Origin: Bathymodiolus japonicus methanotrophic gill symbiont
GTDB taxonomy: Bacteria; Pseudomonadota; Gammaproteobacteria; Methylococcales; Methylomonadaceae
Length of the DNA stretch: 54,814 nt
Reading direction: 5' to 3'
Assembly (NCBI RefSeq): GCF_019721995.1
Contig: NZ_BLYC01000024.1
Coordinates: forward strand, 1 to 54,814
Part shown: piece after piece, positions 1 to 54,814 of the stretch
Layout: every line of letters begins with the position of its first letter
Position numbering within the stretch: position 1 is the first letter of the stretch
The notes under the pieces: generated by a model
The model's input: the letters and a program-made list of their open reading frames with translations, nothing else
What the model was told of the DNA's origin: nothing
Databases searched by the model: none
Program-made: the position numbers and the translations under genes

Positions 1-7
1 TAACCAA

Positions 8-60
8 GTCGAAACGCTGAGAAGCGTCTATCAGGAATTATCCCCTGGTACTGATGAGAC
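8..60 (+). ncRNA. Type II hammerhead ribozyme, copy 1
   Basis: Contains every conserved core element in order: stem II 5' arm GTC (8-10), GAAA (11-14), stem III CGC/GCG around loop TGAGAA, cleavage triplet GTC ending at C28, stem I TATCAGG (29-35) paired with CCTGGTA (44-50), the CTGATGA box (51-57) and stem II 3' arm GAC (58-60). The essential G10.1-C11.1 pair is present. Stems I and III are closed by loops and stem II is open, which defines type II. Predicted self-cleavage is after base 28. That the motif family self-cleaves is established; activity here is inferred. Confidence 0.93.
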
Positions 61-87
61 AGATTAACTAAAACAGGAATAAATAAA

Positions 88-537
88 ATGAGAATAGTAG
101 AGATAAAAAACAGATACGATGACGTTATTTACTCGGTTGAGATATCCCAAGCAGATGAATACACTGATCTAATAGGTGCTGATCTACGGGATGTTAAATT
201 AATAGGTGCTGATCTACGAGATTTTGACTTGACTGGTGCTGATCTAAGAGGTGCTGATCTACGAAGTGCTGATCTAAGAGGTGCTGATATACGAAGTGCC
301 TCTCTAAGAGGTACTGATCTACGAAGTGCTGATATAACAGGTGCTAATCTAACCTGTGCTGATCTAACAGGTGCTAGTTTAAAGGGTACTAATTTATTAG
401 GGGCTTATCTAATGATGGCTGATTTTACAGGTGCTGATCTAACAGGTGCTAATCTAATAAGTTCTGATCTAAGATTCGCTAAGTACACACAAGAACAGAT
501 TGACTCAGCGATCACAGACGAAGTAACAATATTCTAA
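88..537 (+). CDS. Pentapeptide-repeat protein
   Basis: 149 residues. After a short N-terminal segment (MRIVEIKNRYDD...) come about twenty A(D/N)LxG-type pentapeptide repeats (residues about 27-130), then a conserved C-terminal tail YTQEQIDSAITDEVTIF. Pentapeptide repeats fold as a right-handed quadrilateral beta-helix. Some family members mimic DNA and inhibit gyrase, but nothing here fixes a function. An AGGA ribosome site lies in the leader after the upstream hammerhead. The stop codon is 4 bases before the next ribozyme, so the gene sits alone in a unit bounded by two ribozymes. The paralogues at 627, 1078, 2236 and 53648 share the tail. There is no signal peptide, so it is probably cytoplasmic. 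Confidence 0.88.
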   Translation: MRIVEIKNRYDDVIYSVEISQADEYTDLIGADLRDVKLIGADLRDFDLTGADLRGADLRSADLRGADIRSASLRGTDLRSADITGANLTCADLTGASLKGTNLLGAYLMMADFTGADLTGANLISSDLRFAKYTQEQIDSAITDEVTIF

Positions 538-541
538 CCAA

Positions 542-594
542 GTCGAAACGCTGAGAAGCGTCTATCAGGAATTATCCCCTGGTACTGATGAGAC
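542..594 (+). ncRNA. Type II hammerhead ribozyme, copy 2
   Basis: Base-for-base repeat of copy 1: GTC 542-544, GAAA 545-548, stem III CGC/GCG, cleavage after C562, stem I TATCAGG/CCTGGTA (563-569 with 578-584), CTGATGA 585-591, GAC 592-594. An outer TAA (535-537, also the stop codon of the gene before) can pair with TTA (598-600) across an internal loop and extend stem II. Confidence 0.93.
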
Positions 595-626
595 AGATTA
601 ATTAAACTAAAACAGGAACAAATAAA

Positions 627-995
627 ATGAGCATGATAAATAAAATTGATATTAAAAACATTTATGGGGAAATTATTTATTCCCACAAATTAAGTGTACC
701 AGTTGAAGAATCTAGTATTAATAGTAAAGATCTTAGAGGAGCTGATTTAAGAGGGTTTGATCTTAGAAGTTCTGATTTAAGAGGGTTTGATTTAAGAGGT
801 GCTAAATTATGTGGTGCTAAATTATGTGGTGCTGATTTAATAGATGCAGATTTAAGAGGTGCTGATTTAATAGATGCTGATTTAATTTATGCTCATATGA
901 TACGTACTAATTTAATAGGTTCTAATTTAAATGGTGCTAATTACACAAAAGAACTTAAAAAATATTGTATTACCGACGAAACGACAATATTCTAA
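627..995 (+). CDS. Pentapeptide-repeat protein
   Basis: 122 residues. The N-terminal segment of about 33 residues ([19 protein letters not shown]...) is followed by A(D/K/N)LxG-type pentapeptides (residues 34-105) and the tail YTKELKKYCITDETTIF. The N-terminus is nearly identical to that of the broken paralogue at 1078, which implies a recent duplication. It also resembles the gene at 88 (EIKNRYDDVIYS versus DIKNIYGEIIYS). Start ATG 627 lies 10 bases after an AGGA ribosome site. Hammerheads flank it on both sides (542-594 and 1000-1052). It probably makes a small soluble beta-helix; its partner is unknown. Confidence 0.87.
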   Translation: MSMINKIDIKNIYGEIIYSHKLSVPVEESSINSKDLRGADLRGFDLRSSDLRGFDLRGAKLCGAKLCGADLIDADLRGADLIDADLIYAHMIRTNLIGSNLNGANYTKELKKYCITDETTIF

Positions 996-999
996 CCTA

Positions 1000-1052
1000 G
1001 TCGAAACGCTGAGAAGCGTCTATCAGGAATTATCCCCTGGTACTGATGAGAC
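1000..1052 (+). ncRNA. Type II hammerhead ribozyme, copy 3
   Basis: GTC 1000-1002, GAAA 1003-1006, stem III CGC/GCG with loop TGAGAA, cleavage after C1020, stem I 1021-1027 with 1036-1042, CTGATGA 1043-1049, GAC 1050-1052. The core is identical to copies 1 and 2. Upstream flank CCTA replaces CCAA, in the proposed stem II internal loop. Confidence 0.93.
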
Positions 1053-1077
1053 AGATTATATTAAATAGGAAATTAAA

Positions 1078-1597
1078 ATGAACATGATAAATAAAATTGA
1101 TATTAAAAACATTTATGGGAAAATTATTTATTCCCACAAATTAAGTGTACCAGTTGAAGAATCTAGTATTAATAGTAAAGATCTTAGAAGTGCTAAGTTA
1201 AGAGGGATTGATTTAAGAGGTGCTGATTTAAGAGGGTTTGATTTAAGAGGTGCTAACTTAATAGGTGTTAACTTAATAGGTTCTGAGTTAATAGATGCAG
1301 ATTTAAGATTTGCTAACTTAATAGATGCAGAGTTAATAGATGCAGATTTAAGAGGTGCTAAACTTAATAGGTGCAGATTTAATAGATGCAGATTTAAGAT
1401 TTGCTAAATTAAGAGGTGCTAAATTAAGAGGTGCTAATTTAATAGATGCAGATTTAAGATTTGCTGATTTAAGATTTGCTGATTTAATAGATGCTAATAT
1501 GATACGTACTAATTTAATAGGTGCTGATTTAAATGGCGCTAATTACACACAAAGGCAGAAAAAATGTTGTATTACCGACGAAACGAAAATATTTTAA
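1078..1597 (+). pseudogene. Pentapeptide-repeat gene with a frameshift
   Basis: Two overlapping open frames, 1078-1407 (109 residues) and 1355-1597, are one gene. The first has the N-terminus shared with the gene at 627 and pentapeptides up to about base 1366. An extra A in GCTAAAC then shifts the frame, and the repeats continue in the second frame to the family tail [17 protein letters not shown]. Removing one A restores an uninterrupted protein of about 172 residues. The repeat codons remain intact on both sides, so the indel is recent or a sequencing error. The longer repeat domain compared with its neighbour suggests in-frame repeat expansion. Confidence 0.8.
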
Positions 1598-1601
1598 CCT
1601 A

Positions 1602-1668
1602 GTCGAAACGCTGAGAGATGATCTACCAAGTGCTGATCTACGAAGTAAAGAAAAAGAGATTTAAACAA
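1602..1668 (+). other. Chimeric remnant: hammerhead 5' half plus pentapeptide and gene-end fragments
   Basis: Bases 1602-1616 match the 5' half of the ribozyme (GTC, GAAA, CGCTGAGA) and then run into GATCTACCAAGTGCTGATCT, which is pentapeptide-type coding repeat. From about 1648 the sequence AAAAAGAGATTTAAACAAGTC matches the 3' end of the gene that closes the window (54790-54807). The stretch looks like a junction left by recombination between array units. No functional ribozyme can form from this copy. Confidence 0.7.
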
Positions 1669-1722
1669 GTCGAAACGCCGTGATGGCGTCTACAGTGATT
1701 AATCGCACTGTACTGATGAGAC
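1669..1722 (+). ncRNA. Type II hammerhead ribozyme, copy 4 (variant)
   Basis: All core positions are kept (GTC 1669-1671, GAAA 1672-1675, CTGATGA 1713-1719, GAC 1720-1722), while both helices differ and still pair: stem III CGCC/GGCG with loop GTGAT, and stem I TACAGTG/CACTGTA (1691-1697 with 1706-1712). Predicted cleavage is after C1690. Compensating changes in two helices are strong evidence for an RNA structure. Flanking TTTAA (1660-1664) can pair with TTAAA (1726-1730) to extend stem II. Confidence 0.94.
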
Positions 1723-1775
1723 AGATTAAACTCAAAATAAAATAGGAATAAGAGTATGAATAATAAGTTAAAAAG

Positions 1776-2201
1776 TTGAAAGATTTAAAGGAAGTTATTG
1801 CTGATGCTTATACTGCTTATAAGTCTGCTAGTGCTGCTACTGCTACTGCTGCTTATAATGCTGATAGTGATGCTGCTTATGCTTCTTATAGTGCTGCTAG
1901 TGATGCTTATGCTGCTTATAATACTGCTAGTGATGCTGCTTATGCTGCTTATAATGCTGCTAGTGATGCTGCTCATGCTGCTTATAAGTCTGATAGTGAT
2001 GCTGCTTATGATGCTTATAAGGCTGCTACTGTTGCTACTACTGCTGCTACTAGTGACGCTACTGCTGCTTATAAGGCTGCTAGTGATGCTGCTACTGCTG
2101 ATTATAATGCTGCTAGTGATGCTGCTCATGCTGCTTATAAGTCTGATAGTGATGCTGCTTATGATGCTTATAATGCTGATAGTGATGCTGCTTATGAATA
2201 A
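1776..2201 (+). CDS. Alanine/tyrosine-rich 11-residue repeat protein
   Basis: 141 residues if started at TTG 1776. It is built almost wholly of an 11-residue repeat of the form Y-N-A-A-S-D-A-A-x-A-A, which suits a long amphipathic (hendecad) helix or helical bundle. The paralogue at 54029 has the expected ATG start (MNNKLKNLKE). Here the matching ATG at 1756 is out of frame after a small insertion (AAAAGTTGAA), so this copy either starts at TTG or is damaged at its 5' end. GCT/GAT/TAT codon repetition leaves other frames open too; those frames have no plausible products. It follows hammerhead copy 4 and its stop is followed by a hammerhead 3' tail. Confidence 0.7.
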   Translation: MKDLKEVIADAYTAYKSASAATATAAYNADSDAAYASYSAASDAYAAYNTASDAAYAAYNAASDAAHAAYKSDSDAAYDAYKAATVATTAATSDATAAYKAASDAATADYNAASDAAHAAYKSDSDAAYDAYNADSDAAYE

Positions 2202-2202
2202 T

Positions 2203-2217
2203 AAAGAGACAGATTAT
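2203..2217 (+). ncRNA. Hammerhead 3' tail only (remnant)
   Basis: AAAGAGACAGATTA directly after the alanine-rich gene matches the end of the ribozyme plus its leader, but GAAA, stem III and stem I are absent, so no cleavage is expected. The same truncated element follows the paralogous gene at 54463, so gene and tail were duplicated together. Confidence 0.6.
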
Positions 2218-2235
2218 ATTAAATAGGAAATTAAA

Positions 2236-2529
2236 ATGAAACATAAAATTGACCTATCAAATAGAGATTTATCACGTAGCCGATTATCACATAAAGATTT
2301 ATCTGGAGCAGATTTATCTGGTTCTAATTTAAAACGTGCTTATTTAGTTGGTGCAGATTTATCAAATGCCAACCTATCTAATGCAGATCTAAGAGGTGCT
2401 AATCTAATGTGTGCCAATCTAAGAGGTGCTAATCTAAGTGTTCGATATAAGAGGTGCTGATTTATGTGTGTAGCGTACACACAAGATCAGATTGACTCAG
2501 CAATAACGGACTAAACAACAATATTCTAA
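2236..2529 (+). pseudogene. Decayed pentapeptide-repeat gene
   Basis: Starts as MKHKIDLSNRDLS..., like the gene at 53648, and encodes good pentapeptides for about 68 residues before the open frame ends at 2460. A loss in the GCTGAT codons near 2440 (GTTCGATATA) shifts frame. A second small indel in TGTGTGTAGCG (about 2464-2475) is needed to reach the family tail (YTQDQIDSAITD), and a GAA-to-TAA change at 2511-2513 then truncates the tail, leaving ACAACAATATTC unread. With two indels and one nonsense change this looks like real decay. The 74-residue open frame could still give a truncated repeat protein. Confidence 0.75.
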
Positions 2530-2533
2530 CCAA

Positions 2534-2586
2534 GTCGAAACGCTGAGAAGCGTCTGCGGTGATTTATCTAACCGTACTGATGAGAC
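2534..2586 (+). ncRNA. Type II hammerhead ribozyme, copy 5 (variant)
   Basis: GTC 2534-2536, GAAA 2537-2540, stem III CGC/GCG, cleavage after C2554, stem I TGCGGT (2555-2560) paired with ACCGTA (2571-2576, one G-U), CTGATGA 2577-2583, GAC 2584-2586. This is a third independent stem I sequence with pairing kept. The stem I loop retains ATTTATC, matching ATTATC/ATTAATC in other copies. Confidence 0.92.
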
Positions 2587-2616
2587 AGATAACTCAATAA
2601 AACAGGAATAAATAAG

Positions 2617-2787
2617 ATGAACATTAAAGAATTAGAAAGATTAGAAAATTTATCAAACGTTTTACGTGGTGAATACATGTCCGCCGATGTTTGTAACTGT
2701 GTTACTGAATATGATGCATATAAAACAGCTTACATGGCTTTTTCTTACGCATCATATTGCTATCATAAATCAGAGCGTAATAACTAA
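2617..2787 (+). CDS. Small protein of unknown function
   Basis: 56 residues, beginning MNIKELERLENLSNVL and ending in ...SYCYHKSERNN. The C-terminal half is rich in Tyr, Ala and Cys (TEYDAYKTAYMAF, then YASYC). The ATG is preceded by an AGGA site in the standard post-ribozyme leader (AACAGGAATAAATAAG). It is the only ORF between hammerhead copies 5 and 6, making the shortest unit of the array (about 258 nt between cleavage sites). No family is recognised; the position between two intact ribozymes and the standard leader argue that it is expressed. Confidence 0.7.
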   Translation: MNIKELERLENLSNVLRGEYMSADVCNCVTEYDAYKTAYMAFSYASYCYHKSERNN

Positions 2788-2791
2788 CCAA

Positions 2792-2844
2792 GTCGAAACG
2801 CTGAGAAGCGTCTACAGTGATTAATCGCACTGTACTGATGAGAC
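2792..2844 (+). ncRNA. Type II hammerhead ribozyme, copy 6
   Basis: GTC 2792-2794, GAAA 2795-2798, stem III CGC/GCG with TGAGAA loop, cleavage after C2812, stem I TACAGTG (2813-2819) with CACTGTA (2828-2834), CTGATGA 2835-2841, GAC 2842-2844. It combines the stem III of copies 1-3 with the stem I of copy 4. This is the last complete copy before the terminator, so the downstream fragment would run to about 5007. Confidence 0.93.
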
Positions 2845-2878
2845 AGATTAAACTCAAAATAAAATAGGAATTAATAAA

Positions 2879-3028
2879 ATGAAAATTGAAAAAGCAAATA
2901 AAAAAGCTAATAGAGATTTTTTAAATGCACAAAAAGATTTTAGAAGAGCAGAAAAAAATCTTACAGAAAAGAGAAAAGAACTAATTAAATCAAACCAAGA
3001 ACTTTTAAAATCAAGATTATCAAACTAA
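2879..3028 (+). CDS. Small lysine-rich coiled-coil protein
   Basis: 49 residues (MKIEKANKKANRDFLNAQKD...), almost entirely charged and predicted helical with heptad-like spacing of F/L/A (DFLNAQKDFRRAEKNL). The ATG at 2879 follows AGGA in the leader shared with the units at 1723 and 54480. The next gene begins 16 bases after its stop. Basic composition could suit nucleic-acid or membrane-surface contact, but no family is recognised. Confidence 0.65.
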   Translation: MKIEKANKKANRDFLNAQKDFRRAEKNLTEKRKELIKSNQELLKSRLSN

Positions 3029-3044
3029 GAGAGGAGTAAATAAA

Positions 3045-3206
3045 ATGGGTTATAAACTACTAGAATGGATTTACATTATACTTTTTTGTATTGGGCTATC
3101 TATCTTAATCACTTCAATAGTACTGTTGAATGTTAAGTTAAATTATCCAGCTGAATATAATGATTTTTACAATCATGTTTTAAACCTTTTGGGAAAAATA
3201 AAATGA
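3045..3206 (+). CDS. Small membrane protein
   Basis: 53 residues with one clear membrane segment (about residues 8-28, WIYIILFCIGLSILITSIVL) and a short C-terminal tail (NVKLNYPAEYNDF...). A strong ribosome site GAGGAG lies 9 bases upstream. Its stop overlaps the ATG of the next gene (ATGA at 3203-3206), indicating translational coupling with another membrane protein. The pair resembles small two-gene membrane modules found in phages (lysis or exclusion functions), but no specific family match is seen. Confidence 0.68.
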   Translation: MGYKLLEWIYIILFCIGLSILITSIVLLNVKLNYPAEYNDFYNHVLNLLGKIK

Positions 3207-3604
3207 ATACTAATAAATTAGAAAATAAAAAGGGAATAAAAAATAAAAAGGTTATTAAAGTTTTCATTTCATTATTTATCTGCGCGATCATCCTTAATGT
3301 ATCAATTGCAGGATTATTATTAAAGCAATACCAACCCGAGATTTTAGACCTGCTTTATTACTCATTCAAGAGTAAACAGGTTGATCGTGTCCCAGAAATA
3401 TACGCTGATAAAGATGCTATTGACGCCCATAATGATGCCCTTAACGATTATAAAAAGACAGTTGAGGACTATAATGAAGCTGTTAAGGTTTATCGCTCTA
3501 GTAAAAAGGATTACGAGGTTGCCGTTGCAGCAATGAACATGGCAGATCAAAACTCTAAGTATGCAGTTATAAAACTTACAAAGCTTATTGTAATGGTCAA
3601 GTAG
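3203..3604 (+). CDS. Membrane-anchored coiled-coil protein
   Basis: 133 residues. A lysine-rich N-terminus (residues 1-20) is followed by a membrane segment (about 21-42, VFISLFICAIILNVSIAGLL) and then a long charged helix (residues 60-120, many Asp/Lys/Tyr, heptad-like). The N-terminal charge predicts N-in, C-out topology, with the coiled coil in the periplasm. That layout is the general plan of an i-spanin (Rz-like) but also of many unrelated proteins, and there is no adjacent lipoprotein here. It is coupled to the preceding small membrane gene by ATGA overlap. Confidence 0.7.
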   Translation: MNTNKLENKKGIKNKKVIKVFISLFICAIILNVSIAGLLLKQYQPEILDLLYYSFKSKQVDRVPEIYADKDAIDAHNDALNDYKKTVEDYNEAVKVYRSSKKDYEVAVAAMNMADQNSKYAVIKLTKLIVMVK

Positions 3605-3638
3605 AATACTTTTAATTAAGATAAAACAGGAACAAAAA

Positions 3639-3833
3639 ATGAACAGTAAATTAAAAGAGTTAAAAAATGCCTATAAGACTGCCACTGAAAATCTTGAATA
3701 TGCTTATCATTCTTATGAGTCAGCTCATGAGTTAGCTTATGATACTGCTAATTATTCTTTAGTTCGTGATGCTTATAATACTTATATAAATGCTCGTAAT
3801 GCTTATGAAGCGTTTATAAATCTAAAGGAATAA
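3639..3833 (+). CDS. Small tyrosine/alanine-rich helical protein
   Basis: 64 residues (MNSKLKELKNAYKTATENL...). The N-terminus resembles that of the alanine-rich proteins at 54029 and 1756 (MNNKLKNLKEVI), and the body repeats A-Y motifs about every 11 residues (NAYKTATENLEYAYHSYESA). It therefore looks like a short, less regular member of the same hendecad-repeat family. An ACAGGAA ribosome site precedes the ATG; no function is known. Confidence 0.65.
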   Translation: MNSKLKELKNAYKTATENLEYAYHSYESAHELAYDTANYSLVRDAYNTYINARNAYEAFINLKE

Positions 3834-3837
3834 CAAA

Positions 3838-3999
3838 ATGAACACAACTTTAAAACTAGAAATGATAGTAAAGTTATTAGATGAAGTAATAAAAGAAATT
3901 GACAAAGGAAAAGATCGCTATCTAGTGATTGACAATAAAAGATTAAGAACTAAGAACGAGAGATTATTTAAAGAAAACCAAAGACTTTTGGAGAAATAA
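3838..3999 (+). CDS. Small charged helical protein
   Basis: 53 residues (MNTTLKLEMIVKLLDEVIKE...), highly charged and predicted fully helical, ending RLRTKNERLFKENQRLLEK with leucine-zipper-like spacing. The ATG lies 4 bases after the previous stop, and its own stop is 1 base before the next ATG, so it is translated as part of the tightly packed 3639-4944 group, with TAAAGGAA giving the ribosome site. Possibly a dimerising small protein; no family recognised. Confidence 0.6.
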   Translation: MNTTLKLEMIVKLLDEVIKEIDKGKDRYLVIDNKRLRTKNERLFKENQRLLEK

Positions 4000-4000
4000 A

Positions 4001-4447
4001 ATGAAAGATAGAAAACCCGACGCGCAAGGGAATATAAACTGTACTGGGTGCGTTGATTGCTTCAACTGTGTGGACTGCGTTAATTGCTATAACTGCACTG
4101 ATTGCGTTAAGTGCGTTGATTGTTATAAGTGCTATGCTTGCTCTAAGTGCGTTAGGTGTTCTTATTGCTTTAAGTGTTCTTATTGCGTTAAGTGTCATGG
4201 TTGCTCTGATTGTGTCTCATGTAAAAGATGCCATGAATGTACTGATTGCCATGATTGCTCTGATTGTGTCTCATGTAAAAGATGCTATGAATGTACTGAT
4301 TGCCATGATTGTGATAATTGTTCTAAATGCCTAATATGTGTTTTTTGTATAGAGTGTAAAAGATGTAAAAAATGCCATGAATCCGAAAAATGCAATGATT
4401 TAGATTCGGCAAAATGGGCTTTTAGCTTCAAAGGAGTAATAAAATGA
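4001..4447 (+). CDS. Cys-X-X tripeptide-repeat protein
   Basis: 148 residues. After about 12 residues, cysteine occurs at every third position in an unbroken run of about 38 (CVDCVNCYNCTDCVKC...), followed by a short tail without repeats. The other two positions are mostly Val/Tyr/Ser then Asp/Asn/Lys. A 54-bp direct duplication (4202-4255 and 4256-4309) shows growth by repeat expansion. Such spacing could bind many metal ions, form a three-residue-per-turn helix with a stacked Cys face, or form a disulfide ladder; the sequence does not decide. There is no signal peptide, so a reducing cytoplasm favours metal or free thiols. It overlaps the next gene by 4 bases. Confidence 0.8.
   Translation: MKDRKPDAQGNINCTGCVDCFNCVDCVNCYNCTDCVKCVDCYKCYACSKCVRCSYCFKCSYCVKCHGCSDCVSCKRCHECTDCHDCSDCVSCKRCYECTDCHDCDNCSKCLICVFCIECKRCKKCHESEKCNDLDSAKWAFSFKGVIK
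4202..4309 (+). repeat. 54-bp tandem duplication inside the Cys-repeat gene
   Basis: Two consecutive 54-base units (4202-4255, 4256-4309), each starting TGCTCTGATTGTGTCTCATG, differ by a single C/T. Length is a multiple of three, so the frame is kept and six CXX triplets are added. Confidence 0.9.
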
Positions 4448-4944
4448 AAAACAAACCAGACCACCTAGATATTATTACAAGAATATGCGAGGCCACTAAT
4501 GACGACATAACCTATAAAATAATGCCAGAAATAATTAAAACACCTTTCGACTTCATACAAAGAGAAGAGATTGTAAATGAAATACAAATACGAATTAAGG
4601 AAAACGGCCTGCACATACAAAAAGCAGATATACGTCACATGATAAGGTACGACGGAGATGCAAAGGAAACAATCAATAGATGCCCTGGGCTAACTGAGTC
4701 AAGAGCGCTATTAAAGAAAGGCGATAGATTCTATAATAAATATTGCATATCATCGTACCATTTCTTTTACGACTTATTTAGGGATAATCCACATATCAGA
4801 ATAAACACCGTTGGTAAAAATAAAATAATGAGGGCTATGGGTTTCAGGAAATGGGGCGTAATTAGCATAGACGCAAGAAACCGGACTATATTCACAATCG
4901 ATAACTACGATCGTTCAGACGTAAGGATATTGATGGAGTCATAA
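4444..4944 (+). CDS. Phage protein of unknown function, last gene of the array operon
   Basis: 166 residues, starting inside the previous gene's stop (ATGA overlap), with a GGAG ribosome site. Soluble and mixed alpha/beta in character, with no repeats, unlike its neighbours. Visible segments include a charged N-terminal helix region (residues 1-60), HIQKADIRHMIRYDGDAKE (about 60-78) and a basic C-terminal part with FRKWGVISIDARNRTIFTI. The latter resembles a small winged or beta-hairpin nucleic-acid-binding end, but this is only an impression. The terminator at 4981 follows 36 bases after its stop. Confidence 0.7.
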   Translation: MKNKPDHLDIITRICEATNDDITYKIMPEIIKTPFDFIQREEIVNEIQIRIKENGLHIQKADIRHMIRYDGDAKETINRCPGLTESRALLKKGDRFYNKYCISSYHFFYDLFRDNPHIRINTVGKNKIMRAMGFRKWGVISIDARNRTIFTIDNYDRSDVRILMES

Positions 4945-4980
4945 CCCCACAAGCTCACAACTCGATACATCCCGATTAAC

Positions 4981-5007
4981 AAGCCTGCTATCTGCGGGCT
5001 TTTTTTT
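4981..5007 (+). terminator. Rho-independent terminator of the hammerhead array
   Basis: Stem AAGCCTGC (4981-4988) pairs with GCGGGCTT (4994-5001) with one G-U, loop TATCT, followed by a run of T to 5007. Oriented for + strand transcription, directly downstream of the last array gene. Confidence 0.9.
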
Positions 5008-5071
5008 GCCTACCACCCACCACCAAGAAAACGGTTGTATAAAGGCTTTAGATATGGTAGTAATTGAGTTG

Positions 5072-5094
5072 GTACAGTGTCTAAAACACTGTAC
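5072..5094. repeat. Perfect inverted repeat GTACAGTGT
   Basis: Nine-base arms with a five-base spacer (CTAAA), followed by TTTTT. Could be a weak terminator or a protein-binding site. The same GTACAGTG core recurs at least four more times in the next 280 bases. Confidence 0.7.
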
Positions 5095-5458
5095 TTTTTG
5101 AAAGCCTTGTAATTCGTGGGCTACAGTCTATGTTGTTACTGTGGCGGTACTGTGTTAATTTTGTACTGTACCTGCTCAAGCCAACGGATGGCGTGGCTTG
5201 TAGCTGTTAGGTACAGTGTTAGATAATTATATACTATACTATATATATATATATATTATATAATATGCTATATAGGGAAAAGGGTATTTCACTGTACTCT
5301 GTACCAAGAAACTCTACACCCCGCGTATTTCGTAGCCTGCGGGGTGGTACAGTCCAATTTTCAGTCAAATATAGGTACTTACCCTAAAACCCCTAAAGCC
5401 TTGCCAGCCGTGGGCTTGAGGGTGGTTGACATTGTTCTTTTTAATACCAAAAAAGATG

Positions 5459-5499
5459 AATTTTAGGCAAAAAAAAAATAAATTTTAGGCAAAAAAAAA
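5459..5499. repeat. Tandem AATTTTAGGC-plus-A-tract repeat
   Basis: AATTTTAGGC followed by ten A residues (5459-5478) is repeated at 5481-5499 with nine A residues. It lies just past the 3' end of the minus-strand replication operon. Read on the minus strand it gives T-runs preceded by weak pairing (AAAAACG/CGTTTTT), which may help termination. Confidence 0.65.
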
Positions 5500-5552
5500 C
5501 GCCAAACCAGAAATGAATGACGTTTTTACGATAAAGCTAATTACTAACGCAT

Positions 5553-6902
5553 TTAGAATTTATTATACACATCTCTAATCGGCGGCATCAAGTACTGCCT
5601 TTTTACTTTTTTCACAGATAATTTTTTAAGTGATTTACCTATTTTTATTTTATTTGTGTGAGTGTCTTTAAGTGATAATTTATATAATACCTCACTTGTT
5701 GTCATTCTAACTTCTCTACTGCTTTCAAAATTAAACAGATCGAGCAATGACTCTTCAATGGTGTTGTCTTCATGTTTCTGTAGTGAGTTATTCTGAATTT
5801 TCTCTTCTTCATCAGTAAGCCACCACTGTTCACCATTGATATATCTTTCCCAAGCATAAGCCCACAAGTCATTAACATCGAATTTATTTTTAGCCATGAC
5901 ATCCAGTGAGCCAATGACATTAACTGGTAAGTAACGCCTGTTACCTGTTAAATCTCTTAAATACTTCTCTTCATTAACAGTTGCGAAGCAAGAGATATGG
6001 CGTTTAATTGCTATTGGCTTACGTGCGAACGGCAGCCGGATAATGTCTTCTGTATTGGATAGAAAGGCTTTAAGTGCTGATATATCACTGCGCCTGAATG
6101 TAGAATCAAGCTCACCAAGCTCAGGAATCCAGCAGCAAAGTGTTTTGAGCATTGAGTCCTTATCTTTGACATCCAACAGTATCCCTTCTTTTGTATATTT
6201 ATGCAGTGATTTAGGAATCAAATACTTTATGAATGATGATTTCTTGTATCCTTGTTTTCCGCAAAAAACTAGCACTGATTCATATTTAGAGATAGCTACC
6301 TCATTGGGTGAGTTTCTTCCCATGTCTGCTGCTGCACAGCACTGTATAAGCCATCTATCAAGGGCTATCTCTACCCATTCCTTGTTATCAACCGGCAACA
6401 AGTCCACAAGTTCTTTTACAGGGTTTGCTTGAGAAGTTCTCTTTGTGTGATTTAGCCAATAGGATACTGGATTAATAACATATTTCTCTGAGATAGTATC
6501 AAGCTGGTCATCCACTACTGATTTGTTTAGGCCATGTTCCACGCATTTATTCTTCATGTATGCGATCAGTGTATTGGCTTCATTGCCTGGTAGTGATTTA
6601 ATACCCCTAACACTTGATCTAAGCAAGATTTCATCATAATCCACGAATACATTAAAGTGCCCCATCAAGATCTCAAGGTTATCAATCGTTGGCATAGGAA
6701 TCTCAACAACTTTGCCTTTAGTTTCTTTAGTTATTGTTTGTTTCCAAGGTATTTCATTTTTGGCATCAATTTCCTTTGATTGAGTTTCTAGGTTTTTTGG
6801 AACTACAGTCAATTTTTTATGTTCACCATACAGGTTATCCATTGTTTCTTCCGCAGAAGCTCCACTAAAAAAGCTATCGATTTCTTTTTCTTGTTTTCTC
6901 AT
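5553..6902 (-). CDS. VirE-type (virulence-associated E) primase/helicase domain protein
   Basis: 449 residues. The C-terminal two-thirds matches the phage and plasmid VirE ATPase family. It has a P-loop GKQGYKKSS (about 215-223), a Walker B-like WIPELGELD (258-266), the segment FRRSDISALKAFLSN (269-283), RLPFARKPIAIKR (289-301), the sensor-like FATVN (306-310) and DLTGNRRYLPV (317-327). These proteins act as replicative helicases, often with a primase. The usual P-loop is GxxGxGKS; here Lys220 replaces the Gly before the catalytic Lys, which is odd. The N-terminal 200 residues show no clear domain. Its start overlaps the end of the zinc-finger gene by 4 bases. Likely initiates phage DNA replication. 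Confidence 0.85.
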   Translation of the reverse strand: MRKQEKEIDSFFSGASAEETMDNLYGEHKKLTVVPKNLETQSKEIDAKNEIPWKQTITKETKGKVVEIPMPTIDNLEILMGHFNVFVDYDEILLRSSVRGIKSLPGNEANTLIAYMKNKCVEHGLNKSVVDDQLDTISEKYVINPVSYWLNHTKRTSQANPVKELVDLLPVDNKEWVEIALDRWLIQCCAAADMGRNSPNEVAISKYESVLVFCGKQGYKKSSFIKYLIPKSLHKYTKEGILLDVKDKDSMLKTLCCWIPELGELDSTFRRSDISALKAFLSNTEDIIRLPFARKPIAIKRHISCFATVNEEKYLRDLTGNRRYLPVNVIGSLDVMAKNKFDVNDLWAYAWERYINGEQWWLTDEEEKIQNNSLQKHEDNTIEESLLDLFNFESSREVRMTTSEVLYKLSLKDTHTNKIKIGKSLKKLSVKKVKRQYLMPPIRDVYNKF

Positions 6903-7357
6903 ATCTCGCCCTTATTATTAATAAAGTGATATGAAGAGTTCTGGACGACTTTAAGGGCTTTAATTATTCTATCCTTATCCTTGTCCACATCATCTCTGTT
7001 TCCACGCTCACAAGCTGTTAGCCACTGCATAAGGATAAGGATTTCGAAGTGCATTATCTCTTTGAATTCTTTATCTTTTTTAATGGCAATGTACTTATCA
7101 ATTTCTTTCCTATCAAAAGGTTTATGATAAATATCTTTAATACTTAGTCCTACAGCTTCAAGTATATCTTTTGGGTCACAACCGGCAGTCTTACAATCCA
7201 TGAGGACTCTATTCTCGCCATCGGCAATATACAGTTTTTTGCTATCACTGCCATGATATGGACATTTGCAATAGCAACCGTTGGCATTGTAATTGACATT
7301 CTCTCCGTTATGAATTTCTATCGCTTGTATTATGTTTCTGAAAGATAAAGATTTCAT
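6899..7357 (-). CDS. CHC2-type primase zinc-binding protein
   Basis: 152 residues. Residues 24-75 carry a primase-like zinc ribbon with metal ligands in CPYH (Cys32, His35), Cys55 and Cys60, followed by a helical region typical of CHC2 modules (DPKDILEAVGLS). The catalytic TOPRIM domain of a full primase is absent, so this is a stand-alone zinc module that probably cooperates with the overlapping VirE helicase downstream (ATGA coupling at 6899-6902). The C-terminal 75 residues are helical and charged. The stop of the HTH gene at 7357 also touches this start, so three genes are translated as a block. Confidence 0.8.
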   Translation of the reverse strand: MKSLSFRNIIQAIEIHNGENVNYNANGCYCKCPYHGSDSKKLYIADGENRVLMDCKTAGCDPKDILEAVGLSIKDIYHKPFDRKEIDKYIAIKKDKEFKEIMHFEILILMQWLTACERGNRDDVDKDKDRIIKALKVVQNSSYHFINNKGEI

Positions 7358-7575
7358 TATTTATCCCCAATAGATTCGTTAATTCGTTCAATTTCTCTTA
7401 TCGTATAATCTGATAATATCTTGACCGTATTTAGGCTAAAAGAATCTGATTCTGTATGGAGTATATTCCTGATAGTTTGTTTGGATAATTTTAGCTCCCC
7501 TATGCCATCATAAATTTTATTAACGTGGTGATTTTTCAGTGCTTCTTTAATTTCTGTTCTAGTTAAGCTAATCAT
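7357..7575 (-). CDS. Small HTH-like DNA-binding protein
   Basis: 72 residues. LSKQTIRNILHTESDSFSLN (about 30-49) has the spacing of a helix-turn-helix recognition helix seen in Cro/CI-like and phage transcription proteins, followed by TVKILSDYTIREIERIN. The gene overlaps the helicase gene stop by 8 bases and the zinc-finger gene start by 1 base. It may regulate the replication operon or help load the helicase; the family assignment rests on a short motif only. Confidence 0.6.
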   Translation of the reverse strand: MISLTRTEIKEALKNHHVNKIYDGIGELKLSKQTIRNILHTESDSFSLNTVKILSDYTIREIERINESIGDK

Positions 7576-8911
7576 TTGTATACCTCAATCCCTCAATAAG
7601 TTTTTTTTGTGTCATGTCTTTGGTGTTGAGTGCTTTCATAACGCGATCATCTAGTTTGCCTTTAGCGACAATATGAATGATACGCACGCAGTTTTTTTGC
7701 CCTTGTCTATGTAATCTAGCGTTAAACTGCTGATAAAGCTCTAAAGACCAGTTAAGCCCGAACCACACGACTATATTTCCGCCGTGCTGTAGATTTAATC
7801 CATGTCCTGCACTTGCTGGGTGCGCCAACAGCATCTTTATCTTTCCTTTGTTCCATTGTTCTACTTCTTTTCCAGAAGCAGATATTTTAACGGCATCCGG
7901 AAACGCTTCTACTAATCTGCTTAGATCGCTCTTGAAGCTATAGGCGACTAGAATATTTTCTGTGGGGTTATCTTGTACAATATCTTTTAAACAACTTATT
8001 TTTTCGTCATGCAATTCATGTATATTTTGTTTTTCGTCATATATAGCACCATTGCAGAACTGTAGTAGTTTATTTGCTAGGACACCGGCATGAAGAGCCA
8101 TAATGGGGTCTTCTTTATCCTGTATAGCTAGTATGAATTTTTTTTCAAAAGTTTTGTATTGTTTGCTTAATACGGTTGATAGTTCAACATATCTAGTAAT
8201 ATCAATACTTTCAGGCAGTTGCAGATAATCTTCTGCCGTCATAGTGATACAAATATCTGATATAAGATCATTTATTTGGCCAGATGAATAGTCTTTAAGT
8301 GTATATTCATGTATTTTGTATTGATTGAAAAAGCGATTGCGAAAGTATGTAATCTTCTTACCAAGTCTTTTACCCTCGTCTAAAAGAAATATCTGACTCC
8401 ACAAGTCCATAAATCCGTTAGGTGATGGTGTACCGCTTAGTAATAAAACACTTGAGAATCGTCCGGATACTTTCTTGAGGTCTTTAAAGCGTTTCGAACT
8501 TGGGTTTTTAAAGCTCGTACTTTCATCTATGATGCACATGTCCCACTTCCACGATTTTTGGAAGTTAGAGCATAGCCACGATACATTTTCTCTATTTATA
8601 ACGTAAATATCAGCTTTATCATTCAACTGGTTTATTCTGTTTTGTGCATTTCCAGTGCAAATATTAACTTTAAGATGTTTTAAGTGTTCCCACTCCATCG
8701 CTTGTTGCTTCCATACAGTGTTAGCAACTCTAAGGGGTGCTATAATAAGAACTCTTGTGACGAACATATCGTCCATAAAATCGGATGCTATTGTAAGTGA
8801 TATTGAAGTTTTACCTAGACCCATTCCCAAGAATAGCCCACACTTGGGTACTTTATTGGCAAACTCTATAGCATTTACCTGATATTCATGCAGCTGTTTT
8901 CTCTCTATCAT
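7568..8911 (-). CDS. SNF2-family DEAD-like helicase
   Basis: 447 residues from ATG 8911, chosen because GAGG lies 7 bases upstream; a TTG start further out (8998) has no ribosome site and overlaps another small gene. Motifs appear in order: Q-motif-like HEYQVNAIEFA (8-18), Walker A GMGLGKT (29-35), Walker B DEST (129-132), SGTP (159-162), and at the C-terminus SAGHGLNLQ and the arginine-finger region YQQFNARLHRQGQ. This matches short phage SNF2 helicases that sit beside VRR-NUC and primase genes. Likely remodels DNA or protein-DNA complexes during replication or recombination. Confidence 0.88.
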   Translation of the reverse strand: MIERKQLHEYQVNAIEFANKVPKCGLFLGMGLGKTSISLTIASDFMDDMFVTRVLIIAPLRVANTVWKQQAMEWEHLKHLKVNICTGNAQNRINQLNDKADIYVINRENVSWLCSNFQKSWKWDMCIIDESTSFKNPSSKRFKDLKKVSGRFSSVLLLSGTPSPNGFMDLWSQIFLLDEGKRLGKKITYFRNRFFNQYKIHEYTLKDYSSGQINDLISDICITMTAEDYLQLPESIDITRYVELSTVLSKQYKTFEKKFILAIQDKEDPIMALHAGVLANKLLQFCNGAIYDEKQNIHELHDEKISCLKDIVQDNPTENILVAYSFKSDLSRLVEAFPDAVKISASGKEVEQWNKGKIKMLLAHPASAGHGLNLQHGGNIVVWFGLNWSLELYQQFNARLHRQGQKNCVRIIHIVAKGKLDDRVMKALNTKDMTQKKLIEGLRYTND

Positions 8912-8958
8912 TTGATTACCTCGATAATGACATCCTTGTCTATTTTTAGTTTTGTTTT

Positions 8959-9105
8959 TTAGTACAGCAAGTAAGAAAGATTTGTTAAAAGGTGGCAAAG
9001 CACAAATAAGACACTAATAGGTATAACAAATAGATAAACTAATATATTTATTAAGACTATTGATGCGAAAGTAAAAAAAATCAAATAAGCTATTAGTTTT
9101 TTCAT
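8959..9105 (-). CDS. Small hydrophobic membrane peptide
   Basis: 48 residues from ATG 9105, beginning MKKLIAYLIFFTFASIVL and continuing hydrophobic almost to the end (YLFVIPISVLFVL), so probably two closely spaced membrane helices or one long one. A GGTGA ribosome site lies 5 bases upstream. It fits the gap between the nuclease and helicase genes and is on the operon strand. Holin-like size and hydrophobicity are noted, but there is no other evidence for lysis. Confidence 0.55.
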   Translation of the reverse strand: MKKLIAYLIFFTFASIVLINILVYLFVIPISVLFVLCHLLTNLSYLLY

Positions 9106-9110
9106 TACAT

Positions 9111-9680
9111 TCACCACTTAAATTCATCTTCTATTTCATTGAACAATGCCATTCCATATTCAATGCTTGATACAACCTTTACAAAGATTCCAGACTTTTT
9201 AAGTTTTTTAATCTGAAATTTCTGTACTTCGCTTAATTTACCTTCTTTTGACTTGAACTCAACAAGTATGGTTTTTCCATCTTTGAAGAATATTCTATCT
9301 GGAACACCATTATTTCCTGGTGATGTAAATTTAAAAGAAATCCATCCTTTTGATTCTGCAAAAGAGCATATTTTTGTTTCTATTTTAGCTTCTGAGTATT
9401 TCATTATATTTTTGGTTATATTATATTTCTTAATCCATAAGTCTGATTGTTTCATATCTTTATCACAACCAACACCATATTCATACATGATTCCTAGGAC
9501 TCGCATAGACTCGAAATCACTTAATTTAGCTGAATTATGCACATAGAAGAATTCATTAATTTCATCTCCTGTGTCTCTATAGTATTCAGCTAGTTCATTA
9601 CTTGACATTACACCGCCGTTGATAGCATCCAAATGTAATTCTTTCAGTTCTGGCGAGTTATACGCATCGCAATATTTCAT
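9111..9680 (-). CDS. VRR-NUC nuclease with N-terminal Sel1-like repeat
   Basis: 189 residues from the ATG at 9680 (AGGAT 7 bases upstream; the longer start at 9704 has its AGG directly abutting). The C-terminal half is a VRR-NUC (PD-(D/E)XK) fold: acidic residue in SEAKIETKI (about 96-104), GVPDRIFF with Asp128, and ILVEFKSKEG with Glu141 and Lys143, then LSEVQ. The N-terminal half contains one Sel1-like motif (about 58-84: MRVLGIMYEYGVGCDKDM then WIKK), a helical protein-binding repeat that is not usual in phage VRR-NUC proteins. Probably cleaves branched or junction DNA, perhaps with the SNF2 helicase encoded next. Confidence 0.83.
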   Translation of the reverse strand: MKYCDAYNSPELKELHLDAINGGVMSSNELAEYYRDTGDEINEFFYVHNSAKLSDFESMRVLGIMYEYGVGCDKDMKQSDLWIKKYNITKNIMKYSEAKIETKICSFAESKGWISFKFTSPGNNGVPDRIFFKDGKTILVEFKSKEGKLSEVQKFQIKKLKKSGIFVKVVSSIEYGMALFNEIEDEFKW

Positions 9681-9724
9681 TTTATTATCCTTAGTTATGG
9701 ACATCCTTGTCCGTTATTGTTTAT

Positions 9725-10270
9725 TTAGAATGTTACTTCGTCATCTGATATGTCATCATCTGATAGGTCATCAAACTCACAATTAACAACACCACCCTCA
9801 AGTGACTCTCCATCTTTAGAGAACTGTACACCGTGTATATTTGCAAGTATTTGTCTACCACCTCGTTCGTGATTGCTAAACCATAAACTTATATGCGCAT
9901 TAACATAGCAACCTGAGTATATAACTTCATCACTCTCTATTAGCGGTGTTCTGTCTCTGTTTACTACATGTGGCCTGCGTCTGTTTTTTGTTTTGACCAC
10001 CCACATTCCATCATTTTCGTCACCGTCCTTATTATCTCCATTTTTTAAGAAGCAATGTTGTTCATCTACTATCCTATTTTTAATTACTCCATTGTTATCT
10101 TCCTTGCATTGCTCTATAGCTTGATCAAGCATAGCTTTAGTTGCTATATCGTTCTTATCAAAAAGTAATGTGCATTGGTAGTCACCAATCTCACCATTTT
10201 TATCCACATATTTTTGGAATAGGAAAGGGTATGATAGTCTTACGTTTTTTAATTTAATTATTTTTGTCAT
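9725..10270 (-). CDS. DUF2815-family phage ssDNA-binding protein
   Basis: 181 residues. N-terminus MTKIIKLKNVRLSYPFLF, the central YQCTLLFDKND, the IYSGCYVNAHISLWFS strand and a C-terminus of GVQFSKDGESLEGG followed by an acidic tail (DDLSDDDISDDEVTF) match the DUF2815 family, considered OB-fold ssDNA-binding proteins of phages. An acidic tail is typical of SSBs and mediates protein contacts. It lies immediately downstream of the DUF2800 gene (1-base gap), the arrangement seen in many phages. Expected to coat single strands during replication. Confidence 0.85.
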   Translation of the reverse strand: MTKIIKLKNVRLSYPFLFQKYVDKNGEIGDYQCTLLFDKNDIATKAMLDQAIEQCKEDNNGVIKNRIVDEQHCFLKNGDNKDGDENDGMWVVKTKNRRRPHVVNRDRTPLIESDEVIYSGCYVNAHISLWFSNHERGGRQILANIHGVQFSKDGESLEGGVVNCEFDDLSDDDISDDEVTF

Positions 10271-10271
10271 G

Positions 10272-10976
10272 TTATTTTTCCTCTGTTAAGTCATCAAAGC
10301 CAGAAGCCATTGCATCTGGTCGTTTGTCATTTTCTGGTGCTAGTGTTAATGCACCTTGTGGTTTATAAGTTATTGTATCTACTAATTCTTTACCGATTAT
10401 CTTTTCTGCATCAACCAGTCCTATTATTTTCTTTGTATAGGCATCATCACCCATTAATTCTATGAGTTTATCCATAGCATCAGTTGACCATGATCTTCTT
10501 GTTGTACCTTCAACAAGTTTATAACCTTTTAGCTCACCTCCGTTTTCAATTCTGTTTTTCATTGATTTTTCAAGACTCGATATAAAAAGTCTTGAGAGTT
10601 TTCTATTATCGAGTATTTCTTTTATACGTTCATCGCTTATTTTTCCGACATCCATTCCTATTTCTTTTATTTCTCCTATAGACATCAATTCAGGGCATAT
10701 TGATTTAGCTTTACACCACTGGCATTGTTTATTTCCAGGTATTCTTTTTGCAGTTTCATCAAGTGCTTGTTCTGCTTTTAACTTCACAAGTTCGCCAAAC
10801 TCTTTGATTTCATCAACGCTTATTTTAAATGTTGAATTATTATCAATTCTTGGCTGGCAGATATGAAGAACAAATCTATCAATAGCCCAACTGTAGTCTG
10901 CTGATTGTAGTACACCCAGAGCATAAAGCATTAGTTGCTTATTGTTTTTCTGCATGAACAGGTATACCAACACCAT
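10272..10976 (-). CDS. DUF2800 protein, C-terminal part (split by frameshift)
   Basis: 234 residues open. From NNKQLMLYALG onward this is the C-terminal part of a DUF2800 protein, including the Cys cluster CQWCKAKSIC that may hold an Fe-S centre as in RecB-like nucleases. Its first residues (MVLVYLFMQK) are out-of-frame artefact. The N-terminal part is in the 10939-11361 frame. One extra A in a run of five A at about 10952 separates them, and dropping it restores HAENNKQLMLYALG, the expected family sequence. DUF2800 proteins are thought to be RecB-like exonuclease components that work with DUF2815. Confidence 0.8.
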   Translation of the reverse strand: MVLVYLFMQKNNKQLMLYALGVLQSADYSWAIDRFVLHICQPRIDNNSTFKISVDEIKEFGELVKLKAEQALDETAKRIPGNKQCQWCKAKSICPELMSIGEIKEIGMDVGKISDERIKEILDNRKLSRLFISSLEKSMKNRIENGGELKGYKLVEGTTRRSWSTDAMDKLIELMGDDAYTKKIIGLVDAEKIIGKELVDTITYKPQGALTLAPENDKRPDAMASGFDDLTEEK

Positions 10977-11361
10977 ATTTAAGGTCTATTACATGGCATA
11001 TTCCTGTACCGTAACACATTGAGACAGCATCTACCGTTCCGAACCCATCTGGCGCATAATCATCAAAATAAACCCTTGATTCAATTTGGAGTACACCTTG
11101 ATAAGTAAATGTAGAGTTTACATAGTCTACGTATTTTTGGACATATTCAGCCATTTCAAGAGTTATCTCTTGTCCGTCAAGCTCTGCATACTGGTAAGCA
11201 GGAACGCAGCTATTAAGTGATACCTCAGCCAATAGATGCGCTAATGTACCTTCACTTGCAACATCACTATATTCTTCTTCTATGTCTTTTTCTGCTGTGA
11301 TAGAGCCAGGGCAGTTAAACCATTTCTCAGCACCTGAGGCTGATAATATTGCATGTTCCAT
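10939..11361 (-). CDS. DUF2800 protein, N-terminal part (split by frameshift)
   Basis: 140 residues. MEHAILSASGAEKWFNCPGS, ASEGTLAHLLAE, PDGFGTVDAV and HVIDLKYGVG are characteristic of the DUF2800 N-terminus. FGTVDAV plus DLKYG probably supply the metal-binding and catalytic residues of a PD-(D/E)XK nuclease. It ends at HAEKQ because of a single-base indel and continues in the 10272-10976 frame; the intact protein would be about 362 residues. It starts 1 base from the end of the 11363 gene, so they are translated together. Confidence 0.8.
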   Translation of the reverse strand: MEHAILSASGAEKWFNCPGSITAEKDIEEEYSDVASEGTLAHLLAEVSLNSCVPAYQYAELDGQEITLEMAEYVQKYVDYVNSTFTYQGVLQIESRVYFDDYAPDGFGTVDAVSMCYGTGICHVIDLKYGVGIPVHAEKQ

Positions 11362-11362
11362 A

Positions 11363-11755
11363 TCAATCTCCCCTATTTACTAATTTTTCCAAGCTTTTTT
11401 CAAAAGACTCAATCTGGTCATGAGTTGTAAAGTCATCAATTCTTGATAAATTCATATTAGTAAGAATTGACTTAACAGCATCATTTGTTGTTCTTGAATT
11501 CCTTACATAGTCAACAGCAATCTTCTTAACTTCTGCTGCACGTTCTTTAACGGTTGGTAGTTTTTTTGCAGGTTCTAGTTGATCGTCTAGGGCTACTGAT
11601 GGTGCTGCTTCTGTGTACTGTACTGCTTCTGCTAGTGTTATTGCATGTTCTTCTCTTTGTTGTTCTTTTTGTTGTTTTGTTTCTATAATCATAAGGTCAA
11701 CAAGGTCTTCAATTGAAGAAGCTAGTCTATTGATTGATGTTTCTAAAGTATTCAT
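11363..11755 (-). CDS. Unknown protein, first gene of the replication operon
   Basis: 130 residues. N-terminal coiled coil (MNTLETSINRLASSIEDLVD...KQQKEQQREEHA, residues 1-40), a Pro/Ala-rich linker, then a helical C-terminal domain (TVKERAAEVKKIAVDYVRNS...FTTHDQIESFEKSLEKL). Small proteins of this kind often precede the DUF2800/DUF2815 pair, and the C-terminal region could be a nucleic-acid or partner-binding helical domain. AGGAA lies upstream of the ATG and the promoter at 11802-11829 is 47 bases away. Confidence 0.7.
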   Translation of the reverse strand: MNTLETSINRLASSIEDLVDLMIIETKQQKEQQREEHAITLAEAVQYTEAAPSVALDDQLEPAKKLPTVKERAAEVKKIAVDYVRNSRTTNDAVKSILTNMNLSRIDDFTTHDQIESFEKSLEKLVNRGD

Positions 11756-11801
11756 TTTATTTCCTATTTAGTTGTTTAAGTTAATTATTTAACTTGTGGC
11801 T

Positions 11802-11829
11802 AGTATACACCTTATTTTCGTATAGTCAA
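11802..11829 (-). promoter_or_regulatory. Sigma70-like promoter of the replication operon
   Basis: Read on the minus strand: TTGACT (11829-11824), a 16-base spacer, TATACT (11807-11802). Expected start about 11795, 40 bases before the first gene. It shares the short divergent region with the extended -10 promoter of the + strand gene at 11898. Confidence 0.8.
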
Positions 11830-11865
11830 AACTTTTTTTATAGAAAAAGATGATGTTGTTAAAGC

Positions 11866-11875
11866 TTGGTATAAT
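11866..11875 (+). promoter_or_regulatory. Extended -10 promoter for the gene at 11898
   Basis: TTGGTATAAT contains a perfect TATAAT with an upstream TGn, the extended -10 form that can work without a good -35 box; no good -35 is present. Expected start near 11882, giving a very short leader before AGGGGG and ATG 11898. Confidence 0.55.
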
Positions 11876-11897
11876 TACACTATATATAGGGGGTATC

Positions 11898-12386
11898 ATG
11901 ACAAAAGAAGAATTAGCTGATTTTTGCATAAAAGTAGATGGTATGAGCCATTTAGACCAACGTAAGATAGTCGCACTGGTGGACATGTGGGATGATCTAA
12001 AAGACCACATGCACGATGAACTGCATGAGATGAACATCAAGGCATCTAATGAAGACTGGATGGCAGACTTATCAGAGAATTGGAAGAAAGGCGGTAAATA
12101 TGGGCTTGATAGAGATTTTTTAAAGGTCGGTGATATTGCAAATTCTCTATTGTTACTTAAAGTTGATTTATGCAGGGTATACGATATTCCTTGTCGTGCA
12201 TACTTGGGGCGTAACTTAACCGGACACCCTGAATTCATGAAAATACATGCTCAGGTGTTCGGTGGCAACGTGCATGTCCTGTACATACCTCGTAAGCTGT
12301 ATCATGATAACAATTTTGCATGGATGATGAAGACAGACATGTACCGGTTATACTGCAAGCAGGAGCAGGATAGTGCTATAATATAG
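11898..12386 (+). CDS. Phage protein of unknown function, divergent from the replication operon
   Basis: 162 residues from ATG 11898 (MTKEELADFCIKVDGMSH...), chosen over the longer frame because AGGGGG sits 5 bases upstream and the extra residues fall in the promoter. The N-terminus resembles short helical HTH-like folds (EELADFCIKVDGMSHLDQRK). The rest contains VHVLYIPRKLYH and a Trp/Met-rich end. Its divergent position opposite the replication operon is where phages often keep a regulator, so a regulatory role is possible. No family is recognised with confidence. Confidence 0.65.
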   Translation: MTKEELADFCIKVDGMSHLDQRKIVALVDMWDDLKDHMHDELHEMNIKASNEDWMADLSENWKKGGKYGLDRDFLKVGDIANSLLLLKVDLCRVYDIPCRAYLGRNLTGHPEFMKIHAQVFGGNVHVLYIPRKLYHDNNFAWMMKTDMYRLYCKQEQDSAII

Positions 12387-12409
12387 TCTCCATAAAAATA
12401 GGAAAAAAC

Positions 12410-12742
12410 ATGAATTACTCAATAGTATTATTAAGAAAAGAACAGGAATGTTATAGTGTCTCAAAAAAACTTTTTAAAGAACTAAAAAAATTCAAAGAAA
12501 AAAAAGATGGGTTGATTATAAACAATGAGTTCTTAGAGCCGACTGATGTATTAAATCAAGCAAACGCATTCCTAGAAGCAGCAGAACTATATCATAAAGC
12601 AGCAGAGGAATGTAGAAAAGCAGAACTTTTACATCAACAATCTAATCATAGATTAGATCGATTTAAGGAACACAAATACTGGAATCAAGTGTTGCATGAG
12701 TCAAAATACGAAAAGAAATACACAATGGAAATGATTAGTTGA
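12410..12742 (+). CDS. Small helical protein of unknown function
   Basis: 110 residues, very Lys/Glu-rich and predicted helical throughout. LFKELKKFKEKKDG, then an Ala/Glu stretch (NAFLEAAELYHKAAEECRKA) and LLHQQSNHRLDRFKEHKYW suggest an antiparallel coiled-coil hairpin. ATAGGAAAAAAC supplies the ribosome site. It follows the 11898 gene by 23 bases and is probably co-transcribed. The -35 box of the promoter at 12739 overlaps its stop codon. Confidence 0.65.
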   Translation: MNYSIVLLRKEQECYSVSKKLFKELKKFKEKKDGLIINNEFLEPTDVLNQANAFLEAAELYHKAAEECRKAELLHQQSNHRLDRFKEHKYWNQVLHESKYEKKYTMEMIS

Positions 12743-12767
12743 CAAATTAAAACATTATGTATACAAT
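12739..12767 (+). promoter_or_regulatory. Strong consensus promoter
   Basis: TTGACA (12739-12744), a 17-base spacer and TACAAT (12762-12767). Expected start about 12774. No gene follows on this strand, only the two terminator hairpins at 12823-12947, so it should make one or two short untranslated RNAs. Confidence 0.75.
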
Positions 12768-12773
12768 GTACTC

Positions 12774-12877
12774 AAGTTAATTTTTTTCTATTTTATTAGC
12801 TTACCTCATCGGGCATTGTTTTACCCACGCCAGAATGGATTATCCTATCAGTTTAGTCTATCTGGTGTGGGTTTTTT
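12774..12877 (+). ncRNA. Putative small RNA ending in a Rho-independent terminator
   Basis: Between a near-consensus promoter (12739-12767) and a strong hairpin terminator, with no ORF that has a ribosome site. Length would be about 100 nt. The terminator stem is ACCCACGCCAGA (12823-12834) with TCTGGTGTGGGT (12861-12872, one G-U), a 26-base loop and six T. Read-through would extend to the second terminator at 12947. Confidence 0.5.
12823..12877 (+). terminator. Terminator hairpin 1
   Basis: Twelve-base-pair stem 12823-12834 with 12861-12872, followed by TTTTTT. The flanks (TGTTTTACCC...GGGTTTTTTATGC) are shared with hairpin 2, so the two are duplicates. Confidence 0.8.
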
Positions 12878-12900
12878 ATGCATAAACATGAAAATGTTTT

Positions 12901-12947
12901 ACCCGAACTATGGATCGGATATCGCCCACTATAGTTCGGGTTTTTTT
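12901..12947 (+). terminator. Terminator hairpin 2
   Basis: Perfect 11-bp stem ACCCGAACTAT (12901-12911) with ATAGTTCGGGT (12931-12941), then a T-run to 12947. It directly precedes the convergent minus-strand tail genes that end at 12952. Confidence 0.88.
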
Positions 12948-12951
12948 ATGC

Positions 12952-13494
12952 CTATAGATAAGAGCATACCCTATACTCAAGAAGCCCAGAATCTCCATCG
13001 AATGTAAGAGCTGAACACTCAGGGATTATTTTCTTAAGAATATTTGGAACCATCATCTCGTTTGAACTAGCATGGTTTATGACAAGATTGCCCTCATTAT
13101 ATGAGATTGTGAAGTTGTTGTTTGTCTTCTCAGTTGCTTTCCGGTTGTAGCATGTACCACCTCCTTTCATAGAAGCAGCACTCCAAAAGCCTAGATGTGA
13201 TACGCCAGTTGCGGTATATTCGATATTAGGTCTGAAATATATCTCTACTTTTTTGGTCAACTGTTTGTCATAAGAAAGTCCAAGGGAATCAGACAATAGT
13301 TCAAGAGTAGTCTCACTAAAATTACCATTCCCTGCACGCATCCATCCGGTATCGTTATCACAAGGCCTGGAACTTCTTTCATACTGCCACCTCATAACGT
13401 ATGTCCAGTTAGTGTCTTTTGACTTGTTGTCTTCAAAAACATTAAATGTGTGGCCATTACCCCTGTTGTAGAAATTCCAAGTAGGGTGTAGCAC
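12952..13494 (-). CDS. Tail/appendage protein, C-terminal part (probably frameshifted from 13457-14542)
   Basis: 180 residues open from a GTG with no ribosome site, overlapping the end of the upstream frame by 38 bases. The absence of a start signal and the close spacing suggest that a one-base indel near 13480 split a single protein of about 530 residues. The sequence is beta-rich with Asn/Gly/Thr/Trp (TWNFYNRGNGHTFNVFEDNK, IYFRPNIEYTATG), as in phage fibre or baseplate appendage proteins. It ends YRVCSYL at 12952. No specific family is recognised. Confidence 0.6.
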   Translation of the reverse strand: MLHPTWNFYNRGNGHTFNVFEDNKSKDTNWTYVMRWQYERSSRPCDNDTGWMRAGNGNFSETTLELLSDSLGLSYDKQLTKKVEIYFRPNIEYTATGVSHLGFWSAASMKGGGTCYNRKATEKTNNNFTISYNEGNLVINHASSNEMMVPNILKKIIPECSALTFDGDSGLLEYRVCSYL

Positions 13495-14542
13495 TAGGGA
13501 AAATACGTAGTTTTATTTTATTATCTGATGGGTTGAAGTATTGAAACTGGCTTACATCTTCATAACCTTTGAAGCTACCACCAGATTGATTAACAAATAT
13601 GAACTCGTCCGCACCATAAGGTGTTACGCCACCAGCCTTGTTATTCATGAGTACGGTATCGAAGTCTATTGGGTCGCCTGTTATCGTATTACTAGGCACT
13701 ACTTCGCTATCAAAAGATTCTTTTTCAGGAAATGCTATCTCAGTGAAAGTAACGTCATAAGGATTGTTATAGGTCTTTTTAACACAGACATCTATCTCAA
13801 CAGCATCCGACTTCCATATATTGAATGGCGTTAATTTATCATCCATTGAGCATATGTTGATATTATCGCTTGAACACCCAAGGTAAACATTCGTTTTATC
13901 AGCGCTAGTTGTCCATAATCCGGTTGGTACAGCACCTACTGCATGTTGCATGCCACCTATAAATTTAAGTGGCACTATAGCGCCTACAGGGAATCCCTGA
14001 GTTGCTTTAACAAATACAAAGTTTATCTCAACAACCCAAGGAGTTACCCCAAGCGTATGAGGTACAGTGAGTAAAGTTCCTTTTATATCTGTGGACTTAG
14101 CACGTACAACTTTATCCCAGTATGTATTTTTTACTGATTCTAGTGGTTGTTGTGAGTGTGATGCAAAGCACCTTAACTTATATTTGTGGCAATTACTGGA
14201 ATCGATGGTAAAGGTACTGGATAACTTATCAGCTACATTTCCGCCATCTGATTTTTCTGCGGTGATGTAGTTGCCTAGTGGGTTGACAACTTTTACAGTT
14301 GACGAGTTGTTAATAACAACAAGTTGTGGACATACTATTCTGTCACCTACACTGTACTGTCCTATATTTGGCTTCTTACTGTCGTCATGGTCGTCTTCAA
14401 CGCACTCAAGATATACGGCGGACATGGCAATAGGGTGTGTATTTGGGAAATTAAATAATACTGATTTAACATGTCCTATTGGCACCGATTTTAGTCCTGA
14501 TACAGAGTCCCATGTATGTTCAACTGGATTTGATATTTCCAT
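13457..14542 (-). CDS. Phage tail/appendage protein
   Basis: 361 residues, beginning MEISNPVEHTWDSVSGLKSV. It is a soluble, beta-rich protein with many Thr/Val/Asn/Asp, no signal peptide and no membrane segment. Other segments include VPHTLGVTPWVVEINFVFVK and GGMQHAVGAVPTGLW. It ends LEFLQQG at 13457, and its likely continuation is in the next frame (12952-13494). AGGAGT lies upstream of the ATG. It lies in a run of minus-strand genes (12952-17585) of similar composition, probably fibre or head-decoration components. Function inferred from context only. Confidence 0.65.
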   Translation of the reverse strand: MEISNPVEHTWDSVSGLKSVPIGHVKSVLFNFPNTHPIAMSAVYLECVEDDHDDSKKPNIGQYSVGDRIVCPQLVVINNSSTVKVVNPLGNYITAEKSDGGNVADKLSSTFTIDSSNCHKYKLRCFASHSQQPLESVKNTYWDKVVRAKSTDIKGTLLTVPHTLGVTPWVVEINFVFVKATQGFPVGAIVPLKFIGGMQHAVGAVPTGLWTTSADKTNVYLGCSSDNINICSMDDKLTPFNIWKSDAVEIDVCVKKTYNNPYDVTFTEIAFPEKESFDSEVVPSNTITGDPIDFDTVLMNNKAGGVTPYGADEFIFVNQSGGSFKGYEDVSQFQYFNPSDNKIKLRIFPSATPYLEFLQQG

Positions 14543-14556
14543 TATATACTCCTATT

Positions 14557-15591
14557 TTATGGGTTATATAGATCAGTTATGTAGCATTTTTGACCATCTG
14601 TTGCAGCTTGCGCCCATAATTCACCTGAATAGTCTAGTCCAAAAGAACATCCTGGCTGAATTATTGCACATAGCACGTGTTCAGCTGATGCGTCACATAT
14701 CCACAAGTCATTAGTGTTTGAAGCATCTGCCTGTATTAGAACACTATGTCTTTTAGGTCTAGCAGATATTAATTTCGCCATTGCTTTATTAACAATAGGT
14801 CTTCCACCAGCACAAAGACTTGGTGATGCAACTGGATTAACTGTGATTGTTCCTGATGCAAGTGTTACTGCTGGTGTTCCGGAAATAGTTACTTTAGCAC
14901 CATCCTTAAGACCAACGTCACCTGAAACTGCCATACTGGTAGGAAAAACAATGCCATCTACCTTTACCTTAGCTCCGTCTTTAAGGCCAACGTCACCAGA
15001 CACAGCCATACTATCAGGAAATACAATGCCATCTACCTTTACCTTAGCTCCGTCTTTAAGGCCAACGTCACCAGACACAGCCATACTATCAGGAAATACA
15101 ATGCCATCTACCTTTACCTTAGCGCCGTCCTTAATACCAACATCACCAGCAATATTAGCAACACCATCAATGCTAACATGAGTAGCAACACCACCACCTC
15201 CGCCAGTAGCTATCTTTCTAAATGTTCCGCGCCTATTTAACCTTATTTTAACAGTAACTTCTGTGGCTGCATTATTAGAAAATATGAACCTATCAAAACC
15301 ACCGTTCCTATTCCATAATTCACTACCAAAACTATCTAGTGCATTAAGACTTGGAATGTCTCCAGCAACAACACCTGCTCTCATTATTTGCATGTCAATA
15401 GTATCTGCACCTGATATGCTATCAATAAAGAAACTAGAGACATGAGAAGGTATTTTTTCACTATCAATAGAATCATATATACCTGGACTGTCTCCAGTTT
15501 TAGCTGGAACAACAAATTTATACAACCCTGTTATTTTGGATGGGTCGTCAACATCGCCTGTGTCTGAACTTGTATCTACTATTGTATTCAT
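14557..15591 (-). CDS. Structural/appendage protein with 25-residue tandem repeats
   Basis: 344 residues. Residues 1-135 are a globular N-terminal part. A Gly-rich hinge (ATGGGGGVATH) leads into four copies of a 25-residue unit of the form SGDVGLKDGAKVKVDGIVFP, with three nearly identical at the DNA level (75 bp, 14903-15127). A C-terminal domain of about 90 residues follows (AGGRPIVNKAMAKLISARPK...LWAQAATDGQKCYITDLYNP). Short beta-repeats between two globular ends are typical of phage fibres or decoration proteins. The last 70 residues resemble the small beta-sandwich modules at the ends of many virion proteins. Role inferred from context. Confidence 0.7.
   Translation of the reverse strand: MNTIVDTSSDTGDVDDPSKITGLYKFVVPAKTGDSPGIYDSIDSEKIPSHVSSFFIDSISGADTIDMQIMRAGVVAGDIPSLNALDSFGSELWNRNGGFDRFIFSNNAATEVTVKIRLNRRGTFRKIATGGGGGVATHVSIDGVANIAGDVGIKDGAKVKVDGIVFPDSMAVSGDVGLKDGAKVKVDGIVFPDSMAVSGDVGLKDGAKVKVDGIVFPTSMAVSGDVGLKDGAKVTISGTPAVTLASGTITVNPVASPSLCAGGRPIVNKAMAKLISARPKRHSVLIQADASNTNDLWICDASAEHVLCAIIQPGCSFGLDYSGELWAQAATDGQKCYITDLYNP
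14903..15127 (-). repeat. 75-bp tandem repeat (25 residues) in a structural gene
   Basis: Three consecutive 75-base units (14903-14977, 14978-15052, 15053-15127), the last two differing by one base, and a diverged fourth starting at 15128. Frame is preserved, so copy number can vary without breaking the protein. Confidence 0.9.
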
Positions 15592-15600
15592 AAATTTATA

Positions 15601-15798
15601 TTACATTAAATGGCCAACATTAATAAGCATGTGGCGTGGACTTACAACGTGAATTCCAGGTCCAGGTGGTATCGGGTTTGATGCTCCGAAAATACCAAGA
15701 CTAGCCATACACAAAGACTTATTATGCCCTGAAACTCCTAATGTTGCTAGGGCAGTTGGTGCTGTATCATGTGCCCCTAGTCTGTACGACTGAACCAT
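15601..15798 (-). CDS. Short ORF overlapping the end of the 15767-17071 gene
   Basis: 65 residues (MVQSYRLGAHDTAPTALATL...), rich in Gly, Pro and His. It overlaps the larger gene by 32 bases in another frame. Two readings are possible: a separate small protein translated by coupling, or the true C-terminus of the larger protein moved by an indel near 15780, as happens to several genes here. IPPGPGIHVVSPRHMLINVG at its end suits a virion-protein C-terminus. The start lacks a clear ribosome site, which favours the second reading. Confidence 0.5.
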   Translation of the reverse strand: MVQSYRLGAHDTAPTALATLGVSGHNKSLCMASLGIFGASNPIPPGPGIHVVSPRHMLINVGHLM

Positions 15799-17071
15799 CT
15801 GCTAACTCCGTTGCTGTGATTGATATTCCTGTTGATGTTATGCCACCATCTGGTTTAGAAGTTAATGGTTTGGCACGGTCAAGTGCTAATCTTTGGTGTG
15901 TTTCAGAAGTACTTAAAGATATAGCAGTAATCTTATCAAGTTTTGTTGCTTGAGCAGGAGTTAGTCCTTGGCCTGAAATGTGTAATGACAATGGGTTACC
16001 ACCAACAACATCTACAACACCATTTGAGTTATCTATAAATGTGTTCTTCTGGAAAGAATCTCCGAATTGACTAACAGAAGATTGATTTAAGGATATTTTA
16101 ACTGCGCCGCCAGCTGTTGTTGCATTAGTAGCAGATTGTTTTAATAAACCAGCATGAACGTCACTGGATAGCTCCATCTTGTTATCTGAGAAAAAAACCC
16201 TTTGTGTTCTAGCCATGAATTGCGCTGTTGTTTGAATGTGGTCGACCTTATACGCAATAGCATCAAAATCACTACCTAGAAACTGCCATATACGATTGGT
16301 AGCATCCCACCTAGCATCTGAGGCATAATCTGTCGGTAGCTTAATTTCAATGTCTTGCGTTGTTGCATCAAAAACAAACATGTTCGCAATTCTTGTCTGT
16401 TCAGTGGTTAGAACAACTGGAATAAGTCCTAGTCCTGTTGATTTATCAATCCTATCTAAAGCGGTATTGATAACTCCACCTAACGCCCCTACAGGTTCGA
16501 TAATAAATGGTGCAGTCATATTTGAGCCATGACCTTTAGCAACAGCATAATACTTAACTGTAGGCGATACTACTAGCTGAATATTAATGATGCCAACACC
16601 TGCTCTGTATCCGGAAATCATATTAGCTCTGTTGCCTGTTCCTTGAGAGAACGGCCATATACCTACAGCAGCAGCCTCAACACCAAAAGGACAGTTAATT
16701 CGCATTGTGATGTTTGCCTGACCATCTGATCTACCATAGGTTAAATCTGTGTGCCCATCCATTGAAGTGTCTACAGCACCTGAAATCCTATTGCAGTCCC
16801 AAACTCCTTGTGTGTACTTGCCAAGATAACTAGCCTTGTCTAGTATAATGAATCTGTTTGTGGAATCAATGGTTGTGTTTACTGCTGTGGCTGAACGCTT
16901 TAGAGTCCATGTAGCTTTAATGGCAAAGGTCTTACCATCTGTTTCTACTACGTCCTCTGGTAATGCAAAGTTGCTAGCTACTAATGATCTTACTGCGTCA
17001 TACAGCTCAACAATCGCTGTAAAATGGTTGAATGTTGGGGTAGAGAATTTTATGTAAACATCTCTTTCCAT
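15767..17071 (-). CDS. Phage structural/appendage protein
   Basis: 434 residues (MERDVYIKFSTPTFNHFTAIVE...). It opens with a beta-rich domain, followed by a region with STGLGLIPVVLTTEQTRIAN and a long helical or linker segment near the C-terminus (LTPAQATKLDKITAISLSTS), then a small end domain (SKPDGGITSTGISITATELA). The mixture of beta domains and short coiled linkers resembles fibre or head-fibre proteins. No signal peptide. It belongs to the minus-strand appendage group 12952-17585. Its last residues overlap the 15601-15798 frame. Confidence 0.65.
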   Translation of the reverse strand: MERDVYIKFSTPTFNHFTAIVELYDAVRSLVASNFALPEDVVETDGKTFAIKATWTLKRSATAVNTTIDSTNRFIILDKASYLGKYTQGVWDCNRISGAVDTSMDGHTDLTYGRSDGQANITMRINCPFGVEAAAVGIWPFSQGTGNRANMISGYRAGVGIINIQLVVSPTVKYYAVAKGHGSNMTAPFIIEPVGALGGVINTALDRIDKSTGLGLIPVVLTTEQTRIANMFVFDATTQDIEIKLPTDYASDARWDATNRIWQFLGSDFDAIAYKVDHIQTTAQFMARTQRVFFSDNKMELSSDVHAGLLKQSATNATTAGGAVKISLNQSSVSQFGDSFQKNTFIDNSNGVVDVVGGNPLSLHISGQGLTPAQATKLDKITAISLSTSETHQRLALDRAKPLTSKPDGGITSTGISITATELADGSVVQTRGT

Positions 17072-17087
17072 GATTGCATTTACTTGT

Positions 17088-17585
17088 TCACCATAAAAAG
17101 TATGAGTTGTAACGCTCTATTGACTCTTTATATCTATACTTTCTGAACTTAATATACATATCCTTATCGTTAGTCTGGTTTTCCATAACACCATAACTAG
17201 CTTTGACTGCATCTGCTATGGGTTTATTACCAGTCCATACTGTCATTAAATATTCATCACCATAGTTTCCACTAGCATTAGTAACAACTGGATAATTTGG
17301 AGTTACTGCACCTCCTGGCAATATAGTTCTATTCGAGTAAACAGCATATTTGAATGCGCTTATACTAGAATTTGAAATATCTTTTGTGTTAAGTTTTAAT
17401 GTTCTTTTAATATTTCTAACAACGCTAGTATTAGCTGCAGGAGAAGATGCTAAAAATGCTGGGTCAATATTGCTATCTGTAAATGTCATTGTAGTAGCAC
17501 CATAAGAAGGAGCACCAGCAGTTCTCATCTTTTTACTTGCATCTGCATGCACTGTAAACCCTCTAAGATTAGTATTATTAGCCAT
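17088..17585 (-). CDS. Phage structural protein of unknown function
   Basis: 165 residues (MANNTNLRGFTVHADASKKMRT...). Small beta-rich protein with a helical C-terminus ending in KFRKYRYKESIERYNSYFLW. It contains TVWTGNKPIADAVKASYGVM. No signal peptide. It is 16 bases upstream of the 15767-17071 gene and probably part of the same virion assembly. No family recognised. Confidence 0.6.
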   Translation of the reverse strand: MANNTNLRGFTVHADASKKMRTAGAPSYGATTMTFTDSNIDPAFLASSPAANTSVVRNIKRTLKLNTKDISNSSISAFKYAVYSNRTILPGGAVTPNYPVVTNASGNYGDEYLMTVWTGNKPIADAVKASYGVMENQTNDKDMYIKFRKYRYKESIERYNSYFLW

Positions 17586-17598
17586 AATATTAGATGGG

Positions 17599-17868
17599 CT
17601 ATAGTTCCATCCCAGATACTAATCCATCTGAACCGTTATACATATTTACAGTACCTGAGTTAATTTGTAATATTAATCCTGATACTCTGTTTATATTTAT
17701 AACAGCACTAGAATGAAGAGTAACAACAAAGTAGAAAGCATTATTAGTTGCATCAACAACAAGTCTTTTAAGGTTAGTTTGACTGCTTGCGCTATTGAAA
17801 CGTATTGATGCGCCTTCCGTTCTAATAGAAAGACCTGAACCAATCCCATTTACCTGAGCCGGCAACAA
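17599..17868 (-). CDS. C-terminal remnant of a broken structural gene
   Basis: 89 residues from a TTG start with no ribosome site. The sequence (GLSIRTEGASIRFNSASSQTNLKR... and NINRVSGLILQINSGTVNMY) is a plausible beta-solenoid or fibre end. The coding character continues upstream through several shifted frames to 18160, so this is very likely the end of a gene of about 185 residues rather than a gene in itself. Confidence 0.5.
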   Translation of the reverse strand: MLPAQVNGIGSGLSIRTEGASIRFNSASSQTNLKRLVVDATNNAFYFVVTLHSSAVININRVSGLILQINSGTVNMYNGSDGLVSGMEL

Positions 17869-18160
17869 GGTCTATATATGAAGTATTAGCTCCCCTAAAA
17901 GTCAAGGATGTAGGTCTATAAAAGTGATCTGTCCCAAGTGGTTGATACGTTAATTGTTCCACCGTTTGCATATATTCTCTTACCTGATTGCAAATATAAA
18001 TGTATAAGAGCTAATGTCTACTGTTGCATTAATTACTTCTAAATGGTCTGTACAAACCATATATAGTCGTTCCTCCAACCTTTGTTGCATCTGCCCAGCT
18101 AGTAAGAGATGTTACCATCTGCGCGCGTGTTTTATTGGTTGTTATACTTAATGTTGACAC
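17869..18160 (-). pseudogene. N-terminal part of the same structural gene, with several frameshifts
   Basis: Starting at GTG 18160 (GGAG 8 bases upstream) the frame reads VSTLSITTNKTRA, then after indels QMVTSLTSWADATKVGGTTI, TDHLEVINATVDISSYTFIF, GKRIYANGGTINVSTTWDRS and PTSLTFRGANTSYIDL, which leads into the 17599-17868 frame. At least four indels lie in about 290 bases. Each fragment has consistent beta-rich, Thr/Asn-rich character, so an intact parent gene is clear. This is either true decay or an error-rich stretch. Confidence 0.65.
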
Positions 18161-18185
18161 AATCTATGCTCCTATCGTTGCAAAC

Positions 18186-18650
18186 TTATTTATCGTCAAG
18201 TAACGACTTGTAATATACAAGCTCTGCAACTAGGTTATCGAATCGTCTTTTAGTTAGAATAACAATGTCATGACGTTTTATGAAAAACTGCCCTTGAATA
18301 TTTTGATGGTTTTCAATAGGTAAGAAGTCAACTGAAATATCACCACCCGGTATATTCAATGGGTTTTTGTCCAGGACTACGCGTCTATTGTGATACTTTA
18401 AAAAGTCTGCTGGCTCTAAGTATGGCTTGGTAGTATTAATCTTTTTATAATCCATATTTTCATCAAGAATATAATACTCTGTAAGTCTTTTTCTTCCCCA
18501 CTCACCGACATAAGGGTCATCATTAGGGTTAGGAACAAAGGGAGCATATTCAGGGTAGCATGGAGCAGTACCAGGTGAAACGACAACATGGCCAGCAAAG
18601 CTTACGGTTGAAAATAATGCTGCTAATAATAAGATTGTTAATTTTTTCAT
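18186..18650 (-). CDS. Exported protein of unknown function
   Basis: 154 residues with a standard signal peptide (MKKLTILLLAALFSTVSFA, cleavage after Ala19). The mature part is rich in Pro, Tyr and Asp (HVVVSPGTAPCYPEYAPFVP) and has ...QGQFFIKRHDIVILTKRRF near its end. One Cys remains in the mature chain. It forms a three-gene run with 18655-19005 and 19005-19538, nearly without spacing. Exported proteins in a phage accessory region may act in superinfection exclusion or host-surface change; this is inference. Confidence 0.72.
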   Translation of the reverse strand: MKKLTILLLAALFSTVSFAGHVVVSPGTAPCYPEYAPFVPNPNDDPYVGEWGRKRLTEYYILDENMDYKKINTTKPYLEPADFLKYHNRRVVLDKNPLNIPGGDISVDFLPIENHQNIQGQFFIKRHDIVILTKRRFDNLVAELVYYKSLLDDK

Positions 18651-18654
18651 TTAT

Positions 18655-19005
18655 TTAAGACCTGTCATTAATTACAAACATTTTAACATTATACCATTCG
18701 TCCCTTCTATCTGGAGTACAGAAGTATTCTGATGCGTTACTTGTAAGTGTTGTTACTGGGCTGGTTGATGTGCTATCTGCTTCGGTTTTACCCTGTGCCC
18801 AACCCTTGAAATATATACCACAATTTGCTCTTGGTAAGCATCTAATGATGTTTTCACCAACAACCAGCTCAAATCCTGACTGAGCTGATGCATCTGTTGG
18901 TATAGTAAATTCATGGTTACGCATTCCAGGATTGCACGTCAACGGCATATGCCCAATCCTGGACTCGTGTAGGCCCATATAAGTTTCTAAAAATAATTTA
19001 GCCAT
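18655..19005 (-). CDS. Small protein of unknown function
   Basis: 116 residues (MAKLFLETYMGLHESRIGHM...). No signal peptide. FTIPTDASAQSGFELVVGENIIRC suggests a small beta-sandwich, and TSTSPVTTLTSNASEYFC is Ser/Thr-rich. Its ATG overlaps the stop of the exported protein gene at 19005, so they are co-translated. Possibly a virion accessory protein; unassigned. Confidence 0.6.
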   Translation of the reverse strand: MAKLFLETYMGLHESRIGHMPLTCNPGMRNHEFTIPTDASAQSGFELVVGENIIRCLPRANCGIYFKGWAQGKTEADSTSTSPVTTLTSNASEYFCTPDRRDEWYNVKMFVINDRS

Positions 19006-19538
19006 TAGTTAGCAACTTTGTCGCAGTCGAAATAGTATTTCCCCTGGTAAATACCATAATTACAGTATGTTTCGTAATCAGCGTAAGTGTCTACCACTTT
19101 GTGGTCAAAAACACAAGCATCTTTGATGGTACTCATAGCTGAACAAGGATGTATATCGCCAATAGCTTTATTGCTATGGTCAAGAGCTGTGGCAACGTTT
19201 ACCCATGTACGAGTAACACCCCAGTTATACTTATAGGTTTGTCGTTGATAAGGTGTATATCGCGTAAACTTAGCTTTCTCACAGACAACGGTTAAGCCCC
19301 ACGCTGCGCCTGCACAACCAGAACCGCTCCATGTAATATACGCATCATGACCTGAGTTGTTCATAATCGTAATAGTACCACCTGCGCCAGTACCTCTAAC
19401 GATTCCATCAAGACTTGTTGCATCACTGCGCTGTAAATCAAGGCTCTGTACATCAAGATGTTCACTATCTGCATAATTCACTTGGGAAAGTAAAGCAAGA
19501 AACATACCCATTAAAACGGTTAAGCATTTAATTTTCAT
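19005..19538 (-). CDS. Exported cysteine-containing protein
   Basis: 177 residues. Signal peptide MKIKCLTVLMGMFLALLSQVNYA with cleavage after Ala23. The mature domain has several Cys pairs (SGSGCAGAAWGLTVVCEKA, HPCSAMSTIKDACVF, YETYCNYGIYQGKYYFDC), which suggests disulfide bonding in the periplasm or outside. GTGAGGTITIMNNSGHDAY is beta-rich. A TTAAGGAATT-type site precedes the ATG on the minus strand. It is the first gene of the minus-strand group, divergent from the Rhs island across 128 bases that hold A/T-rich promoter-like sequence. Confidence 0.7.
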   Translation of the reverse strand: MKIKCLTVLMGMFLALLSQVNYADSEHLDVQSLDLQRSDATSLDGIVRGTGAGGTITIMNNSGHDAYITWSGSGCAGAAWGLTVVCEKAKFTRYTPYQRQTYKYNWGVTRTWVNVATALDHSNKAIGDIHPCSAMSTIKDACVFDHKVVDTYADYETYCNYGIYQGKYYFDCDKVAN

Positions 19539-19666
19539 TTTTAATTCCTTATTTTGTAAGAAGTTGTATTAAAACACATATCACTATATTATGACCAATA
19601 AATATAGATTTAGTAAGAATTATCAGTATGTCAATATTCATGAATAAATATATAAGTGGAGATGTT

Positions 19667-20569
19667 ATGAGGTTGTTATTATTATTATTATCATTTGTTG
19701 TCTTTAGTTTATTTCTATTAGTATCTTACAGTGCAAGAGCATTATCAAAAGGAGATAGATTCATTGACAAAAAACCTATAACGGAACATGTCTCGAACTT
19801 CTCAAATAGGCACTACTCCAATGTGTTAGGTAGATTTTTAACACTTGATAGTGCAAAGGCAATGGGTTCAGAGTATGCCTACACACATGGCAGTCCAATT
19901 ATGGAGTATGACCCTAGTGGTTTAATTCCTATGCTTGAGGGAGGGGAAGAATACGGAGCCGTTGCTGAGGCTTCACACAGTGCTGTTCAATCCACTTCTG
20001 TATCATCATCTACAAAAGAATCTACAACACCTGTTCATGGTGATAGATCGATCGACCAATCATCTCATATCACACCAACAGAAGATAAAGCTGTAAAGAA
20101 TATAGTTGTCTATAAGGCAAAAATAATAGGAACAAATGATTTTGTAACAATTAGCTACAACGTTCCACCTAAATACTTATCATCAGACCTTGATTTAGAA
20201 TTCTCAGACGAATCAATCGAGAAAAATAACATCTCAGTACCAGGAGTATACAATGACGTGAGATCTCTATTTGATATGTTCAACTCAAAGGAAACTGAGG
20301 GTGCTGAATATACCAGCAAAATTGATGACCCAGATAGGGAATCAGAATGCACTACTTATCCATGTGCAAAGAAGCCTACTATGTCAAGTAGATTAAAGAG
20401 TGATAAGTCTTTAGCAGAAGATGCGTCACTAGACCTTTCGCGTGGTGAATATGATTACAGAAAACAAAGAAGAATTGAACTAAATAAGCGTTTAGATCAA
20501 AGACGTATAGATATGCAGAATAAATATGATGGTATAATAGATACATATAAGAAATTATTAAATCAGTAA
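19667..20569 (+). CDS. Stand-alone Rhs tip 1 (signal peptide, Rhs core end, variable C-terminus)
   Basis: 300 residues from ATG 19667 (GGAG 5 bases upstream; an ATG at 19628 is less likely). Signal sequence MRLLLLLLSFVVFSLFLLV. Then comes the last segment of an Rhs core: NRHYSNVLGRFLTLD, EYAYTHGSPIMEYDPSGL (about 45-90). In full Rhs proteins this closes the YD-repeat shell and DPxGL marks the autocleavage site. The remaining 200 residues are a charged, unrecognised domain with a helical C-terminus (RKQRRIELNKRLDQRRIDMQ). No YD repeats precede it. It is first of seven such genes and heads the + strand island. Confidence 0.75.
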   Translation: MRLLLLLLSFVVFSLFLLVSYSARALSKGDRFIDKKPITEHVSNFSNRHYSNVLGRFLTLDSAKAMGSEYAYTHGSPIMEYDPSGLIPMLEGGEEYGAVAEASHSAVQSTSVSSSTKESTTPVHGDRSIDQSSHITPTEDKAVKNIVVYKAKIIGTNDFVTISYNVPPKYLSSDLDLEFSDESIEKNNISVPGVYNDVRSLFDMFNSKETEGAEYTSKIDDPDRESECTTYPCAKKPTMSSRLKSDKSLAEDASLDLSRGEYDYRKQRRIELNKRLDQRRIDMQNKYDGIIDTYKKLLNQ

Positions 20570-20580
20570 GAGAGAATAAA

Positions 20581-21591
20581 ATGAAAGATGTAAAAGAATT
20601 TATAAGAAGCTACAACCTAAATAGTCAAGAAGATGGATCATATAAGAAATTTATCTATAAAGAGTCTGTTATGAATTATTTCTCTGAGCATAAGAGAGAG
20701 ATTAATACACAGGTAGCTAGGTTGACAGCTAGACATGATCTAACAATCGGACAGAAAACACCACTTGTCATGGATGGTTTCATGGAAGTGCTACATATCG
20801 GTACATTGACAGTTGAGGATGGTGGATATATAGGATTAGTTGGTAACGGTGCATTAATTGTTGACGAAATGGTCATTAAGGGAGAGGTAGGACAACCTTT
20901 CATGGTAATTAGTGGGACTCCAAACAAACCGGGTGCTGATGGATCACATGGACATAATGCTGATGCTGGTCCACGTGGTGTTGATGCGGTATGTGATTCA
21001 CCAGGTGTTTCTGGGCCACCTGGTAGTTCTGGTGGTACTGGTGGTTCAGGTGGAGCAGGAGGACATGGTAGAGGTGCAGGTAAAGGAGGGCAACCATCTC
21101 AAATGACAGTGACTTTCAAGAAAATAACAGGTGTTGCAGACCTTGCTATTGTTAATACTGGTGTTACAGGAGGAAATGGAGGAAATGGAGGAGATGGAGG
21201 CAATGGAGGCAATGGAGGAGATGGAGGGTCTGCTGAAATATGCGGATGGGAAAATGCTAATGGAGGAGATGGAGGAAATGGAGGGAATGGAGCAAATGGA
21301 GGGAATGGAGCAACTGGAGGAAATGCTACACCTGGAGGTAGCCTCGTATTAAAAATACATCAAGATGATAACATTACAGTGTTCACTGAGTGCATGATAC
21401 CTCAAGGTGGTAAAGGAGGTAGTTGTGGTATGGTTGGTTCTGGCGGTAAAGCTGGACGTGCAGGACAATATGGCGTATCTGGTAAAGCGGGTGCGTCTGG
21501 TGGGCAAGTAGGTGCTGTAGGACAGGATGGACAACCGGCAGATAAAGGAACTATCACAGTATCAGATATTAAACCTGGTCCACCTTCATAA
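20581..21591 (+). CDS. Glycine-rich, collagen-like protein
   Basis: 336 residues. N-terminal domain (about 1-115) is globular, with VMDGFMEVLHIGTLTVEDGG, which resembles a small beta-solenoid. From residue 115 there are GxY and GGN/GGD repeats (GPPGSSGGTGGSGGAGGHGR; later GGNGGNGGDGGNGG), interrupted by two ordered beta segments (MTVTFKKITGVADLAIVNTG; SLVLKIHQDDNITVFTECMI). The DNA is a 9-base GGA-rich repeat (about 21165-21330). There is no signal peptide. AGAGAGAAT precedes the ATG. It lies between tip 1 and the Rhs shell gene; possible roles are a spacer or adhesive fibre. Confidence 0.75.
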   Translation: MKDVKEFIRSYNLNSQEDGSYKKFIYKESVMNYFSEHKREINTQVARLTARHDLTIGQKTPLVMDGFMEVLHIGTLTVEDGGYIGLVGNGALIVDEMVIKGEVGQPFMVISGTPNKPGADGSHGHNADAGPRGVDAVCDSPGVSGPPGSSGGTGGSGGAGGHGRGAGKGGQPSQMTVTFKKITGVADLAIVNTGVTGGNGGNGGDGGNGGNGGDGGSAEICGWENANGGDGGNGGNGANGGNGATGGNATPGGSLVLKIHQDDNITVFTECMIPQGGKGGSCGMVGSGGKAGRAGQYGVSGKAGASGGQVGAVGQDGQPADKGTITVSDIKPGPPS

Positions 21592-21626
21592 TTAAACTTA
21601 ATAAACTTAAATTAAAGGATAGTAAG

Positions 21627-24566
21627 ATGAATAAAATTATATCAATCATTACATTAATCTCTTTATTAGGAACGCAGTTTTCCTATGCAAGCACTAGCAA
21701 ACCTTACATTCCTATTCCTGGAAACTTCAAAGTAGATGGTAAAGGATCTGCTTCTTATCAGTTACCTATTGAAGTTATCAGGGCAAAGTTTGGCCCTACA
21801 CTAGGATTATCATATAGCTCACAAGGAGGTGATAGTTATATAGGAAGTGGTTGGAGTCTTTCAGGTGTTCCTGTTGTACAGATTTGCCCTTTGAATAAGA
21901 GACAAGACAAAACTTGGTCTAACTTAAAACTTAATATGGGTGTTGATAACTACGCCGTTAATAGGTTTTGTATTGGAGGTTCAAGACTGTCTGTTGTGAA
22001 AGGAGAATATGGAGCAGATAAATCTGTTTACCAGACTGAGCTTCTTTCTAAACAACTTATTACAGCCAACGGGAAATGTGGTAATGGACCTTGCTCATTC
22101 ACAATCAATAATTCTAATGGTGTAACAGACACTTATGGAGGTAATCCTAATAGCACTGTTCAATTAGAAGATAAGGATATTCTAATATGGGGTATGAGAA
22201 CGAGTGTAGATAGATATGGAAACTCTATAAAATTCAATTACTTAAATAGTGAAAAGACTAATATATTGTATCCTGCAATCATTAACTACTTTAATGTAGA
22301 TGATGCAACATCAAGAAAGATTCTGTTTGCTTATAAGGATAGAGAGAAAACAATTAAGCAACACAAGAAGATTGGTCTAGGTGGGTACTCGGTAGTACCA
22401 TCTTTTATACTGAAAACAATTACAACAGAGAATACAAATAAGAAAGGCGTATTTAATTACAACTTAGTAACTGATTATGATAGGTTTGCTGATGTTTATA
22501 ATTTAGTTTCAGTAACAAAAACATCTGCATCTGGTGCTGAAGATGAACAACAAACATTTACCCAGACGTTTACATATAAGGACTATCAACCTGGTAGTGT
22601 AGGTTTTAATTTAATTAATAGTGTTCAACTAGGTTCATCACCTAAAGATTGGAACGGTTGGAAAACAATTATCATTGATAAGTATGGTGATGGTTATCCA
22701 GGTGTTGGTATTATCAGCAGAGAGAATGACCAAGCTGTTTTTAGGTTCGCACGTTCAGACGAAAACGGAAAGCTATCAGTAGCTAGAGATCAAGTTGAAC
22801 TAGGTGAATACTCACCAACAGATAAAAGTGAAGATGCTTATACTTTTATGTCATTCGATAAAAATGGTGATGGTATCAGTGACATTATTAAGATATATAA
22901 AGGAAATGATGGATTAACGTATGCTAGAACATATCTTAGTGTTGCAGGTGAACCAAACTTTGACGAAGAAGAGTACATTCAACAACTAGATTCTAGGTAC
23001 GTTGACTCTGGAAAAGGAAAAGCATCTTATACTGGAAGAGATATTAATGGTGATGGCCTAAAAGACATTGTAGAAATGATGCCTGACTCACAAGATGATA
23101 ATTCTACATACACAATTACAGTACATTATGCAGACGTTAAGGGTGGTTTTCCTACAAAAGAAATAATAAATAATCAGATAAACGGTTCAGTTGTCCCAAG
23201 AGTAGATCAGTCTATTAACTTTGTTGATGTTGATGCAGATACAGTTAGTGACTTCTTCTTGATGACACCAACAACACCAAGTTTAATGGCCACGCCACTT
23301 TACAATAGACAAGGAAAGTTCCAATCACCAACTGATGGAAGTGGAGCTATGATAGACCTTGGTGCTGTAGGTGACTGGGATGGGATTCCTGCTTACAAGT
23401 TCATTGATTTCAACGGTGATGGTTTAAGTGATATTATTAAATTTAATTATACAAAAGCTGAGCCTATTATTGGTGATATATATATGAACTCTGGTCATTT
23501 ATTTGACAAGATGGCTCATGGGTCTGGCACTCAAGATAATACAACAATACCTTTCGTTATATCTGATGGAATAGAATCACCAGAGAATGTTAGAGATGCT
23601 CATTTCACAGATATTAATGGTGATGGACAGCCTGATATTCTGAAATATATGGGTGGTAACAAAGATTTAACTGATTCTACTTTATCTTATTTTGAGACTT
23701 ATATTCATACAGGTAACACGTATGTTAAAGGACCTAATACAAACTATTTTGGAGAACATACAAGAAATATACCAGCAAATATGGGTGGTGACCCACTATC
23801 TGACATAGTGAGTGTTAATAATTCAAATGGTTTAATATCAATATCGGTCTATGCTAACCAGTTGAAACAATATAAGACTGAACTTGTTAAGATAAACAAC
23901 GGTAATAATCTGACCTATGATATTAACTACCAGAAAATATCACCGTTTATTGATTATGCGAATATGAAACAACCTGAGTACCCTGAAATACTGTTGAGCA
24001 GGGTTAGGAATGTAGTTTCTTCTTACACTAAATCACAAGACATTAATACTGAACATGGTTTTTCACGTACTCATGAGTATAAATATAAACATCCTATCTA
24101 TAACAAACATGACTGGATGTTCTCAGGATACAGAACAGTTGATGAAACTATTAAGTCATTAGATAAGTTATTAGTTCACAAGTACTTTACTACTTATCCA
24201 ATGCGCGGAAAGATTGAAAGCATTACAACAAGTCAACTAAGTACTGGAATTCCATTCACAAAGAAGTCTAATACTTATAAGTTTAGTATTAAGAATCCTA
24301 GTGTAGAACCTAAAATTGTTCTTATCTATAAGGATAGTGAAACATCTATTGTGTATCAAGACTCAGGAGATACGAATCCTGAACCTGCGTGGACTAATTC
24401 TAAGCAGTACCAGATTGATGACACATGGGGTATTAATATAGGTTCGGTTACGTGGACTGAGGGGGCTTCTACTGCGCTATATGAATGCAATAGATACATG
24501 AACAACACAGACAAAGGTTTGTTCTTGTTAGGGTCAACAGACAGGTCATTTATTTACTTCTCATAA
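21627..24566 (+). CDS. SpvB/TcdB-like Rhs shell protein, N-terminal part
   Basis: 979 residues open. Signal peptide MNKIISIITLISLLGTQFSYA. Then an SpvB-type N-terminal domain (GSASYQLPIEVIRAKFGPTL, LGLSYSSQGG, IGSGWSLSGVP, about 40-90). Next are FG-GAP/VCBS-like calcium repeats (FDKNGDGISDIIKIY, INGDGLKDIV, DFNGDGLSDIIKF, DINGDGQPDILKY, about 400-690) and a TcdB middle-type region (HEYKYKHPIYNKHDWMFSGY). This is the layout of Tc-toxin B components and large Rhs shells. The frame ends at a probable single-base indel near 24553 (DRSF then LFTSHKSRCD in the next frame), and the protein continues in 24580-25080 and 24985-26810. Confidence 0.85.
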   Translation: MNKIISIITLISLLGTQFSYASTSKPYIPIPGNFKVDGKGSASYQLPIEVIRAKFGPTLGLSYSSQGGDSYIGSGWSLSGVPVVQICPLNKRQDKTWSNLKLNMGVDNYAVNRFCIGGSRLSVVKGEYGADKSVYQTELLSKQLITANGKCGNGPCSFTINNSNGVTDTYGGNPNSTVQLEDKDILIWGMRTSVDRYGNSIKFNYLNSEKTNILYPAIINYFNVDDATSRKILFAYKDREKTIKQHKKIGLGGYSVVPSFILKTITTENTNKKGVFNYNLVTDYDRFADVYNLVSVTKTSASGAEDEQQTFTQTFTYKDYQPGSVGFNLINSVQLGSSPKDWNGWKTIIIDKYGDGYPGVGIISRENDQAVFRFARSDENGKLSVARDQVELGEYSPTDKSEDAYTFMSFDKNGDGISDIIKIYKGNDGLTYARTYLSVAGEPNFDEEEYIQQLDSRYVDSGKGKASYTGRDINGDGLKDIVEMMPDSQDDNSTYTITVHYADVKGGFPTKEIINNQINGSVVPRVDQSINFVDVDADTVSDFFLMTPTTPSLMATPLYNRQGKFQSPTDGSGAMIDLGAVGDWDGIPAYKFIDFNGDGLSDIIKFNYTKAEPIIGDIYMNSGHLFDKMAHGSGTQDNTTIPFVISDGIESPENVRDAHFTDINGDGQPDILKYMGGNKDLTDSTLSYFETYIHTGNTYVKGPNTNYFGEHTRNIPANMGGDPLSDIVSVNNSNGLISISVYANQLKQYKTELVKINNGNNLTYDINYQKISPFIDYANMKQPEYPEILLSRVRNVVSSYTKSQDINTEHGFSRTHEYKYKHPIYNKHDWMFSGYRTVDETIKSLDKLLVHKYFTTYPMRGKIESITTSQLSTGIPFTKKSNTYKFSIKNPSVEPKIVLIYKDSETSIVYQDSGDTNPEPAWTNSKQYQIDDTWGINIGSVTWTEGASTALYECNRYMNNTDKGLFLLGSTDRSFIYFS

Positions 24567-24579
24567 ATCACGTTGTGAC

Positions 24580-25080
24580 TTGTTTGCAGGTGAGAAAACT
24601 GCTGATGAACCTTTTAAAGTTTCAGGTGATGACTTGGAGTTGACATTTAATAGGTACTCTGATGATGGTTTATTCGATATGGTTACTTCAATGAAGTACT
24701 CTAGCGATAATGATGGATACCATACTCGACACTTAACTTATGATAAGCAAGGAAATGTAATTGAAACAGTTATGTCTCAAGAGTACACGCCGTTATCAGG
24801 TGTTTTCCCTAGCAAAGATAAGTTAAAGACAACAACTTATGAATTCGGGGCTGATGGTTATGTCAATAAGAAGACAGTCAATCATCTTGTCACTCAGTAT
24901 GAGACAAACAGTGGCTTTGGTGTTCATACTAAAACAACGGACCCAAGTGGTATGGTGACTAAATATACACTTGATAAGTTGGGGACTATTACCGTGTCAA
25001 TAAGAATGGAATTGATACTTCAACATTATCTTATGACTTTGATTCTGACGGAAGATTCAAACAGATCAATAATAAGGTAG
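24580..25080 (+). CDS. Rhs shell protein, middle fragment
   Basis: 166 residues open; no independent start is likely. Upstream in the same frame LFTSHKSRCDLFAGEKTADE links it to the preceding frame. It contains YD-like repeats (LTFNRYSDDG, RHLTYDKQGNVIETVM, TTDPSGMVTKYTLDKLGT). The frame then diverges at GGGG near 24985 (DKLGTI versus DYYRVNKNGIDTSTLSYDFD in the correct frame). It is therefore the central slice of one protein of about 1730 residues split by two indels. Confidence 0.78.
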   Translation: MFAGEKTADEPFKVSGDDLELTFNRYSDDGLFDMVTSMKYSSDNDGYHTRHLTYDKQGNVIETVMSQEYTPLSGVFPSKDKLKTTTYEFGADGYVNKKTVNHLVTQYETNSGFGVHTKTTDPSGMVTKYTLDKLGTITVSIRMELILQHYLMTLILTEDSNRSIIR

Positions 25081-25166
25081 GTGATGGTACAGTTGTCACT
25101 AGACAATATCTTAATGCTGCTGATAAACCTTGGAAGAGTGAGACTATCACAGAAGATAAGAAGGTA

Positions 25167-26810
25167 TTGACCAAAGGTGAAGTTAAGTTAAATAGACTAA
25201 CCGGTCAAGTAACAAATAAATACGCAAGTTATTTTGACAAGTCTAAATCGGTGTCTTCTGTATTAGAGTATGGTCCACGTTGGACTTTATCTAAGGAGAC
25301 ACGTGGTGAAGATATTAAGCAATATGACAAAACATATAGTAAGGATATATTCACTGTTGTTCATAAAGGCAACGACCCATCCCATAAAGTAAAAGGACTT
25401 GTTGTTCTTGGTTCTAAAAGCCATGACAAGGTTTTAGATACAGAGACTCATGTAACAGCGGATGGAGCAACTTCTGTTGGGTACTATGATTTGATGGGAA
25501 ATATGTTTAAGGCTACTGATTATAGGGGGTTCAATTCAACACATACTTTTGATATGAATGGTAAGGGTATTGAGTCTGTTACTCCTGATTCTGGCAAGGA
25601 AACTTACAAGTGGAATGGCCTAGGTAAAGTAGTATCTCATGGACACATTGGTTGGAAAGTTGATTATGAATATGATAACAACTTAAGATTAATCAAGACT
25701 TCAAGAAAAGAAGATTCTGCAAAAGCACCATTGGTTACTACATACACGTGGGATACGCCAGTTAAAGGATTCTTTAACATAGGGCATATGACAAATGTTA
25801 CACAGAACTATGTTCAGAACAATATTAACTATAATTCTGATGGACTTAAAGCATCAAAAGAATGGGTAGTTGGTGATAACAAATACGACTACACTTATTC
25901 ATATTTTGATGGTGGAGTTCCTAAGTTGATGACCTATCCAGACGGTTCTAAATTATCTTATCTATACACAGTTGATGGTACTTTAAGTACTATGCAGTAT
26001 GAGGATAGTAAGTCTAAACCTAGTGACATGGACAAGATAACCTTTAGTAATTATGGACTTAACGCACAGCCCGGTACAATTTCTTATGGTAAGTCTATTG
26101 TTCTATCAAGAGAGTTAGACTCATGGGGTAGAGAATCTAAGGATACACTATCCAATGGAACAACTGTATTGGACTCAATGGAATACATATGGGACAACAC
26201 TGGCAACATAACTTCACAAGTTCGTAATGGTGATGCAACAACTTATACTTATGACACTAGCGAAAGACTAACTGGTGCGACTAATAAGTCAAGAACATTG
26301 ACTTATGAGTATGACAAGAATGATAACCTAACGAAGAATGGTGCTAATACGTTTGTTATGGATACTAAAACAAACAGACTTGCTTCTGGTGTTGTTAATG
26401 GTAAGTCGGTTGTTTTTAAGTATGATGTTTCTGGTAGGTTGTTAGGTGATGGTGAAGAGACTTATACTTATGGTGATAGTGGTAGACTTGAGTTAATAGT
26501 TGATTCATCTGGTGGCAAGACTAATATTGGTTACTTTAACAAGAACAAACTATATTCTTCATCTAATAGTAGAAATGCTTTATATCTTGATAATGGTCTT
26601 GAGATAACAATTAAAGACAAAGTAACTTCATTCATAAAACGCCTGCAAATTGGAGGTCAAACTTGGGAGGTTATTAACGGTGACGGAACATCAAGCTATG
26701 TGTTTCCTGACAGACTTAGAAGCCAGCTAAGGACAATTGATTCTAAATCGTTAGACAGCACATCATCTTTTGAGTATGAACCTTACGGTGCATCACATGA
26801 GGTTAAATAA
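25167..26810 (+). CDS. Rhs shell protein, YD-repeat C-terminal part
   Basis: 547 residues from 25167, but the same frame runs upstream to about 24985 (DYYRVNKNGIDTS...), so this is a continuation and not a separate gene. It carries many YD/RHS repeats: GYYDLMGNMFKATDYRG, TYKWNGLGKVV, YEYDNNLRLIKTSR, YIWDNTGNITSQVRNGDATT, YTYDTSERLTGA, YEYDKNDNLTKNG, FKYDVSGRLLGDG. It ends SSFEYEPYGASHEVK and stops. A normal Rhs protein would continue from YxPYG into the NxRYYxxxxGRFxxxD...DPxG tip; here that piece is supplied by separate downstream genes. The stop overlaps the ATG of tip 2. Confidence 0.85.
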   Translation: MTKGEVKLNRLTGQVTNKYASYFDKSKSVSSVLEYGPRWTLSKETRGEDIKQYDKTYSKDIFTVVHKGNDPSHKVKGLVVLGSKSHDKVLDTETHVTADGATSVGYYDLMGNMFKATDYRGFNSTHTFDMNGKGIESVTPDSGKETYKWNGLGKVVSHGHIGWKVDYEYDNNLRLIKTSRKEDSAKAPLVTTYTWDTPVKGFFNIGHMTNVTQNYVQNNINYNSDGLKASKEWVVGDNKYDYTYSYFDGGVPKLMTYPDGSKLSYLYTVDGTLSTMQYEDSKSKPSDMDKITFSNYGLNAQPGTISYGKSIVLSRELDSWGRESKDTLSNGTTVLDSMEYIWDNTGNITSQVRNGDATTYTYDTSERLTGATNKSRTLTYEYDKNDNLTKNGANTFVMDTKTNRLASGVVNGKSVVFKYDVSGRLLGDGEETYTYGDSGRLELIVDSSGGKTNIGYFNKNKLYSSSNSRNALYLDNGLEITIKDKVTSFIKRLQIGGQTWEVINGDGTSSYVFPDRLRSQLRTIDSKSLDSTSSFEYEPYGASHEVK

Positions 26811-27285
26811 TGTAATAGCAATTACATTGGCATTATTATCATCATCTGTAATGGGTGATGATAATATGTTCCTTGATTTACATAAGGACGCTAATGTATC
26901 TAGTCTTGGTGATAGGCATTACTCAGCTTCATTGGGTCGATTCCTAACGCCTGATAGAGCTAAAATATCTATCTCTGAGTATACTTACATGAATGGTAAT
27001 CTGATCGTAAGATCAGACCCATCAGGTCTTGGTTTGTTTGATAAAATTGGTGAGTTTTTTTCTGGTGGACTAAGGGAGTCTGATTTCCCGCCAACTGGAG
27101 ATCAGGTAGAGGCTACAGCTAGGAAACAAGCCAGAAAAGATGATGCAGCAAAAGTTAAGAGAGAAAGAAAAGGAACATCTCAGGGACGTGTAAGAGGAAA
27201 CAAAGGTGGTGCAACAAATGTATCTATAATCCCAGACTCTTCTCTTGGTGCTGCGGAGGAGACAATCTTAGTCTTAGCAGAATAA
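26800..27285 (+). CDS. Stand-alone Rhs tip 2
   Basis: 161 residues from ATG 26800, which overlaps the shell gene stop; the longer frame from 26770 only reads shell codons out of frame. Signal peptide MRLNNVIAITLALLSSSVMG, then FLDLHKDANV, the tip motif DRHYSASLGRFLTPD, EYTYMNGNLIVRSDPSGLGL, and a basic C-terminus (AEATARKQARKDDAAKVKRE-like composition, then GTSQGRVRGNKGG). This is the tip expected to follow the shell directly, and the DPSGL cleavage motif is intact. The signal peptide shows it is exported as its own polypeptide. Confidence 0.77.
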   Translation, partial: RLNNVIAITLALLSSSVMGDDNMFLDLHKDANVSSLGDRHYSASLGRFLTPDRAKISISEYTYMNGNLIVRSDPSGLGLFDKIGEFFSGGLRESDFPPTGDQVEATARKQARKDDAAKVKRERKGTSQGRVRGNKGGATNVSIIPDSSLGAAEETILVLAE

Positions 27286-27287
27286 AC

Positions 27288-27788
27288 ATGGATACTCTTG
27301 GTCCAAGCGATGATGATAACATTATGTGGGAGACTGATTATCAAAAGAGACTAAGAACACACCAAGATCCTGATTCACTTAATGCAAATGAGCCAGACCC
27401 AGAATACACACGATCTGCAAAGGATAGGGGTAGTATTAGAGTAACAAGAGTACAAGGTCATACTGCTAATATAAGCGATGATGACTTTGGAGATCCTATT
27501 TCTACTAGAAGCTATGCTAGTCCATATGGCAATACTGAATTTACACAAGATCACGTCGAACAGTTTACTACTAATGATAATACATCAACAGGACTCACAA
27601 AGAATAAGAAGATCATTATAGCTGGTTCAATTATTCTTCTTTCTGCTGGTACTGCTGCATTAGCTGCTTATCTTCTGTTGAAACATAAAGCTAACACTTT
27701 CACACCATCGCCTGGACCAGACCCTGCTCCCCCAGGACCATCCCCTACACCATGCCCAGGCATGACACCACATCCTCCGCCATGCTAA
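27288..27788 (+). CDS. Membrane protein with proline-rich tail, linked to tip 2
   Basis: 166 residues starting 3 bases after tip 2. The first 100 residues are hydrophilic and disordered-looking (Asp/Arg/Thr-rich), then one membrane segment (KKIIIAGSIILLSAGTAALA, about 108-130) and a Pro-rich end (PSPGPDPAPPGPSPTPCPGM). There is no signal peptide. Its stop overlaps the next tip's ATG (TAATG). Either a partner of tip 2 or its detached C-terminal domain, since the charged character continues directly from tip 2. It is a candidate for an immunity-like role, but nothing confirms this. Confidence 0.6.
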   Translation: MDTLGPSDDDNIMWETDYQKRLRTHQDPDSLNANEPDPEYTRSAKDRGSIRVTRVQGHTANISDDDFGDPISTRSYASPYGNTEFTQDHVEQFTTNDNTSTGLTKNKKIIIAGSIILLSAGTAALAAYLLLKHKANTFTPSPGPDPAPPGPSPTPCPGMTPHPPPC

Positions 27789-28537
27789 TGAAAAATATAA
27801 TCAAAGCAATATTACTATATCCTGCAATATTACCTGCTGGTGAGTTCATAGATAAACAATCTATGGGTAATACCAGTTATCTTAATGCAAGGTATCTTAA
27901 CCACAATTTAGGTAGATTCCTTAATCAAGATGTATTGCAGGAATACAATGGACATTATTCATATCAGAAAGGTGATGTCATACTATTCTCTGACCCAACA
28001 GGTCTAGGTGTTAGTGGTGATGAAGGTGATATTGCTGAGGAAATTTTAGACACAATATTTACAGAGAAAGATCTTCCTGCACCTAAAGAGAAAGTCACGA
28101 AAGAACACGATAAATCAGACCCTGCTGATGCTAAAGATACCAATAGTGTTATTGATGCTGGTAGTTCAGGTTTAGATACTGGACATAAATCTGACGCATA
28201 CCAAATAGGATACGATACAGAGGATGCTAAAAGTCGTCATATTGACCCAAATGCACAGTTCAAGGCTGTACCTAACCTTGCTGAACCAGAAGTAAATACC
28301 CCAGACGAATCTTATAGAGGTAGAAAGAAAAAGAAGATTAAAGTTAAATCTGATGGAAGATCATCCGAGAGTGCAGGTAGTGGTAGTGGTAGTGGTGGTA
28401 GTGGAAGAGATGACTTATATAGTCACACATCTGATAGTAGTGCAGGCAAATATAGTTTAGACAAAGATACCGGGCTAGGTTCTTATGATGAAAAACCAAG
28501 GTATCAGATCAGAAAGTACGAAGTGATAAAAAAATAA
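27788..28537 (+). CDS. Stand-alone Rhs tip 3
   Basis: 249 residues from ATG 27788 (TAATG overlap with the previous gene). Signal-like MKNIIKAILLYPAILPAGEF, then NARYLNHNLGRFLNQD, HYSYQKGDVILFSDPTGLGV, then a long hydrophilic region with ESYRGRKKKKIKVK and a Ser/Gly run. The frame ends AAAAAAATAA. A -1 shift on the A AAA AAA heptamer would add 36 residues with one membrane segment (IALGIFAGVVVFTVAGTALG) ending at 28644. This could be programmed slippage giving free and anchored forms, or a sequencing indel. Confidence 0.72.
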   Translation: MKNIIKAILLYPAILPAGEFIDKQSMGNTSYLNARYLNHNLGRFLNQDVLQEYNGHYSYQKGDVILFSDPTGLGVSGDEGDIAEEILDTIFTEKDLPAPKEKVTKEHDKSDPADAKDTNSVIDAGSSGLDTGHKSDAYQIGYDTEDAKSRHIDPNAQFKAVPNLAEPEVNTPDESYRGRKKKKIKVKSDGRSSESAGSGSGSGGSGRDDLYSHTSDSSAGKYSLDKDTGLGSYDEKPRYQIRKYEVIKK

Positions 28538-28644
28538 GAAGAGACAAATTCACAGATAAGATTGCTCTTGGTATATTTGCTGGTGTTGTTGTGTTCACTG
28601 TTGCAGGTACAGCATTAGGACTTCATTTTATGGGGGCTTTCTAA
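28538..28644 (+). other. Frame -1 extension of Rhs tip 3 encoding a membrane segment
   Basis: Open in the -1 frame directly after the slippery A AAA AAA/TAA of tip 3, reading IRRDKFTDKIALGIFAGVVV and ending LGLHFMGAF with stop TAA 28642-28644. It has no start codon of its own before the membrane segment, so it is translated only by frameshift or if one base is missing from the A-run. Confidence 0.6.
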
Positions 28645-28645
28645 C

Positions 28646-29425
28646 ATGAACTTCGATGCCTCATTTATAGATCATCAATATACGAGCAATATAGTTTATC
28701 TTGAGTCTAGGCATCTTAGTACATCACTTGGCAGGTTCATAACTCAGGACGTAAAGAAGCAGTTCTATTCTCATTATAATTACGGAAATGGAACAGTCAT
28801 ACTGCATTCAGACCCAACTGGTAATCTAACACCATTAGGTAGTGAAGTTGAAGACGAGGTTGCAGAGTCTGCAATAAGTTCCAGTAAACCTAATGAAGAC
28901 AATGCCACACATGTTGGTGTTGCTATAGACCCTAAACTAACAGCATCTAATCATTTAGTTATATTATCAGGAGACGTAAGGGCCAGAGCAGCGATTTCTC
29001 GTAATTTAGATAAATATGTTTCTCATATTGATGTAACAGACAGCACAAGAGCTAAAATTAAAAAGGATTTATTAGAAACAGCTGTTAGAAGATTTCATGA
29101 GTTATCAGAGAAAGATGCAAAAGGTGAATTAGAACACTCAATACATTCTAATTCTATTACTGAAAGACAGGAATTGAGTATGTACCGTGACATTATGAGT
29201 AGGAACAATAAGGAAATGGAAAGCCTTGGTGCAACTGATGAAATGTCCAGAGAGATGTGGGATAAACATCAACGTGAAACTGACCAATTTAATATAGATG
29301 AAATTCCAGATTTTAACTACTTTGAAGACGAATCACTGTACCATAAAGTTATCATTGGATTTGTTGCAACTACATTTGCAGTTGGTGCTGTTGTAATATT
29401 TCTTAAAGCGTTCAATGTTTTCTGA
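28646..29425 (+). CDS. Stand-alone Rhs tip 4, membrane-anchored
   Basis: 259 residues (MNFDASFIDHQYTSNIVYLE...). This tip lacks a signal peptide. The tip motif is ESRHLSTSLGRFITQD, HYNYGNGTVILHSDPTGN, with the last Leu of DPxGL changed to Asn. The body is helical and charged (AVRRFHELSEKDAKGELEHS). It ends in a C-terminal membrane segment (VIIGFVATTFAVGAVVIFLK). Comparable to tip 3 with its frameshift extension, so several tips may be tail-anchored. The next gene is on the opposite strand, 6 bases away. Confidence 0.72.
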   Translation: MNFDASFIDHQYTSNIVYLESRHLSTSLGRFITQDVKKQFYSHYNYGNGTVILHSDPTGNLTPLGSEVEDEVAESAISSSKPNEDNATHVGVAIDPKLTASNHLVILSGDVRARAAISRNLDKYVSHIDVTDSTRAKIKKDLLETAVRRFHELSEKDAKGELEHSIHSNSITERQELSMYRDIMSRNNKEMESLGATDEMSREMWDKHQRETDQFNIDEIPDFNYFEDESLYHKVIIGFVATTFAVGAVVIFLKAFNVF

Positions 29426-29431
29426 TTCGTA

Positions 29432-30040
29432 CTAAAAATTCCTTACTGCTCTTACATAGCACAAGTCTGACTTCTGCTTCATAGCAACAGCACCAGGTGT
29501 AAGTGCATCCAGATACTGTACCCATGCGTGAGTAGTATCAGTCATAGATGAAGTCCAGTAACATCTAGGCTTTGACTTGTCATAGAAGTAAAAATCACCC
29601 CTTCTCTGTAAAAACAGATTAGAATATATTAGTTCCATTTCATCCTTCGATGGAACGTACCAATCACCAAATGTATTCATTATAAATTGCTGAGTTAATT
29701 GCCATGCTTTAGGCATATAAATTCTGAATAGGTAGCATCCCAAGTTATCTAGCCATAATGTATCTGTATTAAAATTCTCATTACTTTTCGTATTAGTTAT
29801 CCCAGTTCCTATATCTGTCCCCATTGAGTTAGGAACATTAAGCCCCATACAACCCCAAGGTACAGAAGCTGGCATTTCTGTTTCTGATGGTGCTACTTCC
29901 ATTCCATGTTGCCCATTAGGTGTAACATAAAATACAAGTCCACCAGCCTCGCCACTATCACCTAGCTTATATTTCTTTGGTTCTGCCATAACATTGCTAC
30001 ATAGCAAAATATATATTATAGTTATTAAAAATATTTTCAT
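29432..30040 (-). CDS. Exported DUF1566/Lcl-like domain protein
   Basis: 202 residues from ATG 30040; the longer frame lies inside the divergent tip 5 gene. Signal peptide MKIFLITIIYILLCSNVMA. The mature protein begins EPKKYKLGDSGEAGGLVFYV and contains GDWYVPSKDEMELIYSNL, CYWTSSMTDTTHAWVQYLD and DLCYVRAVRNF. This is the pattern of the DUF1566/Lcl C-terminal domain (related to formylglycine or C-type-lectin-like surface domains). Probably a secreted or surface-binding protein. It is the only minus-strand gene inside the island, and its start is 16 bases from the divergent tip 5. Confidence 0.75.
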   Translation of the reverse strand: MKIFLITIIYILLCSNVMAEPKKYKLGDSGEAGGLVFYVTPNGQHGMEVAPSETEMPASVPWGCMGLNVPNSMGTDIGTGITNTKSNENFNTDTLWLDNLGCYLFRIYMPKAWQLTQQFIMNTFGDWYVPSKDEMELIYSNLFLQRRGDFYFYDKSKPRCYWTSSMTDTTHAWVQYLDALTPGAVAMKQKSDLCYVRAVRNF

Positions 30041-30056
30041 ATATGAGGTCCATGAA

Positions 30057-31067
30057 ATGTCAAGAATTATAAGTATAGTATTATGTATTTCACTTTCAAG
30101 CAATACATTAGCAATGAATGAACCTAGATTTATAGGTAAGGAATTTGTTAAGGGTACTAACATAGTCTATATGCAAAATAGGCATTATTCTCCATTGCTT
30201 GGTAGGTTCATAACTCAGGACATTAAGAAGAAGAACTTCAATGAATATGAGTATGCGAATAGTAATCCTATTAAGAACTTTGACCCAACTGGTAATCAGG
30301 GTATATTTGCAACAATCATGGGATTTATCGCTACTGCTATCATGGCGGTTGTTACTGCTGTATCTGCTTTCCTTGCTCCAGGGGCTGTTCCTGAACTTTT
30401 AGGTGCAGACGGCGCACTTGCATCTGCCGATGCAGCAGGCGTAGCTGCTTCTACAGCTGGTGTTGGTGCAACTGCTGAGGGTCTTGGTGATTCTGCTGTC
30501 ACTGCTGCTGCTGGGGCATCAATACCTGGCGCGACTTCATCTGCAACAGAAGGTGCTGAGGGTATATCAGAAACTGTAAGTACTATTGTTAGTGAAAATT
30601 CTGGTGAGCAACAGTTGAGTGAATTAGGTAACATACAGAACAGTGAAGCAGGAACAGATATGAATGAGTCGAATTTATCTGAGACAGCGGAACAAGAAAC
30701 TGGCAAAGTTGAGATGTCTAATAACAGTGGTTACGACCCTGGTAATGATTCTGGGTTCGAGTCTGAACCTGAGTCTGAGCAAGAAAAGACACCAGAGTCA
30801 AATGAAGATAAGGGAAGCAGTCCTAGTAGCAAGGAATCAAAGCCAAAACCTGATGGAGATTCTAAACTTGTAGACAAGTCTAAGCCGGACGCTAAAGCAC
30901 CAGAAAAACCAAAAACATTCATGCAAAAGTTGAAGACTGGAGCTAAAGATATGGCTTTTGAAACACTTAAACAAGCCCCTATGGGAGCAGCATTTATATT
31001 GGGTCCAAAAATATTTGAGTTCTTAGGTAAACCTAGACCAAAACCTAGACTACCTATTCCGTGCTGA
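30057..31067 (+). CDS. Stand-alone Rhs tip 5
   Basis: 336 residues from ATG 30057 (GAGG 9 bases upstream). Signal peptide MSRIISIVLCISLSSNTLA, then MNEPRFIGKEFVKGTN, the tip motif QNRHYSPLLGRFITQD, YEYANSNPIKNFDPTGNQ. A hydrophobic Ala/Val segment follows (FATIMGFIATAIMAVVTAVS), then an Ala/Ser-rich and a Glu/Ser/Lys-rich low-complexity region, and a C-terminal amphipathic segment (MQKLKTGAKDMAFETLKQAP) ending KPRLPIPC. DPTGN replaces DPxGL, so the autocleavage motif is altered. Its 5' end is back to back with the minus-strand DUF1566-like gene. Confidence 0.74.
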   Translation: MSRIISIVLCISLSSNTLAMNEPRFIGKEFVKGTNIVYMQNRHYSPLLGRFITQDIKKKNFNEYEYANSNPIKNFDPTGNQGIFATIMGFIATAIMAVVTAVSAFLAPGAVPELLGADGALASADAAGVAASTAGVGATAEGLGDSAVTAAAGASIPGATSSATEGAEGISETVSTIVSENSGEQQLSELGNIQNSEAGTDMNESNLSETAEQETGKVEMSNNSGYDPGNDSGFESEPESEQEKTPESNEDKGSSPSSKESKPKPDGDSKLVDKSKPDAKAPEKPKTFMQKLKTGAKDMAFETLKQAPMGAAFILGPKIFEFLGKPRPKPRLPIPC

Positions 31068-31086
31068 TGGTAGCGGTGGTTAATAA

Positions 31087-31986
31087 ATGAATAAATTAGT
31101 CACTTTACTGTTGATGCCTTGCCTATGTAATGCAGGGGAATTCTTGGATAAACCTACGTTACATAACAACAGTTATCTTAATGCAAGATACCTTAACCAT
31201 ACGACTGGTAGATTCTTAACTCAAGATGTTATGAAACAATTCAACTCACATTATATTTATGGGAGTGGCAATGTAATCATGTTATCAGACCCTAGTGGTA
31301 TGATGTGGGAGTCTGAGTATCCATTTGGTAGAAAAGGTCTAATGGGACATTATAACAGTGAGAACCCTAGTGCTAGCCTTGATAAGGCGATAGCTAATAT
31401 GTCTGAACATGATAATCCACATAGTGGCATTCTATCCACAGCTAAAGAGAAGGTGAGTAAACTTGTTATAAAACCTATTGCATCAGGTGTCAATAAAGTA
31501 ATCAATGCAATAACACCGGACTTATCAATATCAGCAGAAGTTTCTGTTAATAAATATGACACAGCAAGTGGTGAGTCATACAAAGGAAGGAATAAAGATA
31601 TGGGTGTAATGCAAGATAGTGAGAATAAGATGCACGCTAGAAGGCTTCTATCAATGCGTAATACTATAGAAAGAAAGGTAAGATATGAAATGATGGTTAA
31701 TGACCACTATGCAGTTAGTGCGCAAGCATATGAGAGTCATGTGAGAACAAACACAAGTGATGAGATGTATAACTATATCAAGATAAGAAACAAGAAGAGT
31801 ATGGGGTTAGCGACTAGGAGTGAGAGATCACAACTTAGAAAATATCACGGTCATTTATTAGAGAATGATGGTCATGTTAGAGAAGAAATAACAAATTTAG
31901 GTAAGATAAACAAAATGACCTATTGGGACATGAACGAAAAACTTGTTGAGTTGTATGCGGAGGGACCATGGTTGGGAGATTTATGA
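31087..31986 (+). CDS. Stand-alone Rhs tip 6
   Basis: 299 residues. Signal peptide MNKLVTLLLMPCLCNAGEF, which could also be lipidated at the Cys. Tip motif NARYLNHTTGRFLTQD, HYIYGSGNVIMLSDPSGMM (Leu to Met). The C-terminal 100 residues are helical and resemble those of tip 7 (shared LLSM, R-rich helix, and a final KMTYWDMNEKLVELY against KKTYSDMLSELIGYY), so tips 6 and 7 are a duplicated pair. A segment SYKGRNKDMG parallels SYRGRKKKK of tip 3. The stop overlaps the next gene's start. Confidence 0.76.
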   Translation: MNKLVTLLLMPCLCNAGEFLDKPTLHNNSYLNARYLNHTTGRFLTQDVMKQFNSHYIYGSGNVIMLSDPSGMMWESEYPFGRKGLMGHYNSENPSASLDKAIANMSEHDNPHSGILSTAKEKVSKLVIKPIASGVNKVINAITPDLSISAEVSVNKYDTASGESYKGRNKDMGVMQDSENKMHARRLLSMRNTIERKVRYEMMVNDHYAVSAQAYESHVRTNTSDEMYNYIKIRNKKSMGLATRSERSQLRKYHGHLLENDGHVREEITNLGKINKMTYWDMNEKLVELYAEGPWLGDL

Positions 31987-32861
31987 TATTGATACCTAGT
32001 CTATGCAGTGCTGGTCAATTCCTTGATAATCCTGATATAGGTAATACTAGTTATCTGGGTGCCAGGTATCTTAATCACTCAACAGGACGGTTCATAACAC
32101 AAGACCCAATGCGTCAATATAACTCACACTACATATATGGCAATGGTAGGGTTATCGTTTATTCAGACCCAACAGGTATGATGATGGAAGAGTCCGGATT
32201 AATGTCTGCTGGTGAAGCAGTATCAAGCATATCTACTATACCTGTAAAAGAAGATTTATCGAGTATCACTGTAAAGTTAGATGAAGCTAAGGTAAAGGGA
32301 CATGAATTAGTTGTGAATGATTCTACGCTCTTAACTTCTGAGGCTAGTTCTTTAGGTGTTTATGTGAACTATCACAAGGTAAAACCCATTATAGATCACG
32401 AACATCTAATTGAAGATGAGGATAAATTAGCCTATAAAAGGATAACAAGTGGAAATGATGCTCAAGTAGTTAGACAAAGTAGAGCGCCTGAGGTTAGCGA
32501 TGATGAAAGGGTTAGGTATAATAAGATGAAATCACATGAACTTCTGTCTATGGGTAGATCATTATACATATCTAAATCAAGAGCTATTGAGGATAACTAC
32601 CCTAGAATGACAGGTGCTGAAAAGCAGGTTATGTCAACTAGACAAGCAAATGTTGATTTTCAAAGGTACAGAGCTGTAAGAGAAAAAGTTATGAATGGAA
32701 CAGCAAACGCAGTAGATAGGGCTATAATTAGTAAATACTACGATAAATTATCATTTAACACAGTAGCTAACATTGTAGAGATTATACGAATAGGAAAGCT
32801 ACCTATGAATAAAAAAACCTATAGTGATATGTTATCTGAACTTATTGGTTATTATGATTAG
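31968..32861 (+). CDS. Stand-alone Rhs tip 7
   Basis: 297 residues from ATG 31968 (GGAGG just upstream) or 292 from ATG 31983 (GGGAG; ATGA overlap with tip 6). The longer form gives a more basic signal peptide (MVGRFMILIPSLCSAGQF). Tip motif GARYLNHSTGRFITQD, HYIYGNGRVIVYSDPTGMMM. The C-terminal half is helical (RSLYISKSRAIEDNYPRMTG, then KKTYSDMLSELIGYYD) and related to tip 6. It is the last gene of the island; a short TTAGGG/CCCTAA hairpin follows at about 32858-32881 before the convergent gene. Confidence 0.76.
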   Translation: MVGRFMILIPSLCSAGQFLDNPDIGNTSYLGARYLNHSTGRFITQDPMRQYNSHYIYGNGRVIVYSDPTGMMMEESGLMSAGEAVSSISTIPVKEDLSSITVKLDEAKVKGHELVVNDSTLLTSEASSLGVYVNYHKVKPIIDHEHLIEDEDKLAYKRITSGNDAQVVRQSRAPEVSDDERVRYNKMKSHELLSMGRSLYISKSRAIEDNYPRMTGAEKQVMSTRQANVDFQRYRAVREKVMNGTANAVDRAIISKYYDKLSFNTVANIVEIIRIGKLPMNKKTYSDMLSELIGYYD

Positions 32862-32893
32862 GGAGCCGTTAAGCCCCCTAACATTGCTAGTTA

Positions 32894-33235
32894 TTAGTTA
32901 GCTTCAATATAGAACGGGACACCCATTGCTCGGCCATCTTCAAGAATTGAATCGAACTTATCGTTGGTAACCCAACCGTCCTTAAATGATGGGTCAATTG
33001 CAAATGCTACAATATTACATACAGAAGAATCATCCTTTATAGCATCTGCTTGTTGAATATATTTTGTATCATGTAGATACAGATAAATAGACTCTAGGTT
33101 CTCGAAATTATCTTCTCCACATGAATACGTGTAAAGATAACCAGCTTCATGTTCTGCATCATTAGTCTCATCATGATGTGCAAATGCAGATAAAGATAAT
33201 GTAGAAAGCAATAGAGCAGTTAATAGTTTTTTCAT
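32894..33235 (-). CDS. Exported small acidic protein
   Basis: 113 residues. Clear signal peptide MKKLLTALLLSTLSLSAFA, cleaved after Ala19. The mature part starts HHDETNDAEHEAGYLYTYSC, is acidic, and has two Cys (TYSCGEDNF and DDSSVCNIV) that could form a disulfide. It ends GVPFYIEAN. No family is recognised; export and acidity suggest a periplasmic or surface role. It is convergent with Rhs tip 7 and is followed on the same strand by a small lipoprotein gene upstream, perhaps co-transcribed. Confidence 0.7.
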   Translation of the reverse strand: MKKLLTALLLSTLSLSAFAHHDETNDAEHEAGYLYTYSCGEDNFENLESIYLYLHDTKYIQQADAIKDDSSVCNIVAFAIDPSFKDGWVTNDKFDSILEDGRAMGVPFYIEAN

Positions 33236-33254
33236 ATTTTTTACTTTTATTTAG

Positions 33255-33389
33255 TTAGGTAGGTAGGCTATTATACACAGGAACTTCATATGTTGCCAGT
33301 TTTATTACTTCTGGGTCATTAATTGTGCATCCAGACATTAGGGTTAATGAAATGATAAATAGTACAGAAAAAAAAGTTAGTATATTCAT
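33255..33389 (-). CDS. Small lipoprotein
   Basis: 44 residues from ATG 33389 with GAGAG 5 bases upstream. Signal sequence MNILTFFSVLFIISLTLMSG followed by Cys21 in a lipobox (LMSGC), then a short mature chain TINDPEVIKLATYEVPVYNS. Size and lipobox are like Rz1-type outer-membrane spanins or entry-exclusion lipoproteins. There is no overlapping i-spanin gene, so the spanin idea is weak. It lies 19 bases upstream of the 32894-33235 gene on the same strand. Confidence 0.65.
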   Translation of the reverse strand: MNILTFFSVLFIISLTLMSGCTINDPEVIKLATYEVPVYNSLPT

Positions 33390-33409
33390 TGTTCTCTCAT
33401 GTTAGTTAA

Positions 33410-33458
33410 AGATTAAATTATAATGACTTATTGCTTCTAGTACATTATAATTTAATCT
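33410..33458. promoter_or_regulatory. 16-bp perfect inverted repeat in the divergent control region
   Basis: AGATTAAATTATAATG (33410-33425) and its exact complement CATTATAATTTAATCT (33443-33458) flank a 17-base spacer. Each arm holds TATAAT pointing outward, so the element may be a symmetric double promoter or an operator controlling the lipoprotein gene (-) and the acidic protein gene (+). Confidence 0.65.
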
Positions 33459-33482
33459 CTTTCAAAAATCAGGAAAAATAAC

Positions 33483-33737
33483 ATGTCTAATATTAAACGA
33501 GAAATTGAACTTGTACTTCATCTAATTGACAAACTTGACCCTAACGTTAAAAATGGTGGTGAAAAACAGAATGTGAGTATGACCGTAGAAGATGGTTGTA
33601 AGGCAGCCTGTCTATTGTCTACAGTATTAGAATCAGTTGAAAGCATCTATTGTACGCCTGCTCCTAAAGTTGAAGATGACGATGACGGTGTAGATCAACT
33701 TATCAATGAAGATCAAATTGTAGATGAAGATGAATGA
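33483..33737 (+). CDS. Acidic protein, N-terminal part (frameshifted)
   Basis: 84 residues. MSNIKREIELVLHLIDKLDP, then a helical segment with VEDGCKAACLLSTVLESVES and a Cys, then an Asp/Glu-rich tail. The open frame ends at 33737, but a second frame without a start codon continues to 33970 and encodes a similar segment (EEDACTALSIAIGIVKATES, then Cys). So the natural product probably has two copies of an ED-x-C-x-A...ES-x-x-C module. AGGAAAA precedes the ATG. Function unknown. Confidence 0.65.
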   Translation: MSNIKREIELVLHLIDKLDPNVKNGGEKQNVSMTVEDGCKAACLLSTVLESVESIYCTPAPKVEDDDDGVDQLINEDQIVDEDE

Positions 33738-33742
33738 GATGA

Positions 33743-33970
33743 AATGAAGATGTAAATGAAGATGAAGATGAACAAGACCCGGAACTACCGTTCCCAGTAC
33801 CGCCAGTACATCCTGAGTCTAAAGATGAACCATATGAAATTGATAAGGATACGTTCCTTAGTGAGGTTTATAATGTTCTAACATCAGAAGAAGATGCTTG
33901 TACTGCGTTATCTATTGCTATAGGTATAGTAAAAGCTACAGAAAGTAAAGTATGCCCTAATCATAAGTAA
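33743..33970 (+). pseudogene. C-terminal half of the acidic protein in a shifted frame
   Basis: 75 codons without a start: NEDVNEDEDEQDPELPFPVP..., a Pro-rich link, then helix TSEEDACTALSIAIGIVKAT and end SKVCPNHK. It joins the 33483 frame by a small indel in the GATGAAGATGAATGAGATG repeat near 33731-33742. It repeats the Cys-containing helix of the first half, which supports a real two-module protein of about 160 residues. Confidence 0.6.
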
Positions 33971-33977
33971 TTTCCAC

Positions 33978-34006
33978 AACCCCACAAGTTATGAGCTTGT
34001 GGGGTT
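33978..34006. terminator. Strong hairpin between convergent genes
   Basis: AACCCCACAAG (33978-33988) pairs perfectly with CTTGTGGGGTT (33996-34006), loop TTATGAG. Only three T follow, so it is not a textbook terminator, but its position between the + strand acidic gene and the - strand tail-fibre gene suits termination or transcript-end protection in both directions. Confidence 0.7.
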
Positions 34007-34008
34007 TC

Positions 34009-34497
34009 CTAAATATTAACAAGTGACTTACCATCTGCACTCCATCCTATTGCTTTCCCAGCAACTGGTTTAGGTAACTTTAGATCATATCCCATTCCCA
34101 CTATAGAATTAGGTAGTTGAACGCACCTGTCCAATCTTGCTGACATATCTTGAGCAATAAATGTCATTCTATCAAGAGCCTTTTCATATTCCTTTGGATA
34201 GAATGCACCTTGATTATTAAACACCGCATTCTGAGTTAGTGGTCTTGAACCCTCAATAACACCAATTTGATGGGTTTGTAGAGCATGGTCTGAAATTATA
34301 GTACCCCCTTCTGGATTACCTATCCCTGATATAGAATAATTAGGAGCATGAAACTCAACAGTTGCCCATGTGTTTACATCTGTCACATAAATAGTAATGT
34401 CTTCTTTTGAGGTAACTAGAAAATTAAAAGGAAAGACTTTAGTAACACCATCACCACGATATGGCCCAGCTAATGTAGAAGTTGTTGATACAGTCAT
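34009..34497 (-). CDS. Tail-fibre N-terminal adaptor protein
   Basis: 162 residues. MTVSTTSTLAGPYRGDGVTK, FPFNFLVTSKEDITIYVTD, YSISGIGNPEGGTIISD, a basic-turn segment EGSRPLTQN and KEYEKALDRMTFIAQDMSAR...LDRCVQLP match the N-terminal adaptor of podovirus tail fibres and tailspikes. It ends shortly after this domain (GWSADGKSLVNI), so it lacks the receptor-binding part, which must be carried by another protein, perhaps one of the 12952-17585 appendage genes. The stop codon of the 1962-residue gene overlaps its start (34497). Confidence 0.85.
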   Translation of the reverse strand: MTVSTTSTLAGPYRGDGVTKVFPFNFLVTSKEDITIYVTDVNTWATVEFHAPNYSISGIGNPEGGTIISDHALQTHQIGVIEGSRPLTQNAVFNNQGAFYPKEYEKALDRMTFIAQDMSARLDRCVQLPNSIVGMGYDLKLPKPVAGKAIGWSADGKSLVNI

Positions 34498-37400
34498 TAC
34501 TTGTTATTCCTATGTTGTCCAAAAGATAACTCATATGCAATCTCATTTGCTGTCATATGGTCCCATTTCTTCATTCCTAAAAGACCATCAATGCTTCTAG
34601 CAACCTGATTTGCTCCTCCAACCTTACCCATTACAGCTGCAAATAATACAGTACCTTTGACTGCCTTTTTGAATTTATCACTGTCATATTCTCCAGTATC
34701 AAATACACTATTATAAGATTGTTGAAGAAGTCGTGTACTAGCATCAGCACCTTTAAGTATCTGTTCAGCAGTACCAGGTAACTTAACATTACCTTGTACT
34801 GCGTTCTTCAATGAGTCACCAAAAGGGAAAACACCAACTGCTGAACTAATCACTTCCTTCTGTAATTCTTCACCCCATTCTGCATCATCATCAGAAGTAA
34901 ACATCATGCGAGCAACAGTTAATGCCATAGCGGGAGCTACTAGATTATAGAATAGTCTGCTTGCTGACTCTGATGCTGAGAAATTACCTCTATTATAGGA
35001 CCTTTTAATATCGACTACCTGATTCATCATAGCCAGCATTGCAGACATAAACGAAACAATATTACGAATACCTTCTGACCGTTGTTGTCTTAAAAGCATT
35101 GGCATATTCTTAGCACCTGATGAACCCTGTGTTCGCTCAACTAGTGAGTCTGCGTAAGCAATTGAGATCTTTTCTGCCTGCTTATCTGTCTTTCCATCAC
35201 GCATAGCATTATCATATGACACTTGTCTCGCTGCTAGCCATGTTGGTGTATCAACAGCATAGAACTGAGTAATCCTGATAGGAAACATCATAGCAGAATT
35301 CAATTTTGAAATATTTGAGTTATTGCCCTCAAGACCATTCATCAACTCATTAACTTCTCTATCAAAACTTCCGTGATTTATACGGTCGCTCATAACAGCA
35401 CTACTCTTAAGCATATCACTAATAAGTAAAGAACTATTTTTACTTGATAGCACTGAGAGTGCCTTAATAAACCTAACAGCCCCTCTTGCACCAATCCCTT
35501 CACCAATCTCACTTATGGAGTTAAAGAAGCCGAGAGTCTGCTTGAGTACAGTGCTAACACTACCGCCAAGCATAACAACCGTTGTCCCATAACGCATGTG
35601 CTTTAGGATAACATCCATCTTTGCTTGATTAGCCTCCGGACTAGAATGTGCAACCTCTTTAATCCAAAGATTAAGTGACTCTAACTCATTCTGACCAGCG
35701 ACCTTTTGGAAAGTACTAGAAAAGTCTCTGTGAGTTATAATCTTATTGATACTATCAACAGCATCATAGTGAGTCACATAATGGATAAGACTTCTGAAGT
35801 GATTAATCGTTGATGAACCAGATTGCAATAATACAGGATAGGTTGCTTTAGTCCTATCATTAGTTGATGATGGATTGAATGAAACATTAGCACCCTTTTC
35901 ACCGGAAAATAACTTATCTGTTGTCGTGGCATTATCGGCAGTATCAACTCGCGTATCTTTAGATTCAACTTGAATTGTATTATCCCTGAATAAAGGATAA
36001 TAACCTCCTTGAATTTTCTTACCATTGCGCAAGGTTATGCTTATGCTTTCTTCTTTCTTTAACTTAATTCCCTTATGACGCACAGAAACATCAGCAACAT
36101 GTGGGAATAATAAATCCATCTGCTTCCAAATAGACTTAACCATATCCCATTGCATCTTATCCATATTAGATAAAACATCTTGAACAACAGCATTCTCTAT
36201 TGATGCAGTTTCATCCTTTTCTATGATGTTATAACCAGCTAATAAAGTTTGTAAGTTATTTTGAGTACCTATATTAAGAGCAAAGGCCAGTATCTGCTCA
36301 CCTTTCATATTACTGTTTATGTACTTGTTGTCTGCTAAGCTAGGTACACTATGTCGACTACTCATCCACTCCTTAAACTCCTTAGAGTTATTCATGAACT
36401 GCTCAATAATAGGCGACACATGTTCATCCCATAACTTATTGTTCTGCTCATGAGCCAGAACTAAAGGTCTATCTAATGCCATCTGCATAGTAGACTGCTC
36501 AGTTCCTTTTGGGTTAGATAATGTCTTAATAACCCATGGAGTTATAGATGTGTTAGACACAAGGCCACGTAACATATTAACAATAGGCGACTTGTTATCT
36601 CCAACCTTTACAGATAAATCAATATTGCTAGAGTACTGATTCATCTCACCAACAATATTCTTAACAACAGTATCTAAATCAGCAGACTCTCTACCAAGTA
36701 TTACCATCTTTTCATTCTTTGCAGCCATTGCAATAGATTTGACTGAGGTGTCTAGGGCATACATTTGACCAACAGTCATTTCCTTTAAAGGGATAATAGG
36801 TTGACCTTTGGCAAAAGATTCATTAAGTATACCAGCACGGCCTAACTGAATAGACATTCTGTCCCATAAATCTTTGCTGTATTGATCTATACGTCCCTGT
36901 ACTTTTCTACTTTTGTATCTGCTGAGTTGTTTTCTTATAGTATAGAAATCACGTTTAATATTAGACGACTCTTTCGCCATGAAAAAATTAAGTAACCGTT
37001 GCTTAGCATTGTACTCAGCTCTTGGCTTGTCATCTATGGCAATAGCTGATGTGTATTCTTTAGCTGCCTTTACCTCTCTTTTATGGAATGGATTACTGAT
37101 AACATCCCTAACAGACATATCATGCACAGCATCAATTGCACTCTGCCTTATTGCTTGTTTAGTCTGTCTTTTCTTACCACCATCATCAAGTGTTGAATTC
37201 AATACTTTTAACAGACCATCAGCAATGTCTTTTGACCTTAGTGATTCAACGACTTGTTGCATTAATGCAGAATCAGATAGATCAGGAACTTTTGTGGCCA
37301 TTATCTCATTTGTTCTTTCTTTAATCATCTGTGCTTTAGGAATTAAGTTAGAGATTTCATTGACCAATTTTTCTGGAGTAATATGACTTGGTAAGTCATA

Positions 37401-40385
37401 TAGGTCTATAATATCAGCAACACTGAACCCATCTTTCTGAGTTAGATTCCTAAATTTATTAGGTACTTTCTTAACACCTAACAACTTCTTAACAACTTCC
37501 CTATCGAACTTTATATCTTCACTACTCTTTATTGCTTCAACTAACCTATGAATAGTATTCTCATTAACATCTGACTCTGCCTGTTCCTTAGCCTGTGCAA
37601 CTGATTTCTTATACTCTTTTGATTGCTTACGCTTTAACGACTTAAAGAATAACTTAGCAATCTTATCAAATTGACTCTCAGCATTAGGCTCTGGTCTATT
37701 CCTCTCTTTTTCTTTTGACTGTGTTACTTCACTAGTTATCTGTTGAGCATCAATATCGTTATACATTAATTCATCGGACAGCTGCTCACTCATTCTTTCA
37801 GCCACCAATAGACTGTCAAACATTGCTTGTGAGGCATCATCTATCTTCATTCCTAAATCATTATCCTTATAAGCAAACATCATCCATTGTCTCCAAGTTC
37901 TGAATTCTTCCCTTAATTCAATGCTTGGTGCTTTTCCTTCCATAATGTAAGACTCAAACTTACGAGCAAAATACTCTTGCACTTTAACATACGTATCCGG
38001 ATTGCTATTAGGGTCGTCAAAGTTAGCTCGTATATCCTCCTCAGATATATTTAGGTCTTTTGACATTACAGGTAGTATCGGTTCTATCCTTGATATATCA
38101 CCAATTGTCTGTTCAACATCAAAGAAGAAGTGGGCTGATTCGTGTAGGAAAGTAGATAAGTCTTGGTCATTACCTAGATTGATTGTTTTTGTTCTTAAAT
38201 TGTAATTTCCTTTAGCACCATCAAAATCCTTTGACTCTAATCCGTTATACGCTCCCTCAATCTTTAGCCCAAAGTCCTTAATCAATTGCTCTGGAGTTAA
38301 TTTAGAATTCTTAGTTATAGTACTGGCCCATGCAGGGATTAATGTACTTAGCATTTTTGATGCGTTAGAAGAAAGAACGCCTGTACTCTCTAACTTCTCA
38401 AGTGTTGACGACGTTAATTCAGATAACTCTTTTAATCTTGTATGCTCTTCTAATGCAACTTCCATCTCAGTATTAATGTTTTCTGCGATAGAAGCATTAA
38501 CTTCATCACTTCTATTAGGTGCAGTGTTATCCTCATTCATAGTCATTAAATCCCTGAATAAATCTCCACCCTTCTCACCAAGATTACTTATCATCTCAAC
38601 TGTAGGAATCTGAACACTAGAGCCTTCTTTCTCAGCTTTCTTTACACCTTCCTGTATCTTGCCTATCCACTCTGAATTCTCTGGTGTCTTTCCATCTTGT
38701 TTTAATTCCTCAATTACTTGTTTAGTATCAATCAAGTCAAGGTATGTTGTTTCCATTCCTTGCTGTTTTAATGTTTCACTGAAAGCCCTACGACCAGGCT
38801 CTGTATTCTTACTTGACATCTCATTGAAGCTTTCAATAGACTTATCTAATATTTCTTGCTCAGATAACTCATTCTCAATTTTTGATTTGTGTTGAAAAGC
38901 CTTTACTGTTGCACGAACGGTAGGAGGGATTATCATCGGAGCGCCAGCTAACAAAGGAGTAGCTATTGCAGCTTCTTTTGCAGCGTCCCATGCCTTATCC
39001 ATCACCTCTGGCCTTAGCACGTCTTTAGCTTCATATTCGCCACCACGTGACTCAGAAGTCCATTGCTTGGCTAATTCTCCAAACGCATCTAGTACTATCT
39101 CCTGAATTGCTTCTGTAGAAGCTTCTGCTGCCGTTGCCTTACCAATATCTACTGCTGCTATTGCTGATGATGCTAATATCGACTCATTCATCTTTTCTAT
39201 AACAGCTAAACCAGCTGGTGTTCTTAAAGATGAAGATATTATTTGTCTCGTTGGATTAAATGCCTTCCCAACTAAATTACCCAGCACTGCAAAAGAAACA
39301 ACATCAAGTCCTGTTGATATAACAGCTTCCATTGTTGCCGCACTGTTTACTATCTTTGGGTCTAATCTAGCACCATCAACACTCATCTGAGAGTAAGAGT
39401 ACGCAGCTGGAACATATGTTTGATCGTATGTACTCTGAGAAAATCCTACAAGAACGCCAGCCCTAGCACCTAAGGCAGCTCCACTAACACCACCAGCAAC
39501 TGTACCAAGTCCTGGAACAAGAGAACCTAAAGCAGCTCCTGCACCAGTACCATAGCCTGCACCCTGAACTGCACCAGGAATTGACTCTACAGTTGAGTCT
39601 ATCAATGGCTTTGCTATTCTAGTTGTTCCAACAGCCATTTGAGATAAAAGAGTACCATCCCTAGTACCAGCTGAAGCATCGAAACTTAAATTATTTAACT
39701 TGGAACTAACATCATCAGGTATGTCAAGTCCATTGCTAAGTGCGTCTCTAACTTGATCTGAGTATTCTGCCATCTTAGCTGTTGAACTACCTGCACTCCA
39801 TGCAACACCTATCTTATCTAAGAAACTATCATCAGTGTGACCCTGTATATGTTGCCTATAATTCAGCATCTTGTAGAATTTATCAAGATTCTCAAAATCA
39901 TCTCTTAATATTCTTGTGGACTCAGGGTTTGCATCTATCTCATTCTTAGTTGCTTCACTCAATTGTGTTCTGGATTGCTTCCTGTCTCTTGCCTTACGTT
40001 CAGCTTCTTCTGGAAACTGTTTAGCAAATCTTACTGGAACTTTTGCTCTAAGTGCTAACTCAGCATCTGGTGTTGTTGGGAATTCTTCATCATTAGTATT
40101 TAATGCACCATTTATCCTTATGTACTTAGAAACTTGTGGAAGTGATACGTCAAGTGGCTTGTTCTCTACCTCGTCCTTTAAGATAGATTGATATGCTGAA
40201 TGAATACCTGAACTTATTGTATCTTGGTTAGAATGACCAATATCAACGTCTTCACTTAGACCATCTGATTTTATTCTATTTGATAAGTTTGACTCAGTCC
40301 TTGGACCAAGAATAGAGTCGTTAGTCTTTACAGTTAAAGGTACATCAGGTGCATCAGTCTCTTTATCTGGAATCAACATTGCCAT
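34497..40385 (-). CDS. Giant internal/injected virion protein with HExxH motif
   Basis: 1962 residues, uninterrupted. Low-complexity charged N-terminus; a Gly/Ala-rich hydrophobic stretch (GAGAALGSLVPGLGTVAGGV, about 275-315) able to cross membranes; a zinc-peptidase-like HESAHFFFD with HExxH at about residues 748-752; long coiled-coil middle; and a C-terminal region with features of large phage polyvalent proteins of the LPD38 type (MRDGKTDKQAEKISIAYADS, MSAMLAMMNQVVDIKRSYNR). Such proteins are packed in podovirus heads and ejected with the DNA (T7 gp16-like role). Its place after the internal virion genes and before the fibre adaptor agrees. Confidence 0.85.
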   Translation of the reverse strand: MAMLIPDKETDAPDVPLTVKTNDSILGPRTESNLSNRIKSDGLSEDVDIGHSNQDTISSGIHSAYQSILKDEVENKPLDVSLPQVSKYIRINGALNTNDEEFPTTPDAELALRAKVPVRFAKQFPEEAERKARDRKQSRTQLSEATKNEIDANPESTRILRDDFENLDKFYKMLNYRQHIQGHTDDSFLDKIGVAWSAGSSTAKMAEYSDQVRDALSNGLDIPDDVSSKLNNLSFDASAGTRDGTLLSQMAVGTTRIAKPLIDSTVESIPGAVQGAGYGTGAGAALGSLVPGLGTVAGGVSGAALGARAGVLVGFSQSTYDQTYVPAAYSYSQMSVDGARLDPKIVNSAATMEAVISTGLDVVSFAVLGNLVGKAFNPTRQIISSSLRTPAGLAVIEKMNESILASSAIAAVDIGKATAAEASTEAIQEIVLDAFGELAKQWTSESRGGEYEAKDVLRPEVMDKAWDAAKEAAIATPLLAGAPMIIPPTVRATVKAFQHKSKIENELSEQEILDKSIESFNEMSSKNTEPGRRAFSETLKQQGMETTYLDLIDTKQVIEELKQDGKTPENSEWIGKIQEGVKKAEKEGSSVQIPTVEMISNLGEKGGDLFRDLMTMNEDNTAPNRSDEVNASIAENINTEMEVALEEHTRLKELSELTSSTLEKLESTGVLSSNASKMLSTLIPAWASTITKNSKLTPEQLIKDFGLKIEGAYNGLESKDFDGAKGNYNLRTKTINLGNDQDLSTFLHESAHFFFDVEQTIGDISRIEPILPVMSKDLNISEEDIRANFDDPNSNPDTYVKVQEYFARKFESYIMEGKAPSIELREEFRTWRQWMMFAYKDNDLGMKIDDASQAMFDSLLVAERMSEQLSDELMYNDIDAQQITSEVTQSKEKERNRPEPNAESQFDKIAKLFFKSLKRKQSKEYKKSVAQAKEQAESDVNENTIHRLVEAIKSSEDIKFDREVVKKLLGVKKVPNKFRNLTQKDGFSVADIIDLYDLPSHITPEKLVNEISNLIPKAQMIKERTNEIMATKVPDLSDSALMQQVVESLRSKDIADGLLKVLNSTLDDGGKKRQTKQAIRQSAIDAVHDMSVRDVISNPFHKREVKAAKEYTSAIAIDDKPRAEYNAKQRLLNFFMAKESSNIKRDFYTIRKQLSRYKSRKVQGRIDQYSKDLWDRMSIQLGRAGILNESFAKGQPIIPLKEMTVGQMYALDTSVKSIAMAAKNEKMVILGRESADLDTVVKNIVGEMNQYSSNIDLSVKVGDNKSPIVNMLRGLVSNTSITPWVIKTLSNPKGTEQSTMQMALDRPLVLAHEQNNKLWDEHVSPIIEQFMNNSKEFKEWMSSRHSVPSLADNKYINSNMKGEQILAFALNIGTQNNLQTLLAGYNIIEKDETASIENAVVQDVLSNMDKMQWDMVKSIWKQMDLLFPHVADVSVRHKGIKLKKEESISITLRNGKKIQGGYYPLFRDNTIQVESKDTRVDTADNATTTDKLFSGEKGANVSFNPSSTNDRTKATYPVLLQSGSSTINHFRSLIHYVTHYDAVDSINKIITHRDFSSTFQKVAGQNELESLNLWIKEVAHSSPEANQAKMDVILKHMRYGTTVVMLGGSVSTVLKQTLGFFNSISEIGEGIGARGAVRFIKALSVLSSKNSSLLISDMLKSSAVMSDRINHGSFDREVNELMNGLEGNNSNISKLNSAMMFPIRITQFYAVDTPTWLAARQVSYDNAMRDGKTDKQAEKISIAYADSLVERTQGSSGAKNMPMLLRQQRSEGIRNIVSFMSAMLAMMNQVVDIKRSYNRGNFSASESASRLFYNLVAPAMALTVARMMFTSDDDAEWGEELQKEVISSAVGVFPFGDSLKNAVQGNVKLPGTAEQILKGADASTRLLQQSYNSVFDTGEYDSDKFKKAVKGTVLFAAVMGKVGGANQVARSIDGLLGMKKWDHMTANEIAYELSFGQHRNNK

Positions 40386-41278
40386 TAGAAAGTACCGCCA
40401 TTTTCTGTATATTTAATAAATATACTCATTATGGTTTCTTCTCTTGTTTTACCTGGTATGTTTTCTATATCCTGTGACTTCATAACACTTAGAATTTTAC
40501 TCAGTTGATTTGGAGGTATGTCTTTTATGCCAACATTGTAATCATTTGTCCAAGCAGCTTTATGAAAAATAGCTATTATCTCATTATCTGTTAGATCAGT
40601 TGTCTCACCGGCAACTTCTCTTCTTGTTATTTCATCATCAATTAATTGTCCAGCAACCATTGATATGGCTGTCTTACTTGTCATTAATTGAGTCTGTCCT
40701 TGTTCTTCACTATTTGAATCAAGGTCTACATCTAAACCCTCAAACTTATCAGGAACATCAGTAAACATCCCAACAACAGCTTCAGGTATTTTGAATTTCT
40801 TCATTAACTTATCTGCCCTACCATGAACCTTCTGTCTATTAGTTGCAGACTCTTTATTAGATTTTTCTTGAAATGCTACCGCTTTCTTCACTCCATCTGC
40901 ATCAACTAAAAGTCCACTCTCAGCAGCATATTGAGGTATGTTCAATTCTCTAAGTTGTTCTGTTGTAAGTTTGCTAAGATTGTTAATAAGATCATTATTA
41001 TTGAATCCAGTATTTCTTATTTTCTGTAATGAAGATACTTGTTCAGCTGACATCCCAATCAATTCTTTATTTGTTATTTGACCAAATGGCATTCCTTTAT
41101 ATATTCTTTCAGCTAATTCAGAATACTGGTTTGTATTCTCTTGGTTAGTAACTATCTGAAATTCCTTTTGCTTTGACTTAACATCTGAATCTATCTGTCT
41201 TGCAAGTTTAGGATTAAGAGAATCTCCAGCGTAACTTCTTGCCTGCTGTATATTCTTTTTTAAATTCACGTTTACCAT
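40385..41278 (-). CDS. Internal virion protein, C-terminal part (frameshifted)
   Basis: 297 residues open. MVNVNLKKNIQQARSYAGDS overlaps the end of the 41214-42089 frame. Removing one A from an A6 run (about 41257) fuses the two into a protein of about 565 residues (EFKKNIQQARSY...). The sequence is helical and charged, without membrane segments, and its helix-rich, Gln-rich nature is like T7 gp15-type internal core proteins. Its stop overlaps the start of the 1962-residue gene (40385). Function inferred from gene order. Confidence 0.75.
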   Translation of the reverse strand: MVNVNLKKNIQQARSYAGDSLNPKLARQIDSDVKSKQKEFQIVTNQENTNQYSELAERIYKGMPFGQITNKELIGMSAEQVSSLQKIRNTGFNNNDLINNLSKLTTEQLRELNIPQYAAESGLLVDADGVKKAVAFQEKSNKESATNRQKVHGRADKLMKKFKIPEAVVGMFTDVPDKFEGLDVDLDSNSEEQGQTQLMTSKTAISMVAGQLIDDEITRREVAGETTDLTDNEIIAIFHKAAWTNDYNVGIKDIPPNQLSKILSVMKSQDIENIPGKTREETIMSIFIKYTENGGTF

Positions 41279-42089
41279 TAAATGTTACATCAACAATAGC
41301 ATAAGAATCATCTTTTGTAGTATCTTCCTCATGAGCTTCATAACGGGTCTTTAAAGCGCTCTTAAGTGATATTAAATGGTTAGGTAATATGCTATCACCA
41401 TGTTGATCTATTATCTCTTGAACTCGACCAAAATCATCATGCGCCAAAGCACCCTGTGCTGCTCCAAAATATAACTTACTATTATATCCATTCAGCATAG
41501 ACAATCTAGCCTCTGAACCCAATCCATTCATATTTGCTAAATCACCAACAGCAATCATAACACTTGAAGCTTCATCTCTTAATGAGTCTTCTGAGTAATC
41601 TAAAGTACCGGATGCTATAGCGTTCTCAGCCTGTGATGTTAGAGAAGAAGATTTTGCTACTTTTGTTTGAGTTATTTCATGCTGTGTAATACCTAGATTA
41701 CTTCTCAATAAGAACTTTTGGGAATTTACATTGTAATATTTTTGCTGATTTTTGGTTAAACCCGCATATATTTTTTCATTGATATTCTCTAAATTTAATC
41801 TAGCAGGGCCTGTCTGTTGAAAAGAAGTCTGGCCACTTGTTCGATAAAATCCATCTTTTCCATAAAGAGAGATATTTGACTGTTGCTGAAGATTTATGTA
41901 AGCATTATTTGCTGTTATCCTATCCTGTTCATCCTGTTTCTCTAAAATAGCTCCAGCAACCTTAGTAGCCTGTTCAGCCAATGCTGATACTACACTAGGT
42001 TGTTTACCAGTCTCTCTTAACTGTCTAGTTGCAACAGGTGTGAATTTCTCTTGTGGTACTCCTATCGAAGTAGGTATGGTTAATGGCAT
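41214..42089 (-). CDS. Internal virion protein, N-terminal part (frameshifted)
   Basis: 291 residues: MPLTIPTSIGVPQEKFTPVA..., then helical Ala/Gln-rich sequence (EQATKVAGAILEKQDEQDRI, GLTKNQQKYYNVNSQKFLLR). The N-terminal IPTSIGVP...ATRQL pattern is commonly seen at the start of internal core proteins of podoviruses. It is split from the 40385-41278 part by an A-run indel. The start lies at the stop of the upstream core gene (42089), so the three internal virion genes are coupled. Confidence 0.75.
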   Translation of the reverse strand: MPLTIPTSIGVPQEKFTPVATRQLRETGKQPSVVSALAEQATKVAGAILEKQDEQDRITANNAYINLQQQSNISLYGKDGFYRTSGQTSFQQTGPARLNLENINEKIYAGLTKNQQKYYNVNSQKFLLRSNLGITQHEITQTKVAKSSSLTSQAENAIASGTLDYSEDSLRDEASSVMIAVGDLANMNGLGSEARLSMLNGYNSKLYFGAAQGALAHDDFGRVQEIIDQHGDSILPNHLISLKSALKTRYEAHEEDTTKDDSYAIVDVTFNGKREFKKEYTAGKKLRWRFS

Positions 42090-42696
42090 TACTCTGTAGC
42101 CTTATACCAGTTTGCAGCAACAGTACCTGCGCCACTAATAATAGAGTTTGCTGCACCAATTCTACTATTTTGCGCTCTTGCATTACCTTCATACCTAGAG
42201 AAGTCTGCACTCTGATTTAGTGATTTTGTTTTTTGATTAGAATTATAATCTAGTCTTTCATCTTGAAATTGACTCTGTAATGATGTGGTATCAAATAAAG
42301 ATAATGAACTATCTGAATCAAGAGAAATTCCCTTAGCAGCTGCAATTGCTCTCTGATTAGATAATTGATGTGACGCTATCATCCTTGCATCTGCTTTCTC
42401 TCTAACGTTTGCATTCTCAAGATCAATAGCTTGATTCTCAGCTGTCCTAGCGTTAAGTGCTGCCGTGTCACGTTGCATGTCTGCCTGTTGTGCGCCTTGC
42501 ACACCTGCCACCGTGGAAGATACTCCTAGACCAACAACACTAATAAATTGACTAGTTGTTAATCCTACTGTAGCTGCTGTCGCTCCTACTCCAGAACCAA
42601 CAGCAGCTGCGCAGACGCAATAGCAGCTCCAGCTGCTGCTACAGCTGAGGCAGCAGCTGAGGCAGCAGCAGCAATAGCAGCTCCTATAAATGCCAT
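42089..42696 (-). CDS. Internal virion protein (T7 gp14-like)
   Basis: About 202 residues from ATG 42696, which has GGAG upstream and overlaps the previous gene's stop (TAATG). The true N-terminus reads MAFIGAAIAAAASAAASAVA in one frame and changes to the open frame (AAAVGSGVGATAATVGLTTS) after a one-base indel near 42605 in a GCAGCTGC repeat. The longer open frame from 42751 is an artefact. Ala/Gly-rich hydrophobic N-terminus, then long helix (QQADMQRDTAALNARTAENQ, AAKGISLDSDSSL). This matches the small internal core/ejection proteins that form a channel across the outer membrane. Confidence 0.75.
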
Positions 42697-43130
42697 TATC
42701 TTTTCTCCATATATAAGAAATTACCTTCAATGTGATTATCCAAAACTTCAAAACCTAATGACTTAAGCCATCTCAAACTAATATCATTATTTCTTCTACA
42801 AACAGTTTTTAAGAACTTGAACTCTTTTGTTAGTCCATTTAATATTTTCCTTACGTTCTTATGCAGACAAAATCTAAGATTAATGGCATCTTTAGTAAAG
42901 AAAACCCATATAGTAGTATCTTCATGATTGGGCACTTTAGCAATAGCAACAGGTATTCCATCATAAACATAAGTGACTGCTGAGTTATGTTTCATTGCTT
43001 CATCCTTCAAATGGAATCCACACCTTACTGCATATAGTAAATCATTCTTAAGTCTTGGGTGAAGATTCTTTAAGACATAATCTACATGCTGTTCTGTTGT
43101 AAAAACACACTTTAATTTATTCAACTCCAA
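42696..43130 (-). CDS. GNAT-like internal virion protein (DUF2833/T7 gp13-like)
   Basis: 144 residues. HLKDEAMKHNSAVTYVYDGI, VAIAKVPNHEDTTIWVFFTK, NGLTKEFKFLKTVCRRNNDI and SLRWLKSLGFEVLDNH follow the acetyltransferase-like fold seen in phage DUF2833 proteins, including T7 internal virion protein A. LRWLKSLGFE corresponds to the conserved end segment of GNAT domains. Most such phage proteins are structural helpers rather than proven enzymes. It overlaps the nozzle gene start by 14 bases and the next core gene by 1 base. Confidence 0.78.
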   Translation of the reverse strand: MELNKLKCVFTTEQHVDYVLKNLHPRLKNDLLYAVRCGFHLKDEAMKHNSAVTYVYDGIPVAIAKVPNHEDTTIWVFFTKDAINLRFCLHKNVRKILNGLTKEFKFLKTVCRRNNDISLRWLKSLGFEVLDNHIEGNFLYMEKR

Positions 43131-45198
43131 ACTCCGGCGTTATTGATATTAATCCAAAAGGTAGTGGGTCATCATGTAATATCTTTATCTTACCACTATT
43201 TTCCCATCCTCTCTTTATTACTAAATTAGCATCCCCAGTTTTTAAACTAATTGATTCCTTATCATCAGTTCTTTCCTTTAACTCAACTAAAGGTTGTCCA
43301 CTCTGACCAGCTTTTACTCCTCTTGTCTGATATAAACCAAAGACAATAGAGTTGACATTCTTTTTTCTACCTTTCATAGTATTTCTTGCTGAATCAATTT
43401 CTAGCGTAGTCAATTCAGTTACATAAGGCAATCCAACATGAATAACCTTAGCTGGGAAGTCTAGCGTTACTGAGCCACCTGAAACTACCTTTCCAGATAT
43501 AACATTACCATCAGCTAATATAGATACAACAAGACCATTTAGATAAGTTAAGCCAGTTAATACTGTTATTGGTGTTTGAGAACGATATGTCTTTCCTGAA
43601 TCTAAAAAGAAACAATCAACTAAATTTGTATCTTCTCTTTCAACCATACGCTCAACATAATGTTTCGTAACACCATTTGCATTTCTTTCAACTACCATAT
43701 AAGTTGACGATGTATTACCATTAGATATTGTAGCTACAGTTCTATATTTTCCTTGTGTTTCATGACGATGGAATCCCCAAACTCTATGTTCTCTATTGTA
43801 AGTAAGACCTGCCATAGTTCCATCGTCTAATACACACCACAGTATATTATAAGGCTCTTTGCAATATGACATATCTACAATCTTCTTACCCTGAAATATA
43901 TGCTCAGCTCTTATAGATAAATCATTACCAATAATATCAGAATTAACGGATGTACTCTGGTTATCTAAATTAAGTCCAATTAATCTAGCACCTTGTTCTT
44001 GAGAAAAAATAGTAGTATCTCTTACCTGAGCTGGAACAACATTAGATGAACCGTAACTTGAAATTACTTTAGCTCCGAAAGTGGCAGGTGTTAAAACAGA
44101 ATCTTGACCTGCTGTTACTTTCATCTCTCCCTCTGATGTTAATAATAGAAGACCACCTAGATTTAATATATGTCTTATTCTGTTGATCGAATTAGATACT
44201 ACTTCTTGAATAATAGCATCAGTTGGCTTACTAGGTTTTGAGTAACGCATAGAACTAATATTGCCTATTTCAGTGCAAAATATTTTCTGTGGGTCATTGT
44301 TTGTAGATGCAAATATTCTTCTTTGTTGATAGAAACTACAAGATCTTGGTCTATCATTAACCTGCTCAAATGGCTTATTATCTAAAGGAGGTGATAAAAG
44401 AAGATCTGGCTCGTAATTGTAATCATTGAATTTACCTGAAAAATTTCCATGTCCACCTGGAAAGTCATTCTTACATGAACCTATGAAACCATAAATTTTT
44501 GACCCTGGTGAAATTGATTTATATATATTGTATGATTCTACTTTGTCCTTTGGGAACAAACCTACCGTTATTACCATTTGCTGTTCTGATGTAATAGGCT
44601 TTGTTGATATTCTTCCTTCTTTTGCTAATGACTCAACATCATCTAAACCTATTGCAGTAACTGCATATGAGTAGTCTTTTGAACCACTTTCTTCATTAGC
44701 ACGAGTAATAGAAAGACTATTAGGCTTTTCTGTGGACACGCTGAAGTCAATTGCTGAAATGCGCCAATCTGTATGTGAATATCTTTTCAGTACTTGTGGA
44801 GCAACTACTCCATCAACCATGGTCATGGTATCAGCAAATCCTGACCTAGATATATTCCAGATATTCTCGAATGGAGTAACAATATGCAGTCTATCTGTTG
44901 TGCCTGGAAGATGAATAAAGCTATCCTTATATACAATTTCTATTACCTTACGGGTAAGAACTAATATATATGACTGGTCCTTATTAAAAGAAAAAGGAAT
45001 TAATCTAACTTCATCATCATTGTATGATCTTGATTCGTCTATATAAAGTGTACCTTCTCTATTATAGACTCCACCTTGCGACCTAACGTAAGCATTCTTA
45101 CATTCTGAAAGAGCTGCGCTATACCAATCTAAATCTGCTCTTGCACCAACTGATGGCGAGACTTCTCCTGCTGTGAAAGAGCGTTGCGTTAATCTCAT
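43117..45198 (-). CDS. Tail nozzle/tail tubular protein B-like
   Basis: 693 residues, intact. The N-terminus MRLTQRSFTAGEVSPSVGAR followed by DLDWYSAALSECKNAYVRSQ and GGVYNREGTLYIDE is the typical opening of podovirus nozzle (tail tubular B or stabilisation) proteins. The middle has YSYAVTAIGLDD, QGARLIGLN and MAGLTYNREHRVWGFHRHET. A hexamer of this protein forms the tail end below the adaptor. It lies directly after the adaptor gene (1-base gap), the normal order in BPP-1- and T7-like phages. Confidence 0.88.
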   Translation of the reverse strand: MRLTQRSFTAGEVSPSVGARADLDWYSAALSECKNAYVRSQGGVYNREGTLYIDESRSYNDDEVRLIPFSFNKDQSYILVLTRKVIEIVYKDSFIHLPGTTDRLHIVTPFENIWNISRSGFADTMTMVDGVVAPQVLKRYSHTDWRISAIDFSVSTEKPNSLSITRANEESGSKDYSYAVTAIGLDDVESLAKEGRISTKPITSEQQMVITVGLFPKDKVESYNIYKSISPGSKIYGFIGSCKNDFPGGHGNFSGKFNDYNYEPDLLLSPPLDNKPFEQVNDRPRSCSFYQQRRIFASTNNDPQKIFCTEIGNISSMRYSKPSKPTDAIIQEVVSNSINRIRHILNLGGLLLLTSEGEMKVTAGQDSVLTPATFGAKVISSYGSSNVVPAQVRDTTIFSQEQGARLIGLNLDNQSTSVNSDIIGNDLSIRAEHIFQGKKIVDMSYCKEPYNILWCVLDDGTMAGLTYNREHRVWGFHRHETQGKYRTVATISNGNTSSTYMVVERNANGVTKHYVERMVEREDTNLVDCFFLDSGKTYRSQTPITVLTGLTYLNGLVVSILADGNVISGKVVSGGSVTLDFPAKVIHVGLPYVTELTTLEIDSARNTMKGRKKNVNSIVFGLYQTRGVKAGQSGQPLVELKERTDDKESISLKTGDANLVIKRGWENSGKIKILHDDPLPFGLISITPEFGVE

Positions 45199-45199
45199 A

Positions 45200-45838
45200 T
45201 TAACCCCACCTGGATTTTACTAAGTTACTCCTATTATCTCTTCTTTTCTTGTTCTCACCTATATTTTTCACCCAAGCAACATTAAGTAATGAATTATAAG
45301 CCTGTATGGCATCTCTTTGAACTAAACGTCCTCTATCTACACCAATGATAGGAACAGCAATTAATGATGTTAATCTCCATGTAAGCGCGTCAATAAAAGC
45401 AGGTGACATTAAATTGTTATTAGTGACATCTACAATTATCTTTGCATGAGCATTCTCAAGATTAGACAAAATAACTGTATTTGTTCCTCTGTTCTGAGTT
45501 TCAAAGTCTTTTATATAGTTATTATGCGTATTACTATAATAATCATTAAACTTATTGATTTTTATGGCATCTGCATTAAATAAGTTAATAACCTTTAACG
45601 CAACTTGTGGATATATATAAACATAATCCCATCCTGTTACGTCATCTTTAGATAATACACTTAACTGAGCAACATCTGTGCAAAATCCCCAGTTACCTTC
45701 ACTAATTACATAACGCCTACAGTCATCATAATGAATACGACATATAGTAGCCTCCTCTGAATCTTCATCCACATTAATGACACTTGACTCATTTAAATTA
45801 GCAAGTGCCTTATTGTATATTTCAACAACGGAGGTCAC
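45200..45838 (-). CDS. Head-tail adaptor/tail tubular protein A-like
   Basis: 212 residues. MTSVVEIYNKALANLNESSV, EEATICRIHYDDCRRYVISE, GNWGFCTDVAQLSVL, YPQVALKVINLFNAD, DVTNNNLMSPAFIDALTWRL and LIAVPIIG follow the tail tubular A (gp11-like adaptor) pattern. Twelve copies would bind the portal and the nozzle. The start overlaps the small upstream gene by 4 bases. Intact. Confidence 0.87.
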   Translation of the reverse strand: MTSVVEIYNKALANLNESSVINVDEDSEEATICRIHYDDCRRYVISEGNWGFCTDVAQLSVLSKDDVTGWDYVYIYPQVALKVINLFNADAIKINKFNDYYSNTHNNYIKDFETQNRGTNTVILSNLENAHAKIIVDVTNNNLMSPAFIDALTWRLTSLIAVPIIGVDRGRLVQRDAIQAYNSLLNVAWVKNIGENKKRRDNRSNLVKSRWG

Positions 45839-46086
45839 AAGGTCTTAATCCCCTCACCAATAGAATCTTTCATGCGTTTTAATGCAGAAGCAGATTGTTT
45901 CTCTTGCCTATTTTTCTTGGAATCATCGTCTATTAACTTTTGAGCATCAGTCACATTAACTACGTACTCTAACCAATCTGGACAAGGCATTAACTTCTTT
46001 TTTGTGATAACAGGGTCATGTTCTCCACCAGGTGTACGGTAAACACCGTCATGGAAACCATCTTCTAAAACTCTATATGCTGGCAT
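45835..46086 (-). CDS. Small conserved podovirus protein
   Basis: 83 residues. MPAYRVLEDGFHDGVYRTPG, then GEHDPVITKKKLMPCPDWLEYV is a pattern common between capsid and adaptor genes in podoviruses; its role is unknown. The C-terminus is Lys/Gln-rich (SKKNRQEKQSASALKRMKDS). The ATG overlaps the stop of the broken decoration gene (TAATG at 46084-46088). Confidence 0.75.
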   Translation of the reverse strand: MPAYRVLEDGFHDGVYRTPGGEHDPVITKKKLMPCPDWLEYVVNVTDAQKLIDDDSKKNRQEKQSASALKRMKDSIGEGIKTL

Positions 46087-46540
46087 TACACATACCTCGA
46101 ACCTGATGGTTTATATGTTCCTACAGCTGCCGTAACTGTAGCAGTTTTACCTGCTAAAGCAGCATCTTGTTTATAATTTAAAACCACCCTTAAATATCTT
46201 TCTGATCATCTGGCAGATATTTAATATGCATATAATCTCGTCACCTCTACCTGTTTCTTGACGCTTAAAAACTCTCTCCATGCACCGACCACTTGCTACG
46301 TCAAGAGTCATAAAGTATTCAGTAGCAGCCAGTAGTATTATGTGAATTTATAAATGCCATTATAGGAATACCATCACCTGCACCAATATTTCTATGTAAT
46401 CCACGACTTACCTCCATAAGGAACTTGAGCTGCACCTATATCTATATCATTCTCCAATACAACACTAGTTAATACTGCACTATTTGCCAAAGCAATCACT
46501 TGTTTATCAGCAAACATCTTTTGTTCTGAGAAAATATCAT
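46086..46540 (-). pseudogene. Minor capsid/decoration protein gene with several frameshifts
   Basis: ATG 46540 has AAGGAG upstream. The coding sequence continues in changing frames: EQKMFADKQVIALANSAVLT and LENDIDIGAAQVPYGG; RGLHRNIGAGDGIPIMAFIN; AATEYFMTLDVASG; MHIKYLPDDQKD; and VVLNYKQDAALAGKTATVTA, ending GTYKPSGSRYV at 46086. These fit one protein of about 150 residues of the type found right after podovirus major capsid genes. At least four indels in 450 bases. Real decay would probably kill the phage, so sequencing error or a mixed population should be considered. Confidence 0.68.
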
Positions 46541-46553
46541 ATAATTATCTCCT

Positions 46554-47075
46554 TTATGTTATTGCAGTTTCTGTGTTAAGAATACTTGGGACTTCTCGAA
46601 CACCAAAACCCCTATAACTCTCAATCTCTCTACCTTGAATATCTTTACCTGGTCGCAACCTAATAAAGTTATCTCCAGCACCCCTGTTTATTGCCTGTAA
46701 GTCCATTGCTTGTCTTACTTCTGAATTGCAGTACATATATGTATTACCCAACTTCTTCCATCTACCCCAATGCCTGTAATATGCATCTGACAGAAACTTA
46801 TACACATCAAAAGTACCATCCTTTAATCCAGCAACAGGAATATTAACAATACGTACAACATAACGCCAATCTCTAATTGATAAACCCATATGCCATCTAA
46901 AAGTTTCTTTCTTGGCAAAATATGTATCACCATTAGCTGATTGCATTTGTTGCTCACCATGATCTTTCCTTGTTAAACCAGCTGTTGTATTAGCAGGATA
47001 TAATAAACTTGCTTGACGATCACCCCACGTTATAAATCCATATACTCGTCGTTGCACTTCCTGACCCTCCTCCAT
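46554..47075 (-). CDS. Major capsid protein, C-terminal part (frameshifted)
   Basis: 173 residues open, of which the first about 14 are out-of-frame artefact. From FITWGDRQASLLYPANTTAG it continues LTRKDHGEQQMQSANGDTYF, FRWHMGLSIRDWRYVVRIVN and DAYYRHWGRWKKLGNTYMYC, a classical podovirus major capsid sequence. The link to the N-terminal part (47099-47557) is an intermediate frame reading DAQSNQVINGGGSGSATTSI. Deleting one A at two places (CAAATAC and TGGATTT) joins everything. The complete protein would be about 334 residues. Confidence 0.84.
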   Translation of the reverse strand: MEEGQEVQRRVYGFITWGDRQASLLYPANTTAGLTRKDHGEQQMQSANGDTYFAKKETFRWHMGLSIRDWRYVVRIVNIPVAGLKDGTFDVYKFLSDAYYRHWGRWKKLGNTYMYCNSEVRQAMDLQAINRGAGDNFIRLRPGKDIQGREIESYRGFGVREVPSILNTETAIT

Positions 47076-47098
47076 TTATCACTTGATTAGACTGTGCA

Positions 47099-47557
47099 TC
47101 ATGAAAAGTATTTGAATCTCGGGGCTAGACCTAAAAACTCATTGTTATCAACATATGAATTGCTATATAAAATACTTGTTGCCATTTTTTGACTCATATG
47201 CTCAAGATGTCCCATAGCTTCATCTTGTCTTAACTTTGCAGGATTCGCAGAATCATCAAGTATTCTTGTATCAACAACAGACATTGACTCATAAAAACCA
47301 ACATCATCTGTTATCTGAACTCTATTTGTCTTTGATGGAGCAGTTCCTTTATAATATGCACCCCAGCTACCACTTGGTAAACCAGTTAATAGTGATGTTA
47401 AGTTATATGACCCTCTATTACATTGATTTACAACTGCATCTTGTAGCATAGGTGTTTCATATGACAGCATGTTAATCAGCGGGACCATGCCCATCTTCGC
47501 TGGTTCTCTTTGATATAGATCTATTAAATCTAAGTAAGTATCTCCATGTTGTGCCAT
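47099..47557 (-). CDS. Major capsid protein, N-terminal part (frameshifted)
   Basis: 152 residues: MAQHGDTYLDLIDLYQREPA, VPLINMLSYETPMLQDAVVN, NRGSYNLTSLLTGLPSGSWG, then KMATSILYSNSYVDNNEFLG and LAPRF, followed by out-of-frame KYFS. LAPRFNTFHDAQSNQ is restored when one A is removed at about 47112. The homology and position between scaffold and decoration genes make the major capsid call firm. AACGGAGAATACTGC lies upstream of the ATG. Confidence 0.85.
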   Translation of the reverse strand: MAQHGDTYLDLIDLYQREPAKMGMVPLINMLSYETPMLQDAVVNQCNRGSYNLTSLLTGLPSGSWGAYYKGTAPSKTNRVQITDDVGFYESMSVVDTRILDDSANPAKLRQDEAMGHLEHMSQKMATSILYSNSYVDNNEFLGLAPRFKYFS

Positions 47558-47575
47558 GCAGTATTCTCCGTTAAA

Positions 47576-48223
47576 TTAATCGTCTGGATACATTCTTTTA
47601 AGAATAGCTCCAGGACTATTATCAAATTCAGGTTCGCCAGATACTGGACTACCATCCTCTTTTGTTTGACGACCTATCTTATGAAATGCTCTGATTACCT
47701 CAACATTGTTAAGTAATCCAGCATCTTGAAGGACACCCATCAACTTCTCACCACCATACTCCTTTATGGCATTGTTAGCAATACCAAACTTCTCAGTAGC
47801 ATCTGAACCTGAGAAGTCTGGGTCTGCCATTGTCTCTTTTGCCATCTTTTCGTTATTAGCAATAGAATAATTTTCGATACTCTTTGCTAACTTATTGAAC
47901 TGCTCATTATTTATTCCTACTTCCTTTAATGAAGGGGAAATAGAATCAATAAAATCTGAATCAAATTCAGAACCATCTTCTAATGTATAAGACTCAGGAA
48001 TATCAGATTTAGTTTCTTCTTTCTTATCTTCTGTTTTTTCTTCTGTTTTTTCATCAGCCTTAGATTCCTTTTCTGCCATTACCTCAGCAGGCTTATCTTC
48101 TTTATTTTCAGGAACTGATTCTTCTTTATTAGGTTGATCGTCCTTATAAAAATCTAATGAAGCATCTTGAGACTCTTGACTAATCTCTTGTGTTGATTCT
48201 TGGCTCTCTGATTCTTGTGGCAT
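47576..48223 (-). CDS. Scaffold protein
   Basis: 215 residues. An acidic, disordered N-terminal half (Glu/Ser/Lys/Asp-rich, residues 1-85), then DIPESYTLEDGSEFDSDFID, an Asn/Lys helix region and KEYGGEKLMGVLQDAGLLNN, VEVIRAFHKIGRQTKEDGSP. It ends LKRMYPDD. Composition, size and position between portal-side genes and the capsid gene are those of podovirus scaffolds, which guide procapsid assembly and then leave. Confidence 0.82.
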   Translation of the reverse strand: MPQESESQESTQEISQESQDASLDFYKDDQPNKEESVPENKEDKPAEVMAEKESKADEKTEEKTEDKKEETKSDIPESYTLEDGSEFDSDFIDSISPSLKEVGINNEQFNKLAKSIENYSIANNEKMAKETMADPDFSGSDATEKFGIANNAIKEYGGEKLMGVLQDAGLLNNVEVIRAFHKIGRQTKEDGSPVSGEPEFDNSPGAILKRMYPDD

Positions 48224-48461
48224 GTTCTTCTCTCATTTGTTGTAGTTTCATTTCAAGATAATCTAATGGTGACTCCTTTAGCTTATCCTCAATTAAATTA
48301 ATTACATCGTTTCTATGGTGCGATGCAGTTATAAATTCAACATTATTACCCCTATACTTAGGTCTTAAACTTGATAATAATATAATCATTAAAGACCTAA
48401 AATTAGGTTCCTTCATACATTCCTGAATTAGTAATAGCTCACGTTTTTCTTCTTCTCTCAT
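48180..48461 (-). CDS. Small protein between portal and scaffold genes
   Basis: 93 residues (MREEEKRELLLIQECMKEPN...), charged and helical. It overlaps the portal gene by 4 bases and the scaffold gene by 44 bases in another frame. KYRGNNVEFITASHHRNDVI suggests a small folded core. Podoviruses often carry an unnamed small protein here; no function is known. Confidence 0.65.
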   Translation of the reverse strand: MREEEKRELLLIQECMKEPNFRSLMIILLSSLRPKYRGNNVEFITASHHRNDVINLIEDKLKESPLDYLEMKLQQMREEHATRIREPRINTRD

Positions 48462-50140
48462 TCATCACCTTCCATTTGAGATGATTCTGCACCGGCTTTC
48501 ATAACACCTGGTGCTACCTTTGCCGCTTCAAGCATCATCTGTTGTTGTTGCTGTTCTTGCATTTGCTTTTGCTCCTGTTGTATTAACTGTGCTGCAATCT
48601 CATTTGAACGTATTATTTTTGGTGGTACTGACTCTGCTTTTGAGAATTCATCTATCGCCTGTAACTCGTCAAACTTATGGCGTGCATTGGGGAATGCTTC
48701 TGATAATCCAGCAATAAAAGCAGCTGTCCTTTCTATTGTCTGTGATACATCAGCCTTCTGAGCCTTAGCAAGAGTCGATACATACTCAACCTGTAACTCA
48801 TGACCAGCTAATTCTTCCGGTGCTTCTGGTAGTAACTTAGCCCTAGCAATGACATTAAATACCCTATCTGTTAAAGGGTCTAACAATTCATTATGTAGTC
48901 TTGTTAATACAGGACCTAGTGTGATTAACGCTTCATTTGATCTAACATCAACTTCACTAGCTGTCATTTCCCTTCTATCAGAAGATAACATTTGCAGAAA
49001 TAAATTCTCATAAAATGCTGTCTTTATTCTATATTCAATCTTTTCTATATTAGCAACTGCATGTGAAACATCAATCCTCACATCATAAACAGATCGTGCA
49101 CCAGCTTCTGATAAGTTATCAACTTCAATTATATCACCAGCCTGAACACCATCAGGAGGTATATTTCCTGTTGATGGGCCAGTTACTAATGCTGGATTAA
49201 CTTGTTTTTCTATACCTGTATACACAAGGTCTTCAATACTTTGCAACATCTTTGTATCACCAAGTGAACGTATACCTGGACACATTCCTCCGTATACATC
49301 ACCCGGTATAACATCCCATCTTGCAACCATGATAGGGAATTCATCATAACCAGACTTCATCAATACCTTACCATTCTTCATCTGGTTATTATCATCACCA
49401 TACGAACCAGCACTCTCATAATAAATATAAGTACTTGTGAACTTTTTATCCTTAGATAAATTTGAGTCCATTTTATTAGACCTGTTAGGCTCTATTGAAT
49501 GAATAATCTTAAACTTAATCTGGTGCTTATCAATTGTATCATCACCCATGAACCCAACAGGTAGAGAATCTTTTCCAAACTTATTAACAATATCACTTCC
49601 AGTCATGGTGAATTCACGATAGAAAGTATCAACAATACCATTATGGTTTATATCAATGTAATAAGTACCCGCTGTATAACATTCAGTTCTTATGACATTG
49701 TCATAATCCTCAAATATACCTAATGCTCCTGTACCAAAAACTCCTAATTCACTGTACAGTGTATGTATTGAGTTATATATATTACTCTTTGACATCACCA
49801 TTGAAACAATCTTTTCTACCTTCTCAAGCCATATTCTAATATCCGTTGATTCCATCATATCAATGCTTGATACAACAAAATTAACCCATGGCTTGGATGG
49901 TGAAGATACACCGCCCATTAAACCAGAAGCTAATACTGTTGATGCAATACTTGAGGTGTTGTTGACTATTGTTGTGTCTATCTTCCTTTCTCTAGTCTTT
50001 CCATTGTCGTCGTTAAAAACTCCCCTATATCCAAGTATAGTGCTGGATAATTCAGTCCATACATCTTCGAATGGTTCTCTTATCCTCTTTAACGACCTTA
50101 ATCTACGGCATATATGCTGTACATCTGATAGCTCAACCAT
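48458..50140 (-). CDS. Portal (head-to-tail connecting) protein
   Basis: 560 residues. MVELSDVQHICRRLRSLKRI, EDVWTELSSTILGYRG, LASGLMGGVSSPSKPWVNFV, YSELGVFGTGALGIFED, MVARWDVIPGDVYGGMCPGI, EMTASEVDVRSNEALITLGP and LLDPLTDRVFNVIARAKLLP match the podovirus head-to-tail connector family (PF12236-like). The C-terminus is a Gln/Met-rich helix (QEQQQQQMMLEAAKVAPGVM), probably in the barrel. Twelve copies form the DNA entry channel used by the terminase. Intact. Confidence 0.92.
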   Translation of the reverse strand: MVELSDVQHICRRLRSLKRIREPFEDVWTELSSTILGYRGVFNDDNGKTRERKIDTTIVNNTSSIASTVLASGLMGGVSSPSKPWVNFVVSSIDMMESTDIRIWLEKVEKIVSMVMSKSNIYNSIHTLYSELGVFGTGALGIFEDYDNVIRTECYTAGTYYIDINHNGIVDTFYREFTMTGSDIVNKFGKDSLPVGFMGDDTIDKHQIKFKIIHSIEPNRSNKMDSNLSKDKKFTSTYIYYESAGSYGDDNNQMKNGKVLMKSGYDEFPIMVARWDVIPGDVYGGMCPGIRSLGDTKMLQSIEDLVYTGIEKQVNPALVTGPSTGNIPPDGVQAGDIIEVDNLSEAGARSVYDVRIDVSHAVANIEKIEYRIKTAFYENLFLQMLSSDRREMTASEVDVRSNEALITLGPVLTRLHNELLDPLTDRVFNVIARAKLLPEAPEELAGHELQVEYVSTLAKAQKADVSQTIERTAAFIAGLSEAFPNARHKFDELQAIDEFSKAESVPPKIIRSNEIAAQLIQQEQKQMQEQQQQQMMLEAAKVAPGVMKAGAESSQMEGDE

Positions 50141-50141
50141 G

Positions 50142-50342
50142 TTAAGAACCTAATAAATTATTATTAGAAGGTTTAGATCCCATTGAATCTTTATTTTTTG
50201 ATGGTCCAGTCAATATCGTCTGATTTTTTAATGACTTTGACTTCTTCCTCTTCTTTGCCTCCTCTCTTCCCATTAGGAAAAAAGGTGACTTCGAAGGTGC
50301 CTCAGGTGGTCTAGGTGGCAATGATGGTGTGCTTGCTCCCAT
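50142..50342 (-). CDS. Small basic proline-rich protein
   Basis: 66 residues: MGASTPSLPPRPPEAPSKSP, then EEAKKRKKSKSLKNQTILTG, ending NNNLLGS. Small proteins with the TILTG...LLG ending are found between large terminase and portal genes in many podoviruses, with unknown function. The leader GGAGTAGATAAC before its ATG is the same as before the terminase-like paralogue at 51025, so leader and gene boundaries were copied. Confidence 0.7.
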   Translation of the reverse strand: MGASTPSLPPRPPEAPSKSPFFLMGREEAKKRKKSKSLKNQTILTGPSKNKDSMGSKPSNNNLLGS

Positions 50343-50353
50343 GTTATCTACTC

Positions 50354-51025
50354 CTATTCTATATCACGGTTACATTTACGGTTACATTTACATTTACATT
50401 TACAGTTAGATGGTACGACATGTTCAGCAAAAGTTAATGCTAAAGCATTAGCACTGTTAGATGACATTCCAACTCTATTTATCCTTGATAACTTATCTTC
50501 TACAGATATTCTGTCTTTATTGTCAATCTTAAATTCAGTTGTTTCTAATTCATATTTCATAAATAAATCATTTTCATTAATACAACCATAATTGAATAAC
50601 CATGTACGCATAGTGTGCCACAACTCACTAGCTGTATCTGAGTAATGTGTATTATTAATAGGTTTTTTACCTAATTCTATCTCATAAGCATTAAATGCTA
50701 ATTCGGATAAACTAGCTTTAATTAGAGAACCTATTGAACCACCTGATACATTAATAATATCAGGTTTTACCTTATATAAAATATCAATAATATTGTCAAT
50801 ATCTTTAACTGAATCAAGATAAATTGAATATTTCTTATAACTCCTTGCATCATTACCCTTCCTAAATTGAATAGTTACTGTGTTTCTCATATAACTACAA
50901 ACATCAATACCACAAACAAGACGTTCATCATTATTAATATCTACTCTACGACTACAAGAATTATCAATTATTTTATCTGAAATAGTTTGTAAATATATTG
51001 TATTTTCTTCTGATTCATCTATCAT
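50354..51025 (-). CDS. Partial terminase paralogue: nuclease domain with lost acidic residues
   Basis: 223 residues from ATG 51025 (GGAG 8 bases upstream). Clearly homologous to residues about 298-470 of the large terminase encoded next (QFRKGNDARSYKKYSIYLDS versus QFRKGNDARSYKKYMFPGVL). Of the acidic sites in the RNase H-like nuclease, Asp305 is kept (CGIDV), Asp362 becomes Ser (INVSGGS), and both Asp of SPDSADAL become Asn (SSNSANAL). The ATPase domain is absent. The end is a CKCKCKCNRKCNRD tail from a TTTACA microsatellite. It probably cannot cut DNA; perhaps a regulator or competitor of the terminase. Confidence 0.83.
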   Translation of the reverse strand: MIDESEENTIYLQTISDKIIDNSCSRRVDINNDERLVCGIDVCSYMRNTVTIQFRKGNDARSYKKYSIYLDSVKDIDNIIDILYKVKPDIINVSGGSIGSLIKASLSELAFNAYEIELGKKPINNTHYSDTASELWHTMRTWLFNYGCINENDLFMKYELETTEFKIDNKDRISVEDKLSRINRVGMSSNSANALALTFAEHVVPSNCKCKCKCNRKCNRDIE

Positions 51026-51026
51026 G

Positions 51027-52520
51027 TTATCTACTCCGGTATTTATTGTAAGTTCTGGTTCTAGTTTTTTTAGCAACATCTCTCATATTTTGAAAATTAC
51101 CTGCTCTTATAGGCGTAGCAAAAGTTAATCCTAAAGCGTCAGCACTATCCGGTGACCTACCCATTCTCTTCTTCATCAAGTCCTTTTTTTCTAATAATAT
51201 TCTATCTTTACTATCATGTGTGAATTCCCTTGATGTTAATTCCTCCCTAAGTTCATAATCATGTGATTTAATACAGCCACCACTTAATAACCACTGTTTC
51301 ATATTGTACCACATCTCGGCACTCCTATTGGCGTACTTACCTGTACGAATAGCCTTGTGACCAAATCCTATCTCGTAAGCCTTAAAGTCTAATTGACATA
51401 ACCTATCTTTTACAGGACCGCCCATTGCACCACTGTCTACATTAATAACATCAGGCTTTAATTCATTTAATATGTCAACAACCTTTGCAATGAACTTAGT
51501 CGTATCAGAAATTAATACACCAGGAAACATATACTTCTTATAACTCCTAGCATCATTACCCTTCCTAAATTGAACAACTCCGAAGTCAGGTCCGCCACGT
51601 GCAACATCAATACCACAAATAAGTGGTTCATCATCAAGAACAAATATTTCACGCTTTGAAGCTTCATCAACTGATGCTGTTGATATAAGCTGTAAGTCTG
51701 ATGAACTCGGGAACTCACCCTTTACCCTAACCTTAAAGTCATCAGAATCTTCACCCCAATCTTCTTCCCATTCAGCAATCAACTCATGGTTAGTCATCAT
51801 AGATTTTCTTGAATCTACCTGGTATGTATTCCAACGATGCTTATTCTTGTTAAAACAGTCGTAGAAGTCACCACTTGAACGAGTAGGATTACCAAATACA
51901 AAGTGAAATGGCTCTCCATCTGTCTTACCACCATTAGCAACAACCCATATCTCATGAGGTATCGCACTAGCCTCATCAAATATATACCATGGGGATGAAC
52001 CAGCGTTGTGTAATCCAGCAAAACCCTCACTATTGTCCTTCTGGAATGGAACACCATCTACCTTCCACTCAACAGGATAATCAACATGACGTAATGCCAT
52101 CTGTGATGAACTGTTGTAGTAATGAAACCAATCTCCAACTATGCAAAGATTCTTCCACTTCTTTAACTCAGCCCATGTCCGGTTGCTGAGTTGTGCCCTT
52201 GTGTTTGCCGTTATTACTCCTTTTGACATAGGCCTTGTACACATAAGCCATAAAGTAATCCATGCAGTCAATGCAGACTTACCAACACCATGTCCACTGG
52301 TTACAGCAAATTGCCTAGGACTTGTTTTGTTGATACCGTCGAATGGGTCAGCGTCAACCTCAACAGCAACTCTTTCCAATAACTCCCTTTGCCACAAGTC
52401 AGGACCTTTTCTACCTTCTAACTCACCAACACCCCATGGAAAAGCCCACAATACAAAACCAAGCGGGTTATTGTAGTAACGCGAAACTTCTTTGGCTTGT
52501 AGAGTTTGTATGCTATCCAT
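51027..52520 (-). CDS. Terminase large subunit
   Basis: 497 residues. ATPase: Walker A SGHGVGKS (75-82), Walker B WYIFDEA (178-184), motif III GNPTR (210-214). Nuclease: GIDVARGG (Asp305), NVDSGAMGG (Asp362), SPDSADALGL (Asp458 and Asp461). The C-terminus is basic (KKTRTRTYNKYRSR). This is the motor that threads DNA into the procapsid through the portal and cuts it. The small subunit gene overlaps its start by 8 bases. The paralogue downstream copies its nuclease half. Confidence 0.93.
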   Translation of the reverse strand: MDSIQTLQAKEVSRYYNNPLGFVLWAFPWGVGELEGRKGPDLWQRELLERVAVEVDADPFDGINKTSPRQFAVTSGHGVGKSALTAWITLWLMCTRPMSKGVITANTRAQLSNRTWAELKKWKNLCIVGDWFHYYNSSSQMALRHVDYPVEWKVDGVPFQKDNSEGFAGLHNAGSSPWYIFDEASAIPHEIWVVANGGKTDGEPFHFVFGNPTRSSGDFYDCFNKNKHRWNTYQVDSRKSMMTNHELIAEWEEDWGEDSDDFKVRVKGEFPSSSDLQLISTASVDEASKREIFVLDDEPLICGIDVARGGPDFGVVQFRKGNDARSYKKYMFPGVLISDTTKFIAKVVDILNELKPDVINVDSGAMGGPVKDRLCQLDFKAYEIGFGHKAIRTGKYANRSAEMWYNMKQWLLSGGCIKSHDYELREELTSREFTHDSKDRILLEKKDLMKKRMGRSPDSADALGLTFATPIRAGNFQNMRDVAKKTRTRTYNKYRSR

Positions 52521-53049
52521 TTGAAACTATTTCAAGTTGTTTCGTTTGATTTAAAGCTTTAGCCCGTTCTCTACCATTTTGTAACTCTTTTAATACGTCA
52601 TCTCTCTCTGTTGTTAAATCATCTTTCTTATTAAATGCCTTAATGTCCGTATGATCTCCAATCATTTTTAATAACGATAGAGCATCAGGTTTTTTTACCT
52701 TACTAACTGTTCCCATCATTGTTCCATCAGGACTTGTTATGGTTTTACTGTCAATAGAACTTACCATTGTTCTCCAAACTTCCGGCCACTCACTAATAGG
52801 TAATAAAACTCCATCATCTGTGTGTATATCCTTTATATCTGCCTTATACATACCGTGAAGTTCGTTTAATACCCAGTCGCTGTCTATCTGTAATCTTATG
52901 TCTCTTAACTCGCTTAATTCCCTTACTTTATGTGCGTTATTTAGTATCTCCAACTTAACTTCTGCCGAACTGAGGTTCAGTCTCTTTGCCGTTTCTGAAT
53001 AGCTCATATCTTCTAAATATGAAATGATTATGGTTTTTGTTGGTAACAT
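52513..53049 (-). CDS. Terminase small subunit
   Basis: 178 residues. An N-terminal HTH-like region (SYSETAKRLNLSSAEVKLEI), then WVLNELHGMYKADIKDI, EWPEVWRTMVSSID and KKPDALSLLKMIGDHTDIKA follow the terminase small subunit pattern (ending with the DALxLLxxIGxH motif), with a charged coiled C-terminus. It binds the packaging site, which may lie in the repeat-rich DNA just upstream (53050-53647). AGGATAAG precedes the ATG on the minus strand. Confidence 0.85.
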   Translation of the reverse strand: MLPTKTIIISYLEDMSYSETAKRLNLSSAEVKLEILNNAHKVRELSELRDIRLQIDSDWVLNELHGMYKADIKDIHTDDGVLLPISEWPEVWRTMVSSIDSKTITSPDGTMMGTVSKVKKPDALSLLKMIGDHTDIKAFNKKDDLTTERDDVLKELQNGRERAKALNQTKQLEIVSNG

Positions 53050-53080
53050 TTTCTTATCCTAGTTATATTTTCGATACTGT

Positions 53081-53086
53081 ATTATA
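53081..53086 (-). promoter_or_regulatory. Possible -10 box of the virion operon
   Basis: TATAAT on the minus strand, 32 bases upstream of the small terminase ATG, behind a long A-tract (an UP-like element). No good -35 box at the right distance, so support is modest. Confidence 0.4.
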
Positions 53087-53212
53087 AATGTTTCTGCATT
53101 TTTTTTTATTTTTTTTGAGTTGAGACTACCCCACCACTTCGCAATTCGGAATTCGAAACCCCGTGGTCGACTTTATATGGGAATTGAATAAGATTCTAAT
53201 ATTCGAATATTC

Positions 53213-53276
53213 AATGTTCTAATGTTCTAATGTTCCAATGTTCTAATGTTCCAATGTTCTAATGTTCCAATGTTCT
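53213..53276. repeat. Eight 8-bp iterons AATGTTCY
   Basis: Exact 8-base steps: T-T-C-T-C-T-C-T at the last position, that is alternating AATGTTCT and AATGTTCC after the second copy. A 14-bp palindrome (53198-53211) precedes it directly. Iterons of this regularity are typical of initiator or terminase small subunit binding sites. Confidence 0.85.
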
Positions 53277-53326
53277 ATATATTAGTATATCCTTATATGC
53301 TTATAGACACAGCTAGCCCTACCAGA

Positions 53327-53503
53327 TCACAACCCAACAACCCAACAACCCATACAACTTTATAAGCATTTGCTTATATAGACCAGCACGAGAGTGCATA
53401 TTTTTAACTTGGCAAGGGCTTACTACTCTCTTACGCGCGTACGGCATACAGTTTATAGCTTAATATCAATGACTTACGAAGTTTATGGGTTGTTGGGTTG
53501 TGA
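53327..53503. repeat. Long inverted repeat with CCCAACAA-type arms
   Basis: TCACAACCCAACAACCC...CATA (53327-53354, containing one extra 8-base AACAACCC step) is complementary to TATGGGTTGTTGGGTTGTGA (53484-53503). The 130-base loop holds GCGCGTAC and short A/T stretches. A cruciform or a protein-binding site is possible. Confidence 0.75.
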
Positions 53504-53565
53504 GCTTGGGGGGTTGAAAACTTGAAAATAAACACGAAAATAGTCAATTTATTAACTGAATTAGG

Positions 53566-53593
53566 TTGCAATTAGATAGTAATGCGGTATAAT
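53566..53593 (+). promoter_or_regulatory. Sigma70-like promoter of the hammerhead array
   Basis: TTGCAA (53566-53571), a 16-base spacer, TATAAT (53588-53593). Start expected near 53600, 48 bases before the first pentapeptide gene. It is the only good + strand promoter seen for the array, so it probably drives all units if the window ends connect. Confidence 0.75.
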
Positions 53594-53647
53594 AGACACA
53601 AGTTAAATAAATAACTTAAAAAAACAAACCAACAGGGAAACAATAAA

Positions 53648-53941
53648 ATGAATAGAAAAATGAAGCATAAGATTTGCCTATCAAGCACTGATATGTCAAA
53701 CACTATAATCGTAAATACTGATTTATCGAATGCTGTTTTAATTGACACAGATTTAATTTATACAGATTTAAGTGGTACAGATTTAAGTCATGCAGATTTA
53801 ACATGTGCTAATTTAACAGGTTGTATTTTACACGGTACTAATTTGACAGGCACAGATTTAAGGGGTGCTATTTTAACCCGTGCTAAGTACACACCAGAAC
53901 AGATTGAATCAGCAATTACCGACGAAACAACAATATTTTAA
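53648..53941 (+). CDS. Pentapeptide-repeat protein, first gene of the array
   Basis: 97 residues: MNRKMKHKICLSSTDMSN, pentapeptides of the (A/T)DLxx type (residues about 18-80), then the family tail YTPEQIESAITDETTIF. It uses Thr more than Ala in the first repeat position (LIDTDLIYTDLSGTDLSHAD). The MKHKI start is shared with the decayed gene at 2236. It has no hammerhead upstream, as expected for the first gene after the promoter, and a complete hammerhead begins 5 bases after its stop. Ribosome site AGGGAAAC. Confidence 0.86.
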   Translation: MNRKMKHKICLSSTDMSNTIIVNTDLSNAVLIDTDLIYTDLSGTDLSHADLTCANLTGCILHGTNLTGTDLRGAILTRAKYTPEQIESAITDETTIF

Positions 53942-53945
53942 CCTA

Positions 53946-53998
53946 GTCGAAACGCTGAGAAGCGTCTACAGTGATTAATCACCCTGTACTGATGAGAC
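53946..53998 (+). ncRNA. Type II hammerhead ribozyme, copy 7
   Basis: GTC 53946-53948, GAAA 53949-53952, stem III CGC/GCG with TGAGAA, cleavage after C53966, stem I TACAGTG (53967-53973) with CCCTGTA (53982-53988, one T-C mismatch), CTGATGA 53989-53995, GAC 53996-53998. The mismatch is far from the core, so activity should survive. The stem I loop keeps ATTAATC. Confidence 0.9.
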
Positions 53999-54028
53999 AG
54001 ATTTTATTAATAAAACAGGAATAAGAGT

Positions 54029-54463
54029 ATGAATAATAAGTTGAAAAATTTAAAAGAAGTTATTGATGATGCTTATAAGTCTGCTAGTGATGCTGCTACT
54101 GCTGCTTATAATGCTGATAGTGATGCTGCTACTGCTGCTGCTAGTGATGCTGCTTATGCTGCTACTGCTTATGCTGCTACTGCTGCTGCTAGTGATGCTG
54201 CTTATGCTGCTTATAATGCTGCTAGTGATGCTGCTTATGATGCTTATAAGTCTGATAGTGATGCTGCTTATGATGCTTATAAGGCTGCTACTGTTGCTAC
54301 TACTGCTGCTACTAGTGATGCTACTGCTGCTTATAAGGCTGCTACTGCTGCTGCTACTGCTGCTTATAATGCTGCTAGTGATGCTGCTAATGCTGCTTAT
54401 AAGTCTGATAGTGATGCTGCTTATGATGCTTATAATGCTGATAGTGATGCTGCTTATGAATAA
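54029..54463 (+). CDS. Alanine/tyrosine-rich 11-residue repeat protein
   Basis: 144 residues, ATG 54029 after GGAATAAGAGT. MNNKLKNLKEVIDDAYKSAS, then repeated YNAASDAAYAA-type 11-residue units, a non-repeat insert (KAATVATTAATSDATAAYKA) and more units ending DSDAAYE. It is the intact paralogue of 1776-2201; the last about 75 residues are almost the same in both. Ala-rich hendecads predict a long helix with Tyr in a stripe, resembling Ala-rich ice-binding helices or coiled-coil bundles. Function unknown. The hammerhead at 53946 precedes it. Confidence 0.78.
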   Translation: MNNKLKNLKEVIDDAYKSASDAATAAYNADSDAATAAASDAAYAATAYAATAAASDAAYAAYNAASDAAYDAYKSDSDAAYDAYKAATVATTAATSDATAAYKAATAAATAAYNAASDAANAAYKSDSDAAYDAYNADSDAAYE

Positions 54464-54464
54464 T

Positions 54465-54478
54465 AAAGAGACAGATTA
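54465..54478 (+). ncRNA. Hammerhead 3' tail only (remnant)
   Basis: AAAGAGACAGATTA after the alanine-rich gene, identical to 2203-2217. It lacks GAAA, stem III, the cleavage site and stem I, so no cut is expected between this gene and the next. Confidence 0.6.
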
Positions 54479-54506
54479 AACTCAAAATAAAATAGGAATT
54501 AATAAA

Positions 54507-54800
54507 ATGAATACTAATAAAATGGCTCAAGAAATTGTTAAGAATGATGTAGCCTCATGCCTAACTACAATGGTAACTCAGATGGTTGAGGGTGGTGCCT
54601 TCTATAAATATGATGAAGAAACAGAACAATGGGAAGAGCCTTTAGAGTTCTGGGACGTATCAGACTGGCTAAAGAAAAAATTAAGAGATAAGGGCGAGAA
54701 TGTAGTTGAAGAGTTTGGCTTAAATATCTGGTGCAGAATGACAAGCGGACAAGCTATTTGCATGGATTACGTTATTCAAGATATTGCAAAAGAGATTTAA
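54507..54800 (+). CDS. Small acidic phage protein of unknown function
   Basis: 97 residues: MNTNKMAQEIVKNDVASCLT, then FYKYDEETEQWEEPLEFWDV and SDWLKKKLRDKGENVVEEFG, ending MDYVIQDIAKEI. The Trp/Glu-rich segment (EEPLEFWDVSDWL) looks like a small phage protein seen beside replication or accessory genes elsewhere; no function is known. No internal repeats, unlike most array genes. A fragment matching its 3' end and the start of the following hammerhead is found at 1648-1680. The truncated hammerhead begins 5 bases after its stop. Confidence 0.72.
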   Translation: MNTNKMAQEIVKNDVASCLTTMVTQMVEGGAFYKYDEETEQWEEPLEFWDVSDWLKKKLRDKGENVVEEFGLNIWCRMTSGQAICMDYVIQDIAKEI

Positions 54801-54804
54801 ACAA

Positions 54805-54814
54805 GTCGAAACGC
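54805..54814 (+). ncRNA. Type II hammerhead ribozyme, cut by the window end
   Basis: GTC, GAAA and CGC (54805-54814) are the first ten bases of the element. The last 13 bases of the window equal bases 5-17, so the missing part could be copy 1 if the ends join, or another copy where an assembly stopped in the repeat. Confidence 0.7.

What the first reader, a model, noticed from the sequence alone, without database searches (positions are those of the whole stretch)
1..4944. Operon of repeat-protein genes separated by tandem type II hammerhead ribozymes
An element of about 53 bases lies between small genes at 8, 542, 1000, 1669, 2534, 2792 and 53946. Each copy holds the complete hammerhead core in the order expected for an open stem II: GTC-GAAA, stem III, GTC^, stem I, CTGATGA, GAC. 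Hammerheads are known in phages (established knowledge), but I know of no description of a phage operon in which nearly every unit of a set of repeat-protein genes is bounded by one. Predicted cleavage would turn one transcript into separate mRNAs of about 534, 458, 670, 864 and 258 nt in the first part of the array.
Basis: partly seen in the sequence, partly recalled or inferred. Interest (0 to 1): 0.95.

Follow-up and report, generated by a model that had tools for sequence, protein, structure and literature searches.

The report
Phage operon cut by hammerhead ribozymes
A phage genome carries seven small RNA elements of a self-cutting kind between genes of an accessory operon, which probably chop one long message into single-gene messages; such rows have been described in prophages before, but they turn out to be long and frequent in many phages, including isolated ones in which their purpose can be tested.

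Summary
Seven type II hammerheads with intact cores lie on the + strand at the stated places (7 pattern matches, none in 100 shuffles; Rfam RF02276 passes 5 of 7). The window is one contig of a bacterial genome and looks like a phage; a second, diverged phage contig there carries seven more. The novelty claim does not hold: Perreault et al. 2011 described clustered hammerheads flanking single genes in prophages and showed cleavage of three tandem arrays. New here: a census. In IMG/VR, 182 of 288 non-redundant copies have an ORF's stop codon within -3..5 nt of stem II (random 62 of 2866); an SD and start follow a median 25 nt later; 77 of 226 loci hold two or more, never on mixed strands. Stretches of thirteen Streptomyces phages (R4, Hank144 and others) carry 108 copies, 6-10 each, in 81 of 110 intergenic gaps of 60-400 nt. 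Best reading: cutting of an accessory operon into insulated single-gene mRNAs whose units are gained and lost. Cleavage was not measured; the role is inferred. Two of seven window copies have weak pseudoknots, two score below Rfam's cut-off, and none lies between 2845 and 4944.

The parts
8..60 (+). type II hammerhead, cleavage after 28
   Evidence: RF02276 44.4 bits; MFE fold is the three-way junction; loop I-tail pairing only 3 bp
88..537 (+). pentapeptide repeat protein, 149 aa
   Evidence: PF00805 E 5.5e-43
542..594 (+). type II hammerhead, cleavage after 562
   Evidence: RF02276 44.2 bits; starts 4 nt after the stop codon
627..995 (+). pentapeptide repeat protein, 122 aa
   Evidence: PF00805 E 1.6e-23
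1000..1052 (+). type II hammerhead, cleavage after 1020
   Evidence: RF02276 42.7 bits; loop I-tail pairing only 3 bp
1078..1597 (+). pentapeptide repeat gene, open frame broken (ORFs 1078-1407 and 1355-1597 in different frames)
   Evidence: PF00805 on 1078-1407
1602..1616 (+). 5' half of a hammerhead, rest lost
1669..1722 (+). type II hammerhead with different stem III, cleavage after 1690
   Evidence: RF02276 43.3 bits; 6-bp loop I-tail pairing
1756..2201 (+). Ala/Ser/Asp-rich repeat gene; stop codon close to its start, unlike the copy at 54029
   Evidence: my reading; listed ORFs start later, at TTG 1776 or 1798
2206..2214 (+). 3' end of a hammerhead (GAGACAGAT), rest lost
2236..2460 (+). 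pentapeptide repeat protein, 74 aa
   Evidence: PF00805 E 6.2e-20
2534..2586 (+). type II hammerhead, cleavage after 2554; loop I and tail both differ from the other copies and still pair (6-bp run)
   Evidence: 31.4 bits, below cut-off; MFE fold is not the full hammerhead
2617..2787 (+). 56-aa protein of unknown function
   Evidence: no Pfam or PHROG match
2792..2844 (+). type II hammerhead, cleavage after 2812
   Evidence: RF02276 41.9 bits; 6-bp loop I-tail pairing
2879..4944 (+). tail of the operon without hammerheads: seven small genes including a Cys-rich repeat protein (4001-4447)
4981..5009 (+). possible intrinsic terminator of the operon
   Evidence: 3 terminator-like sites found, 2.4 expected, so weak alone
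53566..53593 (+). possible sigma-70 promoter of the operon (TTGCAA-16-TATAAT)
   Evidence: 6 promoter-like sites found, 8.3 expected, so weak alone
53648..53941 (+). pentapeptide repeat protein, 97 aa, first gene of the array
   Evidence: PF00805 E 4.9e-23
53946..53998 (+). type II hammerhead with damaged upper stem I, cleavage after 53966
   Evidence: 33.8 bits, below cut-off; MFE fold is not the hammerhead
54029..54463 (+). Ala/Ser/Asp-rich repeat protein, 144 aa
   Evidence: ORF; no Pfam or PHROG match
54468..54476 (+). 3' end of a hammerhead, rest lost
54507..54800 (+). 97-aa protein; its relative on contig C25 lies 29 nt downstream of a hammerhead
   Evidence: tblastn 64.7% over 51 aa; phrog_26364
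54803..54814 (+). 5' end of a hammerhead cut by the contig end

Best explanation
The elements are type II hammerhead ribozymes in the accessory operon of a phage. Each cuts the nascent transcript at its NUH site, just after the stop codon of one gene and before the Shine-Dalgarno sequence of the next. The upstream mRNA would end in the stem III hairpin with a 2',3'-cyclic phosphate some 20-25 nt after its stop codon; the downstream mRNA would begin with a 5'-OH, the stem I hairpin and a leader of 57-66 nt. One transcript thus becomes mostly single-gene mRNAs with standard ends, so that each gene's expression and decay depend little on its neighbours (the effect for which engineers use ribozyme insulators such as RiboJ, recalled). 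This suits a region of small, quickly replaced genes, where HHR+gene units can be added or dropped. Shown here: the sequences, predicted folds, compensated changes, placement and conservation. Inferred: cleavage in the cell, the mRNA ends, insulation, and gain or loss by recombination at the repeats.
For: Cores intact in 7 of 7 window copies and in seven copies found by my finder on a diverged phage contig of the same genome (six in L129; one in L339), of which Rfam lists five. In the 15 own-genome copies compared (7 on C24, 7 on C25, 1 on C30; the copy on C54 with the same sequence as that on C30 left out), stem I pairs 3 to 6 change on both sides with pairing mostly kept, and the MFE fold is the hammerhead in 12 of 15. 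Loop I-tail runs of 4 or more Watson-Crick pairs in 112 of 181 IMG/VR copies of set A against 14% with shuffled tails. IMG/VR cluster representatives between a stop codon and an SD-start on the same strand: 199 of 287, against 3 of 287 on the other strand and 110 of 2863 at random places; stop within -3..5 nt of stem II: 182 of 288, 9 of 287, 62 of 2866. No mixed-strand locus among 77 with two or more. Stretches of 13 Streptomyces phages: 108 RF02276 hits, all on the strand of the genes around them; 81 of 110 intergenic gaps of 60-400 nt hold one; annotated start a median 25 nt after. Cleavage of three tandem arrangements in vitro and of one in E. coli is published (PMC3088659). HHR+gene units present or absent between the same neighbours.
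Against: No cleavage data for these RNAs. Two window copies fall below the Rfam cut-off and do not fold first into the hammerhead; copies 8 and 1000 have only a 3-bp loop I-tail contact, 542 a 5-bp run perhaps in another register. At least two window genes (1078, 1756) look broken, so part of the array may be decaying. Placement is weaker in set B (both signs 132 of 218, other strand 9, random 131 of 2118) than in set A (127 of 175, 1, 71 of 1740). With deposited gene calls the stop-to-ribozyme gap in Streptomyces phages is wider (median 16 nt, 30 of 96 within -3..10), and 12 of 108 copies, 6 of them in R4, lie inside an annotated CDS. Some units do not follow the HHR+gene rule (g21 in Omar and Alvy, g26 in Omar, g19 in Alvy), and genes found in at most 6 of 12 phages have hammerheads on both sides only slightly more often than shuffled (15 of 38, 10.6 expected, 294 of 5000 shuffles as high).
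Confidence: 0.72

Rival explanations
1. The elements matter as DNA: short near-identical repeats between genes serve as seams for homologous recombination that shuffles accessory genes; ribozyme activity is incidental.
For: Copies at 8, 542 and 1000 are identical; half-elements mark junctions inside the repeat; eight array proteins of the two phage contigs are 61-78% identical while terminase and portal are 53-56%; HHR+gene units come and go.
Against: Two other array proteins are only 44-46% identical and five have no match. In IMG/VR, copies of one locus are about 71% alike at the median by a rough measure, against 63% between loci. Stem changes are compensated and the strand fits the genes, which DNA seams would not need.
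Confidence: 0.1
2. Two neighbouring cuts release RNAs that are religated to circular or spliced mRNAs, by the ribozyme's reverse reaction or by RtcB; the excised unit carries both halves of the hammerhead and could refold it across the gene.
For: Anatomy: 5'-stem I-CUGAUGA-GAC ... GUC-GAAA-stem III-GUC, with the same stem II letters in all seven window copies.
Against: No RtcB found in the host genome (98.9% complete), while the control search rings in 9 of 14; Perreault et al. write that they were unable to detect spliced or circular products.
Confidence: 0.06
3. Relic array: duplicated hammerheads that once worked and now decay in this phage, with no present function.
For: Half-elements and broken genes in the window, two copies below cut-off; C62 holds a paralogous locus in which the hammerhead is cut down to its 5' half.
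Against: All seven cores are intact and five copies fold correctly; a diverged relative also has an array, and in Streptomyces phages copies recur at matching junctions.
Confidence: 0.1

Closest known systems
Clustered hammerheads of prophages (Perreault et al. 2011, PMC3088659)
   Same: Several hammerheads (types I, II and III in their Figure 3 legend) flank single genes or short blocks in prophage genomes; [quoted passage not shown]
   Different: The text read tells of a triple arrangement and three tested tandem arrangements; here 7 in the window and up to 12 in a phage stretch by two finders together; the stop-ribozyme-SD spacing and unit turnover are measured here
Rfam RF02276 Hammerhead_II
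   Same: Core, open stem II, closed stems I and III
   Different: Two of seven window copies score below the gathering cut-off
RiboJ-type ribozyme insulators of synthetic biology (recalled)
   Same: A self-cleaving hammerhead gives the following gene a fixed 5' leader
   Different: Engineered, of type III origin and placed after promoters (recalled); here natural, type II and placed between genes

Membership tests
Type II hammerhead ribozyme (RF02276) | Invariant core CUGANGA / GAAA / NUH cleavage triplet | tested here: met
   7 of 7
Type II hammerhead ribozyme (RF02276) | Stems I and III closed by loops, stem II open | tested here: met
   pairing found for 7 of 7 by the finder, MFE fold in 5 of 7 window copies
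Type II hammerhead ribozyme (RF02276) | Rfam gathering score | tested here: inconclusive
   5 of 7 above, 2 below
Type II hammerhead ribozyme (RF02276) | Loop I to 3' tail pseudoknot, potentially 4 bp or more in a majority (PMC3088659) | tested here: inconclusive
   window runs of 3, 5, 3, 6, 6, 6 and 4 bp
Type II hammerhead ribozyme (RF02276) | Self-cleavage | not testable with these tools
   needs in vitro transcription
Clustered prophage hammerheads | Several hammerheads flank individual genes in a phage genome, on the gene strand | tested here: met
Clustered prophage hammerheads | Cleavage of the long transcript at each copy | not testable with these tools
   published for three other arrangements
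Pentapeptide repeat proteins (PF00805) | Match above Pfam's gathering score | tested here: met
   5 of 10 operon proteins scanned

The most novel reading that the evidence does not exclude
Hammerhead arrays are a general, modular gene-expression system of phage accessory regions: each small gene travels with a ribozyme that gives its mRNA standard ends, and because the stop codon abuts or even shares a base with stem II, a ribosome terminating translation sits on the stem II/GAAA strand and holds the ribozyme open, so that cutting waits for translation to finish (translation-gated mRNA segmentation).
Probability: 0.27. Interest if true: 0.82.

Novelty: new member of a known kind. Interest (0 to 1): 0.55.

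Why it matters
The roles of prokaryotic hammerheads are called an open question in a 2017 review (PMC6155905, passages). The census shows that arrays are frequent in phage contigs, run on one strand in each of the 77 multi-copy loci seen, and sit between stop and start codons; and it names isolated phages, R4 and Hank144 among them, with 6-10 copies each in the stretches read. Their role can therefore be tested by 5'-OH end mapping in an ordinary phage infection. If insulation or translation gating holds, it is a natural counterpart of engineered ribozyme insulators and a reason why accessory genes can be exchanged freely.

Tried and rejected
Circular mRNA through RtcB: no RtcB match in the host genome. 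Link to this phage lineage: of 80 IMG/VR loci with a related terminase one holds a finder hit (many stretches are short), so the array does not simply come with the phage type. Link to host lineage: only G000 among 61 genomes searched has RF02276 matches (stricter filters). Link to repeat proteins: no pentapeptide family among those matched by 227 downstream proteins in IMG/VR. My first gene-context script, with naive ORF tiling, put 97 of 181 copies inside a tiled ORF, only 22 of these on the same strand, and was swamped by spurious ORFs; it was replaced. Nearest-stop counting could favour small gaps, so I recounted with the longest ORF. An earlier, wider finder gave 2 hits in reversed IMG/VR sequence against 183 real ones; the final one gave 0. 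Promoter and terminator scans are not above chance by number. The loop I-tail contact is not present in every copy. The genome contigs pattern scan found 2 loci. A look for a phage context in PMC11300833 gave no passage. The link to aminoglycosides binding a hammerhead (passage in PMC9239200) is only a thought.
Full report
What is there. The window is the whole of contig C24 (54,814 bases) of a 4.97-Mb bacterial genome. PHROG matches to terminase, head-tail adaptor, tail protein, endolysin and helicase show that it is a phage or prophage. On the + strand seven elements match the complete type II hammerhead core, with none in 100 shuffles. Rfam accepts five at its cut-off; 53945 scores 33.8 and 2533 31.4 bits against 37. 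Stop codons end 4 nt before stem II in the copies at 542, 1000, 2792 and 53946, and ORF starts follow 25-34 nt after the six copies measured (the 1669 copy was left out there).

The array. It begins with a pentapeptide-repeat gene at 53648, after a promoter-like site, and ends as a ribozyme array at 2844; the seven remaining small genes to 4944 have none, and a terminator-like hairpin follows at 4981. Five ORFs are pentapeptide repeat proteins; two others are Ala/Ser/Asp-rich repeat genes (my reading). At least two genes (1078, 1756) look broken. Half-elements at 1602, 2206, 54468 and the contig end show breaks inside the repeats.

Second phage. Contig C25 is a diverged relative (53% identity over the matched part of terminase, 56% portal). 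Of the array proteins compared, eight are 61-78% identical, two 44-46%, and five have no match; one further query was out of frame and is dropped. My finder gives it seven hammerheads, six in L129 and one in L339; Rfam lists five of them. Contigs C30 and C54 have one each, with the same sequence, before a small protein gene with a signal-peptide-like start, and C62 has a paralogous locus in which the hammerhead is cut down to its 5' half. Across 15 own-genome copies stem I pairs 3 to 6 show changes on both sides with pairing mostly kept, and 12 of 15 fold first into the hammerhead. Loop I and the 3' tail have a 6-bp run in copies 1669, 2534 and 2792, both sides being different in 2534, but only 3 bp in copies 8 and 1000.

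Prior art. Perreault et al. 2011 (section 6 read whole; [quoted passage not shown] coli. A 2017 review (passages) says that hammerheads were in many instances found flanking ORFs for small proteins of unknown function and calls their role open.

Census in IMG/VR. Two pattern scans, with GTC/GAC and GGC/GCC stem II letters, each stopped at 120 stretches. The core-plus-stem finder gives 406 hammerheads in 226 of the 240 stretches and none in reversed-sequence controls; they fall into 299 clusters. Of 287 cluster representatives with enough flank, 248 have a same-strand stop codon within -15..30 nt, 231 an SD-start within 60 nt (median 25), and 199 both, against 3 on the opposite strand and 110 of 2863 random places. 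Counting the longest ORF, 182 of 288 have the stop codon within -3..5 nt of stem II, against 9 of 287 and 62 of 2866. With nearest-stop counting, 50 of 248 stops are TAG sharing the first G of stem II. Terminator-like hairpins in the same stretches lie further from the stop (median 17 nt; 61 of 123 have a stop in range) than the first hairpin of the hammerhead (median 9, n 315). 77 of 226 loci hold two or more, none on mixed strands, and 82 of 137 intervals under 1000 nt are filled at least 70% by one ORF. At most 43 of 227 downstream proteins match Pfam at E 0.001, counting memberships; ArdA, DUF932, DUF7249, SprT-like and helicase domains appear.

Isolated phages. A BLAST of one IMG/VR array led to Streptomyces phages. 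In stretches of 13 of them, 108 of 109 Rfam hits are Hammerhead_II, 6-10 per phage, all on the strand of the genes around them. The feature tables that I saw list no ribozyme there. With deposited genes, 81 of 110 gaps of 60-400 nt hold one and the start codon lies a median 25 nt after (n 95); the stop-to-ribozyme gap is a median 16 nt, less tight than in IMG/VR, and 12 of 108 lie inside an annotated CDS, six of them in R4. Matching junctions were sought for eight Hank144 copies; two (5385, 6549) had none. In the others stems differ, partly by compensated changes, and some copies differ only at the free core position; the finder demands core and stems, so core conservation there is partly by construction. 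Gene-order strings of 12 phages (GirlDinner, near Janus, left out) show units such as g4-H-g3 against g4-H-g21-H-g3 (Marav, Salutena), g2-H-g9 against g2-H-g26-H-g9 (Marav, Salutena), and g0-H-g8 against g0-H-g27-H-g8 (Omar) and g0-H-g19-H-g27-H-g8 (Paedore). Omar and Alvy also have g21, and Omar g26 and Alvy g19, without a hammerhead on one side. Genes found in at most 6 of 12 phages have hammerheads on both sides in 15 of 38 cases (10.6 expected, 294 of 5000 shuffles as high), conserved genes in 9 of 82 (26.6 expected, none of 5000 shuffles as low); the phages are related, so these numbers are only indicative.

Reading. The placement, strand rule and recurrence fit co-transcriptional cutting between genes, leaving the SD on the downstream piece and a hairpin soon after the stop codon on the upstream one. 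Insulation of accessory genes and cassette turnover are my inference. The closeness of the stop codon to stem II suggests that a terminating ribosome masks the ribozyme; this is untested and is offered as the boldest reading. RtcB-made circles are unlikely in this host. On checking, the identity range of array proteins between the two phage contigs was mended, and I lowered the DNA-seam rival from 0.12 to 0.10 for that reason.

Verdict. A real, well-formed array and a new member of a known kind. The added value is the scale, the placement rule and the isolated phages in which the role can be tested. Literature searches: over open-licence PMC papers only; their listings showed no paper on hammerhead arrays in Streptomyces phages.

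Noticed in passing
L353:7388-7505 (-), Streptomyces phage Omar: A 118-base stretch matches the Rfam bacterial SSU rRNA model (68.4 bits, positions 106-311 of 1533): a piece of 16S-like sequence in a phage.
   Followed up: no
window 4001-4447: Cys-rich repeat protein with a Cys roughly every third residue; phrog_15341 match, function unknown. Similar proteins on C25 (L129:12320-12694 and 13193-13477).
   Followed up: partly
window 53200-53290: Tandem short repeats (TTCTAATGTTCCAATG-like) between the terminase operon and the array, perhaps an origin or end region (read).
   Followed up: no
L343 (G000 contig C62), around 9476 of the contig: Natural paralogue of the C30/C54 locus in which the hammerhead is cut down to its 5' half upstream of the same protein gene: a ready-made comparison with and without the ribozyme.
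   Followed up: partly
window 1078-1597 and 1756-2201: Two repeat genes of the array look broken (frame change; early stop), which may mean decay of part of the array or an assembly fault in repeats.
   Followed up: partly
L339:17807-17860 (-), contig C25: A lone hammerhead in another part of the second phage, just after a gene for a small protein with a signal-peptide-like start.
   Followed up: partly
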